Shown: positions 1-39,134 of the stretch, one piece after another
How positions within the stretch are numbered: position 1 is the stretch's first letter
Layout of the letters: each line of letters starts with the position of its first letter
DNA from: a virus
Virus record (IMG/VR): IMGVR_UViG_3300046712_000045
Location: 1-39,134 of that record
Direction: 5' to 3' (one strand)
DNA: 39,134 nucleotides
Notes under the pieces: generated by a model
What the model was told of the DNA's origin: nothing
Databases searched by the model: none
Seen by the model: the letters and a program-made list of their open reading frames with translations, nothing else
Made by a program: the position numbers and the translations under genes

Positions 1-135
1 GCCACGGGATGGTCGCGCCGTGGCAGGCCTCATCGGCTGCCCTCCGCGTTGCGGAAGGCAACATGACGAACAACATCCGGGCCGCGGAGCGCTTTTTGGG
101 CACGATCCCCGGCGTGGGTCGCGCGCTGCAGCTGG
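1..135. repeat. Terminal redundancy, left copy (circle closure)
   Basis: These bases match 39000-39134 at every position except 4 (A here, C there) and 9 (A here, C there). The match shows that the contig closes into a circle of about 38,999 bp. The two differences sit at the extreme contig end, where assembly errors are common. The A at position 9 creates a false ATG inside the tape measure gene; the other copy reads CTG. Confidence 0.95.
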
Positions 136-2279
136 CTTTCCCGGCGGTGGGGGGGATCGCGCTGCTCGGGGTTTTCGGCAAGATGACCTCGGAGGTAGTC
201 AAATTCGTAAAGGAAACCAACATGATTCCGCGGGCGCTTGCGACGGCGCTCCGCGAGGTCGAACTTGCCGGCCAGCGCTCGGCGGATGAGCTGCAGAAGG
301 AAAATGATCTGCTCGATAATCAGATCGCGAAGTTGGAGGGTAAGCCGCAGAACAATCTCGTGATCGCACTCGATGATGCGCGCCTCGCCACCGACGCGCT
401 GGAGCAATCGCTCATGCGGACGAATCAGCAGGTCGACGAGCTTTTGAAGAAGAATGAAATCGGCGAGCTGAGGGAACTGATCCTCGGCAAGGCCACGACG
501 ACCGATCTCTCCGGGACGGTGAGTTATTGGAATCAGGAACTGGCCGACAAGGCGAAGGATTTGGACGATGCGACGCACCAGTTCGGTCCGAAAAGTCCGG
601 AGGCTAAAACCGCGCAAGAAGCGCTGGATCGACGGCGCTCGGATGCGGAGACAGCCATGCGGAGCGACATCCAGATGCGTCAGTCCACCCCGGAAGGCTT
701 CGCGGCGCGCCGCGCCGCGGCACAGGCGGGGCGTCCTGTCCCAGTCGTAACCGGCGACGATCAATCTGCCAATCTGAGCATTGCGAAGCAATATCTCTCC
801 ATCCTGCAACAGCAGGACAGGATGGAGTCGCTCAACGCGCAGCACACGCAAAAACAGGGCGTGGCGGACGCGCTGAAACAGGCGCGCGAACTGGCTGCCG
901 CCCAGAGGGACGCAGACGCGAAGAAGATGAAGGCCTGGGAGGAAAACCTCTCCGATAAGAAAGCGCGAGAGGCTATGTCGCTCCAGGACGAAGCGGACTA
1001 CTGGAGCAAGATGGCCGCGAGCGCGGGGAGGGGTTCCGCGCTCTATAACGCGGCGATGAAGAAGGCGAACGACGACAAGGCTGCCCTCTGGAAGGAATAT
1101 ATGAGCGCATTCGTGTCCGAATCGGCGCACAATGCCGGCGCGCCTAATGCGCAGGCGGAAGCCGACGACCGCATTCATTCCGCGCTGCTGGAAAACTATA
1201 CCGCGCAGGATACGCGTGACCGTGAATCGGCGAAGCAGATCGAGGAGGCGTCGGTCAGGGCCTTCGAAGCGGCCGAACAGCAGCGCAAGGCCGCGGATCG
1301 GATCGCTGAGGAGACGATCAGGCTGAAGGAGGCCTCGGGGCAGCTCTCGCGGGGTGGCGCGGCGCAGGCGCTGATGACGCTCCATCAGGAGAGCTTTGCC
1401 GGTTGGTCGGCGGCCGCCACCAGTTTCTCGGCACAATTTCCGAACACCGCCGTGCCGGGGGCCGCGCAGGCTGTCCAGGAGTACGGGCTCGATTCGGCGA
1501 AAGATCAGGCGGCCCGCGAGTCGGCCGATGCGCTGGGCGCGTTGCGGAAGGCGACCGACGACATGACGCAGGCGTTTCTCGATCTGCCCGCGCATGTGCA
1601 GGAACTGCTGACCAGCACGGTCAATGGTTTCAACAGCGCGTTTTCGAGCGCGGTGATGGCGCATGCGACCAGCGGATCGGAGTATCGCCGTGGCATCACG
1701 AACGCGATCGGAGGGCAGTTTCGCTCGGCTGGAACGCGCGGCCTCGACACCGCGCTCCAGCTGGGCGAAGGTGGTCTCCTGAGCAAGCTGGGCTTTGGCA
1801 AGCCGAAGGCGGACGGGTCGTCGTCGGCTCCGTATTACGTGCGCGTGGTCGGAGGTGCGGCGGGAGAGCCGATAGGGCCGTCGCTGCTGGGTTCGCTTGG
1901 CGCGCTGGGTCCGGCGGGCACTACCGGCAAGGGCGCCGGCAACGCGCTGCAGACGGTGCTGCCCGCGCTGCTGGGCATGATCCCGCATTTCGCCTCGGGC
2001 GGTCCGATCCCGTCGAACATGCCATCGCTGGTGGGTGAGAACGGGCCGGAGCTGTTCATGCCGTCCAGCTCAGGGCGGATCGTTCCGAATGACGCGCTGG
2101 GCGGCGGAGGCGGTGGAGATCTTCATATGCACGTCGACGCGCGCGGCGCGACGGATCCGGCGGCGGTGCAGATGTCGATCGAGCGTGCGGTGAATGGCCT
2201 GCGCGCGCAGGTTCCGGCGATCGCGATCGCGGCGCATCGGGAATACAACCGGGGACGGCCGGGCACCTCGAGAATCTAG
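1..2279 (+). CDS. Tail tape measure protein, 3' part (gene continues from 38858)
   Basis: This is the main body of the tape measure protein, which sets tail length and lies inside the tail tube. The true start is ATG 38858, and the whole protein is 806 residues when the circle is closed. At roughly 1.5 angstrom per residue (the known ruler relation) this predicts a tail near 120 nm. The protein has a hydrophobic stretch around residues 85-100, long charged alpha-helical and coiled-coil regions, and a C-terminal section with FASGG, then LVGENGPELF and GRIVPN, a signature common at the ends of siphophage tape measures. A glycine run (GGGGGG) follows. The apparent ATG at position 9 is an end artefact and not the start. 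It follows a gp10-like tail gene with an ATGA overlap at 38858. Confidence 0.93.
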   Translation, partial: HGMVAPWQASSAALRVAEGNMTNNIRAAERFLGTIPGVGRALQLAFPAVGGIALLGVFGKMTSEVVKFVKETNMIPRALATALREVELAGQRSADELQKENDLLDNQIAKLEGKPQNNLVIALDDARLATDALEQSLMRTNQQVDELLKKNEIGELRELILGKATTTDLSGTVSYWNQELADKAKDLDDATHQFGPKSPEAKTAQEALDRRRSDAETAMRSDIQMRQSTPEGFAARRAAAQAGRPVPVVTGDDQSANLSIAKQYLSILQQQDRMESLNAQHTQKQGVADALKQARELAAAQRDADAKKMKAWEENLSDKKAREAMSLQDEADYWSKMAASAGRGSALYNAAMKKANDDKAALWKEYMSAFVSESAHNAGAPNAQAEADDRIHSALLENYTAQDTRDRESAKQIEEASVRAFEAAEQQRKAADRIAEETIRLKEASGQLSRGGAAQALMTLHQESFAGWSAAATSFSAQFPNTAVPGAAQAVQEYGLDSAKDQAARESADALGALRKATDDMTQAFLDLPAHVQELLTSTVNGFNSAFSSAVMAHATSGSEYRRGITNAIGGQFRSAGTRGLDTALQLGEGGLLSKLGFGKPKADGSSSAPYYVRVVGGAAGEPIGPSLLGSLGALGPAGTTGKGAGNALQTVLPALLGMIPHFASGGPIPSNMPSLVGENGPELFMPSSSGRIVPNDALGGGGGGDLHMHVDARGATDPAAVQMSIERAVNGLRAQVPAIAIAAHREYNRGRPGTSRI

Positions 2280-2343
2280 GTGCCATCCTGCAATCGTTCC
2301 ACCGCGACCCCGCAGTCCGGCTAGCGGAGATCGGATCAACGCG

Positions 2344-2670
2344 GTGAGCATTTATTGCAGCTTCGGATGGATTGATGATGACAGGGACAAGCCGCGCAGC
2401 CGGAAGAAGCCTATCCGTTATCAGGGCAGTCACGTTTTGCCAGGTGAAAAGGACGAGCACTGTGGCAGTGTCGATCTAGCCTACATCCCGCCCTATATAT
2501 CGCAAGGCCGTCGTAAAGGATCCGAAGATGGTCGCTTTTGGCCGTGGCTCCGGATGAGCGTAACGGAAAAGGAAATGACCTCTGGGGAGACGGTGATCCT
2601 CAATCGATGGCAGGTGGAAAAGCTTCGAGACAGTCTCAATTGGTGGCTGGAACAATCGAAACGCGGTTAG
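2344..2670 (+). CDS. Conserved phage hypothetical downstream of tape measure
   Basis: The protein has 108 residues, with a likely GTG start at 2344 and a GGAG-like purine site about 18 bases upstream. An upstream in-frame start would overlap the tape measure gene and add arginine-rich shadow sequence, so I prefer 2344. The protein is hydrophilic and rich in aromatic residues (GWIDDD, GSHVLPGEKDEHCGS, WPWLRMSV, VEKLRDSLNWWL). It resembles small proteins of unknown role in other phages, but I cannot name a family. Its place between the tape measure and fibre genes fits either a minor tail component or an inserted accessory gene. Confidence 0.6.
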   Translation: MSIYCSFGWIDDDRDKPRSRKKPIRYQGSHVLPGEKDEHCGSVDLAYIPPYISQGRRKGSEDGRFWPWLRMSVTEKEMTSGETVILNRWQVEKLRDSLNWWLEQSKRG

Positions 2671-2680
2671 TAAGTCGAAA

Positions 2681-2708
2681 TGGGACTCAGGTATATAAGT
2701 CCATTTTC
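2681..2708 (+). terminator. Weak hairpin before fibre gene 1
   Basis: GGACT at 2683-2687 pairs with AGTCC at 2698-2702, with an AT-rich loop (CAGGTATATA) and a short ATTTTC tail. It could be a weak terminator for the preceding gene. The TATATAAG in the loop could instead serve as a -10 element for the fibre gene. The stem is only 5 bp, so confidence is low. Confidence 0.25.
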
Positions 2709-2728
2709 AATTGGGAGAAAAAACTTCG

Positions 2729-4090
2729 ATGACACGACGCCTCATGAAGGGCGCGCTGGTCGCGCTGCTGCTGCTGCGCGGCTGCTCCATGCAGCCGGCA
2801 TACGCGCAGACCGGCTTCGTCACGGTCAGCGCGTCGCACCTCGAGGATTCCTCCGGGAATCTGGTGCGGAACGCGACGATCAGCTTTCAGCCGCAGAGCG
2901 CGGCGGGCCAGCCGATCAGCTACCAGATTGACGGCGGCGCTCAGGCGACGGCGACGCCGATCCGCGCGCAGGTGAATGGCGGCGTGTTCGTGGTAAAGCT
3001 GGCGGACACGAACCTGACCTATCCCCAGAATGTCTGCTTTGGCGTGACGGTGACGGACAACAACAGCAATCGGATGCTGCTGGGCGGCCCGGGCTCCGGG
3101 TACAGCTGCGTGCAGCCGGCGTATCAGACAACGACGCCGAACGCATGGTGCACGGCAGGCCTATGCCTTTTCGATGGCTACGAGCCGAACGAGGCGGGGA
3201 TCGCGCTCGTGGCGGCAGGGCCGCCGGGGCCGACGGGCGCAGTCGGACCAACAGGAGCCACGGGCCCCACCGGGGCGACGGGGCCGACAGGAGCTACAGG
3301 CGCGCAGGGTGCTACCGGCGCTCAAGGCGCAACCGGTGCCACGGGCCCCACCGGAGCGACGGGGCCGACAGGAGCTACAGGCGCGCAGGGTGCTACCGGC
3401 GCTCAAGGCGCAACAGGAGCCACGGGCGCAACAGGCCCAGCAGGGCCAAACATCTACAGCACGGTCACAACGGTATCCGCCGCAACCTATTCGACGGCGT
3501 CCGGCGACTGCAATTCCATTGGGAACACGCTGGTGTTTTCCTATGCGGGCAATGTAGCGATCACCCTGACGTCTTCGGCGGCGTCCGCCGGATGTCACAT
3601 CTACCTGAAGAATCTGACGGGTACGGGCGACTCCATCACGCTGACGCCCTCCACCGGCAATATCGATGGAGGCTCCTCGCTGGCGATTACCGATCCGGGC
3701 GACGGAGAAGTGACCTTCGATGGCACCAACTGGAAGGCATTCGGCGGATTTGGCGTGCGCGGAGCGGCGAATCTCGCAGCGCAGTATGGCATTCCTTATG
3801 TGAGCGCAGCGGGAACCGTGACGGAGCTTGCGCCGAATGCCACAGGGACGCAGGACGAGGTTCTGACTTCGAGTTCGGTCTCCGGCGCGCCGAGTGCGCC
3901 CACGCTCAAGAATGCGCCGGCGCTCAGCGCAGCGAACATGACGAGCTTTCCCAATGTGCCCACGGCGACGGCGCTGGCTGCGACGCCCGCGCAATGCCCG
4001 ACCGCTGAGTATTCGACGGGCGTGACGGCAGCGGGTGCGGCGAACTGCGGATATCCGAATCGCAATATCCCTCTTCGCATCGGGGTCTAG
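2729..4090 (+). CDS. Collagen-like tail fibre with N-terminal signal peptide
   Basis: The protein has 453 residues from ATG 2729, with GGGAG at 2713-2717; an in-frame TTG further upstream lies inside that site. Residues 1-27 are a basic start, a leucine/alanine core and an AYAQ cleavage-like end, a Sec-type leader. Residues 28-160 form a beta-rich module starting QTGFVT and containing GGPGSGYSC, shared with the next fibre. Residues 164-240 are collagen-like Gly-X-Y triplets ([12 protein letters not shown]), which in phage fibres form a trimeric stalk. The rest is a beta-rich shaft with a CP...ANC motif. The frame stops at TAG 4088, but a typical fibre head domain follows in the +1 frame (4035-4469), so this gene may be split or frameshifted. 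A leader on a virion fibre is unusual, since virions assemble in the cytoplasm. Confidence 0.8.
3257..3418 (+). repeat. Two tandem 81-bp repeats in the collagen stalk
   Basis: Units 3257-3337 and 3338-3418 are nearly identical, differing at only a few positions, and a third partial unit starts at 3419. Each encodes 27 residues, which is nine Gly-X-Y triplets, so gain or loss of a unit would keep the frame and change stalk length. Confidence 0.9.
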
Positions 4091-4469
4091 CTCAGTTGCG
4101 ACGGGAACTACAAACTTCTTTTCGCCAATTGGCGGAATAAGCGGCGGTGGTAACATCGTCCAACGAGCCGCCGAGATGCCGCGAAGCGGATCAATTGCAA
4201 ATTTCACCGTTTGTACCAATAGCACGCAATCCAGTACGGGCTCCCTCGTTTTGACCATCGTAACGGCCACCTGGAACAGTTCTACGCCCACGACCAGTAC
4301 GCAGACGGTGACGATAGCCGCCAATGCCGCTGCCGAGTGCGTAACCTCGGCCGGGGCGTCTATGAGTTACACCGCCGGACAGGCGATTGCCATTCAGGCC
4401 GTTAACAACGCGACTGCGGCAAGCGCCACCATTGTCAGCATCTACGCCGAGTTCACCGGGGCGCACTAA
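4035..4469 (+). CDS. Fibre head domain module in +1 frame relative to fibre gene 1
   Basis: This open frame overlaps the end of the collagen fibre gene and runs to TAA 4469. The part from about 4090 reads like a C-terminal beta-sandwich of a tail fibre: [11 protein letters not shown], then alternating strands rich in S, T, A and V, ending [11 protein letters not shown]. Such domains normally sit at the end of a fibre and not as free proteins. No good ribosome site precedes a start in this frame, and the listed GTG start (4035) lies inside the upstream gene. I think it is the detached C-terminus of the collagen fibre, separated by a +1 shift between about 4060 and 4090. It could be a real frameshift, a natural mutation or a sequencing indel. 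Confidence 0.55.
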
Positions 4470-4502
4470 CCAACCCATCCGAACGAACAGGAGCACACTT
4501 CC

Positions 4503-7500
4503 ATGAAACGCATCCTTGTGAGCGCGCTGGCCGCGCTCTCGCTGGCGTGCGCCCTGCCAAAGGCAGGAGCGCAGACCGGCTTTGTCACGATGACCGGCGC
4601 GAATCTGACCGACGCGACGGGCGCGCCGATCTCGAATGCGACGGCCTGCTTCCAGCTGACGAATCTGGCCGGCACGCCGATCGGCGTCCATGTGGGCGGC
4701 AGCGGAACGGGGCAGGCGGCGCCCAGGCAGGCTTGCGGGCCGGTCAACAACGGCGCGCTGGTGGGAACGTGGCAGCTCAGCGATCCGACGGCCGCAGGGA
4801 CGAACCTCGTTCCGGATCCGGTGATCGTCAGCGGCTTCTCGACCTGGTCGAACCCGGGATCCGGGTGGAGCATTCAGGTGGGCGGCGGTCTCGCGACCGG
4901 GCAGAATGCGTTCGTGGTGGCGCCGGGAGCCTCGGGGTTTTCGGAGAGCGCAGCCATCGCCGTGGTGCCGGGGCAGACCTACACCCTGAGCTGCTCCATG
5001 TATGCCGTGCATGTGACGGCCGGCTCGCCCGGCTGTCAGGTTTTGACGTCGAGCGGGGCAGGGCTCGCGAATGCCTTTGGGATCGCGGGTCAGGCGACCT
5101 ATCCCGAAGCGCAGTTCACGGTGCCGGCGGGTATCACGCAGGTCTACTTCTCGTTTAATCTCAACGGCGCGACCATCGCTGCCAGCCAGACGCTGGTGAT
5201 GGCCGCTCCTTTGCTGCAGGCGGGATCGAGCCGCGTGGTGGACGCGAACCTGAGCAATCCGCAGGAGCCCTGCGAGCTGCTGACGGTCACCGACAACACC
5301 AGCGGCAACGTCGCGCTTGGCGGTCCGGGGTCGGGCTACAGCTGCCTGCAGCCGCAATACACGGAAAGCTCGCCGATGACCTGCGCCGCCGGCCTCTGCA
5401 ACCTCGACACCTATGTGCCGACGGGCACTCCGGGGGTGACGCAGACGACGGGTCCGACCGGTGCAACAGGTGCGCCCGGCATGGCATGCCCTCTTGCGAC
5501 CGGCACCGTTTCAGTCGGCGGTCTGGCGGCGTCGATTACGGGAACTTGTCCAAGTCAGCAGCTCAACATCACGGTGCCGACGGGCTCGGCGACAGCATCG
5601 GGGCCGGTGGGAGCGATCCAGGTGGCCGGACCGAGCGGCGCCATTACTAATTCGCTGGTCCCAATCGGGCTGTATCCGCTTCGTGCCACGTCTACCGCCC
5701 TGTATCTCATGGACGATGGAACGGGGAGCAGCACGTTGGCGGATTCCAGCACGAACAGTAACACAATTACACTGCCCGGTTCTGGCGGTCCTACGCGGGT
5801 ACAGGGAGCACTGGATTTTGTTGGTTCGGAGTGTGTCAATACGGGCATCGCGCAAAACGCCACCGGCTCCGTGATTATCCTGGTGAATAACGCCGCCGCG
5901 TCCAGTGTCTATAACTCGGCCACTAGCTTTGAACTGCCAGTTATCCTGGGTGGAAATGGTGCAGCATCGGATTTTGTCACGCTTTACAACAACTCTACGC
6001 CATTCATGGGCTATTACAACGGGACCACGTTGTCTGATGGCGCGTGGACTATGGCCCCGCTAAGTGGGTGGCATGTTCTGGCCTTTACCGGGTTAGGTTC
6101 CACGCCCCATCTGTACATCGACGGGGTGGAAACGGCATCCTACCAGAACCAAAGTGCGGTTACAGTGCCCAGCGGAGTTAACTGGCAGATAGGATGCTTC
6201 AATGGCGTGGGTACTCCGGGTTTCATGGCCTCCCCTGGCTCAGCTCATGAACAGATAGGTGCCTTGGACTTTCAGCCCGGAACTCTGACAGCCCAGCAGG
6301 TACAGGCCGCAACAAACTGGCTACTTCAGAGTGAAGCACCTTACAATAAACAGATACCCTTTGCGGCGGGACAGGAGACGCTAAACGCTTCCAATGTTCT
6401 CGTCATGGTTGGGGACTCCCGAGTAGCGGGTGTACCGGGGACATCGGGCGGTCCCGTGGCACTACTTCCAACGCTGAATAGCGTACACGGTGCCGCGTGG
6501 TCTACCAGCTACATCAGTGAGGCCGGAGGCGCGGGCCAGGGGATAATGGGACAATTGGCAACGCTAAAGCAAACCTATGGCGTGGGTAACATCACGCGGG
6601 CAGCCATCTACTGGTCCGGTGTGAATGGCTATATTAACCAATGGGACTGCGCGGCTATCAAGGCAATTGCGGACATAGGGTACGACGTGTTTGTTGTAAC
6701 GGAGCCATCCGAGTCTACGGATACGTCCCGTGATGCATACAACGTCGTCACCTATGCAAATTACAAATCCTGTGGTGCAAAGGCTCTGGTAGACATTGCG
6801 GAAATCCCCGCGATTGGCACGGACGGGGCATCGACTACGGGGAGTTGGGCAACATACTTCGCCTCTTCGGGTGGTCCGCACTTCACCACCGCCGGGTACC
6901 AGTTAGTAGCCAACGCGATCACCAAGGTGGTGAATGCGTACTACGCCAACACGGAGGCGGGCTGGACAAACTACGCTCCTACCTCCAATGCGGGATTTAA
7001 CCTAACAACTCCCAATAGCTATATCGACGTATCGGCGGACGTTAATGGCGAGGCAGACGCGGTCTTGCCGGAGTGCCAGGGGCTGAATGGGTTACCCTAC
7101 AATGTCCACATCTTTTATTCGTCTACAACACAGCCGGATTGGGACCCTTGGATAGGGAGTCTATCAACAACTAACAGCGAGTTAATTGACGGCCAGTTGT
7201 CCCTTCTTATATTCCGGGGACAGACGGTTACCTTGCTTCCGACAAATAATCCCCCGGCAACGGGCGGTTGTCATTGGCAGATACAAGGGGGGAATCCGCA
7301 AGCTGAAATCGTTCAGGACGAACGAGCGGCTTCCAATAGCACGACATACGTTAACAGCCCGCACTTCGGCCAAACGGGGCATTACTGGGCGGGTGGTCAC
7401 GATAACATCACAACGTGCGTGTTCCAGAATATTCCCGTGGGAGCTACGGGCGTCCAGAAGTATACGGGGTGTAATCCGTGGTTCACTGTCCCGGTTTACC

Positions 7501-7781
7501 TGGGCGGTTACGACGCGCAGCACCTATTGCCTAACGGGTCCATCATCCTCCAGAAGTGCGCCACGGGCGTGACGGTGACGGCAGCGGCAGCCACCACCGC
7601 CGTAACAATAGCCAGCTTCACCATTACGGGCGCGGTCAATATCACCGCTACTAACTCCACGGGCGCAACGCTACTCAAGGGGGGTTATTACATCACCAAA
7701 GCCACTGGCATCGCCACAGTCAACTGGCAGGGGACGGCGGCGGGAACTGAAACGTTTGATGTGTCTTGTACTCTTGAGTAG
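4503..7781 (+). CDS. Large tail fibre with signal peptide, CBM-like, LamG-like and SGNH-hydrolase-like domains
   Basis: The protein has 1092 residues, starting at ATG 4503 with AGGAG about 10 bases upstream. Residues 1-23 are a Sec-type leader ending AGAQ. An N-terminal module begins QTGFVT and resumes at GGPGSGYSC, matching fibre 1. Between the two parts (about residues 99-250) lies an inserted beta-sandwich resembling a carbohydrate-binding module. A short [10 protein letters not shown] collagen piece follows. Residues 387-609 look like a LamG/concanavalin-type fold (ALYLMDDGTG, LYIDGVE). Residues 632-810 resemble an SGNH/GDSL esterase, with GDS at 637-639 and a C-terminal histidine at 793, though the usual Asp three residues before that His is Gly. 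Esterase activity on surface glycans is plausible but not certain. Codon use from about 5670 on is visibly richer in A and T than the neighbours, suggesting an acquired receptor-binding half. Confidence 0.82.
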   Translation: MKRILVSALAALSLACALPKAGAQTGFVTMTGANLTDATGAPISNATACFQLTNLAGTPIGVHVGGSGTGQAAPRQACGPVNNGALVGTWQLSDPTAAGTNLVPDPVIVSGFSTWSNPGSGWSIQVGGGLATGQNAFVVAPGASGFSESAAIAVVPGQTYTLSCSMYAVHVTAGSPGCQVLTSSGAGLANAFGIAGQATYPEAQFTVPAGITQVYFSFNLNGATIAASQTLVMAAPLLQAGSSRVVDANLSNPQEPCELLTVTDNTSGNVALGGPGSGYSCLQPQYTESSPMTCAAGLCNLDTYVPTGTPGVTQTTGPTGATGAPGMACPLATGTVSVGGLAASITGTCPSQQLNITVPTGSATASGPVGAIQVAGPSGAITNSLVPIGLYPLRATSTALYLMDDGTGSSTLADSSTNSNTITLPGSGGPTRVQGALDFVGSECVNTGIAQNATGSVIILVNNAAASSVYNSATSFELPVILGGNGAASDFVTLYNNSTPFMGYYNGTTLSDGAWTMAPLSGWHVLAFTGLGSTPHLYIDGVETASYQNQSAVTVPSGVNWQIGCFNGVGTPGFMASPGSAHEQIGALDFQPGTLTAQQVQAATNWLLQSEAPYNKQIPFAAGQETLNASNVLVMVGDSRVAGVPGTSGGPVALLPTLNSVHGAAWSTSYISEAGGAGQGIMGQLATLKQTYGVGNITRAAIYWSGVNGYINQWDCAAIKAIADIGYDVFVVTEPSESTDTSRDAYNVVTYANYKSCGAKALVDIAEIPAIGTDGASTTGSWATYFASSGGPHFTTAGYQLVANAITKVVNAYYANTEAGWTNYAPTSNAGFNLTTPNSYIDVSADVNGEADAVLPECQGLNGLPYNVHIFYSSTTQPDWDPWIGSLSTTNSELIDGQLSLLIFRGQTVTLLPTNNPPATGGCHWQIQGGNPQAEIVQDERAASNSTTYVNSPHFGQTGHYWAGGHDNITTCVFQNIPVGATGVQKYTGCNPWFTVPVYLGGYDAQHLLPNGSIILQKCATGVTVTAAAATTAVTIASFTITGAVNITATNSTGATLLKGGYYITKATGIATVNWQGTAAGTETFDVSCTLE

Positions 7782-7845
7782 TTTCGGTACCCGTTTCACT
7801 TTTTAGTCTACAGCCGCGTTCCTTCTCGATCAAAAAAAAGGATTC

Positions 7846-8493
7846 ATGCAGACCATCACCATCAACGGCATCAGCTACTCGCTGGTCGCGATCCCGGCAT
7901 CGCCCGGCCCCTCGATGATCGAGATGGGCTGGAATGACCTTGTCTCGCTCGAGATGTCGCCGTACACGCTGCAGCAGCAGACGCAGTCGTGGCCGGGCGC
8001 CGACTGGTGGGATGCCAAGGTCACGCTGCCGCCGATGAATGCTCCAACGGCGGCGGCGTGGAAAGCGTTTCTGGCGGAGCTGCGCGGGCCGCTCAACGTC
8101 TTCCAGCTCGGCGATCCGACGCAGCCGCATCCGCTGGGTAACGTCGGCGCCTCTGTACCGAAGATCGATAGTGGCACGTATCTGGCGACGACGACATCGA
8201 TCGGCACGGTGGGCTGGCAGGCGAGTCAGGCCGGCGTGCTGCTGAAGGGCGATCTCTTTCAGCTCGGTTATCGGCTGCACATGGTGGTCGACGCGGCCGT
8301 CAACTCGAACAGCGCGGGCGCGGCGACGTTCTCCATCTGGCCATCGCTGCGGGAACAGCCCACCGCCGGCGCGGCGCTCGTGCTGAAGTGGCCGAAGGGA
8401 CTGTTTCGCCTGGCCGCCGGGCGGCGGGGTTTCTCGGCATCGCCTGCACAGGCGATCCGCATCGGCAGCTTCAGCTGCATTGAGGTGAGGTAG
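7846..8493 (+). CDS. Distal tail / minor tail protein
   Basis: The protein has 215 residues from ATG 7846, with AAAGGA just upstream. The pattern SPYTLQQQTQSWPGADWWDAKVTLPPM, followed by AAAWKAFLAELRGP and a LGDP motif, is typical of a small minor tail protein that sits directly after the tape measure block in many siphophages and is thought to form the distal tail ring. The C-terminal part is beta-rich. It begins a compact four-gene tail-tip block (7846-12684). The 64-base gap before it separates this conserved block from the fibre insertion. Confidence 0.72.
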   Translation: MQTITINGISYSLVAIPASPGPSMIEMGWNDLVSLEMSPYTLQQQTQSWPGADWWDAKVTLPPMNAPTAAAWKAFLAELRGPLNVFQLGDPTQPHPLGNVGASVPKIDSGTYLATTTSIGTVGWQASQAGVLLKGDLFQLGYRLHMVVDAAVNSNSAGAATFSIWPSLREQPTAGAALVLKWPKGLFRLAAGRRGFSASPAQAIRIGSFSCIEVR

Positions 8494-9060
8494 ATGCCCC
8501 GCGCGAATCTGGATACGACGCTGGCCGCCGACATGGCTTCGCCGAACTTCTGCCCGGTCATTCTGGCGAGCCTCGCTTTCCGATCGCAGACGGCGAATTA
8601 CTGGAACGGCCGGGGCTCGCTCGTCTGGAACAGCATGACGTTCGAGGGCATCGGCACGCTGGGCAAGATCGGCTCGATCGGCACAGGCTCGGCGGAGGTG
8701 ACCGAGTCGGGCACGACGGTCGAAGCCAGCGGGCTCGATTCCACGCTGCTGGGCGAGACGCTGACCGATATCCAGATCGGCGCGCCCGTCTCGCTCTGGC
8801 TGGGCTCCTGGGTCAACGGAGCGATCCACGGCACGCCCTACCTGCTCTGGCAGGGCGGCATGGGGCAGCCGATGGTTACGCCCGATCCGCAGCAGTTCTC
8901 GATTGTGCTGGCGCTGCAGACGCGCATGGCGCAGCTCTCCCGCGCCACCTGCCGGCGCTATACGGCTGCCGATCAGCGGCTCTTCTATCCCGACGACTCG
9001 TCGATGAACTGGGTCGAGATCGACAACGACATCGCTCTGATCTGGGGCGCGGCGAGCTAG
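8494..9060 (+). CDS. Tail hub-like minor tail protein (DUF2163-like)
   Basis: The protein has 188 residues from ATG 8494, directly after the TAG of the preceding gene. It is beta-rich. Near the C-terminus is the run ATCRRYTAADQRLFYPDD, a pattern seen in DUF2163-like and gpL-like hub proteins of siphophages and gene transfer agents, where (R)RYT-DQ precedes a proline-aspartate turn. In the family it forms the baseplate hub at the tail tip. The order distal tail, hub, NlpC/P60-like protein, tail-tip protein supports this role. Confidence 0.7.
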   Translation: MPRANLDTTLAADMASPNFCPVILASLAFRSQTANYWNGRGSLVWNSMTFEGIGTLGKIGSIGTGSAEVTESGTTVEASGLDSTLLGETLTDIQIGAPVSLWLGSWVNGAIHGTPYLLWQGGMGQPMVTPDPQQFSIVLALQTRMAQLSRATCRRYTAADQRLFYPDDSSMNWVEIDNDIALIWGAAS

Positions 9061-9062
9061 CC

Positions 9063-9605
9063 ATGGCCACTCCAAACATCTCCGCCGCAGTCGCGGCGGC
9101 GCCGAAGCTCGCTCCGAAGTTCCAGCGCACCGAGCACTGGGCAACGCGGGAATACCATGCGTTCCTGCTCGCTCGCGCGAAGATGCCGTTTGCCTGGGGC
9201 GCGAACGATTGCGCCAGCTTCGCCGCCGACGGCATCCTCGCCATGACCGGCGTCGATATCGCTGCAGCGTTTCGCGGGAAGTACTCCGACGAGGCGTCGG
9301 CCCTCGAAGCGATCAGGATCATCGCCGGCGGCGCGACGATCGCCGACGCGGCTGCCTGGTGTGCGGCGCAACACGAGCTCGCCGAATGGAAATATCCGCT
9401 GATGGCGAAGCGCGGCGATCTCGTCGTCTTCACCGCTGCCGGCCAACTGCAGTCGGGACTTGTTCACCTTACCGGCCGCCACGTTGCCGCACCCGGCGAT
9501 CGCGGTCTGAAGCTCATGGAGATCGGCACGATCGCCGTGCTCGAGCGCAGCTGGCACGTCGGCCCTCCGGAGCATGCCGTCGCGCACTGGAGTCATCGTG
9601 TCTAA
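9063..9605 (+). CDS. NlpC/P60-like tail protein (DUF6950-like)
   Basis: The protein has 180 residues from ATG 9063. The motif FAWGANDCASFAADG places a likely nucleophile at Cys50. RGDLVVF lies mid-protein and a histidine-bearing segment (VHLTGRH, residues 134-140) follows, as in small cysteine-peptidase-like tail proteins related to lambda gpK. In the family such proteins sit at the tail tip and may cut peptidoglycan during entry. The gene lies between the hub gene and the tip gene and overlaps the latter by a few bases. The fold assignment is confident; enzyme activity is an inference. Confidence 0.72.
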   Translation: MATPNISAAVAAAPKLAPKFQRTEHWATREYHAFLLARAKMPFAWGANDCASFAADGILAMTGVDIAAAFRGKYSDEASALEAIRIIAGGATIADAAAWCAAQHELAEWKYPLMAKRGDLVVFTAAGQLQSGLVHLTGRHVAAPGDRGLKLMEIGTIAVLERSWHVGPPEHAVAHWSHRV

Positions 9606-12600
9606 AGCGCTCGTAGGGGCGGCCATGCTCGGCGCGGACGTGGGCCTCATTGTGCTCGCCGGTACCGGCAACGTCGAAGTTGCGCCGCTGGCGGCCACGC
9701 TGTTCAATCATGTCGGCATGGCGCTGCTCGCCGGCGGCATCAGCATGGAGGCGGGCGCCATCGCGCAGGCGCTGACACAGCAGCGCGGCATGAACATCAC
9801 CACGCGCCAGCCGGCCAGCTTCCGCCAGATTATCTATGGCTGCCAGCGCGTGGGCGGCGTCATCATCTACCAGTCGACCACCGGCAGCAAGCACGATCAG
9901 TACAACTTCGTCATCGTGCTGGCCACGCATCAGATTCAGGCGATCGAGAACCTGTATCTCGACGGCCGCCGCGTTTACTGGAATTCCGGCACCGGCAACA
10001 CCACGCGCAACGGCTACAACTTCGGCGGATCCGCAGCGACCTCGGGCGGCATCGATGGCAGCGGAACCTACATCGGCCCGAACGGCGCGCATTACAACTT
10101 CGGCACGCTGGTCTATTGCGAGGCGCGCTTCGGCGACCAGGCGCAGGACGATGTCATCGCCGGTCTCACCGCCAACGACGGGAACTGGGCGTCGGGCGCG
10201 GCTGGCTCGCCGTGGGTGGGCGGCTGCGCCTATCTCTACCTCAAGATTGAGTACGATGCGGCGATGTTCCCGGCGCTGCCGGAGATCCGCTTCACGGTGC
10301 ACGGCAAGAGCGACATCTACGACCCGCGCACCGGGCTCAAGGCCTACTCCGAAAATCCCGCGCTGATCGTTGCCGACATCCTCACCGGGCCGACCTGGGG
10401 ACTGAACGACCCCACGGTCAACCAGGCGCAGCTGATCGTCGCAGCCAATGTCTGCGATACGAGTACCGCCTGCGCGCCGACGACCGCCGACCCGCTGGGC
10501 TCGCTGACGGAAGCCGCCTTTGCGGCCAGCTGGCACTACGACACTTCCACGCCGCCGGGCGAGGCCATCAAGGTCTTCCTCGACGCCATGGGCGGCCGCC
10601 TGACGCGCGCCGGTGGGCAGTGGTTCATCTGGCCGGCCTACTGGCATGGTCCAACGGCGTCGTTTGACGAGAACGTGCTGCTGGAGCCGCCGAAGTGGAA
10701 TCCCTATCGCAAGCCGGATGAGCTGATCAACCGCGTCAACGGGACGTATATCGCGCCCAACTACCCTTACAACGTCGCCGGCGACCTCTACGATGCGAAC
10801 GGCTGGTACTCGGGCAGCATCCAGAACAATTTTCCCTTCGCCTTCCAGCCCACCAACGCGCCCGCCTACGCCGAGGACGTCCTGCACGGCTACGCGACGG
10901 ATCTCTATCTCAATCAGGATTCCGGGGCGACGTCGAGCTATAGCGGAGCCGTTTCGTATCCCGCCGGGTCGGTCGTGCTCTACGGCTCGGGCAGCTCGCA
11001 GATCTTCCTCGCCGTGGCGGCCACCACCGGCGTCGCGCCGTTCACGACGACGATAGTCTGGAACGCGCTCACCGCCTATACGACGGGCGCGCAGGTCAGC
11101 TTCAACGGCACGCAGTACACCGCGCTCACGAACACCACGGGCAACGCGCCGGACACGTCGCCCAGCCAGTGGCAGGCCTCGCCGTGGATTCCCTACGCCA
11201 ACCTGCTGCCTCTGGAGATGGAGCAGAAGGCGGTGCTCTCAGTGAGCCAGTGGCAGCGGCTGGCAAAATACAAGTACCTGCGCAACCGGCTGCAGGGCAC
11301 GGGCACGATGAAGATGAAGCTCGCGGCCTTCGGTCTCGAGGCGCTCGATGTCTGCTACATGACGTTCGCGCAGCTGGGCTGGTCGGGTTATCTGCTCGAG
11401 GTCGCGGGCGAGCCGCAGCTCAACCTCGAGGCGGGCGAGGTCGATCAGGAAGGCAAGGTGGTGCGTGCGCCGTTCTTCTCGCTCACCGTGCCGGTGGCCG
11501 ATATAGCCGCCGCGGCGTTCGAGTGGTCGATCTCCGAGGAGCTGACCGTCTACGACGTGCCTTCGGTGCTCACCGGAGCGCCATGGACGCCGGCGGCTCC
11601 GACCGGGATGACGCTGATCTCCGGAGCGTCGACGGCGATCACGGGGGCGGATGGCATCGTGACACCGCGGGTGCTGGTCGAGTGGACCGATCCGGCCGAC
11701 GCCTACGTAACGCAGATCCAGATTCAGTTCCGATTGAACGGCACCACCCCCTGGCAGAGCGGCGGCAACATCGCCGTGGGCCTCGGGCAGGCCTTCGTGA
11801 CCGGCGTGGTCGCGGGGCAGGCCTACGACTTCCAGATTCGGTCGCTGCGCGCGAACGGGGCGACGTCGGCGTGGCTGCAGATCCTGAATTACACCGTCTC
11901 GCTGGTGCTGTCGATCGTCACCTACACCGGCATTGCGGTGGCGCAGGCCTCACTCACCGCGATCGCGCTGGTCGGCGGCACGGCCGAGATCCTGATCGGC
12001 AACTTCACCGCCAACTACGGTGGCACGAGTCGCGCCTGCACGCCGAGTCCCAACACGCTGACCGGCCTCTCGCAGAACGCGCTCTACTGGGTGTACTACA
12101 TCGACCCAACCTTCGCCGGCGGCGCCATCACGCCGATCGCCACGCAGAACACGGCCGACTTCCTCAACAAGGCCGGCTACATCCTGATCGGCTCGATCAT
12201 GACGCCGAACTATGCGCCGCTCTACCGGCCGACCAGCTACAGCGACATCGGCAGCCAGACCACGACGGCGCCTGCTGCGGCCTACGACGGCAACATCAGC
12301 ACCTCGGCGATCGTGGCCTGCCAGTGGATCACGAACAGCATCGGCGGCGGCGGCTTCACCTATCCGACGACGACGGGCGACTGCATCTGGGGCGGCTTCC
12401 CGAACGTGACGCTGGCGGCGTCGGCCACGCTGACCATCCTCGTAACGCCGAGCGACTATGGCACCGGCACTTACTCGATGGAGGTCATCCTGCACATCGG
12501 CGGCACGCCGACGACGCTCGCCACCTACACCGGGACGCTGGCGCAGCAGACGCTCACGCCGACCATTCCCTCGGGAACGAATCTGAGCACGGTCTCGGTC

Positions 12601-12684
12601 GAGATTATCTGCACGGTGACGCCGCCGGGCTCGCCTGGATCGGGCGGCTGCTCGGCGGCCGATGCGGAGATGTGGATCCAGTGA
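9598..12684 (+). CDS. Tail tip / central fibre protein (gpJ-like) with FN3 and carbohydrate-binding-like insert
   Basis: I place the start at GTG 9598, which has TGGAG five bases upstream, giving 1028 residues; an ATG at 9574 has GGAG only one base away. The N-terminal part has a glycine/alanine hydrophobic stretch, then a phage tip-protein region (RQPASFRQIIYG, DIYDPRTG, ADILTGPTWGL) typical of gpJ-like attachment proteins. Residues 488-525 (AYTTGAQVSFNGTQYTA ... SQW) match the short aromatic pattern of CBM5/12-type chitin-binding domains. Residues about 667-771 look like a fibronectin type III domain. The C-terminal 250 residues are beta-rich and probably carry receptor specificity. This closes the tail operon. 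Confidence 0.85.
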   Translation: MSKALVGAAMLGADVGLIVLAGTGNVEVAPLAATLFNHVGMALLAGGISMEAGAIAQALTQQRGMNITTRQPASFRQIIYGCQRVGGVIIYQSTTGSKHDQYNFVIVLATHQIQAIENLYLDGRRVYWNSGTGNTTRNGYNFGGSAATSGGIDGSGTYIGPNGAHYNFGTLVYCEARFGDQAQDDVIAGLTANDGNWASGAAGSPWVGGCAYLYLKIEYDAAMFPALPEIRFTVHGKSDIYDPRTGLKAYSENPALIVADILTGPTWGLNDPTVNQAQLIVAANVCDTSTACAPTTADPLGSLTEAAFAASWHYDTSTPPGEAIKVFLDAMGGRLTRAGGQWFIWPAYWHGPTASFDENVLLEPPKWNPYRKPDELINRVNGTYIAPNYPYNVAGDLYDANGWYSGSIQNNFPFAFQPTNAPAYAEDVLHGYATDLYLNQDSGATSSYSGAVSYPAGSVVLYGSGSSQIFLAVAATTGVAPFTTTIVWNALTAYTTGAQVSFNGTQYTALTNTTGNAPDTSPSQWQASPWIPYANLLPLEMEQKAVLSVSQWQRLAKYKYLRNRLQGTGTMKMKLAAFGLEALDVCYMTFAQLGWSGYLLEVAGEPQLNLEAGEVDQEGKVVRAPFFSLTVPVADIAAAAFEWSISEELTVYDVPSVLTGAPWTPAAPTGMTLISGASTAITGADGIVTPRVLVEWTDPADAYVTQIQIQFRLNGTTPWQSGGNIAVGLGQAFVTGVVAGQAYDFQIRSLRANGATSAWLQILNYTVSLVLSIVTYTGIAVAQASLTAIALVGGTAEILIGNFTANYGGTSRACTPSPNTLTGLSQNALYWVYYIDPTFAGGAITPIATQNTADFLNKAGYILIGSIMTPNYAPLYRPTSYSDIGSQTTTAPAAAYDGNISTSAIVACQWITNSIGGGGFTYPTTTGDCIWGGFPNVTLAASATLTILVTPSDYGTGTYSMEVILHIGGTPTTLATYTGTLAQQTLTPTIPSGTNLSTVSVEIICTVTPPGSPGSGGCSAADAEMWIQ

Positions 12685-12773
12685 TGTCGCGGTTCATGTG
12701 GATCGCGACGATCCTGGTGGGGCTGCTGATGCTGGCGGCGCTCACCGCGCCAATCTGGGGTGGGTGGCTTTGA
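12684..12773 (+). CDS. Tiny single-span membrane protein
   Basis: The protein has 29 residues from ATG 12684, overlapping the TGA of the tail-tip gene (TGATG). It consists almost wholly of one hydrophobic helix (IATILVGLLMLAALTA) ending PIWGGWL. The tight translational coupling argues that it is expressed. Its role is unknown; small membrane peptides after tail genes can act in exclusion or membrane insertion, but nothing here shows this. Confidence 0.5.
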   Translation: MSRFMWIATILVGLLMLAALTAPIWGGWL

Positions 12774-12973
12774 TCGGCTATCTGGCGGAGATTCCCTGCC
12801 CGCGGCGGGATCTTACGGAAGAGGAATTGTGGGGCGATCCGGAACCGGAGAGCCTCGAAGGGTTTCGCGGGATCTGGCAATCGAGCGCCGGACCGGCGGA
12901 GATTCGTAGAGGAAAGGAGGTCGCGGAGAATCGCCAGAGCGTAAGTGAGAGCGCAGCGTGTCGCAACCCCTGA
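12764..12973 (+). CDS. Small hypothetical protein at the end of the tail operon
   Basis: A short frame can start at GTG 12764 or TTG 12770, overlapping the previous small gene, and gives about 67-69 residues. It is acidic in the first half (DLTEEELWGDPEPESLEG) and basic later. The amino acid make-up looks more natural than that of the neighbouring shadow frames, and a GGGGTGGG run precedes it. I do not recognise a family. It ends about 20 bases before the 3' end of the opposing RHH gene, so the two are convergent. Confidence 0.4.
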   Translation: MALIGYLAEIPCPRRDLTEEELWGDPEPESLEGFRGIWQSSAGPAEIRRGKEVAENRQSVSESAACRNP

Positions 12974-12993
12974 GCCGGAGCGGCACGCCGCCT

Positions 12994-13167
12994 CTATTTC
13001 AGACCTTCCTTTTCGGCCAGAGCGCGCAGGCCGCGTCGCACCACGTCGGCGGTGCTCAGCGATCCGGTCTTCGTCGCGAGGCGTGCGATCAGTTTGAGAT
13101 CGGCTGGCGTGAACCGAATCGGGAAGAGGGGCGCGCGGCGGGACGGCTTTGATTTCGGCGCAGGCAT
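12994..13167 (-). CDS. Ribbon-helix-helix DNA-binding protein, candidate repressor (minus strand)
   Basis: This gene reads on the minus strand from ATG 13167 to TAG 12996-12994, 57 residues. A basic start (PAPKSKPSRR) is followed by a beta-strand-like FPIRFTP and then two helices, ADLKLIARLATKTG and TADVVRRGLRALAEK, the ordinary layout of MetJ/Arc-type ribbon-helix-helix proteins, which bind tandem operators as dimers. It is the only convincing minus-strand gene in the genome. Tandem palindromic sites lie just upstream (13175-13251), so autoregulation and control of the divergent recombinase gene are likely. No Shine-Dalgarno is visible; a TACAAT element on the minus strand (13181-13176) lies so close to the ATG that the message may be leaderless. 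Role as lysogeny repressor is an inference. Confidence 0.78.
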   Translation of the reverse strand: MPAPKSKPSRRAPLFPIRFTPADLKLIARLATKTGSLSTADVVRRGLRALAEKEGLK

Positions 13168-13174
13168 CGCTGAG

Positions 13175-13251
13175 TATTGTACCGCGAATCCCCCGAGCGT
13201 GGTATGTACCCGGTATATACCCCGGTTGTACCGTGAAGACGGGCGGTACCG
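13175..13251. promoter_or_regulatory. Divergent operator region with tandem palindromic sites
   Basis: The sequence holds GGTATGTACC (13201-13210), the perfect palindrome GGTATATACC (13212-13221), GGTTGTACC (13224-13232), CGGTACCG (13244-13251) and the half-site TTGTACC (13177-13183). The centres of the first three lie about 11-12 bp apart, one helical turn. This is the spacing expected for side-by-side binding of RHH dimers. The region separates the minus-strand RHH gene from the plus-strand recombinase. A minus-strand TACAAT (13181-13176) is a possible -10 for the RHH gene. Confidence 0.75.
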
Positions 13252-13290
13252 GAGAGGGTGCCTTTAGTCACACAAAAGGAGACTGTCGGA

Positions 13291-14478
13291 GTGCACGAGA
13301 ATCCGCTTGCGGAAACCGGGGAGCGCGGGATACAGTCAGCGGTTCCTTCACGAGAGAGAACGCATACGCCGGGGCACCGCGACTGCCCGGCCTGCGAACG
13401 GGCTCGGGCCATGCACGCCGTTGTCCTGACGCCGCAGATGACTTTCTCCGCGGCTTTCGACGCCTGGATTGCGCGTCGCATCATCGATCACGCCGGCGTG
13501 TGGTCGAACGCACGCTACATTGCACCGCGCACGGAGCGCGACCTCCGACAGTACGCGCGCGCCGCCGAGCGATTCTTTGGCGCGCTGCGCCTCGAGGAGA
13601 TTCACGCCGGACACCTGCGCGAATACCAGCGGGCCCGCGCCGTGTGCGACAAGACGGCCGGGAACTGGGCCGAGCCTGCCGGCGCGAACCTGATCCGGAA
13701 GGAGGTGCAGACGGTGCTGCGCGTGATGCGGGCGGCGGGCGCGTGGAGCGAGGCAATTGAGGAGTCGCACGAGCCGCTGCAGTCGGTTGAAAACGATGTT
13801 CCGCGCGCGATGACGCCGGACGAGCAGCACCGCTTCCTGCATCTGGCCGGCAGCCGCATGGAATGGCGCGCGGTTTACTGCTGGTCGCTGGTGGCATTGC
13901 AGACGACGGCGTCGACGAACGAGCTGCGCGCGCTGCGCCTCGGGGACATCTTCCTCGAGCAGGGCGTGGTGCAGATCCGGTCTGAAGGCGCGAAGACGAA
14001 GTTTCGGGTGCGGACGATTCCGCTGCAGACGAAGGAAGTGGCATGGGCGCTCCATCAGCTCGTCGAGCGCGCAAGGGAGCTCGGAGCGGCGCAGCCGCAT
14101 CACTACCTGTTTCCGTTTCACGTCACGCAGAAAAAGTACGACGTGACGCGGCCGATGACGGTGTGGGGCCTGCGCAAGCCCTGGGAGGCGATTCGGGCGG
14201 CAGCGAATCTGGACTGGCTGCGGCCCTACGATCTCAGGCATACGGCGATCACGCGCATGGCGGAAGCGGGTGTACCGATTCAGGTGATCATGAGCTTCGC
14301 CGGTCACATGAGCCAGCGGATGCAGCTGCACTACACGAGCATCTCGATGGCGGCGAAGCGGGAGTGGGCGGCGCGGGCTTTCGAGGCGCCGGTGGGGAAC
14401 TGGGCGCAGACGGCGCGGGCGATCAAAAAGCAACCGGGGAGCATAAGTCGGGATGGGGAGCGCTCGGCGCGGGCCTGA
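13291..14478 (+). CDS. int: Tyrosine recombinase (phage integrase) with divergent active site
   Basis: I choose GTG 13291 because AAAGGAG lies 9 bases upstream; an earlier in-frame GTG at 13258 has no properly spaced site. The protein has 395 residues. The N-terminal part has DCPACERAR and a core-binding-like helical region (FDAWIARR ... LREYQRAR). The catalytic domain covers about residues 170-365. Seen catalytic elements are Arg316 (YDLRH), His339 (FAGH) and the nucleophile Tyr348 (LHYTS). The usual first catalytic Arg (TGLR..E) reads TASTNE, with Ser208 at the Arg position, and the usual His of HxxR is Tyr313. It probably inserts the phage at a tRNA-Lys gene through the attP at 15076. Expression is probably controlled by the operators just upstream. 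Confidence 0.88.
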   Translation: MHENPLAETGERGIQSAVPSRERTHTPGHRDCPACERARAMHAVVLTPQMTFSAAFDAWIARRIIDHAGVWSNARYIAPRTERDLRQYARAAERFFGALRLEEIHAGHLREYQRARAVCDKTAGNWAEPAGANLIRKEVQTVLRVMRAAGAWSEAIEESHEPLQSVENDVPRAMTPDEQHRFLHLAGSRMEWRAVYCWSLVALQTTASTNELRALRLGDIFLEQGVVQIRSEGAKTKFRVRTIPLQTKEVAWALHQLVERARELGAAQPHHYLFPFHVTQKKYDVTRPMTVWGLRKPWEAIRAAANLDWLRPYDLRHTAITRMAEAGVPIQVIMSFAGHMSQRMQLHYTSISMAAKREWAARAFEAPVGNWAQTARAIKKQPGSISRDGERSARA

Positions 14479-14891
14479 TGCCGGAAGCTACGGAAAAGCC
14501 GCCGGTTCGGATCAAAGCGAACTACGTGGGCGCACCGAAAATCTTTCTGCTCGAGCAAGCGTGCCAGCAGGTAGTCAGCGCCTTCGACAGCTTCGGTTGT
14601 TTCCTCGTGGGATCGGCAATCGAGCGCCCCGACTGGCGTGACGTGGATGTCCGGATGATCATGTCCGACGAGATGTTTAAGGCAACGTTCCCGGATGCCT
14701 GTATCAAGGCGTCGGCGCTGTGGGAGTTCGATCCGCGCTGGCTGCTGCTGACCACCTCGATTTCGGAGTGGATGTCCCAGAGGACTGGACTGCCGATTGA
14801 CTTTCAGATTCAACCGGCGACGCAGGCGAATAAGTGGCATCCCGGGCACCGCCATGCCATCGGGCTGCGTGTCGGGAAACGTGAGGATTGA
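14478..14891 (+). CDS. Nucleotidyltransferase-fold protein
   Basis: The protein has 137 residues from ATG 14478, overlapping the integrase stop (ATGA). The core reads FLVGSAIERPDWRDVDVRMI: Gly45-Ser46 followed by Asp55-x-Asp57, the GS...DxD signature of the pol-beta nucleotidyltransferase fold. A later GLPIDFQIQ segment fits the third strand. Similar short proteins occur in other phages without a known role. Possible substrates (tRNA, protein, antibiotic) cannot be told from the sequence. Coupling to the integrase suggests expression in the lysogen. Confidence 0.6.
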   Translation: MPEATEKPPVRIKANYVGAPKIFLLEQACQQVVSAFDSFGCFLVGSAIERPDWRDVDVRMIMSDEMFKATFPDACIKASALWEFDPRWLLLTTSISEWMSQRTGLPIDFQIQPATQANKWHPGHRHAIGLRVGKRED

Positions 14892-14947
14892 ACGCAGGCG
14901 GGTGATGTCGAAAGCCCGACTTTAGATGACAACGGGAACCATCCGAG

Positions 14948-14956
14948 TTATCCACA
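14948..14956 (+). promoter_or_regulatory. Perfect DnaA box
   Basis: TTATCCACA is an exact match to the DnaA-box consensus TTATNCACA. It lies 14 bases upstream of the strong promoter at 14970, so host DnaA could influence early transcription or replication. Only one copy was noticed here. Confidence 0.5.
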
Positions 14957-14969
14957 GATGACTTTTTTA

Positions 14970-14997
14970 TTGACATTTCGGAAATCGGGTTTATGTT
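14970..14997 (+). promoter_or_regulatory. Sigma70-type promoter of the early operon
   Basis: A perfect TTGACA (14970-14975) is followed after 16 bases by TATGTT (14992-14997), and a T-rich stretch lies just upstream. It points toward the attP and the early operon starting at 15275. The local AT content stands out in a GC-rich genome. Confidence 0.65.
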
Positions 14998-15075
14998 CGT
15001 CAGAGTCCGGCTCGGGCAGGGTTTGCAGTCTGCGGCCGGAAGAGCGATCGAGCAGCGCCCGCAGAGAATCCGCCC

Positions 15076-15125
15076 ACGCCCTTTTAAGGCGTGGGTCCTG
15101 GGTTCGAGTCCCAGCGGGCTCACCA
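15076..15125 (+). other. attP core: 3' half of tRNA-Lys(UUU)
   Basis: The sequence contains an anticodon arm (ACGCC, loop CTTTTAA with anticodon TTT, GGCGT), a 5-base variable region, a T arm (CTGGG, TTCGAGT, CCCAG), the acceptor 3' strand CGGGCTC, discriminator A and CCA. No matching acceptor 5' strand or D arm lies upstream, so it is not a full tRNA gene. A tRNA 3' half next to an integrase gene is the classic phage attachment site; insertion would restore the host tRNA gene. The host should then have a tRNA-Lys beginning GAGCCCG. Confidence 0.88.
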
Positions 15126-15232
15126 CATCGACCCTCTTCCGCCCTATTCTGCGGCAGGCGCGCTGAGCGGCAGCCGTTCCAGAGTCCCGCTCGCCATCGC
15201 GCAACGGTCCCTGGCCCGCTGACCGTCCAGGC

Positions 15233-15274
15233 AGACGCTTTCTTCCCTTCCGTCCCGGAGGAAAGAGAGCGTCT
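15233..15274 (+). promoter_or_regulatory. Long hairpin covering the ribosome site of the first early gene
   Basis: AGACGCT (15233-15239) pairs with AGCGTCT (15268-15274), and pairing continues inward to 15250/15257 with one mismatch and two to three G-U pairs, leaving a 6-base loop. The 3' arm contains the GGAGG Shine-Dalgarno (15257-15261) and ends exactly before GTG 15275. Such a structure would block translation unless opened, for example by ribosomes, a protein or RNA cleavage. Confidence 0.65.
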
Positions 15275-16579
15275 GTGCAGCAGCCCTTCCTTGTCGATCC
15301 TTCACTCGTCGATCCAGCAACCAGCGCCGTTCCCCTTCAGCTCTCCCCCGCTTCTTCTTCCCTCGACGCCAGGCAGGTCAACTTCCTGCGCGTCTATGCC
15401 TGGCGGCTCGCCGACAGCCGGATCAACCGCTGGAGCTCGCGCGAGCAGTGCATGGACTGCGGCGTCCACCAGGCGATCCCTGAAGATCCCATCCAGCACG
15501 CGGCCGACTGCCGCGTCGGCAACGTCTTCCGCACCCTCGCCGCGCTCGATGGCGACGAAGAGTCCGCGCCGGAGGACGCCCTGATGGGGAAGGGGCATCC
15601 TCCCGGCACCTCCCGGGAGAGCGATCTGGCCGGCCTGATCCTCGAGGCGCGCAACCTCGCCTGGTCCAGAATCATCAGCCATGTCCCGCGGGTGGTAACC
15701 TGCCACGACTGCGCGCAGCACTTGTCCGAAGACGGGCTCGAGGGTCATCAGCCGACCTGCCATGCCGGCAAAGTGCTGCGACGCCTGGCCGCGCTCTCGG
15801 AGCACACCGCCGCGGCAGCGCGCAGAGTTTTGACACCGGTGTCCGGGTCCTCCTTGCCGGGCACCGGCTTTTTCGGCGAGCCGAAGAATTACAACGAGCC
15901 GTGGAAAGTCGTCGACGGGCCGACGCGCGACGAGTATGAGACGCTGATCGTCGATCGGAACGGAACGCGTCTCGCCGACCTGCACACGCTGGACGCCGGC
16001 GCTTCGGTCGAGCGGCAATTCGCCAACCGCATTCGCGCCTGCGTCACCTTCTGCGCTGGGTTTGCGACGGAGTATCTCGATCAGATCGTCGAGAAGTACG
16101 GCATCCGCAACTTCGCGATCATGGCGTACGATGCGGCGCAGCTGCGGATCAGCGTGCTCGCCACAGTCCGCGCCATGATCGATGAGGATGCGCGGCAGCG
16201 TGCGGTGCTCGAGTTGCCGGAGGATCGGCCGCGCGGTGAAGATGCGCTCTATGCCGCGGCTGAGGCTCCGGCGCCCTGCGCCGCGCCGGCATGCGCCTGC
16301 GACCAGGCGACTGGGTGCGAGAGTCTGCCCTCGGTCGAGGATCTGGACCGGGTTGCCGAAGAGCAACGCGTGGCCGCCATCACCGCCCGCCCGTGTGTGT
16401 GGTGCGATGAGGGGAATCCCGCCGTCGTGTCCTCGGTCTCGGAAGCCTTCGTCCACACCAATACCCCGGTGGGCCGCGTCATCTGCAAACGCCGCACTTC
16501 GGATGAGTTTCTGGATCGCATCCATGATCCGTTTGGGGCAAAGAAACCGGTCTCCGGAGAAGAAGCGGTGTCCGAGTGA
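15275..16579 (+). CDS. Early protein with two C2HC zinc-finger motifs, unknown function
   Basis: The protein has 434 residues, starting at GTG 15275 with GGAGG 13 bases upstream inside a hairpin. Two repeated metal-binding motifs are visible: Cys59-Cys62-His75-Cys79 and Cys143-Cys146-His158-Cys162, each of the form CxxC ... HxxxC. A middle block (LIVDRNGTRLADLHT, then RIRACVTFCAGF around residues 225-270) resembles a small domain found in many phage hypothetical proteins. A further CVWC lies at residues 374-377. It opens the early operon and its stop overlaps the next start (GTGA). DNA or RNA binding is likely from the fingers, but no specific function can be given. Confidence 0.75.
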   Translation: MQQPFLVDPSLVDPATSAVPLQLSPASSSLDARQVNFLRVYAWRLADSRINRWSSREQCMDCGVHQAIPEDPIQHAADCRVGNVFRTLAALDGDEESAPEDALMGKGHPPGTSRESDLAGLILEARNLAWSRIISHVPRVVTCHDCAQHLSEDGLEGHQPTCHAGKVLRRLAALSEHTAAAARRVLTPVSGSSLPGTGFFGEPKNYNEPWKVVDGPTRDEYETLIVDRNGTRLADLHTLDAGASVERQFANRIRACVTFCAGFATEYLDQIVEKYGIRNFAIMAYDAAQLRISVLATVRAMIDEDARQRAVLELPEDRPRGEDALYAAAEAPAPCAAPACACDQATGCESLPSVEDLDRVAEEQRVAAITARPCVWCDEGNPAVVSSVSEAFVHTNTPVGRVICKRRTSDEFLDRIHDPFGAKKPVSGEEAVSE

Positions 16580-18282
16580 CCGCCGCGAAGGTACAGCCGA
16601 TCTCCCGCCCTCTTCCCGCCGGCGCGAGCGTGCGCAGTCTGCCGCTCTCCGCGCTCCACGCAGCGCCCTGGAACGCACGCCAGACTTTTGACGAGCAGGC
16701 GCAGCAGGAACTTGTCGCCTCGATCCGCCAGCACGGGCTTCTGGTTGCGCTCATCGTGCGGCCGATTGAGATCGCGGATGGCGAAGTCTTCGAGATCGTG
16801 GCCGGCCATCGCCGCTTCCTCGCCGCCGGCGAGCTGAAGCTCGATGAGGTTGCGTGCGACGTGCGCTCGCTGACCGACGAGCAGGCGCGCGAGGTGGGTC
16901 TGGTCGATAACCTGCAGCGCGCCGATCTCTCCGCGCTCGAAGAGGCTGAGGCGTATCAGCAGATGTTCCAGCTGGCCGGCTCGGCGGGGGAGAAGATCAC
17001 GCCGGCGGGTGTTGCGGCGAAGGTGGGCAAGCCGGAGGGGCATGTCCGCCTTCGCCTGCGTCTCCTGTCGGCCGAGCTTGCCGTGCGTGAAGCGTTGCGC
17101 GCGGACAGGATCACGCTGGGCCATGCGATCGAGCTGGCGCGCCTCGGGGCCACCATGCAGAAGGAACTGCTCGACTGGCTGCAGTTTGAAAGCTGGGGCG
17201 AGCGCAAGTCGAAGCGTGAGGTCGTTCCCAGCCTGCCGGAGCTCAAGCGTCACATTCGCGAGGATGTGATGCTCGACCTCGCAAAGGCTCCGTTCGACAC
17301 CAAAGATACCGCACTTGTCCCCGCTGCAGGCGCCTGCGTCGACTGCGAGAAGCGCACCGGCAACAACCGGCTTCTTTTCGCCGATGTGAAGCAGGGCGAC
17401 ATTTGCACGGATCCGCCGTGCTACTCGTCCAAGCTGACGCGGTCGATCGACATCGCGATCGAGCAGCTGACGGCGAAGGGTGAGAAGGCGGTCCGGATTT
17501 CTGAGCACTATCAGCGCCAGAAGTCGACGCCGAAAGAGGCGCTGGTCTCGCAGCAGTATCACGATCTCCAGTACGCGGGCCGCCGCGACGAAAAGTGCGA
17601 TGCGCTTGCGGTCGGGATCTATGTCGGCGGTCGCGATCGCGGCAAGCGTATTCGGATCTGCCTCGATGCGAAGTGCAAGGTGCACGCCGGCGGCTACAGG
17701 GGAGCTGGAGCCAGTGCGTCGCCGGAAGACGTGGCGCGACGCGCGAAGGCGAGAGCCGAAAAAGAATGCCGCGTTCGCATCTTCAAAGCGGCGCTGGAGG
17801 CGACGGCGAAGGCGAAGGCTGTCTCCGACGCTCAGGTGCGCGAGCTCGTCGCATACGCCGTCGATCGAGGCGATAACAACGGCGTCGTCGCGCTGCTGGG
17901 CCTCCTCGAATGGCCGAAGGCGTTCGCGCAGTTCGCAGGCCGCAAGCAGCTGCTGGCGAAGCTGGCGACGGTGACGGCAGGCCGCGCCGCGGCGATCGGA
18001 TTGCTCGCCTCGGTTGCGAACGCGCTGGCGGTCAACGAATACAACATCTCGAAGCCGGAGTCTCTGGAGGAGGTCGCGCGCGGCTTCGGCGTCGATGTTG
18101 CGAAGATCCGCAAAGAGGTCGCTGCGGAGCTAGCGAAGAAGAAGGCGAAAAAAGCTCCTGCTGAAAAAGCAGCGAAGAAGGGCGGCCTGTCGGCCGCTGC
18201 GCGCGCGAAGATCGCCGCGGCGCAGAAGGCGCGCTGGGTGAAGGCGCGCTGGGTGAAGGCGAAGAAAGCGGGCCGCAAGTGA
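16576..18282 (+). CDS. ParB-like protein with zinc cluster and lysine-rich tail
   Basis: The protein has 568 residues, GTG 16576, overlapping the preceding stop. The N-terminal domain (about residues 15-110) has the ParB/Spo0J pattern: LIVRP, EIVAGHRRFLAA (GHRRF at 77-81) and VDNLQRADLSALEEA. A helix-turn-helix region follows (ITPAGVAAKVGKPEGHVRLRL). Unlike short ParB proteins it has a cysteine cluster (Cys254, Cys257, Cys277, Cys282) and a long C-terminal part ending in a Lys/Ala-rich tail with a tandem 5-residue repeat (KARWV). No ParA partner was found, so it may act in transcription, replication or DNA packing and not in partition. Confidence 0.82.
   Translation: MTAAKVQPISRPLPAGASVRSLPLSALHAAPWNARQTFDEQAQQELVASIRQHGLLVALIVRPIEIADGEVFEIVAGHRRFLAAGELKLDEVACDVRSLTDEQAREVGLVDNLQRADLSALEEAEAYQQMFQLAGSAGEKITPAGVAAKVGKPEGHVRLRLRLLSAELAVREALRADRITLGHAIELARLGATMQKELLDWLQFESWGERKSKREVVPSLPELKRHIREDVMLDLAKAPFDTKDTALVPAAGACVDCEKRTGNNRLLFADVKQGDICTDPPCYSSKLTRSIDIAIEQLTAKGEKAVRISEHYQRQKSTPKEALVSQQYHDLQYAGRRDEKCDALAVGIYVGGRDRGKRIRICLDAKCKVHAGGYRGAGASASPEDVARRAKARAEKECRVRIFKAALEATAKAKAVSDAQVRELVAYAVDRGDNNGVVALLGLLEWPKAFAQFAGRKQLLAKLATVTAGRAAAIGLLASVANALAVNEYNISKPESLEEVARGFGVDVAKIRKEVAAELAKKKAKKAPAEKAAKKGGLSAAARAKIAAAQKARWVKARWVKAKKAGRK
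18226..18255 (+). repeat. Tandem 15-bp repeat in the tail of the ParB-like gene
   Basis: The unit AAGGCGCGCTGGGTG occurs twice in a row (18226-18240, 18241-18255). It doubles the basic peptide KARWV near the C-terminus without changing frame. Confidence 0.9.
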
Positions 18283-18434
18283 GCTCCTCTCCAATTCCTC
18301 GCGTGACGCCGCAGCTGGAAAAAATGGGGATCCGTGCGGCCATGCAGGCGCAGGTGTCCGCGGCCTTGCAGTCGGTCCGCCGCGATTCCGAGATTCTGGC
18401 CATCATGCTTCCGGAAGTGCGGAGGGCCGCGTGA
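18279..18434 (+). CDS. Small hypothetical protein, 51 residues
   Basis: It runs from GTG 18279, overlapping the ParB-like stop (GTGA), to TGA 18434, which overlaps the next GTG. It is probably helical (LEKMGIRAAMQAQVSAALQS, then EILAIMLPEVRRA). No family is recognised. The overlaps on both sides make it likely to be translated. Confidence 0.6.
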   Translation: MSSSPIPRVTPQLEKMGIRAAMQAQVSAALQSVRRDSEILAIMLPEVRRAA

Positions 18435-18736
18435 GCGATCGCCAGGCCATTGCCGCGAATGTCGCGCAATCGTGGCAGCCAGGTTTTTGTCACTACTGCG
18501 GCGTCACCGAGGAGCAGGTCGACGGCGACCACATTCGCTGGCTGGGAGCGAAGCGTACGGTGTGCAGCCAGCCCGGATGCATTCGGAGGTTCAACAGCGA
18601 TATCGATCGCGCGATCGCGCGGATCCGGCAAACCCAGCGCAAGCGGACGCCGGCGGACATTCACGCACTCAAGATCGAGGAACGGCGCGCGCGGCGCAGG
18701 GCATCGCGGTTGCGCGGAAAGACGAAGGCGGTATGA
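18431..18736 (+). CDS. Zinc-finger protein
   Basis: The protein has 101 residues, GTG 18431. Cys20-Cys23 (CHYCG) and Cys45-Cys50 (VCSQPGC) with an intervening DGDHIRWL form a likely zinc-binding knuckle, somewhat like the finger part of HNH proteins, but a complete HNH motif is not present. The C-terminal third is a strongly basic helix (RARRRASRLRGKTK). A small nucleic-acid-binding protein is the best guess. It is coupled to both neighbours by overlapping start and stop codons. Confidence 0.6.
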   Translation: MSDRQAIAANVAQSWQPGFCHYCGVTEEQVDGDHIRWLGAKRTVCSQPGCIRRFNSDIDRAIARIRQTQRKRTPADIHALKIEERRARRRASRLRGKTKAV

Positions 18737-19104
18737 GCACGACGATCATTCCGGATGTCCTGCATATCTGCGAGCAGTGTGGCGACGTGGCCAGCGGGCC
18801 CTGCGAGACCTGCGCCACCATCGCAAGTCTGGCGGAGACGACGGCCGCGGTCCTGCTCGCAGCCGGCAAGCCGCTGGTTTTCGATCCGGGCGCCAAGCTC
18901 GATGAGGTCGAGCTGGAATGGCGCGCCTCGGTCACGGCGGCGTATCGCCGCCAGCGTACCGCGCAGCTCTATGGATCGCTGCCGCGTGTGGAAGTACCCC
19001 TGCGCGGCTGGTTCATGGGCATTACGGCGTCGCTCGTGGGTTGGGCGTTGCTGGCCGTGGCCTGGGTCTTTGGGCGTAGCGCCGTGCGGTCGTTGCTGAA
19101 CTAA
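18733..19104 (+). CDS. Zinc-ribbon membrane protein
   Basis: The protein has 123 residues from ATG 18733 (ATGA overlap). A short N-terminal zinc ribbon (Cys13, Cys16, Cys24, Cys27) is followed by a soluble middle and a single C-terminal transmembrane helix (about residues 93-115, GITASLVGWALLAVAWVFG). The upstream in-frame extension is shadow sequence. A cytoplasmic zinc domain tethered to the membrane is unusual in an early operon. Its function is unknown. Confidence 0.6.
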   Translation: MSTTIIPDVLHICEQCGDVASGPCETCATIASLAETTAAVLLAAGKPLVFDPGAKLDEVELEWRASVTAAYRRQRTAQLYGSLPRVEVPLRGWFMGITASLVGWALLAVAWVFGRSAVRSLLN

Positions 19105-19113
19105 AGGAGTCGG

Positions 19114-19551
19114 ATGCCGAAGACCATCGAACTCGAGCTGTTGTGCGATTTGAGCGATGAAGAAGTGCGCCTGAAATCGCAGGCGGTGGGAGAAGCGGTT
19201 GTCGAGCAGCAGCGGCTGGAGTCGGCGAAGCGCGATGCGACGAAGGAGTATGGCGAGCAGATTACGGAAGTGAAGCAGCGCATGCTGGCGCTCTCGAAGC
19301 AGGTCCGGACGAAGACGGAGAAGCGGATGGTCGCCTGCCAGGTGGACTTCCATGTTCCGCAGATCTCTTTCAAGCGCACGACGCGCCTCGATACCGGCGA
19401 AGTGGTGCGTGAGGAGCCGATGACAGAGGACGAGCGCCAGCAGCGGATGTTCGAAGGCCGGGAGGAGCCGGCCCAGCCGAGCTTGACGCTCGAAGAGGAG
19501 CTGGACGGACCGAAGCCAATTGGCGGAGATGAACAGGACGAGGAGCGATGA
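19114..19551 (+). CDS. Coiled-coil hypothetical protein
   Basis: The protein has 145 residues, with AAAGGAG 6 bases before ATG 19114. The first half is a charged helix with coiled-coil character (about residues 15-70), the middle is beta-like (ACQVDFHVPQISFKRT), and the C-terminus is very acidic. The stop overlaps the next ATG. No known family is recognised. Confidence 0.6.
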   Translation: MPKTIELELLCDLSDEEVRLKSQAVGEAVVEQQRLESAKRDATKEYGEQITEVKQRMLALSKQVRTKTEKRMVACQVDFHVPQISFKRTTRLDTGEVVREEPMTEDERQQRMFEGREEPAQPSLTLEEELDGPKPIGGDEQDEER

Positions 19552-19916
19552 AAAAGACAAAGGCATTGGAAATTGTGCGTACGCCGGACCGAGTAACGGG
19601 CGGCGTCACGGCAGAAGAGAAGCAGCGGCTCGGGGAGCACGCGAAGCTCTGGATCGCGCGAGCTCTGCGGACCGCGCCGATTCGCCGCGAGTTTGTTGGC
19701 TTCGTCGATGGTTCGGAACATATCCGGCTGATCCGGACGAAGCTTGAACGGGCCGACGGCAAGCTGCTGACGTTTGTGCATGTCATATGCCCGTCCACGG
19801 CGCGCGAGTATTACCTGCGCGTGAATCCCGATCACGTCAACGCGATCGATGCGATCGCGTCCACCTTTCACATGACCGGCGCGGAGTATTCGAACTTCGT
19901 GCAGGCGCACAGCTAG
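19548..19916 (+). CDS. Conserved phage hypothetical protein
   Basis: The protein has 122 residues from ATG 19548, overlapping the preceding TGA. It looks like an alpha/beta protein: helix EEKQRLGEHAKLWIARAL, strands EFVGFVDG and FVHVICPS, then EYYLRVNPDHVNAIDAIA, a pattern I associate with small phage proteins of unknown role. A tandem ATG-overlap arrangement ties it to 19114-19551. Confidence 0.6.
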   Translation: MKKTKALEIVRTPDRVTGGVTAEEKQRLGEHAKLWIARALRTAPIRREFVGFVDGSEHIRLIRTKLERADGKLLTFVHVICPSTAREYYLRVNPDHVNAIDAIASTFHMTGAEYSNFVQAHS

Positions 19917-19941
19917 TTTCCCTTTGAAGGAGGGACTCACG

Positions 19942-20262
19942 ATGGAAGCTACCACTCCCCGCGCGTATCGACAGGGCGATGTGCTGATTCGCGCGATCGC
20001 CGGCATTCCCGCAACCGCAAAGAAGCTCAGGCGCGCCGAACTCGCCTACGGCGAAGTCACCGGCCACAGTCACCGTATCGAGGACCTGACCGCGGCGGAG
20101 CTGCGCGAAGACGGAGACGGGCTGTACATGACCGTCTCGGCCGGCGGCGGCGTCACAATCCGCCACGAGGAGCACGCGGCGCAGGTGATCCCTCCCGGCA
20201 ATTACGAGATCGTGCAGCAGGTCGAGGATACCGAGTGGGGTGAGCAGGCGGTCATCGACTAA
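19942..20262 (+). CDS. Conserved phage protein of the QGDVLI...GHSH type
   Basis: The protein has 106 residues. ATG 19942 has AAGGAGG about 9 bases upstream, which decides against the in-frame start 18 bases earlier. Motifs: RQGDVLIRAI at the start, YGEVTGHSHRI in the middle, HEEHAAQVIPPGNYEI near the end. These recur in small hypothetical proteins of many phages and some bacteria, where the biochemical role is unknown. The histidines could bind metal. Confidence 0.65.
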   Translation: MEATTPRAYRQGDVLIRAIAGIPATAKKLRRAELAYGEVTGHSHRIEDLTAAELREDGDGLYMTVSAGGGVTIRHEEHAAQVIPPGNYEIVQQVEDTEWGEQAVID

Positions 20263-20292
20263 CACGACTGCGCCGGCGCTGACGTATAGAGC

Positions 20293-20316
20293 GGAGGCGT
20301 CGGCGCCTTCCATTTC
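20293..20316 (+). terminator. Possible weak hairpin upstream of 20335
   Basis: GGAGGCG (20293-20299) can pair with CGCCTTCC (20304-20311) with one bulge, and ATTTC follows. It lies in a 72-base gap between two early genes. It may be an attenuator or chance. Confidence 0.25.
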
Positions 20317-20334
20317 AAAACTGAAGAGGCTTCC

Positions 20335-20592
20335 ATGTTCGTGACGGCGTTTGAAATCCGCCGCTGCACTGCGCCGGGGTGCGGTCGCGCGGTGCGTGAC
20401 GTTCGATTGCGCTCGCTGCATGAGCGCATGATCATTCGGCTCACTACTTTCGAGGAGGAGACGGGGCTCAGCGTTGCAGCGCTGAAGCAGTGCACCCATT
20501 GCTCGAAGTGGCTTCTGCAGCTGCGGTATTCGCGCATGCCGCTGCCGGTCACCGCTGAACTGTTTCCCGCGGCTGAGGCGCGTCGCGCCTGA
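20335..20592 (+). CDS. Small zinc-ribbon protein
   Basis: The protein has 85 residues from ATG 20335 with GAAGAGG upstream. Cys11-Cys16 (CTAPGC) and Cys53-Cys56 (CTHC) form a likely treble-clef or zinc-ribbon site. The spacing of 37 residues between the pairs is long. The stop overlaps the next ATG (TGATG). Function unknown; probably nucleic-acid or protein binding. Confidence 0.6.
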   Translation: MFVTAFEIRRCTAPGCGRAVRDVRLRSLHERMIIRLTTFEEETGLSVAALKQCTHCSKWLLQLRYSRMPLPVTAELFPAAEARRA

Positions 20593-20900
20593 TGCCCGTC
20601 TACGTCGATCCCATCCTCGAGCATGGCGGCAGTGACAGCTTCCGCTGGCCGCGAAGCTGTCACATGTACGCCGACACGCTCGAGGAGCTGCACGCGATGG
20701 CCGATGCGATTGGGATGCGCCGGGGGTGGTTTCAGGATAAGCCGGATCTGCCGCACTACGACCTGGTACCCGGGCGCAGGATGCGTGCGGTCGCGCTGGG
20801 CGCGGTCGAGCATGAGCGGTACCAGCTGGTCGAGTTCATGCGGCGGCGGCGCGTTGCGGAACTGACGCCATCGCTGTTTGGTGAGGAGGCGGCGTCATGA
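20592..20900 (+). CDS. DUF4031 family protein
   Basis: The protein has 102 residues from ATG 20592. It shows the family pattern clearly: MPVYVDP at the start, CHMYADTLEELHAMADAIGMRRGWFQ in two adjacent segments, PHYDL and a final basic RRRVAEL. DUF4031 proteins are found in phages and actinobacteria-like genomes with unknown function; some have been linked by context to mobile DNA. It overlaps both neighbours. Confidence 0.8.
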   Translation: MPVYVDPILEHGGSDSFRWPRSCHMYADTLEELHAMADAIGMRRGWFQDKPDLPHYDLVPGRRMRAVALGAVEHERYQLVEFMRRRRVAELTPSLFGEEAAS

Positions 20901-21169
20901 GCGCCGGGAAGAAGTGGGATCTGACGTCGACGCGCTCGCTCGAGGCCGCGGCGGAATGGCTGCGGAAGCAGGCCGATGCGTCGGTGGTGTTTGTCGTGCG
21001 CGGGAAGGATTATGCGTTCGCCATCGCGCCCGATGTGACGCCGGAGCAGGCCTATGACGCCGCGCAGTTCGCGCTGCCGGATGCGCTCGATCTGGCGAAG
21101 GGGAATTGTCAGCGGGCGAAGGAAGCGGAGACGCGCAAGCGGGCCGCGAAGATTGCAGGGATCGCGTGA
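20897..21169 (+). CDS. Small hypothetical protein
   Basis: The protein has 90 residues, ATG 20897 overlapping the DUF4031 stop (ATGA). The start is beta/alpha-like (LEAAAEWLRKQADASVVFVVRGKDYAFAIA) and the C-terminal helix is basic. No family is recognised. Confidence 0.55.
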   Translation: MSAGKKWDLTSTRSLEAAAEWLRKQADASVVFVVRGKDYAFAIAPDVTPEQAYDAAQFALPDALDLAKGNCQRAKEAETRKRAAKIAGIA

Positions 21170-21345
21170 GGTACGCCTCGCGGGAGGGCCGTGCCCAGGC
21201 GCGGCGGCTGCGCTGGGTGGCCTTCACAGTGCTGGTAGCGGGGCTGCTGTGGACGGAGATGCACGTCGGCGACATGGCGATGGCGGGTGGTTTGGGGTTG
21301 TGCGCGCTGGCGTTCGTAGTGGGTTTCACGATGGGCATGGAGTGA
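21166..21345 (+). CDS. Small two-span membrane protein
   Basis: The protein has 59 residues from GTG 21166 (GTGA overlap with the preceding stop, GCAGGGA just upstream). Two hydrophobic helices are visible (WVAFTVLVAGLLW and MAGGLGLCALAFVVGF) after an arginine-rich start, so the N-terminus is probably cytoplasmic. Role unknown. Confidence 0.5.
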   Translation: MRYASREGRAQARRLRWVAFTVLVAGLLWTEMHVGDMAMAGGLGLCALAFVVGFTMGME

Positions 21346-21365
21346 GGCTGGGAGTGAGGGGTGAG

Positions 21366-21824
21366 ATGAACTTCTTCGAGAAGTGGTTGCAGCGGCGTCG
21401 GCGCACCGCGCAGGCGACAGCCAACCGCCGGCGCGTTGCGCTTCTTCCACCTCCACCGGTGGATGAGGTCGCCGCGGCCGCCTTGCGCAACGGCGATGCG
21501 CCGACGGTCTTCCATGCGGGGCTGCGCGCCGAGCAGGTCGGCAGGCTGATCAAGCTGATTGAGGAGTGCGGCGAGGTGCAGCATGCGGCGCTGAAGGTGC
21601 TGGAGCACGGCTACATGGAGCGCACGCGAGGCGGCAAGGGATTGGCGCGCCGCTCGATGCTGGAGCGCGAGCTCGGGGACCTGTCGGCCGCCACCGCTGC
21701 GCTCTACGCCGCGCACGATCTGCGGTTCGGCGAGGTGAAGTTCTGGGAGCGCCGGAGGCAATACCCTGCACCGGCTCCGCCGGAACCGGTGCAGGGGCCC
21801 GGGGAGACCGCAGCGGGCCAGTGA
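21366..21824 (+). CDS. MazG-like nucleotide pyrophosphohydrolase-fold protein
   Basis: The protein has 152 residues from ATG 21366. The helix pair carries EECGE (residues 66-70) and ELGDL (102-106), the metal-binding ExxE...ExxD pattern of all-alpha NTP pyrophosphatases of the MazG type. Phage MazG proteins are thought to adjust nucleotide pools or alarmones. The N-terminal 40 residues are basic and not part of the fold. Catalysis is an inference from the motif. Confidence 0.65.
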   Translation: MNFFEKWLQRRRRTAQATANRRRVALLPPPPVDEVAAAALRNGDAPTVFHAGLRAEQVGRLIKLIEECGEVQHAALKVLEHGYMERTRGGKGLARRSMLERELGDLSAATAALYAAHDLRFGEVKFWERRRQYPAPAPPEPVQGPGETAAGQ

Positions 21825-21873
21825 ACCGACAACAGGTACGACGGCCGGATCTTCGAGCGCGGAGGGTCCGGCG

Positions 21874-22671
21874 ATGAGTGTGCGCGCAGTGGCATATGTG
21901 AAGCAGCTCGTGGTCTGCCCGAACGAGGACCGATTGACGAAGACGGAAAAGCTGGTCGCGCTGTGCCTGGCGGATAGTCATCAGGACAAGTCCGCCACGT
22001 ACACCTATCCAGCCGTGGCCACGCTCGCCGAGGAATCTCTCATGGACGAGCGGTCCTGCCGTCGCATTCTGGGTGAGCTCGCCCGGAAAGGCGTTGTTGA
22101 GATCCTGCGTCCGGTCAGCCAGGGCCGCGGCCTCGTGAACTGCTATCGTTTCCCGGCTCTCGATCCTCCGTGGAAATCTCCCGGAAAAGGGGGACACAGT
22201 GTCCCCCTTCTTTCCGCACAAAGGGGGGTGGAAAGGAGGGCAAAAGGGGGACAGAAACCGCATCCGTATATAGAAGAACTTGAACTGGAACAAGTACAAA
22301 ACCTAAAACCTCCCCCTGTAGTCCCCCATGCTGCGCACGGGGGACGGGCGGCGTTGAAAACGCTCGCTCCGCAGGTGGATGCCGTGATGCAGGGCTGCGG
22401 TTTTGCCGAACGGCGGCGGAGCTTGCGGCGGTTGATCGAGGGGCAATTGCAGCTGGAGTGCGACAAGGGCAAGCCCGCGCAAACCGCGGCTCTGGCCATG
22501 ATCGCGGCGTGGAAGCGGCTTCGCGCCAACGCGCATCTGCTGCGCCACGACTGGGGCGCGGCGAAGTTCTTCGGTGAGGGGCACTGGCGCGACGGAAGCC
22601 TGCCGTTCGACGAGCAAAAACTCCAACGCCTGCGGTCCGAGGCGAACGCGCGGATCGGACTTACGCGATGA
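21874..22671 (+). CDS. Replication initiator-like winged-helix protein
   Basis: The protein has 265 residues, GGAGGG before ATG 21874. The N-terminal domain (residues 18-85: KLVALCLADS, TYTYPAVATLAEESLMDERSCRRILGEL) is a winged helix of the type used by phage replication proteins that start on the origin (lambda O-like). The middle (residues 95-155) is low in structure and is encoded by the repeat cluster 22185-22345. The C-terminal part is helical and may bind a helicase loader or the host helicase. An initiator with its origin inside the gene is known from lambda. The stop overlaps the next ATG. Confidence 0.7.
   Translation: MSVRAVAYVKQLVVCPNEDRLTKTEKLVALCLADSHQDKSATYTYPAVATLAEESLMDERSCRRILGELARKGVVEILRPVSQGRGLVNCYRFPALDPPWKSPGKGGHSVPLLSAQRGVERRAKGGQKPHPYIEELELEQVQNLKPPPVVPHAAHGGRAALKTLAPQVDAVMQGCGFAERRRSLRRLIEGQLQLECDKGKPAQTAALAMIAAWKRLRANAHLLRHDWGAAKFFGEGHWRDGSLPFDEQKLQRLRSEANARIGLTR
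22185..22345. repeat. Iteron-like GGGGGAC cluster and AT-rich segment, candidate replication origin
   Basis: GGGGGAC occurs at 22189-22195, 22246-22252 and 22339-22345 on the plus strand and as GTCCCCC at 22201-22207 and 22321-22327; a variant AAAGGGGGG is at 22220. The 12-mer AAAAGGGGGACA is present twice (22185, 22242). The first copy forms a near-perfect 23-bp palindrome, arms 22187-22197 and 22199-22209. An AT-rich stretch (about 22262-22310) separates the repeats. Repeats plus AT-rich DNA inside an initiator gene mirror the lambda origin. Confidence 0.55.
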
Positions 22672-23036
22672 CTCTCGAAGAGCGGCGGCGGCTGGACTGG
22701 CTGGCGTACCGGCTGGGGCTCTGGATCCGCGAGATGCGCGAGAAGGAGAACTGGACGCAGGCGGAGCTCGCCGCAAAGCTCGACGTTCATCGCAACCGGA
22801 TCAGCCGCTGGGAGAAGGGCGAAAAAGATCCTCAGATGCGGTCGATGGAGATTGCGGATTTCGTGCAGCTCTGCGACATGTTCGCCTGCGATCCGGGCGG
22901 TGCGCTGCTGAAGATCCTGAAGGCGCCGCGCAGCACGGAGAAGATGCCGTCGGCGGCGGAGTACGAGCCGGAGCCGATCCTGACCGAACTGATCGACGAG
23001 CGCGATCCGCCGCTGACGAAGAGGGAGCGCGCATGA
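22668..23036 (+). CDS. XRE-family transcription regulator
   Basis: The protein has 122 residues from ATG 22668 (ATGA overlap). Residues 15-70 form a typical helix-turn-helix (IREMREKENWTQAELAAKLDV, then RISRWEKG). The C-terminal half is acidic and proline-rich, with no peptidase or dimer domain seen. It could act as a repressor or activator in the early operon. Its own operator is not recognised. Confidence 0.75.
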   Translation: MTLEERRRLDWLAYRLGLWIREMREKENWTQAELAAKLDVHRNRISRWEKGEKDPQMRSMEIADFVQLCDMFACDPGGALLKILKAPRSTEKMPSAAEYEPEPILTELIDERDPPLTKRERA

Positions 23037-24127
23037 GGCCGACTGCGGGAGTCGAATGCCGGCGCTGCCGCGAGGAGAAGCAGCACAAGTGTCAGGCGCA
23101 GATCTTCGTCGACGCTGTGCCGCTGTGTCTGCCGTGTGCCGATGATCTGCCGTGCACCGTTGATCGCGTTGGTTTGCCCGTGCCCATCGAGGTCGAGTGG
23201 GAGGAAGGCATTCACGCGGCGGATCGCGAGCCGGCGCCGGTGATTCATCGCACGCCGGAGGATCTCGGGCTGCCGGCGGTGGTGATGGAAGCACCTGCGC
23301 TCCCCGGGCAGGTGAAGGCTAACGCACAGAAGGCGTGCGCTGAAGCGGCGCAATTGCATGCCGCAGTGGAGCGCCGCGCGAAGGGCGGGAAGAAATCCGC
23401 ACCGTTCTTTGCGTCGTCGTGGGCCGGTTCTCCCGAGCGTCAGGCGCAGCATCTACGGAATTCTCATCGCAGCATGCAAACGACAGTGCGGGCGAAAGTC
23501 GCTGCCAGGGCGGCACGCACGCCGCATTTTAAGCCGGAAGAGCTGCTGGGCACGAGGATCGACCGCGAAGTGGCAGAGCAGACCGGAGTGACGGTGTCGC
23601 GCGTGGCGCAATTGCGCGAGGAGCAGGGGATTTCGGCGGTGGCGCAGGATCACAGCCATCCGCGGCGGTTCGAGATTCGAGGCGAAGAGGTGCTGATGTC
23701 GCCGAAAAGTGTGATGGGCGCAGAAATGATCGCGCCGGAAAGAGAGCAAACGATGGTCGATGACGTAGAGCAGGAAATTCTGAAGCACGCAGGCAGGATG
23801 ACGGATGACGAGGCCGGTAAGAAAGCCGGCGTGTCGAACGGGCGCGTCTGGCAGATCCGGAAGAAGCACGGCATTCCGCGGTTTACAGGAAAGCGGGAAG
23901 CGAAGCCGAAGAAGACGACGGCACTCCTGAAGCCGTGCCAGCGCACCGTCGACATTCTGGATGCGGCGGCGAAGAGCGGGATCGATGCGCTGATCGGCGC
24001 CGACAACGTCCGGGTGACCATCGATCTGACGCCGGCGCAGGCGCGCTCGCACTTCGAGAAGCTCACGCCTGCGCAGATGGCGATCGCGCTGGGCGCGGTG
24101 CTGCAGTCGTCGCTGCGGGAGGGCTGA
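23033..24127 (+). CDS. Zinc-binding protein with duplicated helix-turn-helix motifs
   Basis: The protein has 364 residues, ATG 23033 overlapping the preceding TGA. The N-terminus holds a likely zinc site (Cys9, Cys12, Cys32, Cys35). Two similar helix-turn-helix motifs lie at about residues 174-202 (REVAEQTGVTVSRVAQLREE) and 253-281 (DEAGKKAGVSNGRVWQIRKK), evidently an internal duplication. The C-terminus (LTPAQARSHFEKLTPAQMAIALGAVL) is helical. A multi-site DNA-binding regulator is likely. I do not recognise a named family. Confidence 0.65.
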   Translation: MRPTAGVECRRCREEKQHKCQAQIFVDAVPLCLPCADDLPCTVDRVGLPVPIEVEWEEGIHAADREPAPVIHRTPEDLGLPAVVMEAPALPGQVKANAQKACAEAAQLHAAVERRAKGGKKSAPFFASSWAGSPERQAQHLRNSHRSMQTTVRAKVAARAARTPHFKPEELLGTRIDREVAEQTGVTVSRVAQLREEQGISAVAQDHSHPRRFEIRGEEVLMSPKSVMGAEMIAPEREQTMVDDVEQEILKHAGRMTDDEAGKKAGVSNGRVWQIRKKHGIPRFTGKREAKPKKTTALLKPCQRTVDILDAAAKSGIDALIGADNVRVTIDLTPAQARSHFEKLTPAQMAIALGAVLQSSLREG

Positions 24128-24130
24128 TCG

Positions 24131-24364
24131 GTGGCTCGCACGATCAAGAGCGAAGAGCAGCGCCGGATGGATGAGCGCATCGGTCGGCGGATCGAAGCCG
24201 TGCGCAAGGCAACGGGAAAGAAGGCCTCGGTGTTGGCGAGAGAAGTTGAGCTATCGCCGAAGACGCTATGCGGCTATGAAGCGGGGCGCAGCTCGGTTCC
24301 CACGTCGGTGCTGCTGAAGATCGCGAAGGCGCTGGAAATCTCGCTGCACGTCCTCATGCAGTAA
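24131..24364 (+). CDS. Small XRE-family regulator (Cro-like)
   Basis: The protein has 77 residues, GTG 24131. Helix-turn-helix: IEAVRKATGKKASVLAREVEL, then TLCGYEAGRSSVPTSVLLKIAKALEI, the normal XRE layout. It is the last gene of the early operon before the terminator at 24481. A Cro- or repressor-like role is plausible, but the operator is not known. Confidence 0.7.
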   Translation: MARTIKSEEQRRMDERIGRRIEAVRKATGKKASVLAREVELSPKTLCGYEAGRSSVPTSVLLKIAKALEISLHVLMQ

Positions 24365-24480
24365 CGGCCATAAATGGAGACTTCTCTTGCGTTCTGGATT
24401 TTCTTTGTTAAGGTAAGCAACGGAATCAATCCACAATTTTGCCAGCGCACGCTGGACCTAATGCAGCGGTGACTGCAGTA

Positions 24481-24517
24481 CGGCCAAAGATACGGAGACG
24501 TGTCGGTGGCCGTTTTT
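24481..24517 (+). terminator. Terminator at the end of the early operon
   Basis: CGGCCA (24481-24486) pairs with TGGCCG (24507-24512), followed by TTTTT (24513-24517). The 20-base loop is long. It lies between the XRE gene and the late/lysis region, just where a transcription stop is expected. A tight CCAGCG/CGCTGG hairpin at 24441-24454 lies upstream without a T tract. No clear promoter is seen between 24365 and 24480. Confidence 0.55.
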
Positions 24518-24539
24518 CTTTTGCATGAAGGGAACCGGA

Positions 24540-25004
24540 ATGCGCATCTGGCGGGATACGAATCAGAACCAGCGGCTGCTGCTCTACTTTCCGAATACGA
24601 CGCTGGGGTGGCGCGTGATTCGCACCATCGAGCGGCGCGAGGGGCAGCGTGGCGTGGAGCGTGGCGCTTTTCGCGAGCTGATCGACGACAACACCGGCAA
24701 TCTGATTGGCTTCCAGCTCATCTCCTCGAGCGAGCAGCGTGGCGACCTCGACTTCCCGTCGCTGCCGTCGAGCGCGGCGATTTCTACGCGGGAGATGCGC
24801 GTGAATGCCGGGCTGTGCGGTCGCTCGCGCACGGCCGGGCTCACCGAAGAGCAGCGGCTGGAGCTCGCGGCGGCGCGCGATCCGGAGACGGGCGAGTATC
24901 GGACGCCGGAAGACGAGATCGAGCGTATCCAGCGCAAGGTGGAGTTCTACCCGTTTGTGGGCGCGACGCAGGGCGACATTCTGCGGGTGTGGCCGCGGGC
25001 ATGA
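24540..25004 (+). CDS. Hypothetical protein preceding the lysis cassette
   Basis: The protein has 154 residues. I prefer ATG 24540, with AAGGGA 6-7 bases upstream, over an in-frame ATG at 24525. The N-terminal third is beta/alpha (LLLYFPNTTLGWRVIRTI), followed by a charged helical region (EEQRLELAAARDPETGEY). No family is recognised. The stop overlaps the next ATG. Confidence 0.55.
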   Translation: MRIWRDTNQNQRLLLYFPNTTLGWRVIRTIERREGQRGVERGAFRELIDDNTGNLIGFQLISSSEQRGDLDFPSLPSSAAISTREMRVNAGLCGRSRTAGLTEEQRLELAAARDPETGEYRTPEDEIERIQRKVEFYPFVGATQGDILRVWPRA

Positions 25005-25261
25005 ACTTCGCTGGCTCTTCGGGCGGCGGCGAGTGCGTGAATTTTCTTCCCGTGGCCAGCCCATCGCACGCGGAGGAAACGGTCGAGCCGAAGATTTGCG
25101 AATGGTGCTCGGCGACGTTCTGGCGGCCGGTTCCACTCGCAGCCAGGGAAGGCGCGAAGCAATGTGCGCGCTGCATGGAGCGCGTAGTGCGCGCGCGGGA
25201 GTCGGCTATCGAGCAAACACGCAAACGTCTGCGAAGCGATCTGAACGGGAGGGTGGCGTAG
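25001..25261 (+). CDS. Small zinc-finger protein
   Basis: The protein has 86 residues, ATG 25001 (ATGA overlap). Cys33-Cys36 (CEWC) and Cys55-Cys58 (CARC) form a likely zinc ribbon, followed by an arginine-rich helix (RVVRARESAIEQTRKRLRS). Role unknown; it is probably a nucleic-acid-binding accessory protein. Confidence 0.55.
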   Translation: MNFAGSSGGGECVNFLPVASPSHAEETVEPKICEWCSATFWRPVPLAAREGAKQCARCMERVVRARESAIEQTRKRLRSDLNGRVA

Positions 25262-25531
25262 GTGAATCCGAATCCGGTCGTTATTGGCGGCGGTATCGTT
25301 ACGCTCTCGCTCGTGCTCGTTGCGCTGTGGAAGATCAGCCAGATTGTGAAGTGGGTCACCGAGCCGTTCCGCGAATTCGTTCGCGAACACGATCTGTTGT
25401 GGGAGGACTACAACATCCGCACCGGCGGCAGCTATCGGCGTCGCACCGGCCGCGGCAATCCTCCGGAACCGGAAGATTTCTACCGCGATCATCATGCGAC
25501 GTTTTTGGGGAGTGGCGATGGCAACGCCTGA
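25262..25531 (+). CDS. Small membrane protein (possible holin or spanin partner)
   Basis: The protein has 89 residues, GTG 25262 directly after the preceding TAG. One strong hydrophobic helix (VIGGGIVTLSLVLVALWKI) is followed by a charged, Arg/Pro-rich C-terminus. It overlaps the start of the endolysin gene by 14 bases, so a lysis role is suggested by context. A single span would fit a type III holin or an inner-membrane spanin, but the sequence alone does not decide. Confidence 0.5.
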   Translation: MNPNPVVIGGGIVTLSLVLVALWKISQIVKWVTEPFREFVREHDLLWEDYNIRTGGSYRRRTGRGNPPEPEDFYRDHHATFLGSGDGNA

Positions 25532-25988
25532 GCAGATCAAGTTTTTGCAGGACGAGGCGGCGAAGGCGCGGCTCGCGAATCACGTGTGGCCGGAATACGC
25601 GGCCTGCGAAGCGGCGCTCGAAACGGCGTGGGGCGCGTCGCAGCTCTATCTGCGAGCGAACAACATCTTCGGCGAGAAGCAGCATGCGGCGCCGGTATTT
25701 CTGACGACGTTGTTTCCGACGCGCGAAGTGCAGGCCGGGAAGTGGGTCACGGTCGATGCCGCGTTCATTTGGTTTCCGACGACGATTGAGGCCTTCGTTT
25801 CGCGCATGAAGACGCTTCGCCGGCTGGCTGCGGAGTATCCGGAGTACCTTGCGGCTCTGGCGGCGACGACGGGCGAGGACTTCGTTACCGAAGTCTCGAA
25901 GCGGTGGTCGACGGACCCGCAGCGCGGCGTGAAGGTGCTGGAAATCCACGCCGCGCATAACAACGTTTTCGCGCAACCCGCGAACTAG
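25518..25988 (+). CDS. Endolysin, glucosaminidase-type (GH73-like)
   Basis: The protein has 156 residues from ATG 25518 with GGGGAG (25507-25512) upstream. The motif YAACEAALETAWGASQLYL, then NNIFGEKQ, is the glucosaminidase signature with the likely catalytic Glu35; later VTVDAAFIWF, then EYPEYLAALAAT and KRWSTDP follow the family order. It should cut the N-acetylglucosaminyl bond of peptidoglycan in the periplasm after holin action. No signal peptide is present, so it needs a holin. Confidence 0.85.
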   Translation: MATPEQIKFLQDEAAKARLANHVWPEYAACEAALETAWGASQLYLRANNIFGEKQHAAPVFLTTLFPTREVQAGKWVTVDAAFIWFPTTIEAFVSRMKTLRRLAAEYPEYLAALAATTGEDFVTEVSKRWSTDPQRGVKVLEIHAAHNNVFAQPAN

Positions 25989-25998
25989 GGGGAAGTCA

Positions 25999-26214
25999 AT
26001 GGCTACGGGAACGACGGTTGTACCGATCACGGGGACGAAGCCGCGCAACTGGAAGACGACGAGCCTTGGCATCTGCGCCATTGTTGGCGCGGTGCTGCCG
26101 GTGGCGACGATCTTTCTGCATGGCCAAGTGCCGACGATGGACCAGCTCACCGTTGCCGGCACGGCGATCGCGGCAGGCTGGGGTCTGATCCACGCCAAGG
26201 ACGCGAGCAATTAG
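25999..26214 (+). CDS. Holin candidate 1
   Basis: The protein has 71 residues, ATG 25999 with GGGGGAA upstream. Two hydrophobic segments (LGICAIVGAVLPVATIFL and LTVAGTAIAAGWGLIHA) separated by a short polar turn and a small size match class II holin-like proteins that sit after endolysins. It is the better of the two holin candidates. Confidence 0.6.
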   Translation: MATGTTVVPITGTKPRNWKTTSLGICAIVGAVLPVATIFLHGQVPTMDQLTVAGTAIAAGWGLIHAKDASN

Positions 26215-26541
26215 GTGAGCCTGCTTTCCGATCCCATTAGCGGCCTGTTCGGCGTTTTCTTCAAGCGAGCGCTGGACAGCAGGATCCTGCAGTACGTCGT
26301 GCTGCTGCTGGAGATGGGGATTGCGGGGCTGCTGGCATTCCTCGCGCTTGCCGGCGGCGCGCTGGTTGCGCGGCAGCCGGTGGCATGGGCTGTCGGGACG
26401 GGCATGGTCGCCGCGGCCATCGCCATGCTGGCGACGTTTCAGGCGTCGCCGAACAGTAAAGGGCTTGTGATTTCGTTTCCGTCGAAGCTGGCGGACGAGC
26501 GGATCGATACGCCCACCACCACGATTGAGAGGAAAAAATGA
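26215..26541 (+). CDS. Membrane protein, holin/antiholin candidate 2
   Basis: The protein has 108 residues, GTG 26215 right after TAG of the preceding gene. It has hydrophobic helices at about residues 25-50 (YVVLLLEMGIAGLLAFLALAGG) and 55-78 (WAVGTGMVAAAIAMLATF), with a basic C-terminus. It could be an antiholin or second holin. The stop overlaps ATG 26538. Confidence 0.5.
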   Translation: MSLLSDPISGLFGVFFKRALDSRILQYVVLLLEMGIAGLLAFLALAGGALVARQPVAWAVGTGMVAAAIAMLATFQASPNSKGLVISFPSKLADERIDTPTTTIERKK

Positions 26542-27032
26542 AGAAGTTCTTCGCAGGAATCGCTCTGCTGGCGTTGTCCACGCTGGCGTTCGCTCAGACC
26601 GCGCCGGCAACGCCCGCGCCCATCCAGAATCTGTATGCGGCCGGGGTATCGTGGAACGGCGCGGCATCGCCATCGGTGGCAGGCAGCGGATTGTATGCGC
26701 ATCTGCTGACCGGCGGCACGTATGCGTTTACGCACGTCGACGCAGTGCCGGCCAGCGTGAAGCCGTTCACGGTGACCACGAACATCGGCGTGGGCGTCGC
26801 CCAGAAGATCGCGACGATTGGGAAGTACAACGTATATGTGCCCACGGCGGCGGGTGTCAGCTTCAATGGCTCGAATGCCGGATGGCAGTGGAACACCGGC
26901 GCTGGCGTGGCGATTCCGATCGGCACCAAAGGCTATTACCTGATGCCGACAGTGCGCGTGCTCGAATCGAACGTGTCGGGCGGCGCGGGCGTGCAGCCAA
27001 TCGTCGGCGTGCTGTTCGGCTGGGGTAAGTAG
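26538..27032 (+). CDS. Exported beta-rich protein in the lysis cassette
   Basis: The protein has 164 residues, ATG 26538 (ATGA overlap). Residues 1-20 are a clean Sec signal peptide ending in AFA|Q. The mature part shows alternating polar and apolar residues (GKYNVYVPTAAGVSFNG, GAGVAIPIGTKGYYLMPTV) typical of an outer-membrane beta-barrel or secreted beta-protein, ending VLFGWGK. It may be an outer-membrane protein expressed by the lysogen or a lysis helper (as outer-membrane spanins or disruptins are), but no family match is recognised. Confidence 0.6.
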   Translation: MKKFFAGIALLALSTLAFAQTAPATPAPIQNLYAAGVSWNGAASPSVAGSGLYAHLLTGGTYAFTHVDAVPASVKPFTVTTNIGVGVAQKIATIGKYNVYVPTAAGVSFNGSNAGWQWNTGAGVAIPIGTKGYYLMPTVRVLESNVSGGAGVQPIVGVLFGWGK

Positions 27033-27041
27033 TCGATCTAA

Positions 27042-27413
27042 ATGGCCAAGCGGCCATGTGCGCGACCGGGTTGCTCGAACCTGGTCGCGCGAGGGTACTG
27101 CGCTACATGCGCGCCGATCTACAGTTCGAAAGCGCTGGCGGAGCAGCGGCGGCCGAGTGCTCACAAGCGCGGCTACACGCGGAGATGGGCAGCATACAGT
27201 CAGGCGCGGCTGCGGCGGCATTCGCTGTGTGTCGGGTATCCGCTGGGGATGCATGGCGAGCGAGCTATGGCAGCGACATTGACGGATCACATCGAGGATG
27301 CGGCGACGCATCCGGAGCTGTTCTGGGAGACTTCGAATCATCAGTCGCTGTGCGACGACTGTAACAAGCGGAAAGCAATAGAGTTAGAGGGCGGACTGGG
27401 CAGAGGGGGATAG
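27042..27413 (+). CDS. HNH endonuclease-like protein
   Basis: The protein has 123 residues from ATG 27042. Features: two zinc knuckles at the N-terminus (CARPGC, GYCATC), GYTRRWAAY, then DHIEDAATHPELFW, HQSLCDDCNKRKA, the classic HNH layout (His/Asn/His with CxxC zinc site). HNH nucleases beside the small terminase occur in HK97-like cos phages, where they cut the packaging site together with the terminase. That role is inferred from position. Confidence 0.8.
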   Translation: MAKRPCARPGCSNLVARGYCATCAPIYSSKALAEQRRPSAHKRGYTRRWAAYSQARLRRHSLCVGYPLGMHGERAMAATLTDHIEDAATHPELFWETSNHQSLCDDCNKRKAIELEGGLGRGG

Positions 27414-27638
27414 GGGGTATAAATCTCTCCGAAGGTGGGCGCCGCAGACCGCTTGCCAGCAAAACTTTTACGTCCACAAAATACAACATTTCACGCCAAG
27501 CAGTCTGCAATCAATGCGTTGCCGCATTGACATGCCGGATGGTCCGGGAGCAGCAGTAAAAGCCCCGCAGAGGTGCTGGTGGGCGGCCGATGCCTTCGAA
27601 GGGGGAGCGAAAGCGCAGCCAGCCGGAGTGGTGAACCA
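27414..27638. other. Intergenic region before the terminase, candidate packaging site
   Basis: This 225-base stretch has no convincing gene on either strand. It is AT-richer at 27450-27500 and contains short CATTGACATG, TGGTCCGG and GCCGGAGTGG elements. By position (HNH gene to small terminase) it is where the cos or pac site would lie in HK97-like phages, but I cannot point to a specific cut site. Confidence 0.3.
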
Positions 27639-28094
27639 ATGTCCAGACCGCGCACACCGACAGCCGTCCTCGAGCTGAGAGGATCCTTCCGCAAGAATCC
27701 TGCTCGTGGCGAGGATCGCGCTCTCGAGCCGAAGGCGATCGGGCGCCTCGAGCCGCCGGCGCAGTTCCTGCGCACCGATGTCTCGGAGTTCGCGCGCTAC
27801 CTGGCGATCTGGCAGGAGACAGCAGGGATCTGCTGGTGGCTGACGCCGGCCGAGGCGGGGCCGCTGTCGAGCTACTGCCGTTTGAAGGACAAGGAAAACC
27901 GCGGTGTTGCAAAGCCGGCGGATTTGAGCAACCTGATCAAGCTGTATCCAATTTTGGGGATGACGCAGGATGGTCGAGCAAAGTTCAGGGAGCGCGGGGC
28001 GGAAGCGCTCGGCGAAGGCGCCTCGAAAGGCCCGCACCCGCAAGACGACTGGGAAAACATCGCCGGCGAAGCCGAGCGCCTCCGCGTCGTCTGA
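27639..28094 (+). CDS. terS: Terminase small subunit (P27-like)
   Basis: The protein has 151 residues from ATG 27639 with GGAG about 10 bases upstream. The start (MSRPRTPTAVLELRGSFRKNP) followed by EPPAQFL and a helical middle (LTPAEAGPLSSYC) match the P27-family small terminase, which binds the packaging site and recruits the large subunit. The 3' end overlaps the large terminase gene by 125 bases. Confidence 0.75.
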   Translation: MSRPRTPTAVLELRGSFRKNPARGEDRALEPKAIGRLEPPAQFLRTDVSEFARYLAIWQETAGICWWLTPAEAGPLSSYCRLKDKENRGVAKPADLSNLIKLYPILGMTQDGRAKFRERGAEALGEGASKGPHPQDDWENIAGEAERLRVV

Positions 28095-29829
28095 GCGCAA
28101 TTACGCCGAGATCGCAAACCGCTATGCGCGGGACGTCGTTGCCGGTGCCATTGTGGCCTGCAAGTGGGTGCGCCTGGCATGCAGGCGGCACCTCGCGGAC
28201 CTCGCGAAGGCGCGAGAGAAGGAGTTTGTGTATCGATTCGACGCGGCCCGGGCGAACCTGCCCTGCCGTTTCATCGAGCAACTGCCGCACACGCGCGGGC
28301 AGTGGGCGCGGGTGCGGCGCGGGTACTCAAATCGGATCCAGCTGGAACCGTGGCAGATCTTCATCGTCTGCGCGATCTTCGGCTGGATCAACAAGGCGAA
28401 CCGATTCCGCCGTTTCGCCGAGGCTTACATCAAGGTGCCTCGGAAAAACGCGAAGAGCACCCTCGCCGCCGCGATCGGCCTGTACATGCTGGTGGCCGAT
28501 GGCGAGTATGGCGCCGAGGTCTATAGCGGGGCCACGAAAGAGAAGCAGGCCATGGAGGTCTTTAAGACTGCATGGCGGATGGTCAGGAAGACGCCGGCGC
28601 TCGAAGATTATTTCGGCATCGAATCGGCCATCAAGTCATTGTATCGCCAGGAGGACGGCAGCAAGTTCGAACCGCTGGTCGGGGATCCCGGGGACGGAGC
28701 TTCACCGAGCTGCGCGATCGTCGACGAGTACCACGAGCACGACACCTCGACTCTGCATGACACGATGCAGACCGGGATGGGCTCGCGCGAGCAGGGTCTC
28801 GTAATCGACATCACGACCGCCGGCAGCAAGATCGAAGGCCCTTGTCACATCCTCGAGCGGGACGTCGAAAAGGTCCTCGACGGCCTGGTCGAAAATGACT
28901 CACTGTTCGGCATCATGTTCGGGATTGACCTCGAACCCTACGAGTGGGACGGTGCCACGGTACCGGCGGATGACTGGAAGACGGAGGCGGCGCTTCGCAA
29001 GGCGAATCCGAACTATGGTGTCTCGATCTTTGCATCGTTCCTGCAGAAGCAGCTTCGGGAGGCGATCCAGAGCGCGCATAAGCAGAACACCTTCAAGACG
29101 AAGCACGAGAATGTCTGGGTCAATGCCGCGCGCGGCTACTACAACCTCGAGGCGTGGCGTCGCTGCGGCAATCCCGAGCTGAAGCTCGACAAGTTCGAGC
29201 GCGAGCCTTGCTGGGAGGGAACCGATCTCGGTGCGAAGGACGATCTGGCTTCGCGCGTCAAGGTGTTTCGCCGCGTCGACGCCGGCGCGGTGCACTACTA
29301 CGTATTCGGACGACATTACGTTCCACATGATCGGGCCATGGATGGCGACCATTCGCACTACGAACGCTGGATCGCCGACCAGCAGCTGCAGGCGCATGCC
29401 GGCGCGGAGATCCAGCTGGAAGTGATCCAGAAAGAAATCGAGGCGGAGCTGGGCACCTTCGATTTTCAGTGTCTGGCTTTCGATCCGTGGGGTGCTTTGC
29501 AAATGCAGCAGCAGCTCGCGCTGAAGCTCTCCGAGGATGTGGTGTTGAGCATCCCGCAGACCGTGCAGTATCTGTCTGCGCCGATGAAGGAGATCAACGC
29601 CGCGATGCTGGCCGGACGGATCCACCACGACGGCGATCCGGTGCTGGCCTGGGCCATCTCCAACGTGATCGCGCGCGAGGATAACAACGAGAATGTTTTT
29701 CCGCGGAAGGAAAAGAGCGGGAACCAGAAGATCGATCCGCACAGCGCGCTGCTGAACGCCATGAATCGGGCCATGGTCGGCAATCGGCCGGAGTCGGTCT
29801 ATAAGACGCGAGGGCTGATCGCGGTATGA
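27970..29829 (+). CDS. terL: Terminase large subunit (HK97-like ATPase/nuclease)
   Basis: The protein has 619 residues. Walker A-like motif PRKNAKST at residues 157-164, Walker B CAIVDEY with Asp252-Glu253, and a downstream DLGAKDD segment fitting the first nuclease Asp of the RNase H-type domain. It cuts concatemers and drives DNA into the prohead. The first 45 residues are a Lys/Arg/Ser-rich extension, encoded inside the small terminase gene; a start further downstream is possible. It is the clearest packaging gene of the window. Confidence 0.95.
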   Translation: MVEQSSGSAGRKRSAKAPRKARTRKTTGKTSPAKPSASASSERNYAEIANRYARDVVAGAIVACKWVRLACRRHLADLAKAREKEFVYRFDAARANLPCRFIEQLPHTRGQWARVRRGYSNRIQLEPWQIFIVCAIFGWINKANRFRRFAEAYIKVPRKNAKSTLAAAIGLYMLVADGEYGAEVYSGATKEKQAMEVFKTAWRMVRKTPALEDYFGIESAIKSLYRQEDGSKFEPLVGDPGDGASPSCAIVDEYHEHDTSTLHDTMQTGMGSREQGLVIDITTAGSKIEGPCHILERDVEKVLDGLVENDSLFGIMFGIDLEPYEWDGATVPADDWKTEAALRKANPNYGVSIFASFLQKQLREAIQSAHKQNTFKTKHENVWVNAARGYYNLEAWRRCGNPELKLDKFEREPCWEGTDLGAKDDLASRVKVFRRVDAGAVHYYVFGRHYVPHDRAMDGDHSHYERWIADQQLQAHAGAEIQLEVIQKEIEAELGTFDFQCLAFDPWGALQMQQQLALKLSEDVVLSIPQTVQYLSAPMKEINAAMLAGRIHHDGDPVLAWAISNVIAREDNNENVFPRKEKSGNQKIDPHSALLNAMNRAMVGNRPESVYKTRGLIAV

Positions 29830-30008
29830 AGTTCGATTTGCAGGATCTGTTGCTGGTGCTCGGCATCAGCTGCATCGTGGGTGGAATCGCTGTCTGGTCG
29901 CGGCCCGCGGCGGCCATCGTGCTCGGTTGTTTCTTCCTCTTCGCAGTACTCCAGATCGAGCGCGGCGGCCGCGCGCGAAAGGCAACGAGTGGGTCTGCTG
30001 ACAAGTAA
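29826..30008 (+). CDS. Small membrane protein between terminase and portal
   Basis: The protein has 60 residues, ATG 29826 overlapping the terminase stop. Two hydrophobic helices (DLLLVLGISCIVGGIAVW and AAIVLGCFFLFAVLQI) precede a charged end. The gene is coupled to TerL and overlaps the portal start. A membrane protein in this position is not usual for HK97-type phages. Role unknown. Confidence 0.55.
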   Translation: MKFDLQDLLLVLGISCIVGGIAVWSRPAAAIVLGCFFLFAVLQIERGGRARKATSGSADK

Positions 30009-31620
30009 GCTCGGGTTTCAGGCGCTGAGCATGGAGGATCCGGCGCAGCCGCTGCTGCCCTATTCGGCACTCTTCGAGTCGCTGGGTCTCGGCCGTTCCG
30101 ATGCAGGCGTGCTGGTTAACGAGAAGCAGGCCATGCGCATCACTACGGCCTTTGCCTGCGTCATGATCATCTCGTCGGATCTCTCGGCGCTGCCGCTGCC
30201 GGTGATGCAGCGCATGCCGGACGGCACAGTGAGGGAGGCGCCGGAACATCCGCTCTACGGCCTTCTGCAATACGAGCCCAACGCGAACATGACCAGCATC
30301 GTCTTTCGCGCGGCATGGCATGCCTCAGTCCTGGGCTGGGGAAACGGGTATGCCTACATTCGCCGCGACGGCGCCAATCGGGCGAGAGCTCTGGAGCCGC
30401 TGGCTTCGGAGCGGACCAGTCCGGTGCTCCAGCCGGTGAAGGATGAAAAGGGCAATCTCAGGCGGAAGCTCTACTACGCCACCTCGGCGACCGACAGCGG
30501 CGAGGTGCTTTACATCGACCCAGCCAACGTGCTGCATCTGCCAGGGCTATCGTATGACGGCTTTGTCGGGATGTCTCCGATCCAGACGTGCAAGAACGCA
30601 TTCGGGCTAGCGATCGCCGCGGAGAAGTTCGGTGCGCAGCTCTTCGGCAACGGTGCCAAGGCCTCGGGGGTGCTGTCTCACCCGGGCGCGCTGGGGACGG
30701 AGGCGCTCGAAAACCTGAAGAAGTCGATCCGCGAGATCCTCACCGGCGAGAACGCGCTGCGGCCGCTGGTGCTCGAAGAGGGGATGAAGTGGGAGCAGAC
30801 CACGATCAATCCCAACGACGCGCAGTTTCTCGATACGCGCAAGTTTCAGCGGGAGGAGATCGCGGCGCTCTTCCGCGTGCCGATGCACCTGCTGCAGTCG
30901 CTCGAGCGCGCGACCAATAACAACATCGAGCATCAGTCGCTCGACTATATCCGCTACTGCCTGCGGCCGTGGGCGGTTCGCATCGAGCAGGAGATCAATC
31001 GCAAGCTCCTGAAGGATCCGTTTTTCGTCGAGCATGACTTCAACGCTTTCCAGCGCGGCGATTACACCTCGCAGGTGACGGGCATGATGCAGCTGCGGCT
31101 CGGCGGCGTGTACAGCGCCAACGATTGCTTTAAGCAGCTCCGCCAGAATCCGATCCCGGCCGCGGCGGGCGGCGACATTCGCATCGCCCCGCTGAATACG
31201 ATTCCACTGGAGCGGCTCCTGAGCGAGGCGGACGGCGAAACGGCGCCGGCCGACGGCGAGCCGACCACCGACGCCGCCGGCGGCGAGGCGATCACCGATC
31301 TCCGCCGCAGTCGCGTCGTCAATGCCTATCGCCGGCTCTTCCGCGATGCGATCGGCCGCATCGCCAGCCGGAAGAAGAAGGATGAGGCCGCCGCTTATCG
31401 GGCGCTGCAGCCCGTCCTCGCCTCGATGGCGGAAGCGGTCATGGCCATGTATTTCGCGCCCGATGAAGAGGTGAAGAAAGATGCCGAAGCTGAAAGTTCC
31501 CGCATCGCGCGTGACCTGGCCGCGACCTGCTCTCAATGGCAGCCCGATCAGGCTGCGACCCTCGCCACAACCGCAACCGAAGACGCCTACACCGCGCTCC
31601 ATCGAGCGCTGATCGGATAA
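29989..31620 (+). CDS. Portal protein (HK97 family)
   Basis: The protein has 543 residues. GTG 29989 has AAAGG about 7 bases upstream and reads directly into the family start (VGLLTSKLGFQAL). Core motifs: AFACVMIISSDLSALPLPVM, HPLYGLLQYEPN, GNGYAYIRRD, NVLHLPGLSYDGFVG and DTRKFQREEIAALFRVP, the classical HK97 portal series. The last 100 residues form a charged helical tail rich in Lys/Glu/Ala. It forms the dodecameric gate at one capsid vertex. Confidence 0.93.
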   Translation: MGLLTSKLGFQALSMEDPAQPLLPYSALFESLGLGRSDAGVLVNEKQAMRITTAFACVMIISSDLSALPLPVMQRMPDGTVREAPEHPLYGLLQYEPNANMTSIVFRAAWHASVLGWGNGYAYIRRDGANRARALEPLASERTSPVLQPVKDEKGNLRRKLYYATSATDSGEVLYIDPANVLHLPGLSYDGFVGMSPIQTCKNAFGLAIAAEKFGAQLFGNGAKASGVLSHPGALGTEALENLKKSIREILTGENALRPLVLEEGMKWEQTTINPNDAQFLDTRKFQREEIAALFRVPMHLLQSLERATNNNIEHQSLDYIRYCLRPWAVRIEQEINRKLLKDPFFVEHDFNAFQRGDYTSQVTGMMQLRLGGVYSANDCFKQLRQNPIPAAAGGDIRIAPLNTIPLERLLSEADGETAPADGEPTTDAAGGEAITDLRRSRVVNAYRRLFRDAIGRIASRKKKDEAAAYRALQPVLASMAEAVMAMYFAPDEEVKKDAEAESSRIARDLAATCSQWQPDQAATLATTATEDAYTALHRALIG

Positions 31621-31622
31621 AC

Positions 31623-32507
31623 ATGAAAACTTCGATTCGCAAACCGACGTTTCGTGCATCGCTGCAGTCCGATGGCACCCTCGAGCTCCTCGTTTACGAG
31701 GTCATCGGCGAAGACTTCTGGAGTGGTGGCGGCGTCACCGCGAAGACGGTGAAGCAGCAGCTGGATCAGGCCGGGCCGTATTCGCGCATGGCGGTGCGGA
31801 TCAATTCGCCGGGCGGGGATGCTTTCGAAGGCATCGCGATCCACAATCTGCTGCGCGCGCAGGGTAAGCCCATCGATGTCTATGTCGACGGGATCGCGGC
31901 TTCCGCGGCCAGCGTCATTGCCATGGCCGGTGATACCCGCACGATGGGATCGGGCGCCATGATGATGATCCACAATGCGTGGTGCGGCTGCACCGGCTAT
32001 GCCGACGACATGCGCAGGATGGCCGACACGCTCGATAAGGTGTCCGCCGCGGTCGCCGAGACCTACGTGAAGCGCGCGGGCTTGAGCGAGAAAGACGCGC
32101 ACTCTCTGATGGATGCCGAGAGCTGGCTGAGCGCGCAGGACTGCGTTGCCAACGGACTCGCGACGGCGATTGCCGAGGATGACGAGAACGACGACGCGGC
32201 GATGGCGCTCGCGCGCAGCTTCAAGTCCCTCGCGCGGATGGCGAAACTGCCGGAGAAGCTCCGCGCCGACGCCGCCGCTGGCGACGCGGCCTGCGAGTGT
32301 TATTGCGCGCCCTGCCAGGACGGACGCTGCAACGAGTGCGAATGCCGCGGTTGCGACGCGGAAAACTGTGGCGCCAACAACTGCAGCTGCGCGGGCTCGG
32401 AGGCGAGCCAGAGCGCGCAGACCACGCCGCCGCCGGAAGCCGCAGTCGAGAAACCCGACCTGAGCATGCTCGAAGCCGAGCTGCAGCTGATCGAAACCAG
32501 CCGATAA
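31623..32507 (+). CDS. ClpP-like prohead protease with a cysteine-rich C-terminus
   Basis: The protein has 294 residues, ATG 31623. ClpP/S14 fold: VRINSPGGDAFEGIAI, GIAASAAS with the likely nucleophile Ser94, and MMMIHNAW with His117. It should cut the scaffold part of the capsid protein during maturation. Oddity: residues 224-256 contain 11 cysteines in 33 positions (CxC, CxxC, CxxxxC spacings), then a Pro/Ser linker and a short helix. Such a cluster could bind zinc or form a redox/cofactor site; it is not part of the ClpP core. Confidence 0.9.
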   Translation: MKTSIRKPTFRASLQSDGTLELLVYEVIGEDFWSGGGVTAKTVKQQLDQAGPYSRMAVRINSPGGDAFEGIAIHNLLRAQGKPIDVYVDGIAASAASVIAMAGDTRTMGSGAMMMIHNAWCGCTGYADDMRRMADTLDKVSAAVAETYVKRAGLSEKDAHSLMDAESWLSAQDCVANGLATAIAEDDENDDAAMALARSFKSLARMAKLPEKLRADAAAGDAACECYCAPCQDGRCNECECRGCDAENCGANNCSCAGSEASQSAQTTPPPEAAVEKPDLSMLEAELQLIETSR

Positions 32508-32537
32508 CTCAACTTCAAAGCGGCTCCTCCGCACAAC

Positions 32538-32606
32538 CGCTCGCTTGCGAGCGACGGGGCGGCCGCGTGCGTGTGCAACCGGCGCCCGGGCGTCGGCGGG
32601 CCCGCC
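32538..32606 (+). other. Series of GC-rich palindromes before the capsid gene
   Basis: CGCTCGC-TT-GCGAGCG (32538-32553, perfect 7-bp stem), CGCCCGGGCG (32583-32592) and GGCGGGCCCGCC (32595-32606) lie in the 122-base gap between protease and capsid genes. They are possible RNA-stability or attenuation hairpins; no T tract follows. Confidence 0.5.
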
Positions 32607-32629
32607 ACACCGCAACAGGAGAAAAGCAA

Positions 32630-33976
32630 ATGATTAAGGAACTCCGTGAGAAACGGAATCGTGTGGCGACCCAGATGCGGGCGCTGCTGAACGCGGTCAA
32701 GAAAGAGGACCGCGGGCTCAACACTGAAGAGCGGACGCGCTGGAACGCAATGACGGAAGAGGTCGACGGCATCGACGCCGCCATCGCAGCCGAGCAGCGG
32801 CTCACCACCATCGAGACGTCGCTGGGTGCGATCGATGAGACCGAGATCGTTCCAGCTTTCGATGAAGTCCGCAACAGTCGCGCCGGCCGCGTGGGTCGCG
32901 CCAAAGACAACACTCCACATGCGCTGGCCTTCCGCAAGTGGACGCGCGGTGGCATGGAGGCCCTCGAAGCTGCCGAGCAGCGGCTGATGCGCTCGCGCTT
33001 CGTGTCCAACGCCAACTCGGGCATCCAGAACGCGCAAACCATCACCACCACCGGCGGCGGCTACCTGATCCCGCAGGGCTTCAGTTATCAGCTGGAAGAG
33101 GCGCTGAAGTTCTTCGGCGGCATTCTCGGCGAGGTCGATGTTTTCGAGACCGCGACCGGAGCGCCGCTGCCCTGGCCGACGGACAACGACACGGCGCAAA
33201 TGGGCCGTATCCTCGCCATCAACACCCAGGTCACGGAGACCGACCTCACCTTTGGTGAGGTGACCTTCAACGCCTACATCGGATCGAGCGACATCATTCT
33301 CGTGCCGATCGCGCTGATGGAGGACGCCTTCTTCGACATGGATGCGTATCTGGCGCGCAAGCTGGGCACGCGGCTGGCTCGCCAGGTCACCTACTACGGC
33401 ACGCTGGGCTCCGGCTCCAGCCAGCCCACCGGCCTTTCGACGGCCGTCACCACCGCCGGCAACACCACGCAGGGTGCGACCGGCGAAACCACAAGCTGCA
33501 TCTATGCCGACCTGGTCAACACGCTGCACCTCGTCGACCCGGCCTACCGCAGCATGCCGAGCTGCAAGTGGACGTTCGCCGACTCGACGCTCAAGGTGCT
33601 GCGTAAGCTGCTGGACAGCGAAAACCGTCCGCTGTGGCAGCCGGGCATCACCGCGGGCTTCGGCAACGATTCTCCGGAGACGATCCTCAACAAGCCGTAC
33701 GTCATCAACCAGAGCGTTCCGGCCATGGCTGCGAGCGCTTACTCCATCCTCTTCGGCGACCTCAGCAAATTCAAGCTGCGCATCGTCTCGCAGGGTGGAC
33801 AGAACACGGCTGCCGACAACTACGGCAAGATCGTGCGCGGCGTCACCATGATGCGGCTGGTCGAGCGTTATGCCGATTACCTGCAGGTCGGCTTCACCGG
33901 CTTCCTGCGGTACGACTCGAACCTGATCGACGCCGGCGCGCATCCGATCGCGGCCTTCCAGAACTCCGCCTCGTAA
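32630..33976 (+). CDS. Major capsid protein (HK97 fold)
   Basis: The protein has 448 residues from ATG 32630, with CAGGAG upstream. The first ~110 residues are a charged coiled-coil delta domain (LREKRNRVATQMRALLNA, EERTRWNAMTEEVDGID) as used for scaffolding, followed by the HK97 capsid body: GGGYLIPQGF, ALKFFGGILGEVDVF, LARQVTYYGTLGSGSSQPTGL and VVERYAD-like segments. It follows the protease directly, as expected for this family. The protease probably removes the N-terminal domain. Confidence 0.94.
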   Translation: MIKELREKRNRVATQMRALLNAVKKEDRGLNTEERTRWNAMTEEVDGIDAAIAAEQRLTTIETSLGAIDETEIVPAFDEVRNSRAGRVGRAKDNTPHALAFRKWTRGGMEALEAAEQRLMRSRFVSNANSGIQNAQTITTTGGGYLIPQGFSYQLEEALKFFGGILGEVDVFETATGAPLPWPTDNDTAQMGRILAINTQVTETDLTFGEVTFNAYIGSSDIILVPIALMEDAFFDMDAYLARKLGTRLARQVTYYGTLGSGSSQPTGLSTAVTTAGNTTQGATGETTSCIYADLVNTLHLVDPAYRSMPSCKWTFADSTLKVLRKLLDSENRPLWQPGITAGFGNDSPETILNKPYVINQSVPAMAASAYSILFGDLSKFKLRIVSQGGQNTAADNYGKIVRGVTMMRLVERYADYLQVGFTGFLRYDSNLIDAGAHPIAAFQNSAS

Positions 33977-34008
33977 ACCTGAACCCCTACAGCGCTCGGC
34001 GGTCAACC

Positions 34009-34023
34009 AGCCGCCGGGCGGCT
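34009..34023 (+). terminator. Hairpin after the capsid gene
   Basis: AGCCGCC and GGCGGCT (34009-34023) form a perfect stem with a minimal loop, 30 bases after the capsid stop. No T tract follows, so it may only slow transcription or protect the capsid message. Confidence 0.35.
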
Positions 34024-34052
34024 CGTTCCATCCCTTCTCAGGAGCTTTTCCG

Positions 34053-34313
34053 ATGAAGATCAAGATTCTGCAATCGATTGCGGGGCACAGCGAGCCCCGC
34101 TATGCGCTCGCGGACTTCTCGTTTCCGCCCGGCGCCGTCGTCGACGTGCAGTCGGAGCTCGCCCGCGCGTGGATCGCCGGCGACATCGCGCTCGCCGCGG
34201 ATAAGAGCGACAAGCTGACCATGCCGGTCGAGGTTTACACGTTAAAGGTGAAGGCCAGGCCGGCAGAGCCGGCGACGCCGGTGCAGCCGGACCTTCCGGG
34301 TTCTGAGGCTTAA
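34053..34313 (+). CDS. Small head-associated protein
   Basis: The protein has 86 residues, ATG 34053 with CAGGAG upstream. It is beta-rich (YALADFSFPPGAVVDV, LARAWIAGDIA) and the C-terminus is Pro/Glu-rich. Between capsid and connector genes such small proteins may be head stabilisers or linkers. No family is certain. Confidence 0.55.
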   Translation: MKIKILQSIAGHSEPRYALADFSFPPGAVVDVQSELARAWIAGDIALAADKSDKLTMPVEVYTLKVKARPAEPATPVQPDLPGSEA

Positions 34314-34318
34314 CGTCG

Positions 34319-35176
34319 ATGGCGCTGCTGACCCTTGTCCAGCCGACGCAGGAGCCGGTCGAGCTCTTCTGGATGAAGAACTACCTGCGCCTCGATTCGG
34401 GCTTCACCGCGGACGACCTGCTGATCGGTTCGCTGATCACGGCCGCGCGCGAGTGGGCGGAGAACTTCTGCGAGCGGGCCTTCGTGTTTCAGACGAAGCG
34501 CCTGCTGATGGACTTCTTCCCCGGCTATGTCGATTTCAAGCTCGCTGGGCAGCGCGTCAGTTCGCCGTTTGTTTCAGGGTCCAACGCTATCCTCGTCGGC
34601 ATTCGGTATGCGATCGCGCTGCCGTGGCCGCAGGTGCGCTCGATTGCCGTGTTTCAGTATCAGGATCAGAATGGGGATCCGCAGGCAATGGTCGCCGGCA
34701 CGGATTTCATTCAGGATCTCGACTCGCAGCCGGCGCGGCTCATGCCGCTGTTTGGCGCGATGTGGCCGGTCGCGCGCGTGGTCGCGAATGCCGTGCAGGT
34801 CGATTACGTGACGGGCTATTGGGGCTCGATCCCGGTCGCGGTAACGGATGGATCGGCCGTCGTGAGCTCGAGCTTCACGTTTCTGCCGCGCGATGTGGGA
34901 TCGCCGATCGCGATTCCCGGGGCGAATCCTGGGACGCCGGGCTCCGTTCTCAATACGACCATCGCCTCGGTGAGCGACGGAGGGGTGGCCACGCTGGCAG
35001 TGGCTGCGGGCGCCGCGGCGTCGGCCTCGATCAACTTCGGCGTCCTGCCGCATTCGATTCGCAATGCCATCCTGCTGCTCGTGTCGCACTGGTACGAAAA
35101 CCGCGATCCGGATCAGCAGGAGATTCCCTTCGCGGTGAAGGCGCTGCTCTATCCGTATCGGGATCTGAGGCTCTGA
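34319..35176 (+). CDS. Head-tail connector (gp6-like) with inserted beta domain
   Basis: The protein has 285 residues, ATG 34319. The N-terminal helices (FWMKNYLRLDS, DDLLIGSLITAAREWAENF) match the HK97 gp6-like/gp15-type connector that sits under the portal. The C-terminal VLPHSIRNAILLLVSHWYENRD is also family-typical. Between them, at about residues 175-242, lies an extra Ser/Val/Gly-rich beta segment (TDGSAVVSSSFTFLP to AAGAAASASINFG) absent from ordinary connectors, which look Ig-like here. The next ATG overlaps its TGA. Confidence 0.78.
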   Translation: MALLTLVQPTQEPVELFWMKNYLRLDSGFTADDLLIGSLITAAREWAENFCERAFVFQTKRLLMDFFPGYVDFKLAGQRVSSPFVSGSNAILVGIRYAIALPWPQVRSIAVFQYQDQNGDPQAMVAGTDFIQDLDSQPARLMPLFGAMWPVARVVANAVQVDYVTGYWGSIPVAVTDGSAVVSSSFTFLPRDVGSPIAIPGANPGTPGSVLNTTIASVSDGGVATLAVAAGAAASASINFGVLPHSIRNAILLLVSHWYENRDPDQQEIPFAVKALLYPYRDLRL

Positions 35177-35553
35177 TGGCGACACCGAATGCGCGCGCCG
35201 CGGAGCGTTACCTCGTCGTCGACGCGGGCGAGCTGCGCCATTCGATCCAGATCAAATCGCCGGCGTCGACGGCGGGGCCCTATGGCGCGTCCGTCACGCC
35301 GTCCAGCTGGACGCTGGTACGGACGACGATGGCGGCCATCTACACCGCGGGCGGCCGCGAGACGTCGCAGGCCTCGCAGCTGGTTTCCGAGGTTTCGCAT
35401 ACCGTGAAAGTGCGCTGGACGCCGGACATCCTCAAGGCCGGCTACCAGGTGGCATTCGGGTCGAGGACCTTCACGGTGCTGTACGTCGAGAACGTGCTCG
35501 AGCGGAATCGGGTGCTGCTGCTGTATTGCAAGGAAGTGGACGGGGCGCAGTAG
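35176..35553 (+). CDS. Head closure / head-tail joining protein
   Basis: The protein has 125 residues, ATG 35176 overlapping the preceding stop. Family pattern: AGELRHSIQIKSP, then TTMAAIYTAGGRET, VSHTVKVRWTPDILKAGYQVAFG and VLERNRVLLLYCKEV, typical of the phage head-tail joining family (SPP1 gp16-like). It closes the connector channel. Confidence 0.8.
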   Translation: MATPNARAAERYLVVDAGELRHSIQIKSPASTAGPYGASVTPSSWTLVRTTMAAIYTAGGRETSQASQLVSEVSHTVKVRWTPDILKAGYQVAFGSRTFTVLYVENVLERNRVLLLYCKEVDGAQ

Positions 35554-35970
35554 ATGGATATCGATCTTGGCATCACCGCATTGCTCGCCGGCGACATCGG
35601 CGTGCAGGGGAACCTGAAAACGCGCAGCGCGGGGTCCATCTTTGACGGCGTCGCGCCCGAAGATGTCGCCCAATATCCATGCCTCGCCTATCAGTGGGTT
35701 GGTGGGAGCAATGATCCGGGACTCACGAATGCCGGGCCGCGGCGGTCACGGCTGCAGGTTGACTGCTGGGGAACGACCAAGGCGACGGCGATCGCACTGG
35801 CGAATGCGGTCGCGCACCTGCTCGATGGTTATACGGGCGTGCTCACGGATGGCACGAACGTCATGAGCTGCTGGATCATCAATCCGCCCGGTGTCGATTT
35901 CTTCAGCGACGACTCGCGCTTCCGTCGCCGCATGCTCGAGTTCTACGTGCTGCACAACTTCACCCCGTAA
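35554..35970 (+). CDS. Tail terminator protein (DUF3168-like)
   Basis: The protein has 138 residues, ATG 35554 right after TAG of the previous gene. Pattern: GDIGVQGNLKTRSAG, PCLAYQWVGG, RRSRLQVDCWGTTKATAIALANAV, typical of DUF3168-type tail completion/terminator proteins that cap the tail tube. The position before the tube gene agrees. Confidence 0.75.
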   Translation: MDIDLGITALLAGDIGVQGNLKTRSAGSIFDGVAPEDVAQYPCLAYQWVGGSNDPGLTNAGPRRSRLQVDCWGTTKATAIALANAVAHLLDGYTGVLTDGTNVMSCWIINPPGVDFFSDDSRFRRRMLEFYVLHNFTP

Positions 35971-35985
35971 AAGGAGACAACACTT

Positions 35986-36426
35986 ATGACCTACACTGCG
36001 ACCCAGGCACAGGCTGGCCGGGGAACAACGTTGTCGATCGGCAGCACACCCACGCTGATCGGCGAACTCGATGACGTTCCGTTCGATCTGCCGGAATGGC
36101 AGACGGATGATGCCACTAACTTCGAATCTGGCCAGGATGAAGAATTCATCCCGACCATTCGCAAGTCGATGGAGTATACCGTCACCGGCAACCGTGTCAG
36201 CTCCGATGCGGGGCAAATAGCCGTGCAGACGGCTTATGCGACACCAACGTTGTCGGCGTTCGTATTGCAGCTGCCAAAGACGGCGGCGCAGACGACGGCG
36301 GGCGATAAATATGCTTTCAGCGCCTATGTCCTGAATCAGTCTTTCAAGATTCAGACCACGAAGAAAGTTACTTTCAGTATGAAGCTGAAGACATCGGGCC
36401 CGGTGACCTTCACCGCGGGCAGCTAG
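35986..36426 (+). CDS. Major tail tube protein
   Basis: The protein has 146 residues, AAAAGGAG before ATG 35986. Pattern: RGTTLSIGSTPTLIGEL, FESGQDEEFIPTIRKSMEYTVTGN, KVTFSMKLKTSGPVTFTAGS, as in lambda-like/HK97-like tail tube subunits. It polymerises around the tape measure. A strong hairpin follows directly (36450-36478), which would favour high tube expression over downstream genes. Confidence 0.85.
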   Translation: MTYTATQAQAGRGTTLSIGSTPTLIGELDDVPFDLPEWQTDDATNFESGQDEEFIPTIRKSMEYTVTGNRVSSDAGQIAVQTAYATPTLSAFVLQLPKTAAQTTAGDKYAFSAYVLNQSFKIQTTKKVTFSMKLKTSGPVTFTAGS

Positions 36427-36449
36427 TCGCGGGGTCGGGGTGAAGTCTT

Positions 36450-36478
36450 GGCGAGCGCTGGCGTGATTAGCGCTCGCC
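36450..36478 (+). terminator. Strong hairpin after the tail tube gene
   Basis: GGCGAGCGCT (36450-36459) and AGCGCTCGCC (36469-36478) form a perfect 10-bp stem with a 9-base loop. No U tract follows. It may attenuate transcription before the cargo gene or protect the upstream message. Confidence 0.55.
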
Positions 36479-36481
36479 GGG

Positions 36482-36487
36482 TATACT
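36482..36487 (+). promoter_or_regulatory. Possible -10 element (TATACT) for cargo gene 1
   Basis: TATACT is a near-perfect -10 hexamer placed just after the hairpin, 8 bases before ATG 36496. A good -35 is not seen, and the distance to the start codon means the message would be almost leaderless. Confidence 0.35.
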
Positions 36488-36495
36488 GCCGGACC

Positions 36496-36960
36496 ATGGG
36501 AAGATGGGCGTGCTTGGTAGTATTTCTGATAGCTGCGGCAACAGCGGCAGCGCAGGTACCTTCGACGGTGGCGATTCCGACGCTGGCGGAGGATCTCGCG
36601 GCAGCGGCGGAGCGAATAGGTCCAGCGCCAGCGAAGTTTCCGACGGTCTTTCTGGTGATGAGCGTGCAGCCGATTGTTGGGGATGGATGCCGGTTGCAGC
36701 TCGTGACCAATGGCGTTCTCTACGAGCTGTTCAATAAGCGGCAGTTTGGATTCTGCGACCACCTCCCGGCGCTCCACAGCGCGGTTTGGGGTCGGGCTCG
36801 GCACAGTAAGGCGGCCAGCGCGCTCAATATGGAGAATCCTGACGGAGCGTTTGCGACGGAATATGTCGACCTCGCACCGATTCTATCGGAGGCGAAGCCG
36901 AGAGCAATGGCTTACAAGATCGAAACCGCGACGGCTATCGGGCCAGAGTGGAATCCCTGA
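36496..36960 (+). CDS. Cargo gene (moron) 1: exported protein of unknown function
   Basis: The protein has 154 residues from ATG 36496. Residues 1-20 are a Sec leader (RWACLVVFLIAAATAAAQ). The mature part has two cysteines (GDGC, FGFC) that could form a disulfide in the periplasm, and a basic patch (WGRARHSK). No family is recognised. It interrupts the usual tube-chaperone order, is preceded by a hairpin and a -10 element and followed by a terminator, the structure of a moron expressed in the lysogen. A surface or periplasmic role, such as exclusion or conversion, is an inference. Confidence 0.65.
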   Translation: MGRWACLVVFLIAAATAAAQVPSTVAIPTLAEDLAAAAERIGPAPAKFPTVFLVMSVQPIVGDGCRLQLVTNGVLYELFNKRQFGFCDHLPALHSAVWGRARHSKAASALNMENPDGAFATEYVDLAPILSEAKPRAMAYKIETATAIGPEWNP

Positions 36961-36989
36961 AATCCGTTTGGGGATAAGCGAAGACACAG

Positions 36990-37012
36990 TGCCGCCCGCG
37001 GGCGGCATTTCT
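36990..37012 (+). terminator. Terminator of cargo gene 1
   Basis: TGCCGCCC (36990-36997) and GGGCGGCA (37000-37007) form a GC-rich stem followed by TTTCTT. The ribosome site of the tail chaperone (GGAGGAGGGG) begins right after it. Confidence 0.7.
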
Positions 37013-37030
37013 TGGAGGAGGGGTATTTTT

Positions 37031-37417
37031 ATGGGGAAGGTAAAGAGAGCGACGCGAAGGAACGTGCTGCCGGATCCGATTACCGCACTCGTGTTCGTCG
37101 ATATTGACGGTGAGAAGTTTCAGTTGTCGTTCGACTTTGGCGCGCTGGCCACCGCGAAAGCGAAACTGCGCGAGGCCGGTATACAGCTGAACGTGTTGCG
37201 CTCTCTCGATTTTGAGTCGCTGGACGCGGACACGCTGCCGGCGATGTTTTTCGCGGCCTGCCAACAGTTTCAGCCGTATCTTACCTGGGAGCGCGCCCGC
37301 CGCCTTGTGAATCTGCGCACCGGCGCGGCGGTCATTCAGGGTCTCGTCGCAGCCTATGTAGCAGCAATGGCGGAGCCGAAACAGGGGGACCCTCTGACGG
37401 CGGCGCCGAAGAACTGA
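37031..37417 (+). CDS. Tail assembly chaperone, upstream frame (gpG-like)
   Basis: The protein has 128 residues, ATG 37031 with GGAGGAGGGG about 8 bases upstream. Pattern VFVDIDGEKFQLSFDFGALATAKAKLREAG and MFFAACQQFQP resembles the first tail assembly chaperone of lambda-like phages. It ends AAPKN at TGA 37415. Near the 3' end a run of five G (37384-37388) precedes a long open -1 frame with good coding character, so the longer gpGT-like fusion (262 residues) is probably also made. Confidence 0.75.
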   Translation: MGKVKRATRRNVLPDPITALVFVDIDGEKFQLSFDFGALATAKAKLREAGIQLNVLRSLDFESLDADTLPAMFFAACQQFQPYLTWERARRLVNLRTGAAVIQGLVAAYVAAMAEPKQGDPLTAAPKN

Positions 37418-37818
37418 GCGAGGAGCAGCTCTGGATTCGTCTTTGGTCGACCGCCCGTTATGATCTGCGCCTTTCAGACCGGCAATTCTTCATTCTGACG
37501 CCGCGGAAGCTCGAGGCGCTGCTGGCGCGGCGCAAAGTGTCCATAGAGAGTCGCGAACTGCTCTTTGCCCAGCTGGCCGAAAAGTTCGTCAACTGGGGAA
37601 TCAGGGCCCCGAAGGAGCCGGCGAAAATCACCGATTTCATGCCGTCTCGCTGGGCCGCGAGGGCGGGGGTGCAGCCGCGGAGCGAGACCTCCGGCGCTCC
37701 GGTGCGCATGACGGCGTGGCGCCGGCGAGAGGTCGCCAAGGGCTGGCGGGAGTTTATGAGCACCGGCTTCGCCGGATATACGACCGTAGAGTCCGTGGAG
37801 GTGCCACCAAAGTCGTAG
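37387..37818 (+). CDS. Tail assembly chaperone, -1 frameshift extension (gpT-like)
   Basis: The -1 frame is open from 37216 to TAG 37818 and lacks an ATG or GTG until 37537, yet its residues before that are clearly protein-like (AEELSEEQLWIRLWS, YDLRLSDRQFFILTPRKLEALL). This fits the GT fusion of lambda-like phages: ribosomes slip back one base at the GGGGG run at 37384-37388 and read on to 37818, giving 119 + 143 residues. The frame alone may start at GTG 37537, but this would remove a well-conserved-looking half. Such fusions chaperone tail tube assembly on the tape measure. Confidence 0.75.
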   Translation, partial: GPSDGGAEELSEEQLWIRLWSTARYDLRLSDRQFFILTPRKLEALLARRKVSIESRELLFAQLAEKFVNWGIRAPKEPAKITDFMPSRWAARAGVQPRSETSGAPVRMTAWRRREVAKGWREFMSTGFAGYTTVESVEVPPKS

Positions 37819-37836
37819 CCGAGAGGACCGGGGAAA

Positions 37837-37845
37837 TGCTATCCT
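37837..37845 (+). promoter_or_regulatory. Extended -10 promoter for cargo gene 2
   Basis: TGCTATCCT contains TGn followed by TATCCT, an extended -10 element, which can work without a -35. It lies 29 bases before ATG 37874 and before the site AAGGAG (37857-37862). Confidence 0.5.
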
Positions 37846-37873
37846 GGCGTTTCTTGAAGGAGAGCTTCGGGAG

Positions 37874-38227
37874 ATGAAGACCCGAGTGGTGATAATCATC
37901 GCGGGTTTAGGGTTAGCGGCGGTGGGTGCGGTTTTCGCGGTCACTGCGGTCCGGCGGGCGCAGCAGGCCCCACAGGCCATTGCGGATGGATTCGGCGGCC
38001 TCGTGGCTGAGCAGCAGGCGCAAAATGATGATCTGCGCGCGAAGAATGTGGACCTTGATCGGCAGATCATCGAGGACTGGCGCGAGGGGTACGGAAAACC
38101 GTCCAAGGCGGATCTGCCGCAATATGTTGCCGATCTGACGTGGGCGAAAACGCGGTTGCGGCCGACCGATCCGGAGCAACGGGAACTGGATCGGGACATT
38201 GCATGGTGTAATCGCAGAATGAAATAG
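37874..38227 (+). CDS. Cargo gene (moron) 2: membrane-anchored coiled-coil protein
   Basis: The protein has 117 residues, ATG 37874 with AAGGAG/GGGAG upstream. Residues 4-25 form one hydrophobic helix (VVIIIAGLGLAAVGAVFAVTAV), followed by a charged coiled-coil-like region (QQAQNDDLRAKNVDLDRQI) and a C-terminus with a single cysteine. It is flanked by an extended -10 promoter and a terminator, so it is an independent unit between the chaperone and the gp10-like gene. Superinfection exclusion is a known role for small membrane-anchored morons, but it is only a guess here. Confidence 0.6.
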   Translation: MKTRVVIIIAGLGLAAVGAVFAVTAVRRAQQAPQAIADGFGGLVAEQQAQNDDLRAKNVDLDRQIIEDWREGYGKPSKADLPQYVADLTWAKTRLRPTDPEQRELDRDIAWCNRRMK

Positions 38228-38254
38228 CTCGACGCAGCGCACGAACCGGGTCAA

Positions 38255-38278
38255 AAAGCCGCCTCACGGGGCGGCTTT
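38255..38278 (+). terminator. Rho-independent terminator of cargo gene 2
   Basis: AAAGCCGCC (38255-38263) and GGCGGCTTT (38270-38278) form a perfect 9-bp stem with a 6-base loop; the T-rich end continues as CCTTA. It sits between the moron and the gp10-like gene. Confidence 0.8.
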
Positions 38279-38297
38279 CCTTATGGGGAGATTTGTC

Positions 38298-38858
38298 ATG
38301 GGCGGCTTCACTGTGCACATCGAAGGTCTGCGCGAGCTGGACGCAAAGTTGAGCGAGATGAAAGACGCGCAGGTTAAGCGAGTCATTCGTCAAGGCCTCG
38401 ATGCGGGCGGCGACGTGATGCGCGCGGCCATCGCAGAGGCGGCTCCGGTGCGACCCGATCTGCCGAGCGAAGATGCTTTACCACCGGGAGCGCTGAAGCA
38501 GGACATTGAGGTGAGGCGCGGCCGCTTCGAGGGGTTGCTGGCCGTGTTTATCGGTCCGGGGAAATTCACGCGGCGGCAGGCGGGATGGGTTGAGTACGGT
38601 CACCGTCTCGTGCGTGGGGGAACGTCTCAGCTTGTGAAGACGTTCTTCGGCAAGCTGAAGTACAAGGGTCCCGGGCAAGAAGTCGACGTCGTAAAGGCCC
38701 ATCCGTTTATCCGGCCAACGTATGAAGCGGTGCGCGAAGAAGCGGTGCAGGTCGCCGTGGACACGATGCGTCGCGGTGTCGGCCTGGCTGCGATTGCAAA
38801 CCCCGGCCTATACGAGGGCCGTGGGGCGGAAGAGAACTACAGCGGGGAGGAGTACTGA
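38298..38858 (+). CDS. Tail completion protein (HK97 gp10-like)
   Basis: The protein has 186 residues; I prefer ATG 38298 (GGGGAG seven bases upstream) over the in-frame ATG 38283. Pattern: GGFTVHIEGLRELDAKLSEM, RVIRQGLDAGGDVMRAAIAEAAPV, VEYGHRLVRGG and AHPFIRPTYEAV, the HK97 gp10 family. In most such phages it precedes the tail tube gene; here it lies after the chaperones, just before the tape measure. The last base overlaps ATG 38858 of the tape measure gene. Confidence 0.8.
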   Translation: MGGFTVHIEGLRELDAKLSEMKDAQVKRVIRQGLDAGGDVMRAAIAEAAPVRPDLPSEDALPPGALKQDIEVRRGRFEGLLAVFIGPGKFTRRQAGWVEYGHRLVRGGTSQLVKTFFGKLKYKGPGQEVDVVKAHPFIRPTYEAVREEAVQVAVDTMRRGVGLAAIANPGLYEGRGAEENYSGEEY

Positions 38859-39134
38859 TGGCCGAAGCAGCTGGCAGCGTAAAGATCATCTTCGCGGCGG
38901 ATGCGACCAGCTACAGCGCCGCGCTGTCGGCGATGCAGAAGCAGATGGATTCGTTCGCCGCCAAGGCTGGCGTCGCCGGTCGCCGCGGCGCCGCGGCTGG
39001 CCCCGGGCTGGTCGCGCCGTGGCAGGCCTCATCGGCTGCCCTCCGCGTTGCGGAAGGCAACATGACGAACAACATCCGGGCCGCGGAGCGCTTTTTGGGC
39101 ACGATCCCCGGCGTGGGTCGCGCGCTGCAGCTGG
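38858..39134 (+). CDS. Tail tape measure protein, 5' part (continues at 136 of the window)
   Basis: The ATG at 38858 overlaps the preceding TGA (ATGA). The first residues (MAEAAGSVKIIFAADATSYSA) are typical for tape measure starts. The reading frame continues through the terminal repeat and joins position 136 after closing the circle. The CTG at 39008 is the base pair variant that reads as ATG at position 9 of the left end. Confidence 0.92.
   Translation, partial: MAEAAGSVKIIFAADATSYSAALSAMQKQMDSFAAKAGVAGRRGAAAGPGLVAPWQASSAALRVAEGNMTNNIRAAERFLGTIPGVGRALQL
39000..39134. repeat. Terminal redundancy, right copy
   Basis: It matches 1-135 with two mismatches (C at 39003 and 39008, where the left end has A). 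Taken with the uninterrupted tape measure frame across the join, it shows that the sequence is circular or circularly permuted. Confidence 0.95.

Follow-up and report, generated by a model that had tools for sequence, protein, structure and literature searches.

A ribbon-helix-helix gene divergent from the integrase of a temperate phage: a candidate local regulator of the integration module

Among the ribbon-helix-helix (RHH) proteins of phages, Arc and Mnt of P22 control the ant immunity region and not the integrase. In the CI/Cro switch of lambda, the repressor message (cI from PRM) is leaderless. Dimers of the RHH protein RelB occupy neighbouring 12-bp half-sites that have TTGTAA-like cores and share one face of the DNA; RelB represses through these tandem half-sites and is under tight autoregulation (PMC2812701). 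The integrase IntS of the prophage KplE1 represses itself, and its att site overlaps the int promoter (PMC2951348). The mycobacteriophage BPs shows integration-dependent immunity, with attP inside the repressor gene (PMC4557955). Leaderless genes carry a TANNNT signature about 12 bp before the start and no Shine-Dalgarno (SD) sequence (PMC3160421). A literature search for RHH proteins acting on an integrase or excisionase found nothing matching.

The window analysed here is an entire virus record of 39,134 bp, in which a small RHH gene faces away from a tyrosine recombinase. We consider it on balance probable that the RHH protein is a local, autoregulated switch of the integration module, which also gates the integrase promoter. 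The pair is a candidate for a regulatory module in temperate phages of Acidobacteria, a soil phylum that is abundant but hard to culture.

The RHH gene and its linkage to the integrase

The RHH (CopG/Arc-like) regulator gene is located at 12994-13167 on the minus strand, with an ATG start, and its translation of 57 residues is MPAPKSKPSRRAPLFPIRFTPADLKLIARLATKTGSLSTADVVRRGLRALAEKEGLK. Homologues are present at the same place in relatives, also divergent from int. The differences among the three closest copies fall mostly on the third codon position (11/11/25, 10/8/21 and 13/6/19 for positions 1/2/3), which shows selection at the protein level and marks a real gene; the 57-residue minus-strand gene divergent from the recombinase, as first described, is thus confirmed by its homologues and codon pattern. 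RNA folding revealed no hairpin or terminator 3' of the gene that was better than shuffles. The neighbouring tyrosine recombinase (integrase) is at 13291-14478 on the plus strand (PF00589, E 5.6e-20). Its GTG start at 13291, with the SD sequence AAAAGGAG at 13274-13281 (9 nt before), was preferred over a longer frame from the GTG at 13258. The N-terminus of the integrase contains H25, H29, C32 and C35 (alignment A1); this H-x3-H-x2-C-x2-C pattern is invariant in nine of nine aligned integrases and is a possible zinc-binding module.

Pfam and PHROG models gave no match above cut-off for the RHH protein of the window alone, and a search of viral contigs with this single sequence gave no confirmed relative. 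The 50,697 deposited phage records (GenBank phages) contained no relative of the RHH protein or the integrase of the window. The aligned homologues were more informative. Pfam RHH_1 matched 22 of the 31 (best 1.2e-7; the window's own member unmatched), PHROG_876 (transcriptional repressor) matched 20 of the 31, and the protein of the window aligns with close homologues such as that of G002, which is itself above the RHH_1 cut-off. A profile search against solved structures also matched the family to CopG (E 3.5e-4). Judged by these sequence profiles, the family is a member of the RHH (MetJ/Arc/CopG) superfamily, in agreement with the first assignment. The AlphaFold monomer (pLDDT 80.5) has helices at 21-34 and 39-54, with the strand unformed in the monomer. 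Foldseek placed NikR, ParD and Arc among the top matches, but weakly (best E 1.3); for a monomer so small, weak scores are expected. The weak Foldseek matches, and a window protein that falls below all Pfam and PHROG models, count against the local switch.

The Foldseek matches include the ParD/PrpA antitoxins, and RHH antitoxins autoregulate via similar operators (PMC2812701). The gene might therefore be an orphan antitoxin of the ParD/CopG type, left after loss of the toxin-antitoxin pair. However, the protein is about as long as a bare RHH domain and has no toxin-binding tail; no recognisable toxin partner was seen and none recurs in the family, and the gene is linked to int. Such an origin is highly improbable.

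A first scan of virus contigs gave ten recombinase relatives; scanning both bacterial genomes and virus contigs with profiles then yielded about 35 usable loci, many of them metagenomic fragments. An RHH ORF lies just upstream of the recombinase on the opposite strand in 30 of 35 family loci, and never on the same strand; because the RHH profile was built from members of the same families, this count measures conservation and not blind discovery. Unrelated integrases, used as the control, had no RHH gene beside them (0/21), and among 200 random segments of family phage genomes only 3 scored, all at known RHH loci. The five family loci without RHH are L019, L040, L064, L065 and L066. The preliminary description had proposed co-conservation in relatives as the test of its own reading, and the pair withstood it. 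The idea of a single small repressor, on the other hand, does not hold across the family: a tandem pair of RHH genes occurs in at least nine relatives, usually with an ‘ANVIRLAI’ type near int and an ‘AHIQMAI’ type beyond, and others have just one.

Some individual loci are worth recording. The pair is kept in an Acidobacteria MAG (L017) with no detectable large terminase, which is either a prophage remnant or an incomplete MAG. L003 and L004 carry an insertion at ~4417-4620, absent from L005, with an extra minus-strand ORF (MSDLLSLARERAIRRLMELNG...); this ORF overlaps the RHH stop (ATGA) and ends in a copy of the RHH 3' end. The conserved element AGGAAAGGAGGTCGCGGAGAATCGCCAGAGC is located at 12910-12940 of the window, in the intergenic space that separates the tail-fibre gene from the 3' end of the RHH gene, and is also found in L002, L003, L005 and L011.

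The RHH promoter and the operator-like array

The RHH promoter of the window has a -10 element TACAAT at 13176-13181 on the minus strand, 8 nt before the ATG. The -35 position at 13200-13205 on the same strand (ATACCA) has 3 of 6 consensus bases, with an 18-bp spacer to TACAAT. Across the family, 23 of 28 loci have a TAnnnT hexamer whose end lies 5-9 nt (mode 6) upstream of the RHH start and whose first T is 11-15 nt upstream (mode 12); SD-like bases precede the start in just two of the 28. The distal genes of two-RHH loci have the same TAnnnT layout by inspection. This placement and the near absence of SD sequences indicate that the RHH message is very probably leaderless, a firmer statement than the ‘possibly leaderless’ message first suggested.

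The gap between the RHH gene and int was searched by palindrome, motif and tandem-repeat analysis. Two operator-like palindromes, O1 GGTATGTACC (13201-13210, overlapping the -35 hexamer) and O2 GGTATATACC (13212-13221), are 11 bp apart, and O2 corresponds to a conserved GTATATAC in L035 and L036. The imperfect repeat O3 GGTTGTACC (13224-13232) has its half-site 11 bp from that of O2. The right half-sites GTACC/ATACC/GTACC begin at 13206, 13217 and 13228, exactly 11 bp apart. These elements have no strand. The palindromes reported at 11-12 bp spacing are thus in place, at a pitch of about 11 bp. A further palindrome, CGGTACCG (13244-13251, no strand), is not conserved in L035/L036 and may well be a chance occurrence.

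Short near-palindromes are ordinary in this genome: 1184 of 3905 windows hold as many as the gap. The palindrome count therefore proves nothing and was dropped as operator evidence. With up to 1 mismatch allowed, GGTAYRTACC is confined to O1 and O2 within the 39 kb, where 0.65 are expected, and a count of 2 was reached in 10 of 100 shuffles. The tandem-repeat score for 10-12-bp units at the gap is the genome maximum, tied with a stretch at ~24.6 kb; this second 11-bp repeat is coding and was ruled out as an operator. Conservation carries the array beyond chance. In the two closest clades (L035; and L036/L037/L038, with near-identical copies of L036), GTATATAC and GTA(C/T)(A/G)TAC recur at 11-bp spacing 23-53 bp upstream of the RHH start, and the repeats are kept while their flanks diverge. 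In more distant clades the letters of the array change and the pitch tends to stay. The repeat-lag statistic over 28 intergenic regions gave mean z values of 1.55 at lag 11, 1.05 at lag 21 and 0.89 at lag 10, which are descriptive, as related loci are not independent. Among the distant loci the pattern is strongest in L039, with three 11-bp units, in L054, with a pitch of 10 bp, and in L042. These comparisons support an operator-like array of 11-bp pitch in the gap.

In the window and in L036, L039, L042, L050, L054 and L022, the array begins at +31 to +38 relative to the RHH start, which coincides with the -35 position of the RHH promoter. Array-bearing loci mostly have poor -35 hexamers (1-3 of 6). 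Loci with only an ‘AHIQMAI’-type RHH combine a perfect TTGACA -35 with the lack of a clear array; in the perfect-TTGACA loci L043-L046 and L017 the 11-bp array is weak or absent, which speaks against the local switch. The contrast is compatible with repression through overlap and equally with activation of a promoter that is weak. The second possibility would make RHH an activator of its own promoter, in the manner of CI at PRM, forming a bistable switch with control of int secondary. It accords with arrays ending at poor -35 hexamers, with TTGACA loci that lack a clear array, and with a message that is leaderless like that of cI. However, the TTGACA loci are all of one RHH type (A only), so that the contrast between array and -35 may reflect a single evolutionary event, and overlap of the -35 fits repression equally. 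We regard this bistable switch, with int control secondary, as very unlikely.

No convincing int promoter candidate was found in the window, and L048 and L049 have a good int promoter ~45-65 bp past the operator-like repeats. Direct occlusion of int is therefore not uniform, and both points weigh against the local switch. Operator words and 13-mers, searched in ten phage genomes, were confined to the RHH-int gap; the few isolated hits elsewhere stayed under the level of the random control. Since the operator sequence is absent elsewhere in the genome of the window and in nine relatives, regulation by RHH looks local.

Attachment site, early region and lysogeny

The attP core (15076-15125, plus strand) is the 3' half of tRNA-Lys(TTT), downstream of int, and the same core flanks the integrated relative G002. 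In G002 the intact tRNA-Lys is at the left end and the repeated 3' half is at the right end after int, which shows that it is integrated; the intact tRNA is at attL in G001 as well, which is likewise integrated. The window and L011 each contain one attP only. As the tRNA-Lys 3' half lies downstream of int and a relative was caught integrated, the phage of the window is, by its genome anatomy, temperate. An attP upstream of int, in the element at 12910-12940, was rejected since the downstream tRNA-Lys 3' half recurs at the ends of the integrated relative. Matches to Acidobacteria genomes point to an uncultured soil bacterium of this phylum as the host.

An inferred early promoter (sigma70-like TTGACA-16-TATGTT; 14970-14997, plus strand) is conserved in relatives. 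It is preceded by a DnaA-box-like TTATCCACA, and the element at 14948-14997 is ~80-100 bp left of attP. In L067 the -35 region is longer by one base, and the divergent L039 has TTGACA-16-TAGTCT at the corresponding place. The promoter is directed across attP, towards the next gene and ParB; in relatives ParB comes after attP, and the circular genomes have the order int, attP, then ParB and early genes. The ParB_N + HTH_ParB protein of the window, encoded downstream of attP at 16576-18282, has 568 aa, and ParB_N is found in 12 of 20 family records. From this order, integration would disconnect the predicted promoter from the early genes.

The attachment site bears on a third role, that of a recombination directionality or architectural factor (Xis/Cox-like) which also regulates int. 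The RHH gene always adjoins int, and excisionase-type HTH_17 exceeded the cut-off in only 3 of 17 genomes, the window having none. However, the array is ~1.8 kb from attP, and no GTAYRTAC is found near attP. Such a factor seems decidedly improbable.

A family-wide regulator search covered PF01381, PF00717, PF12728 and PF01402. The window encodes two Cro/C1-type HTH proteins in the early region, at 22668-23036 and 24131-24364 (both plus strand); the second is kept in G001, G002, G010 and G015 and is a candidate for another lysogeny regulator. HTH_3 is patchy (9 of 20 family genomes), and no S24-type (Peptidase_S24) CI repressor was found in 17 family genomes. One relative, L011 (G010), has a 1.18-kb deletion at ~4998-5001 that fuses the C-terminal half of RHH to the last ~100 codons of int. 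Lost with it are the start of the RHH gene, the operators and the greater part of int; the attP is unintegrated, and the deletion may be natural, with loss of the module, or may come from faulty assembly.

These data allow RHH to be weighed as a master lysogeny (immunity) repressor, which would act like CI and keep the lytic programme off via the divergent promoter, whose transcripts in the circular phage would run through int towards the early genes. Within the family, tight linkage to int is seen for RHH and for no other regulator, S24-type CI was missing from the 17 genomes and HTH_3 is patchy, the circular genomes place attP, ParB and the early genes after int, and the L011 deletion resembles a clear-plaque derivative. 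However, that deletion may be faulty assembly, the early genes of the lysogen lie at the far end from RHH and int (G002 attL/attR), two other HTH regulators are encoded, and the ten genomes searched have no operator words at lytic promoters; the early promoter at 14970-14997 has none. A master repressor is unlikely. The preliminary description had proposed a lysogeny switch that replaces CI/Cro, which is not supported: the phage also encodes the two Cro/C1-type proteins, and the operator words are confined to the gap. That description is therefore partly supported; it stands for the RHH gene, the array, the leaderless message and the co-conservation, lacks support for the CI/Cro replacement and fails on the single repressor as a family rule.

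Proposed role and comparison with known systems

The confined operator words, the additional HTH genes and the early promoter without an operator make a local role a better reading than a master switch. RHH probably controls itself and the integrase. In the local switch that we favour, RHH dimers would occupy O1-O3 next to one another, all on the same face of the DNA, at the 11-bp pitch. The array, which starts at the -35 of the predicted leaderless promoter, fills much of the space toward int. RHH would thereby set its own level, by repression or activation, and on the shared control region it would restrain int transcription, so that the prophage stays integrated. Because attP is 3' of int, self-repression of the KplE1 type is unavailable to the integrase, and a separate regulator makes sense. 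A dedicated RHH regulator would also explain how an integrase is kept quiet when its attachment site is far from the promoter.

In a related reading the locus is a minimal lysogeny device of two parts: a leaderless RHH that activates its own synthesis and gates the integrase, and the act of integration, which serves as the switch. Insertion of the prophage at tRNA-Lys would sever the promoter at 14970-14997 from the lytic operon, so that a repressor of the lytic promoter would be unnecessary. We hold this to be quite unlikely as a whole; the conserved order of promoter, attP and early genes makes integration as a lysogeny switch directly testable.

The local switch shares several properties with described systems. 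The RHH protein of the window is similar to CopG (pMV158), Arc and Mnt (P22), being small, with a predicted helix-helix unit that would follow a short strand region, and with predicted tandem subsites spaced by roughly a helical turn close to the promoter of its own gene. It differs from Arc and Mnt in its coupling to int, and in the two tandem RHH genes of at least nine relatives. Repression by RelB through tandem 12-bp half-sites is a parallel for the proposed action on the array; unlike RelB, the protein has no recognisable toxin partner and is linked to a divergent integrase. The integrase resembles IntS of KplE1 as a tRNA-associated prophage integrase that might be under local negative control; whereas here the attP core is downstream of int and a separate RHH protein would act at the promoter. 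As in BPs, attP appears from the anatomy to be sited so that integration would change gene expression; however, it lies between the inferred early promoter and the early genes. The locus also recalls lambda CI/Cro, with a divergent control region, multiple operator-like sites and a probably leaderless repressor message. It differs from lambda in having no second operator region, Cro-like divergent partner or S24 repressor, and in its regulator, which belongs to the RHH and not to the HTH type.
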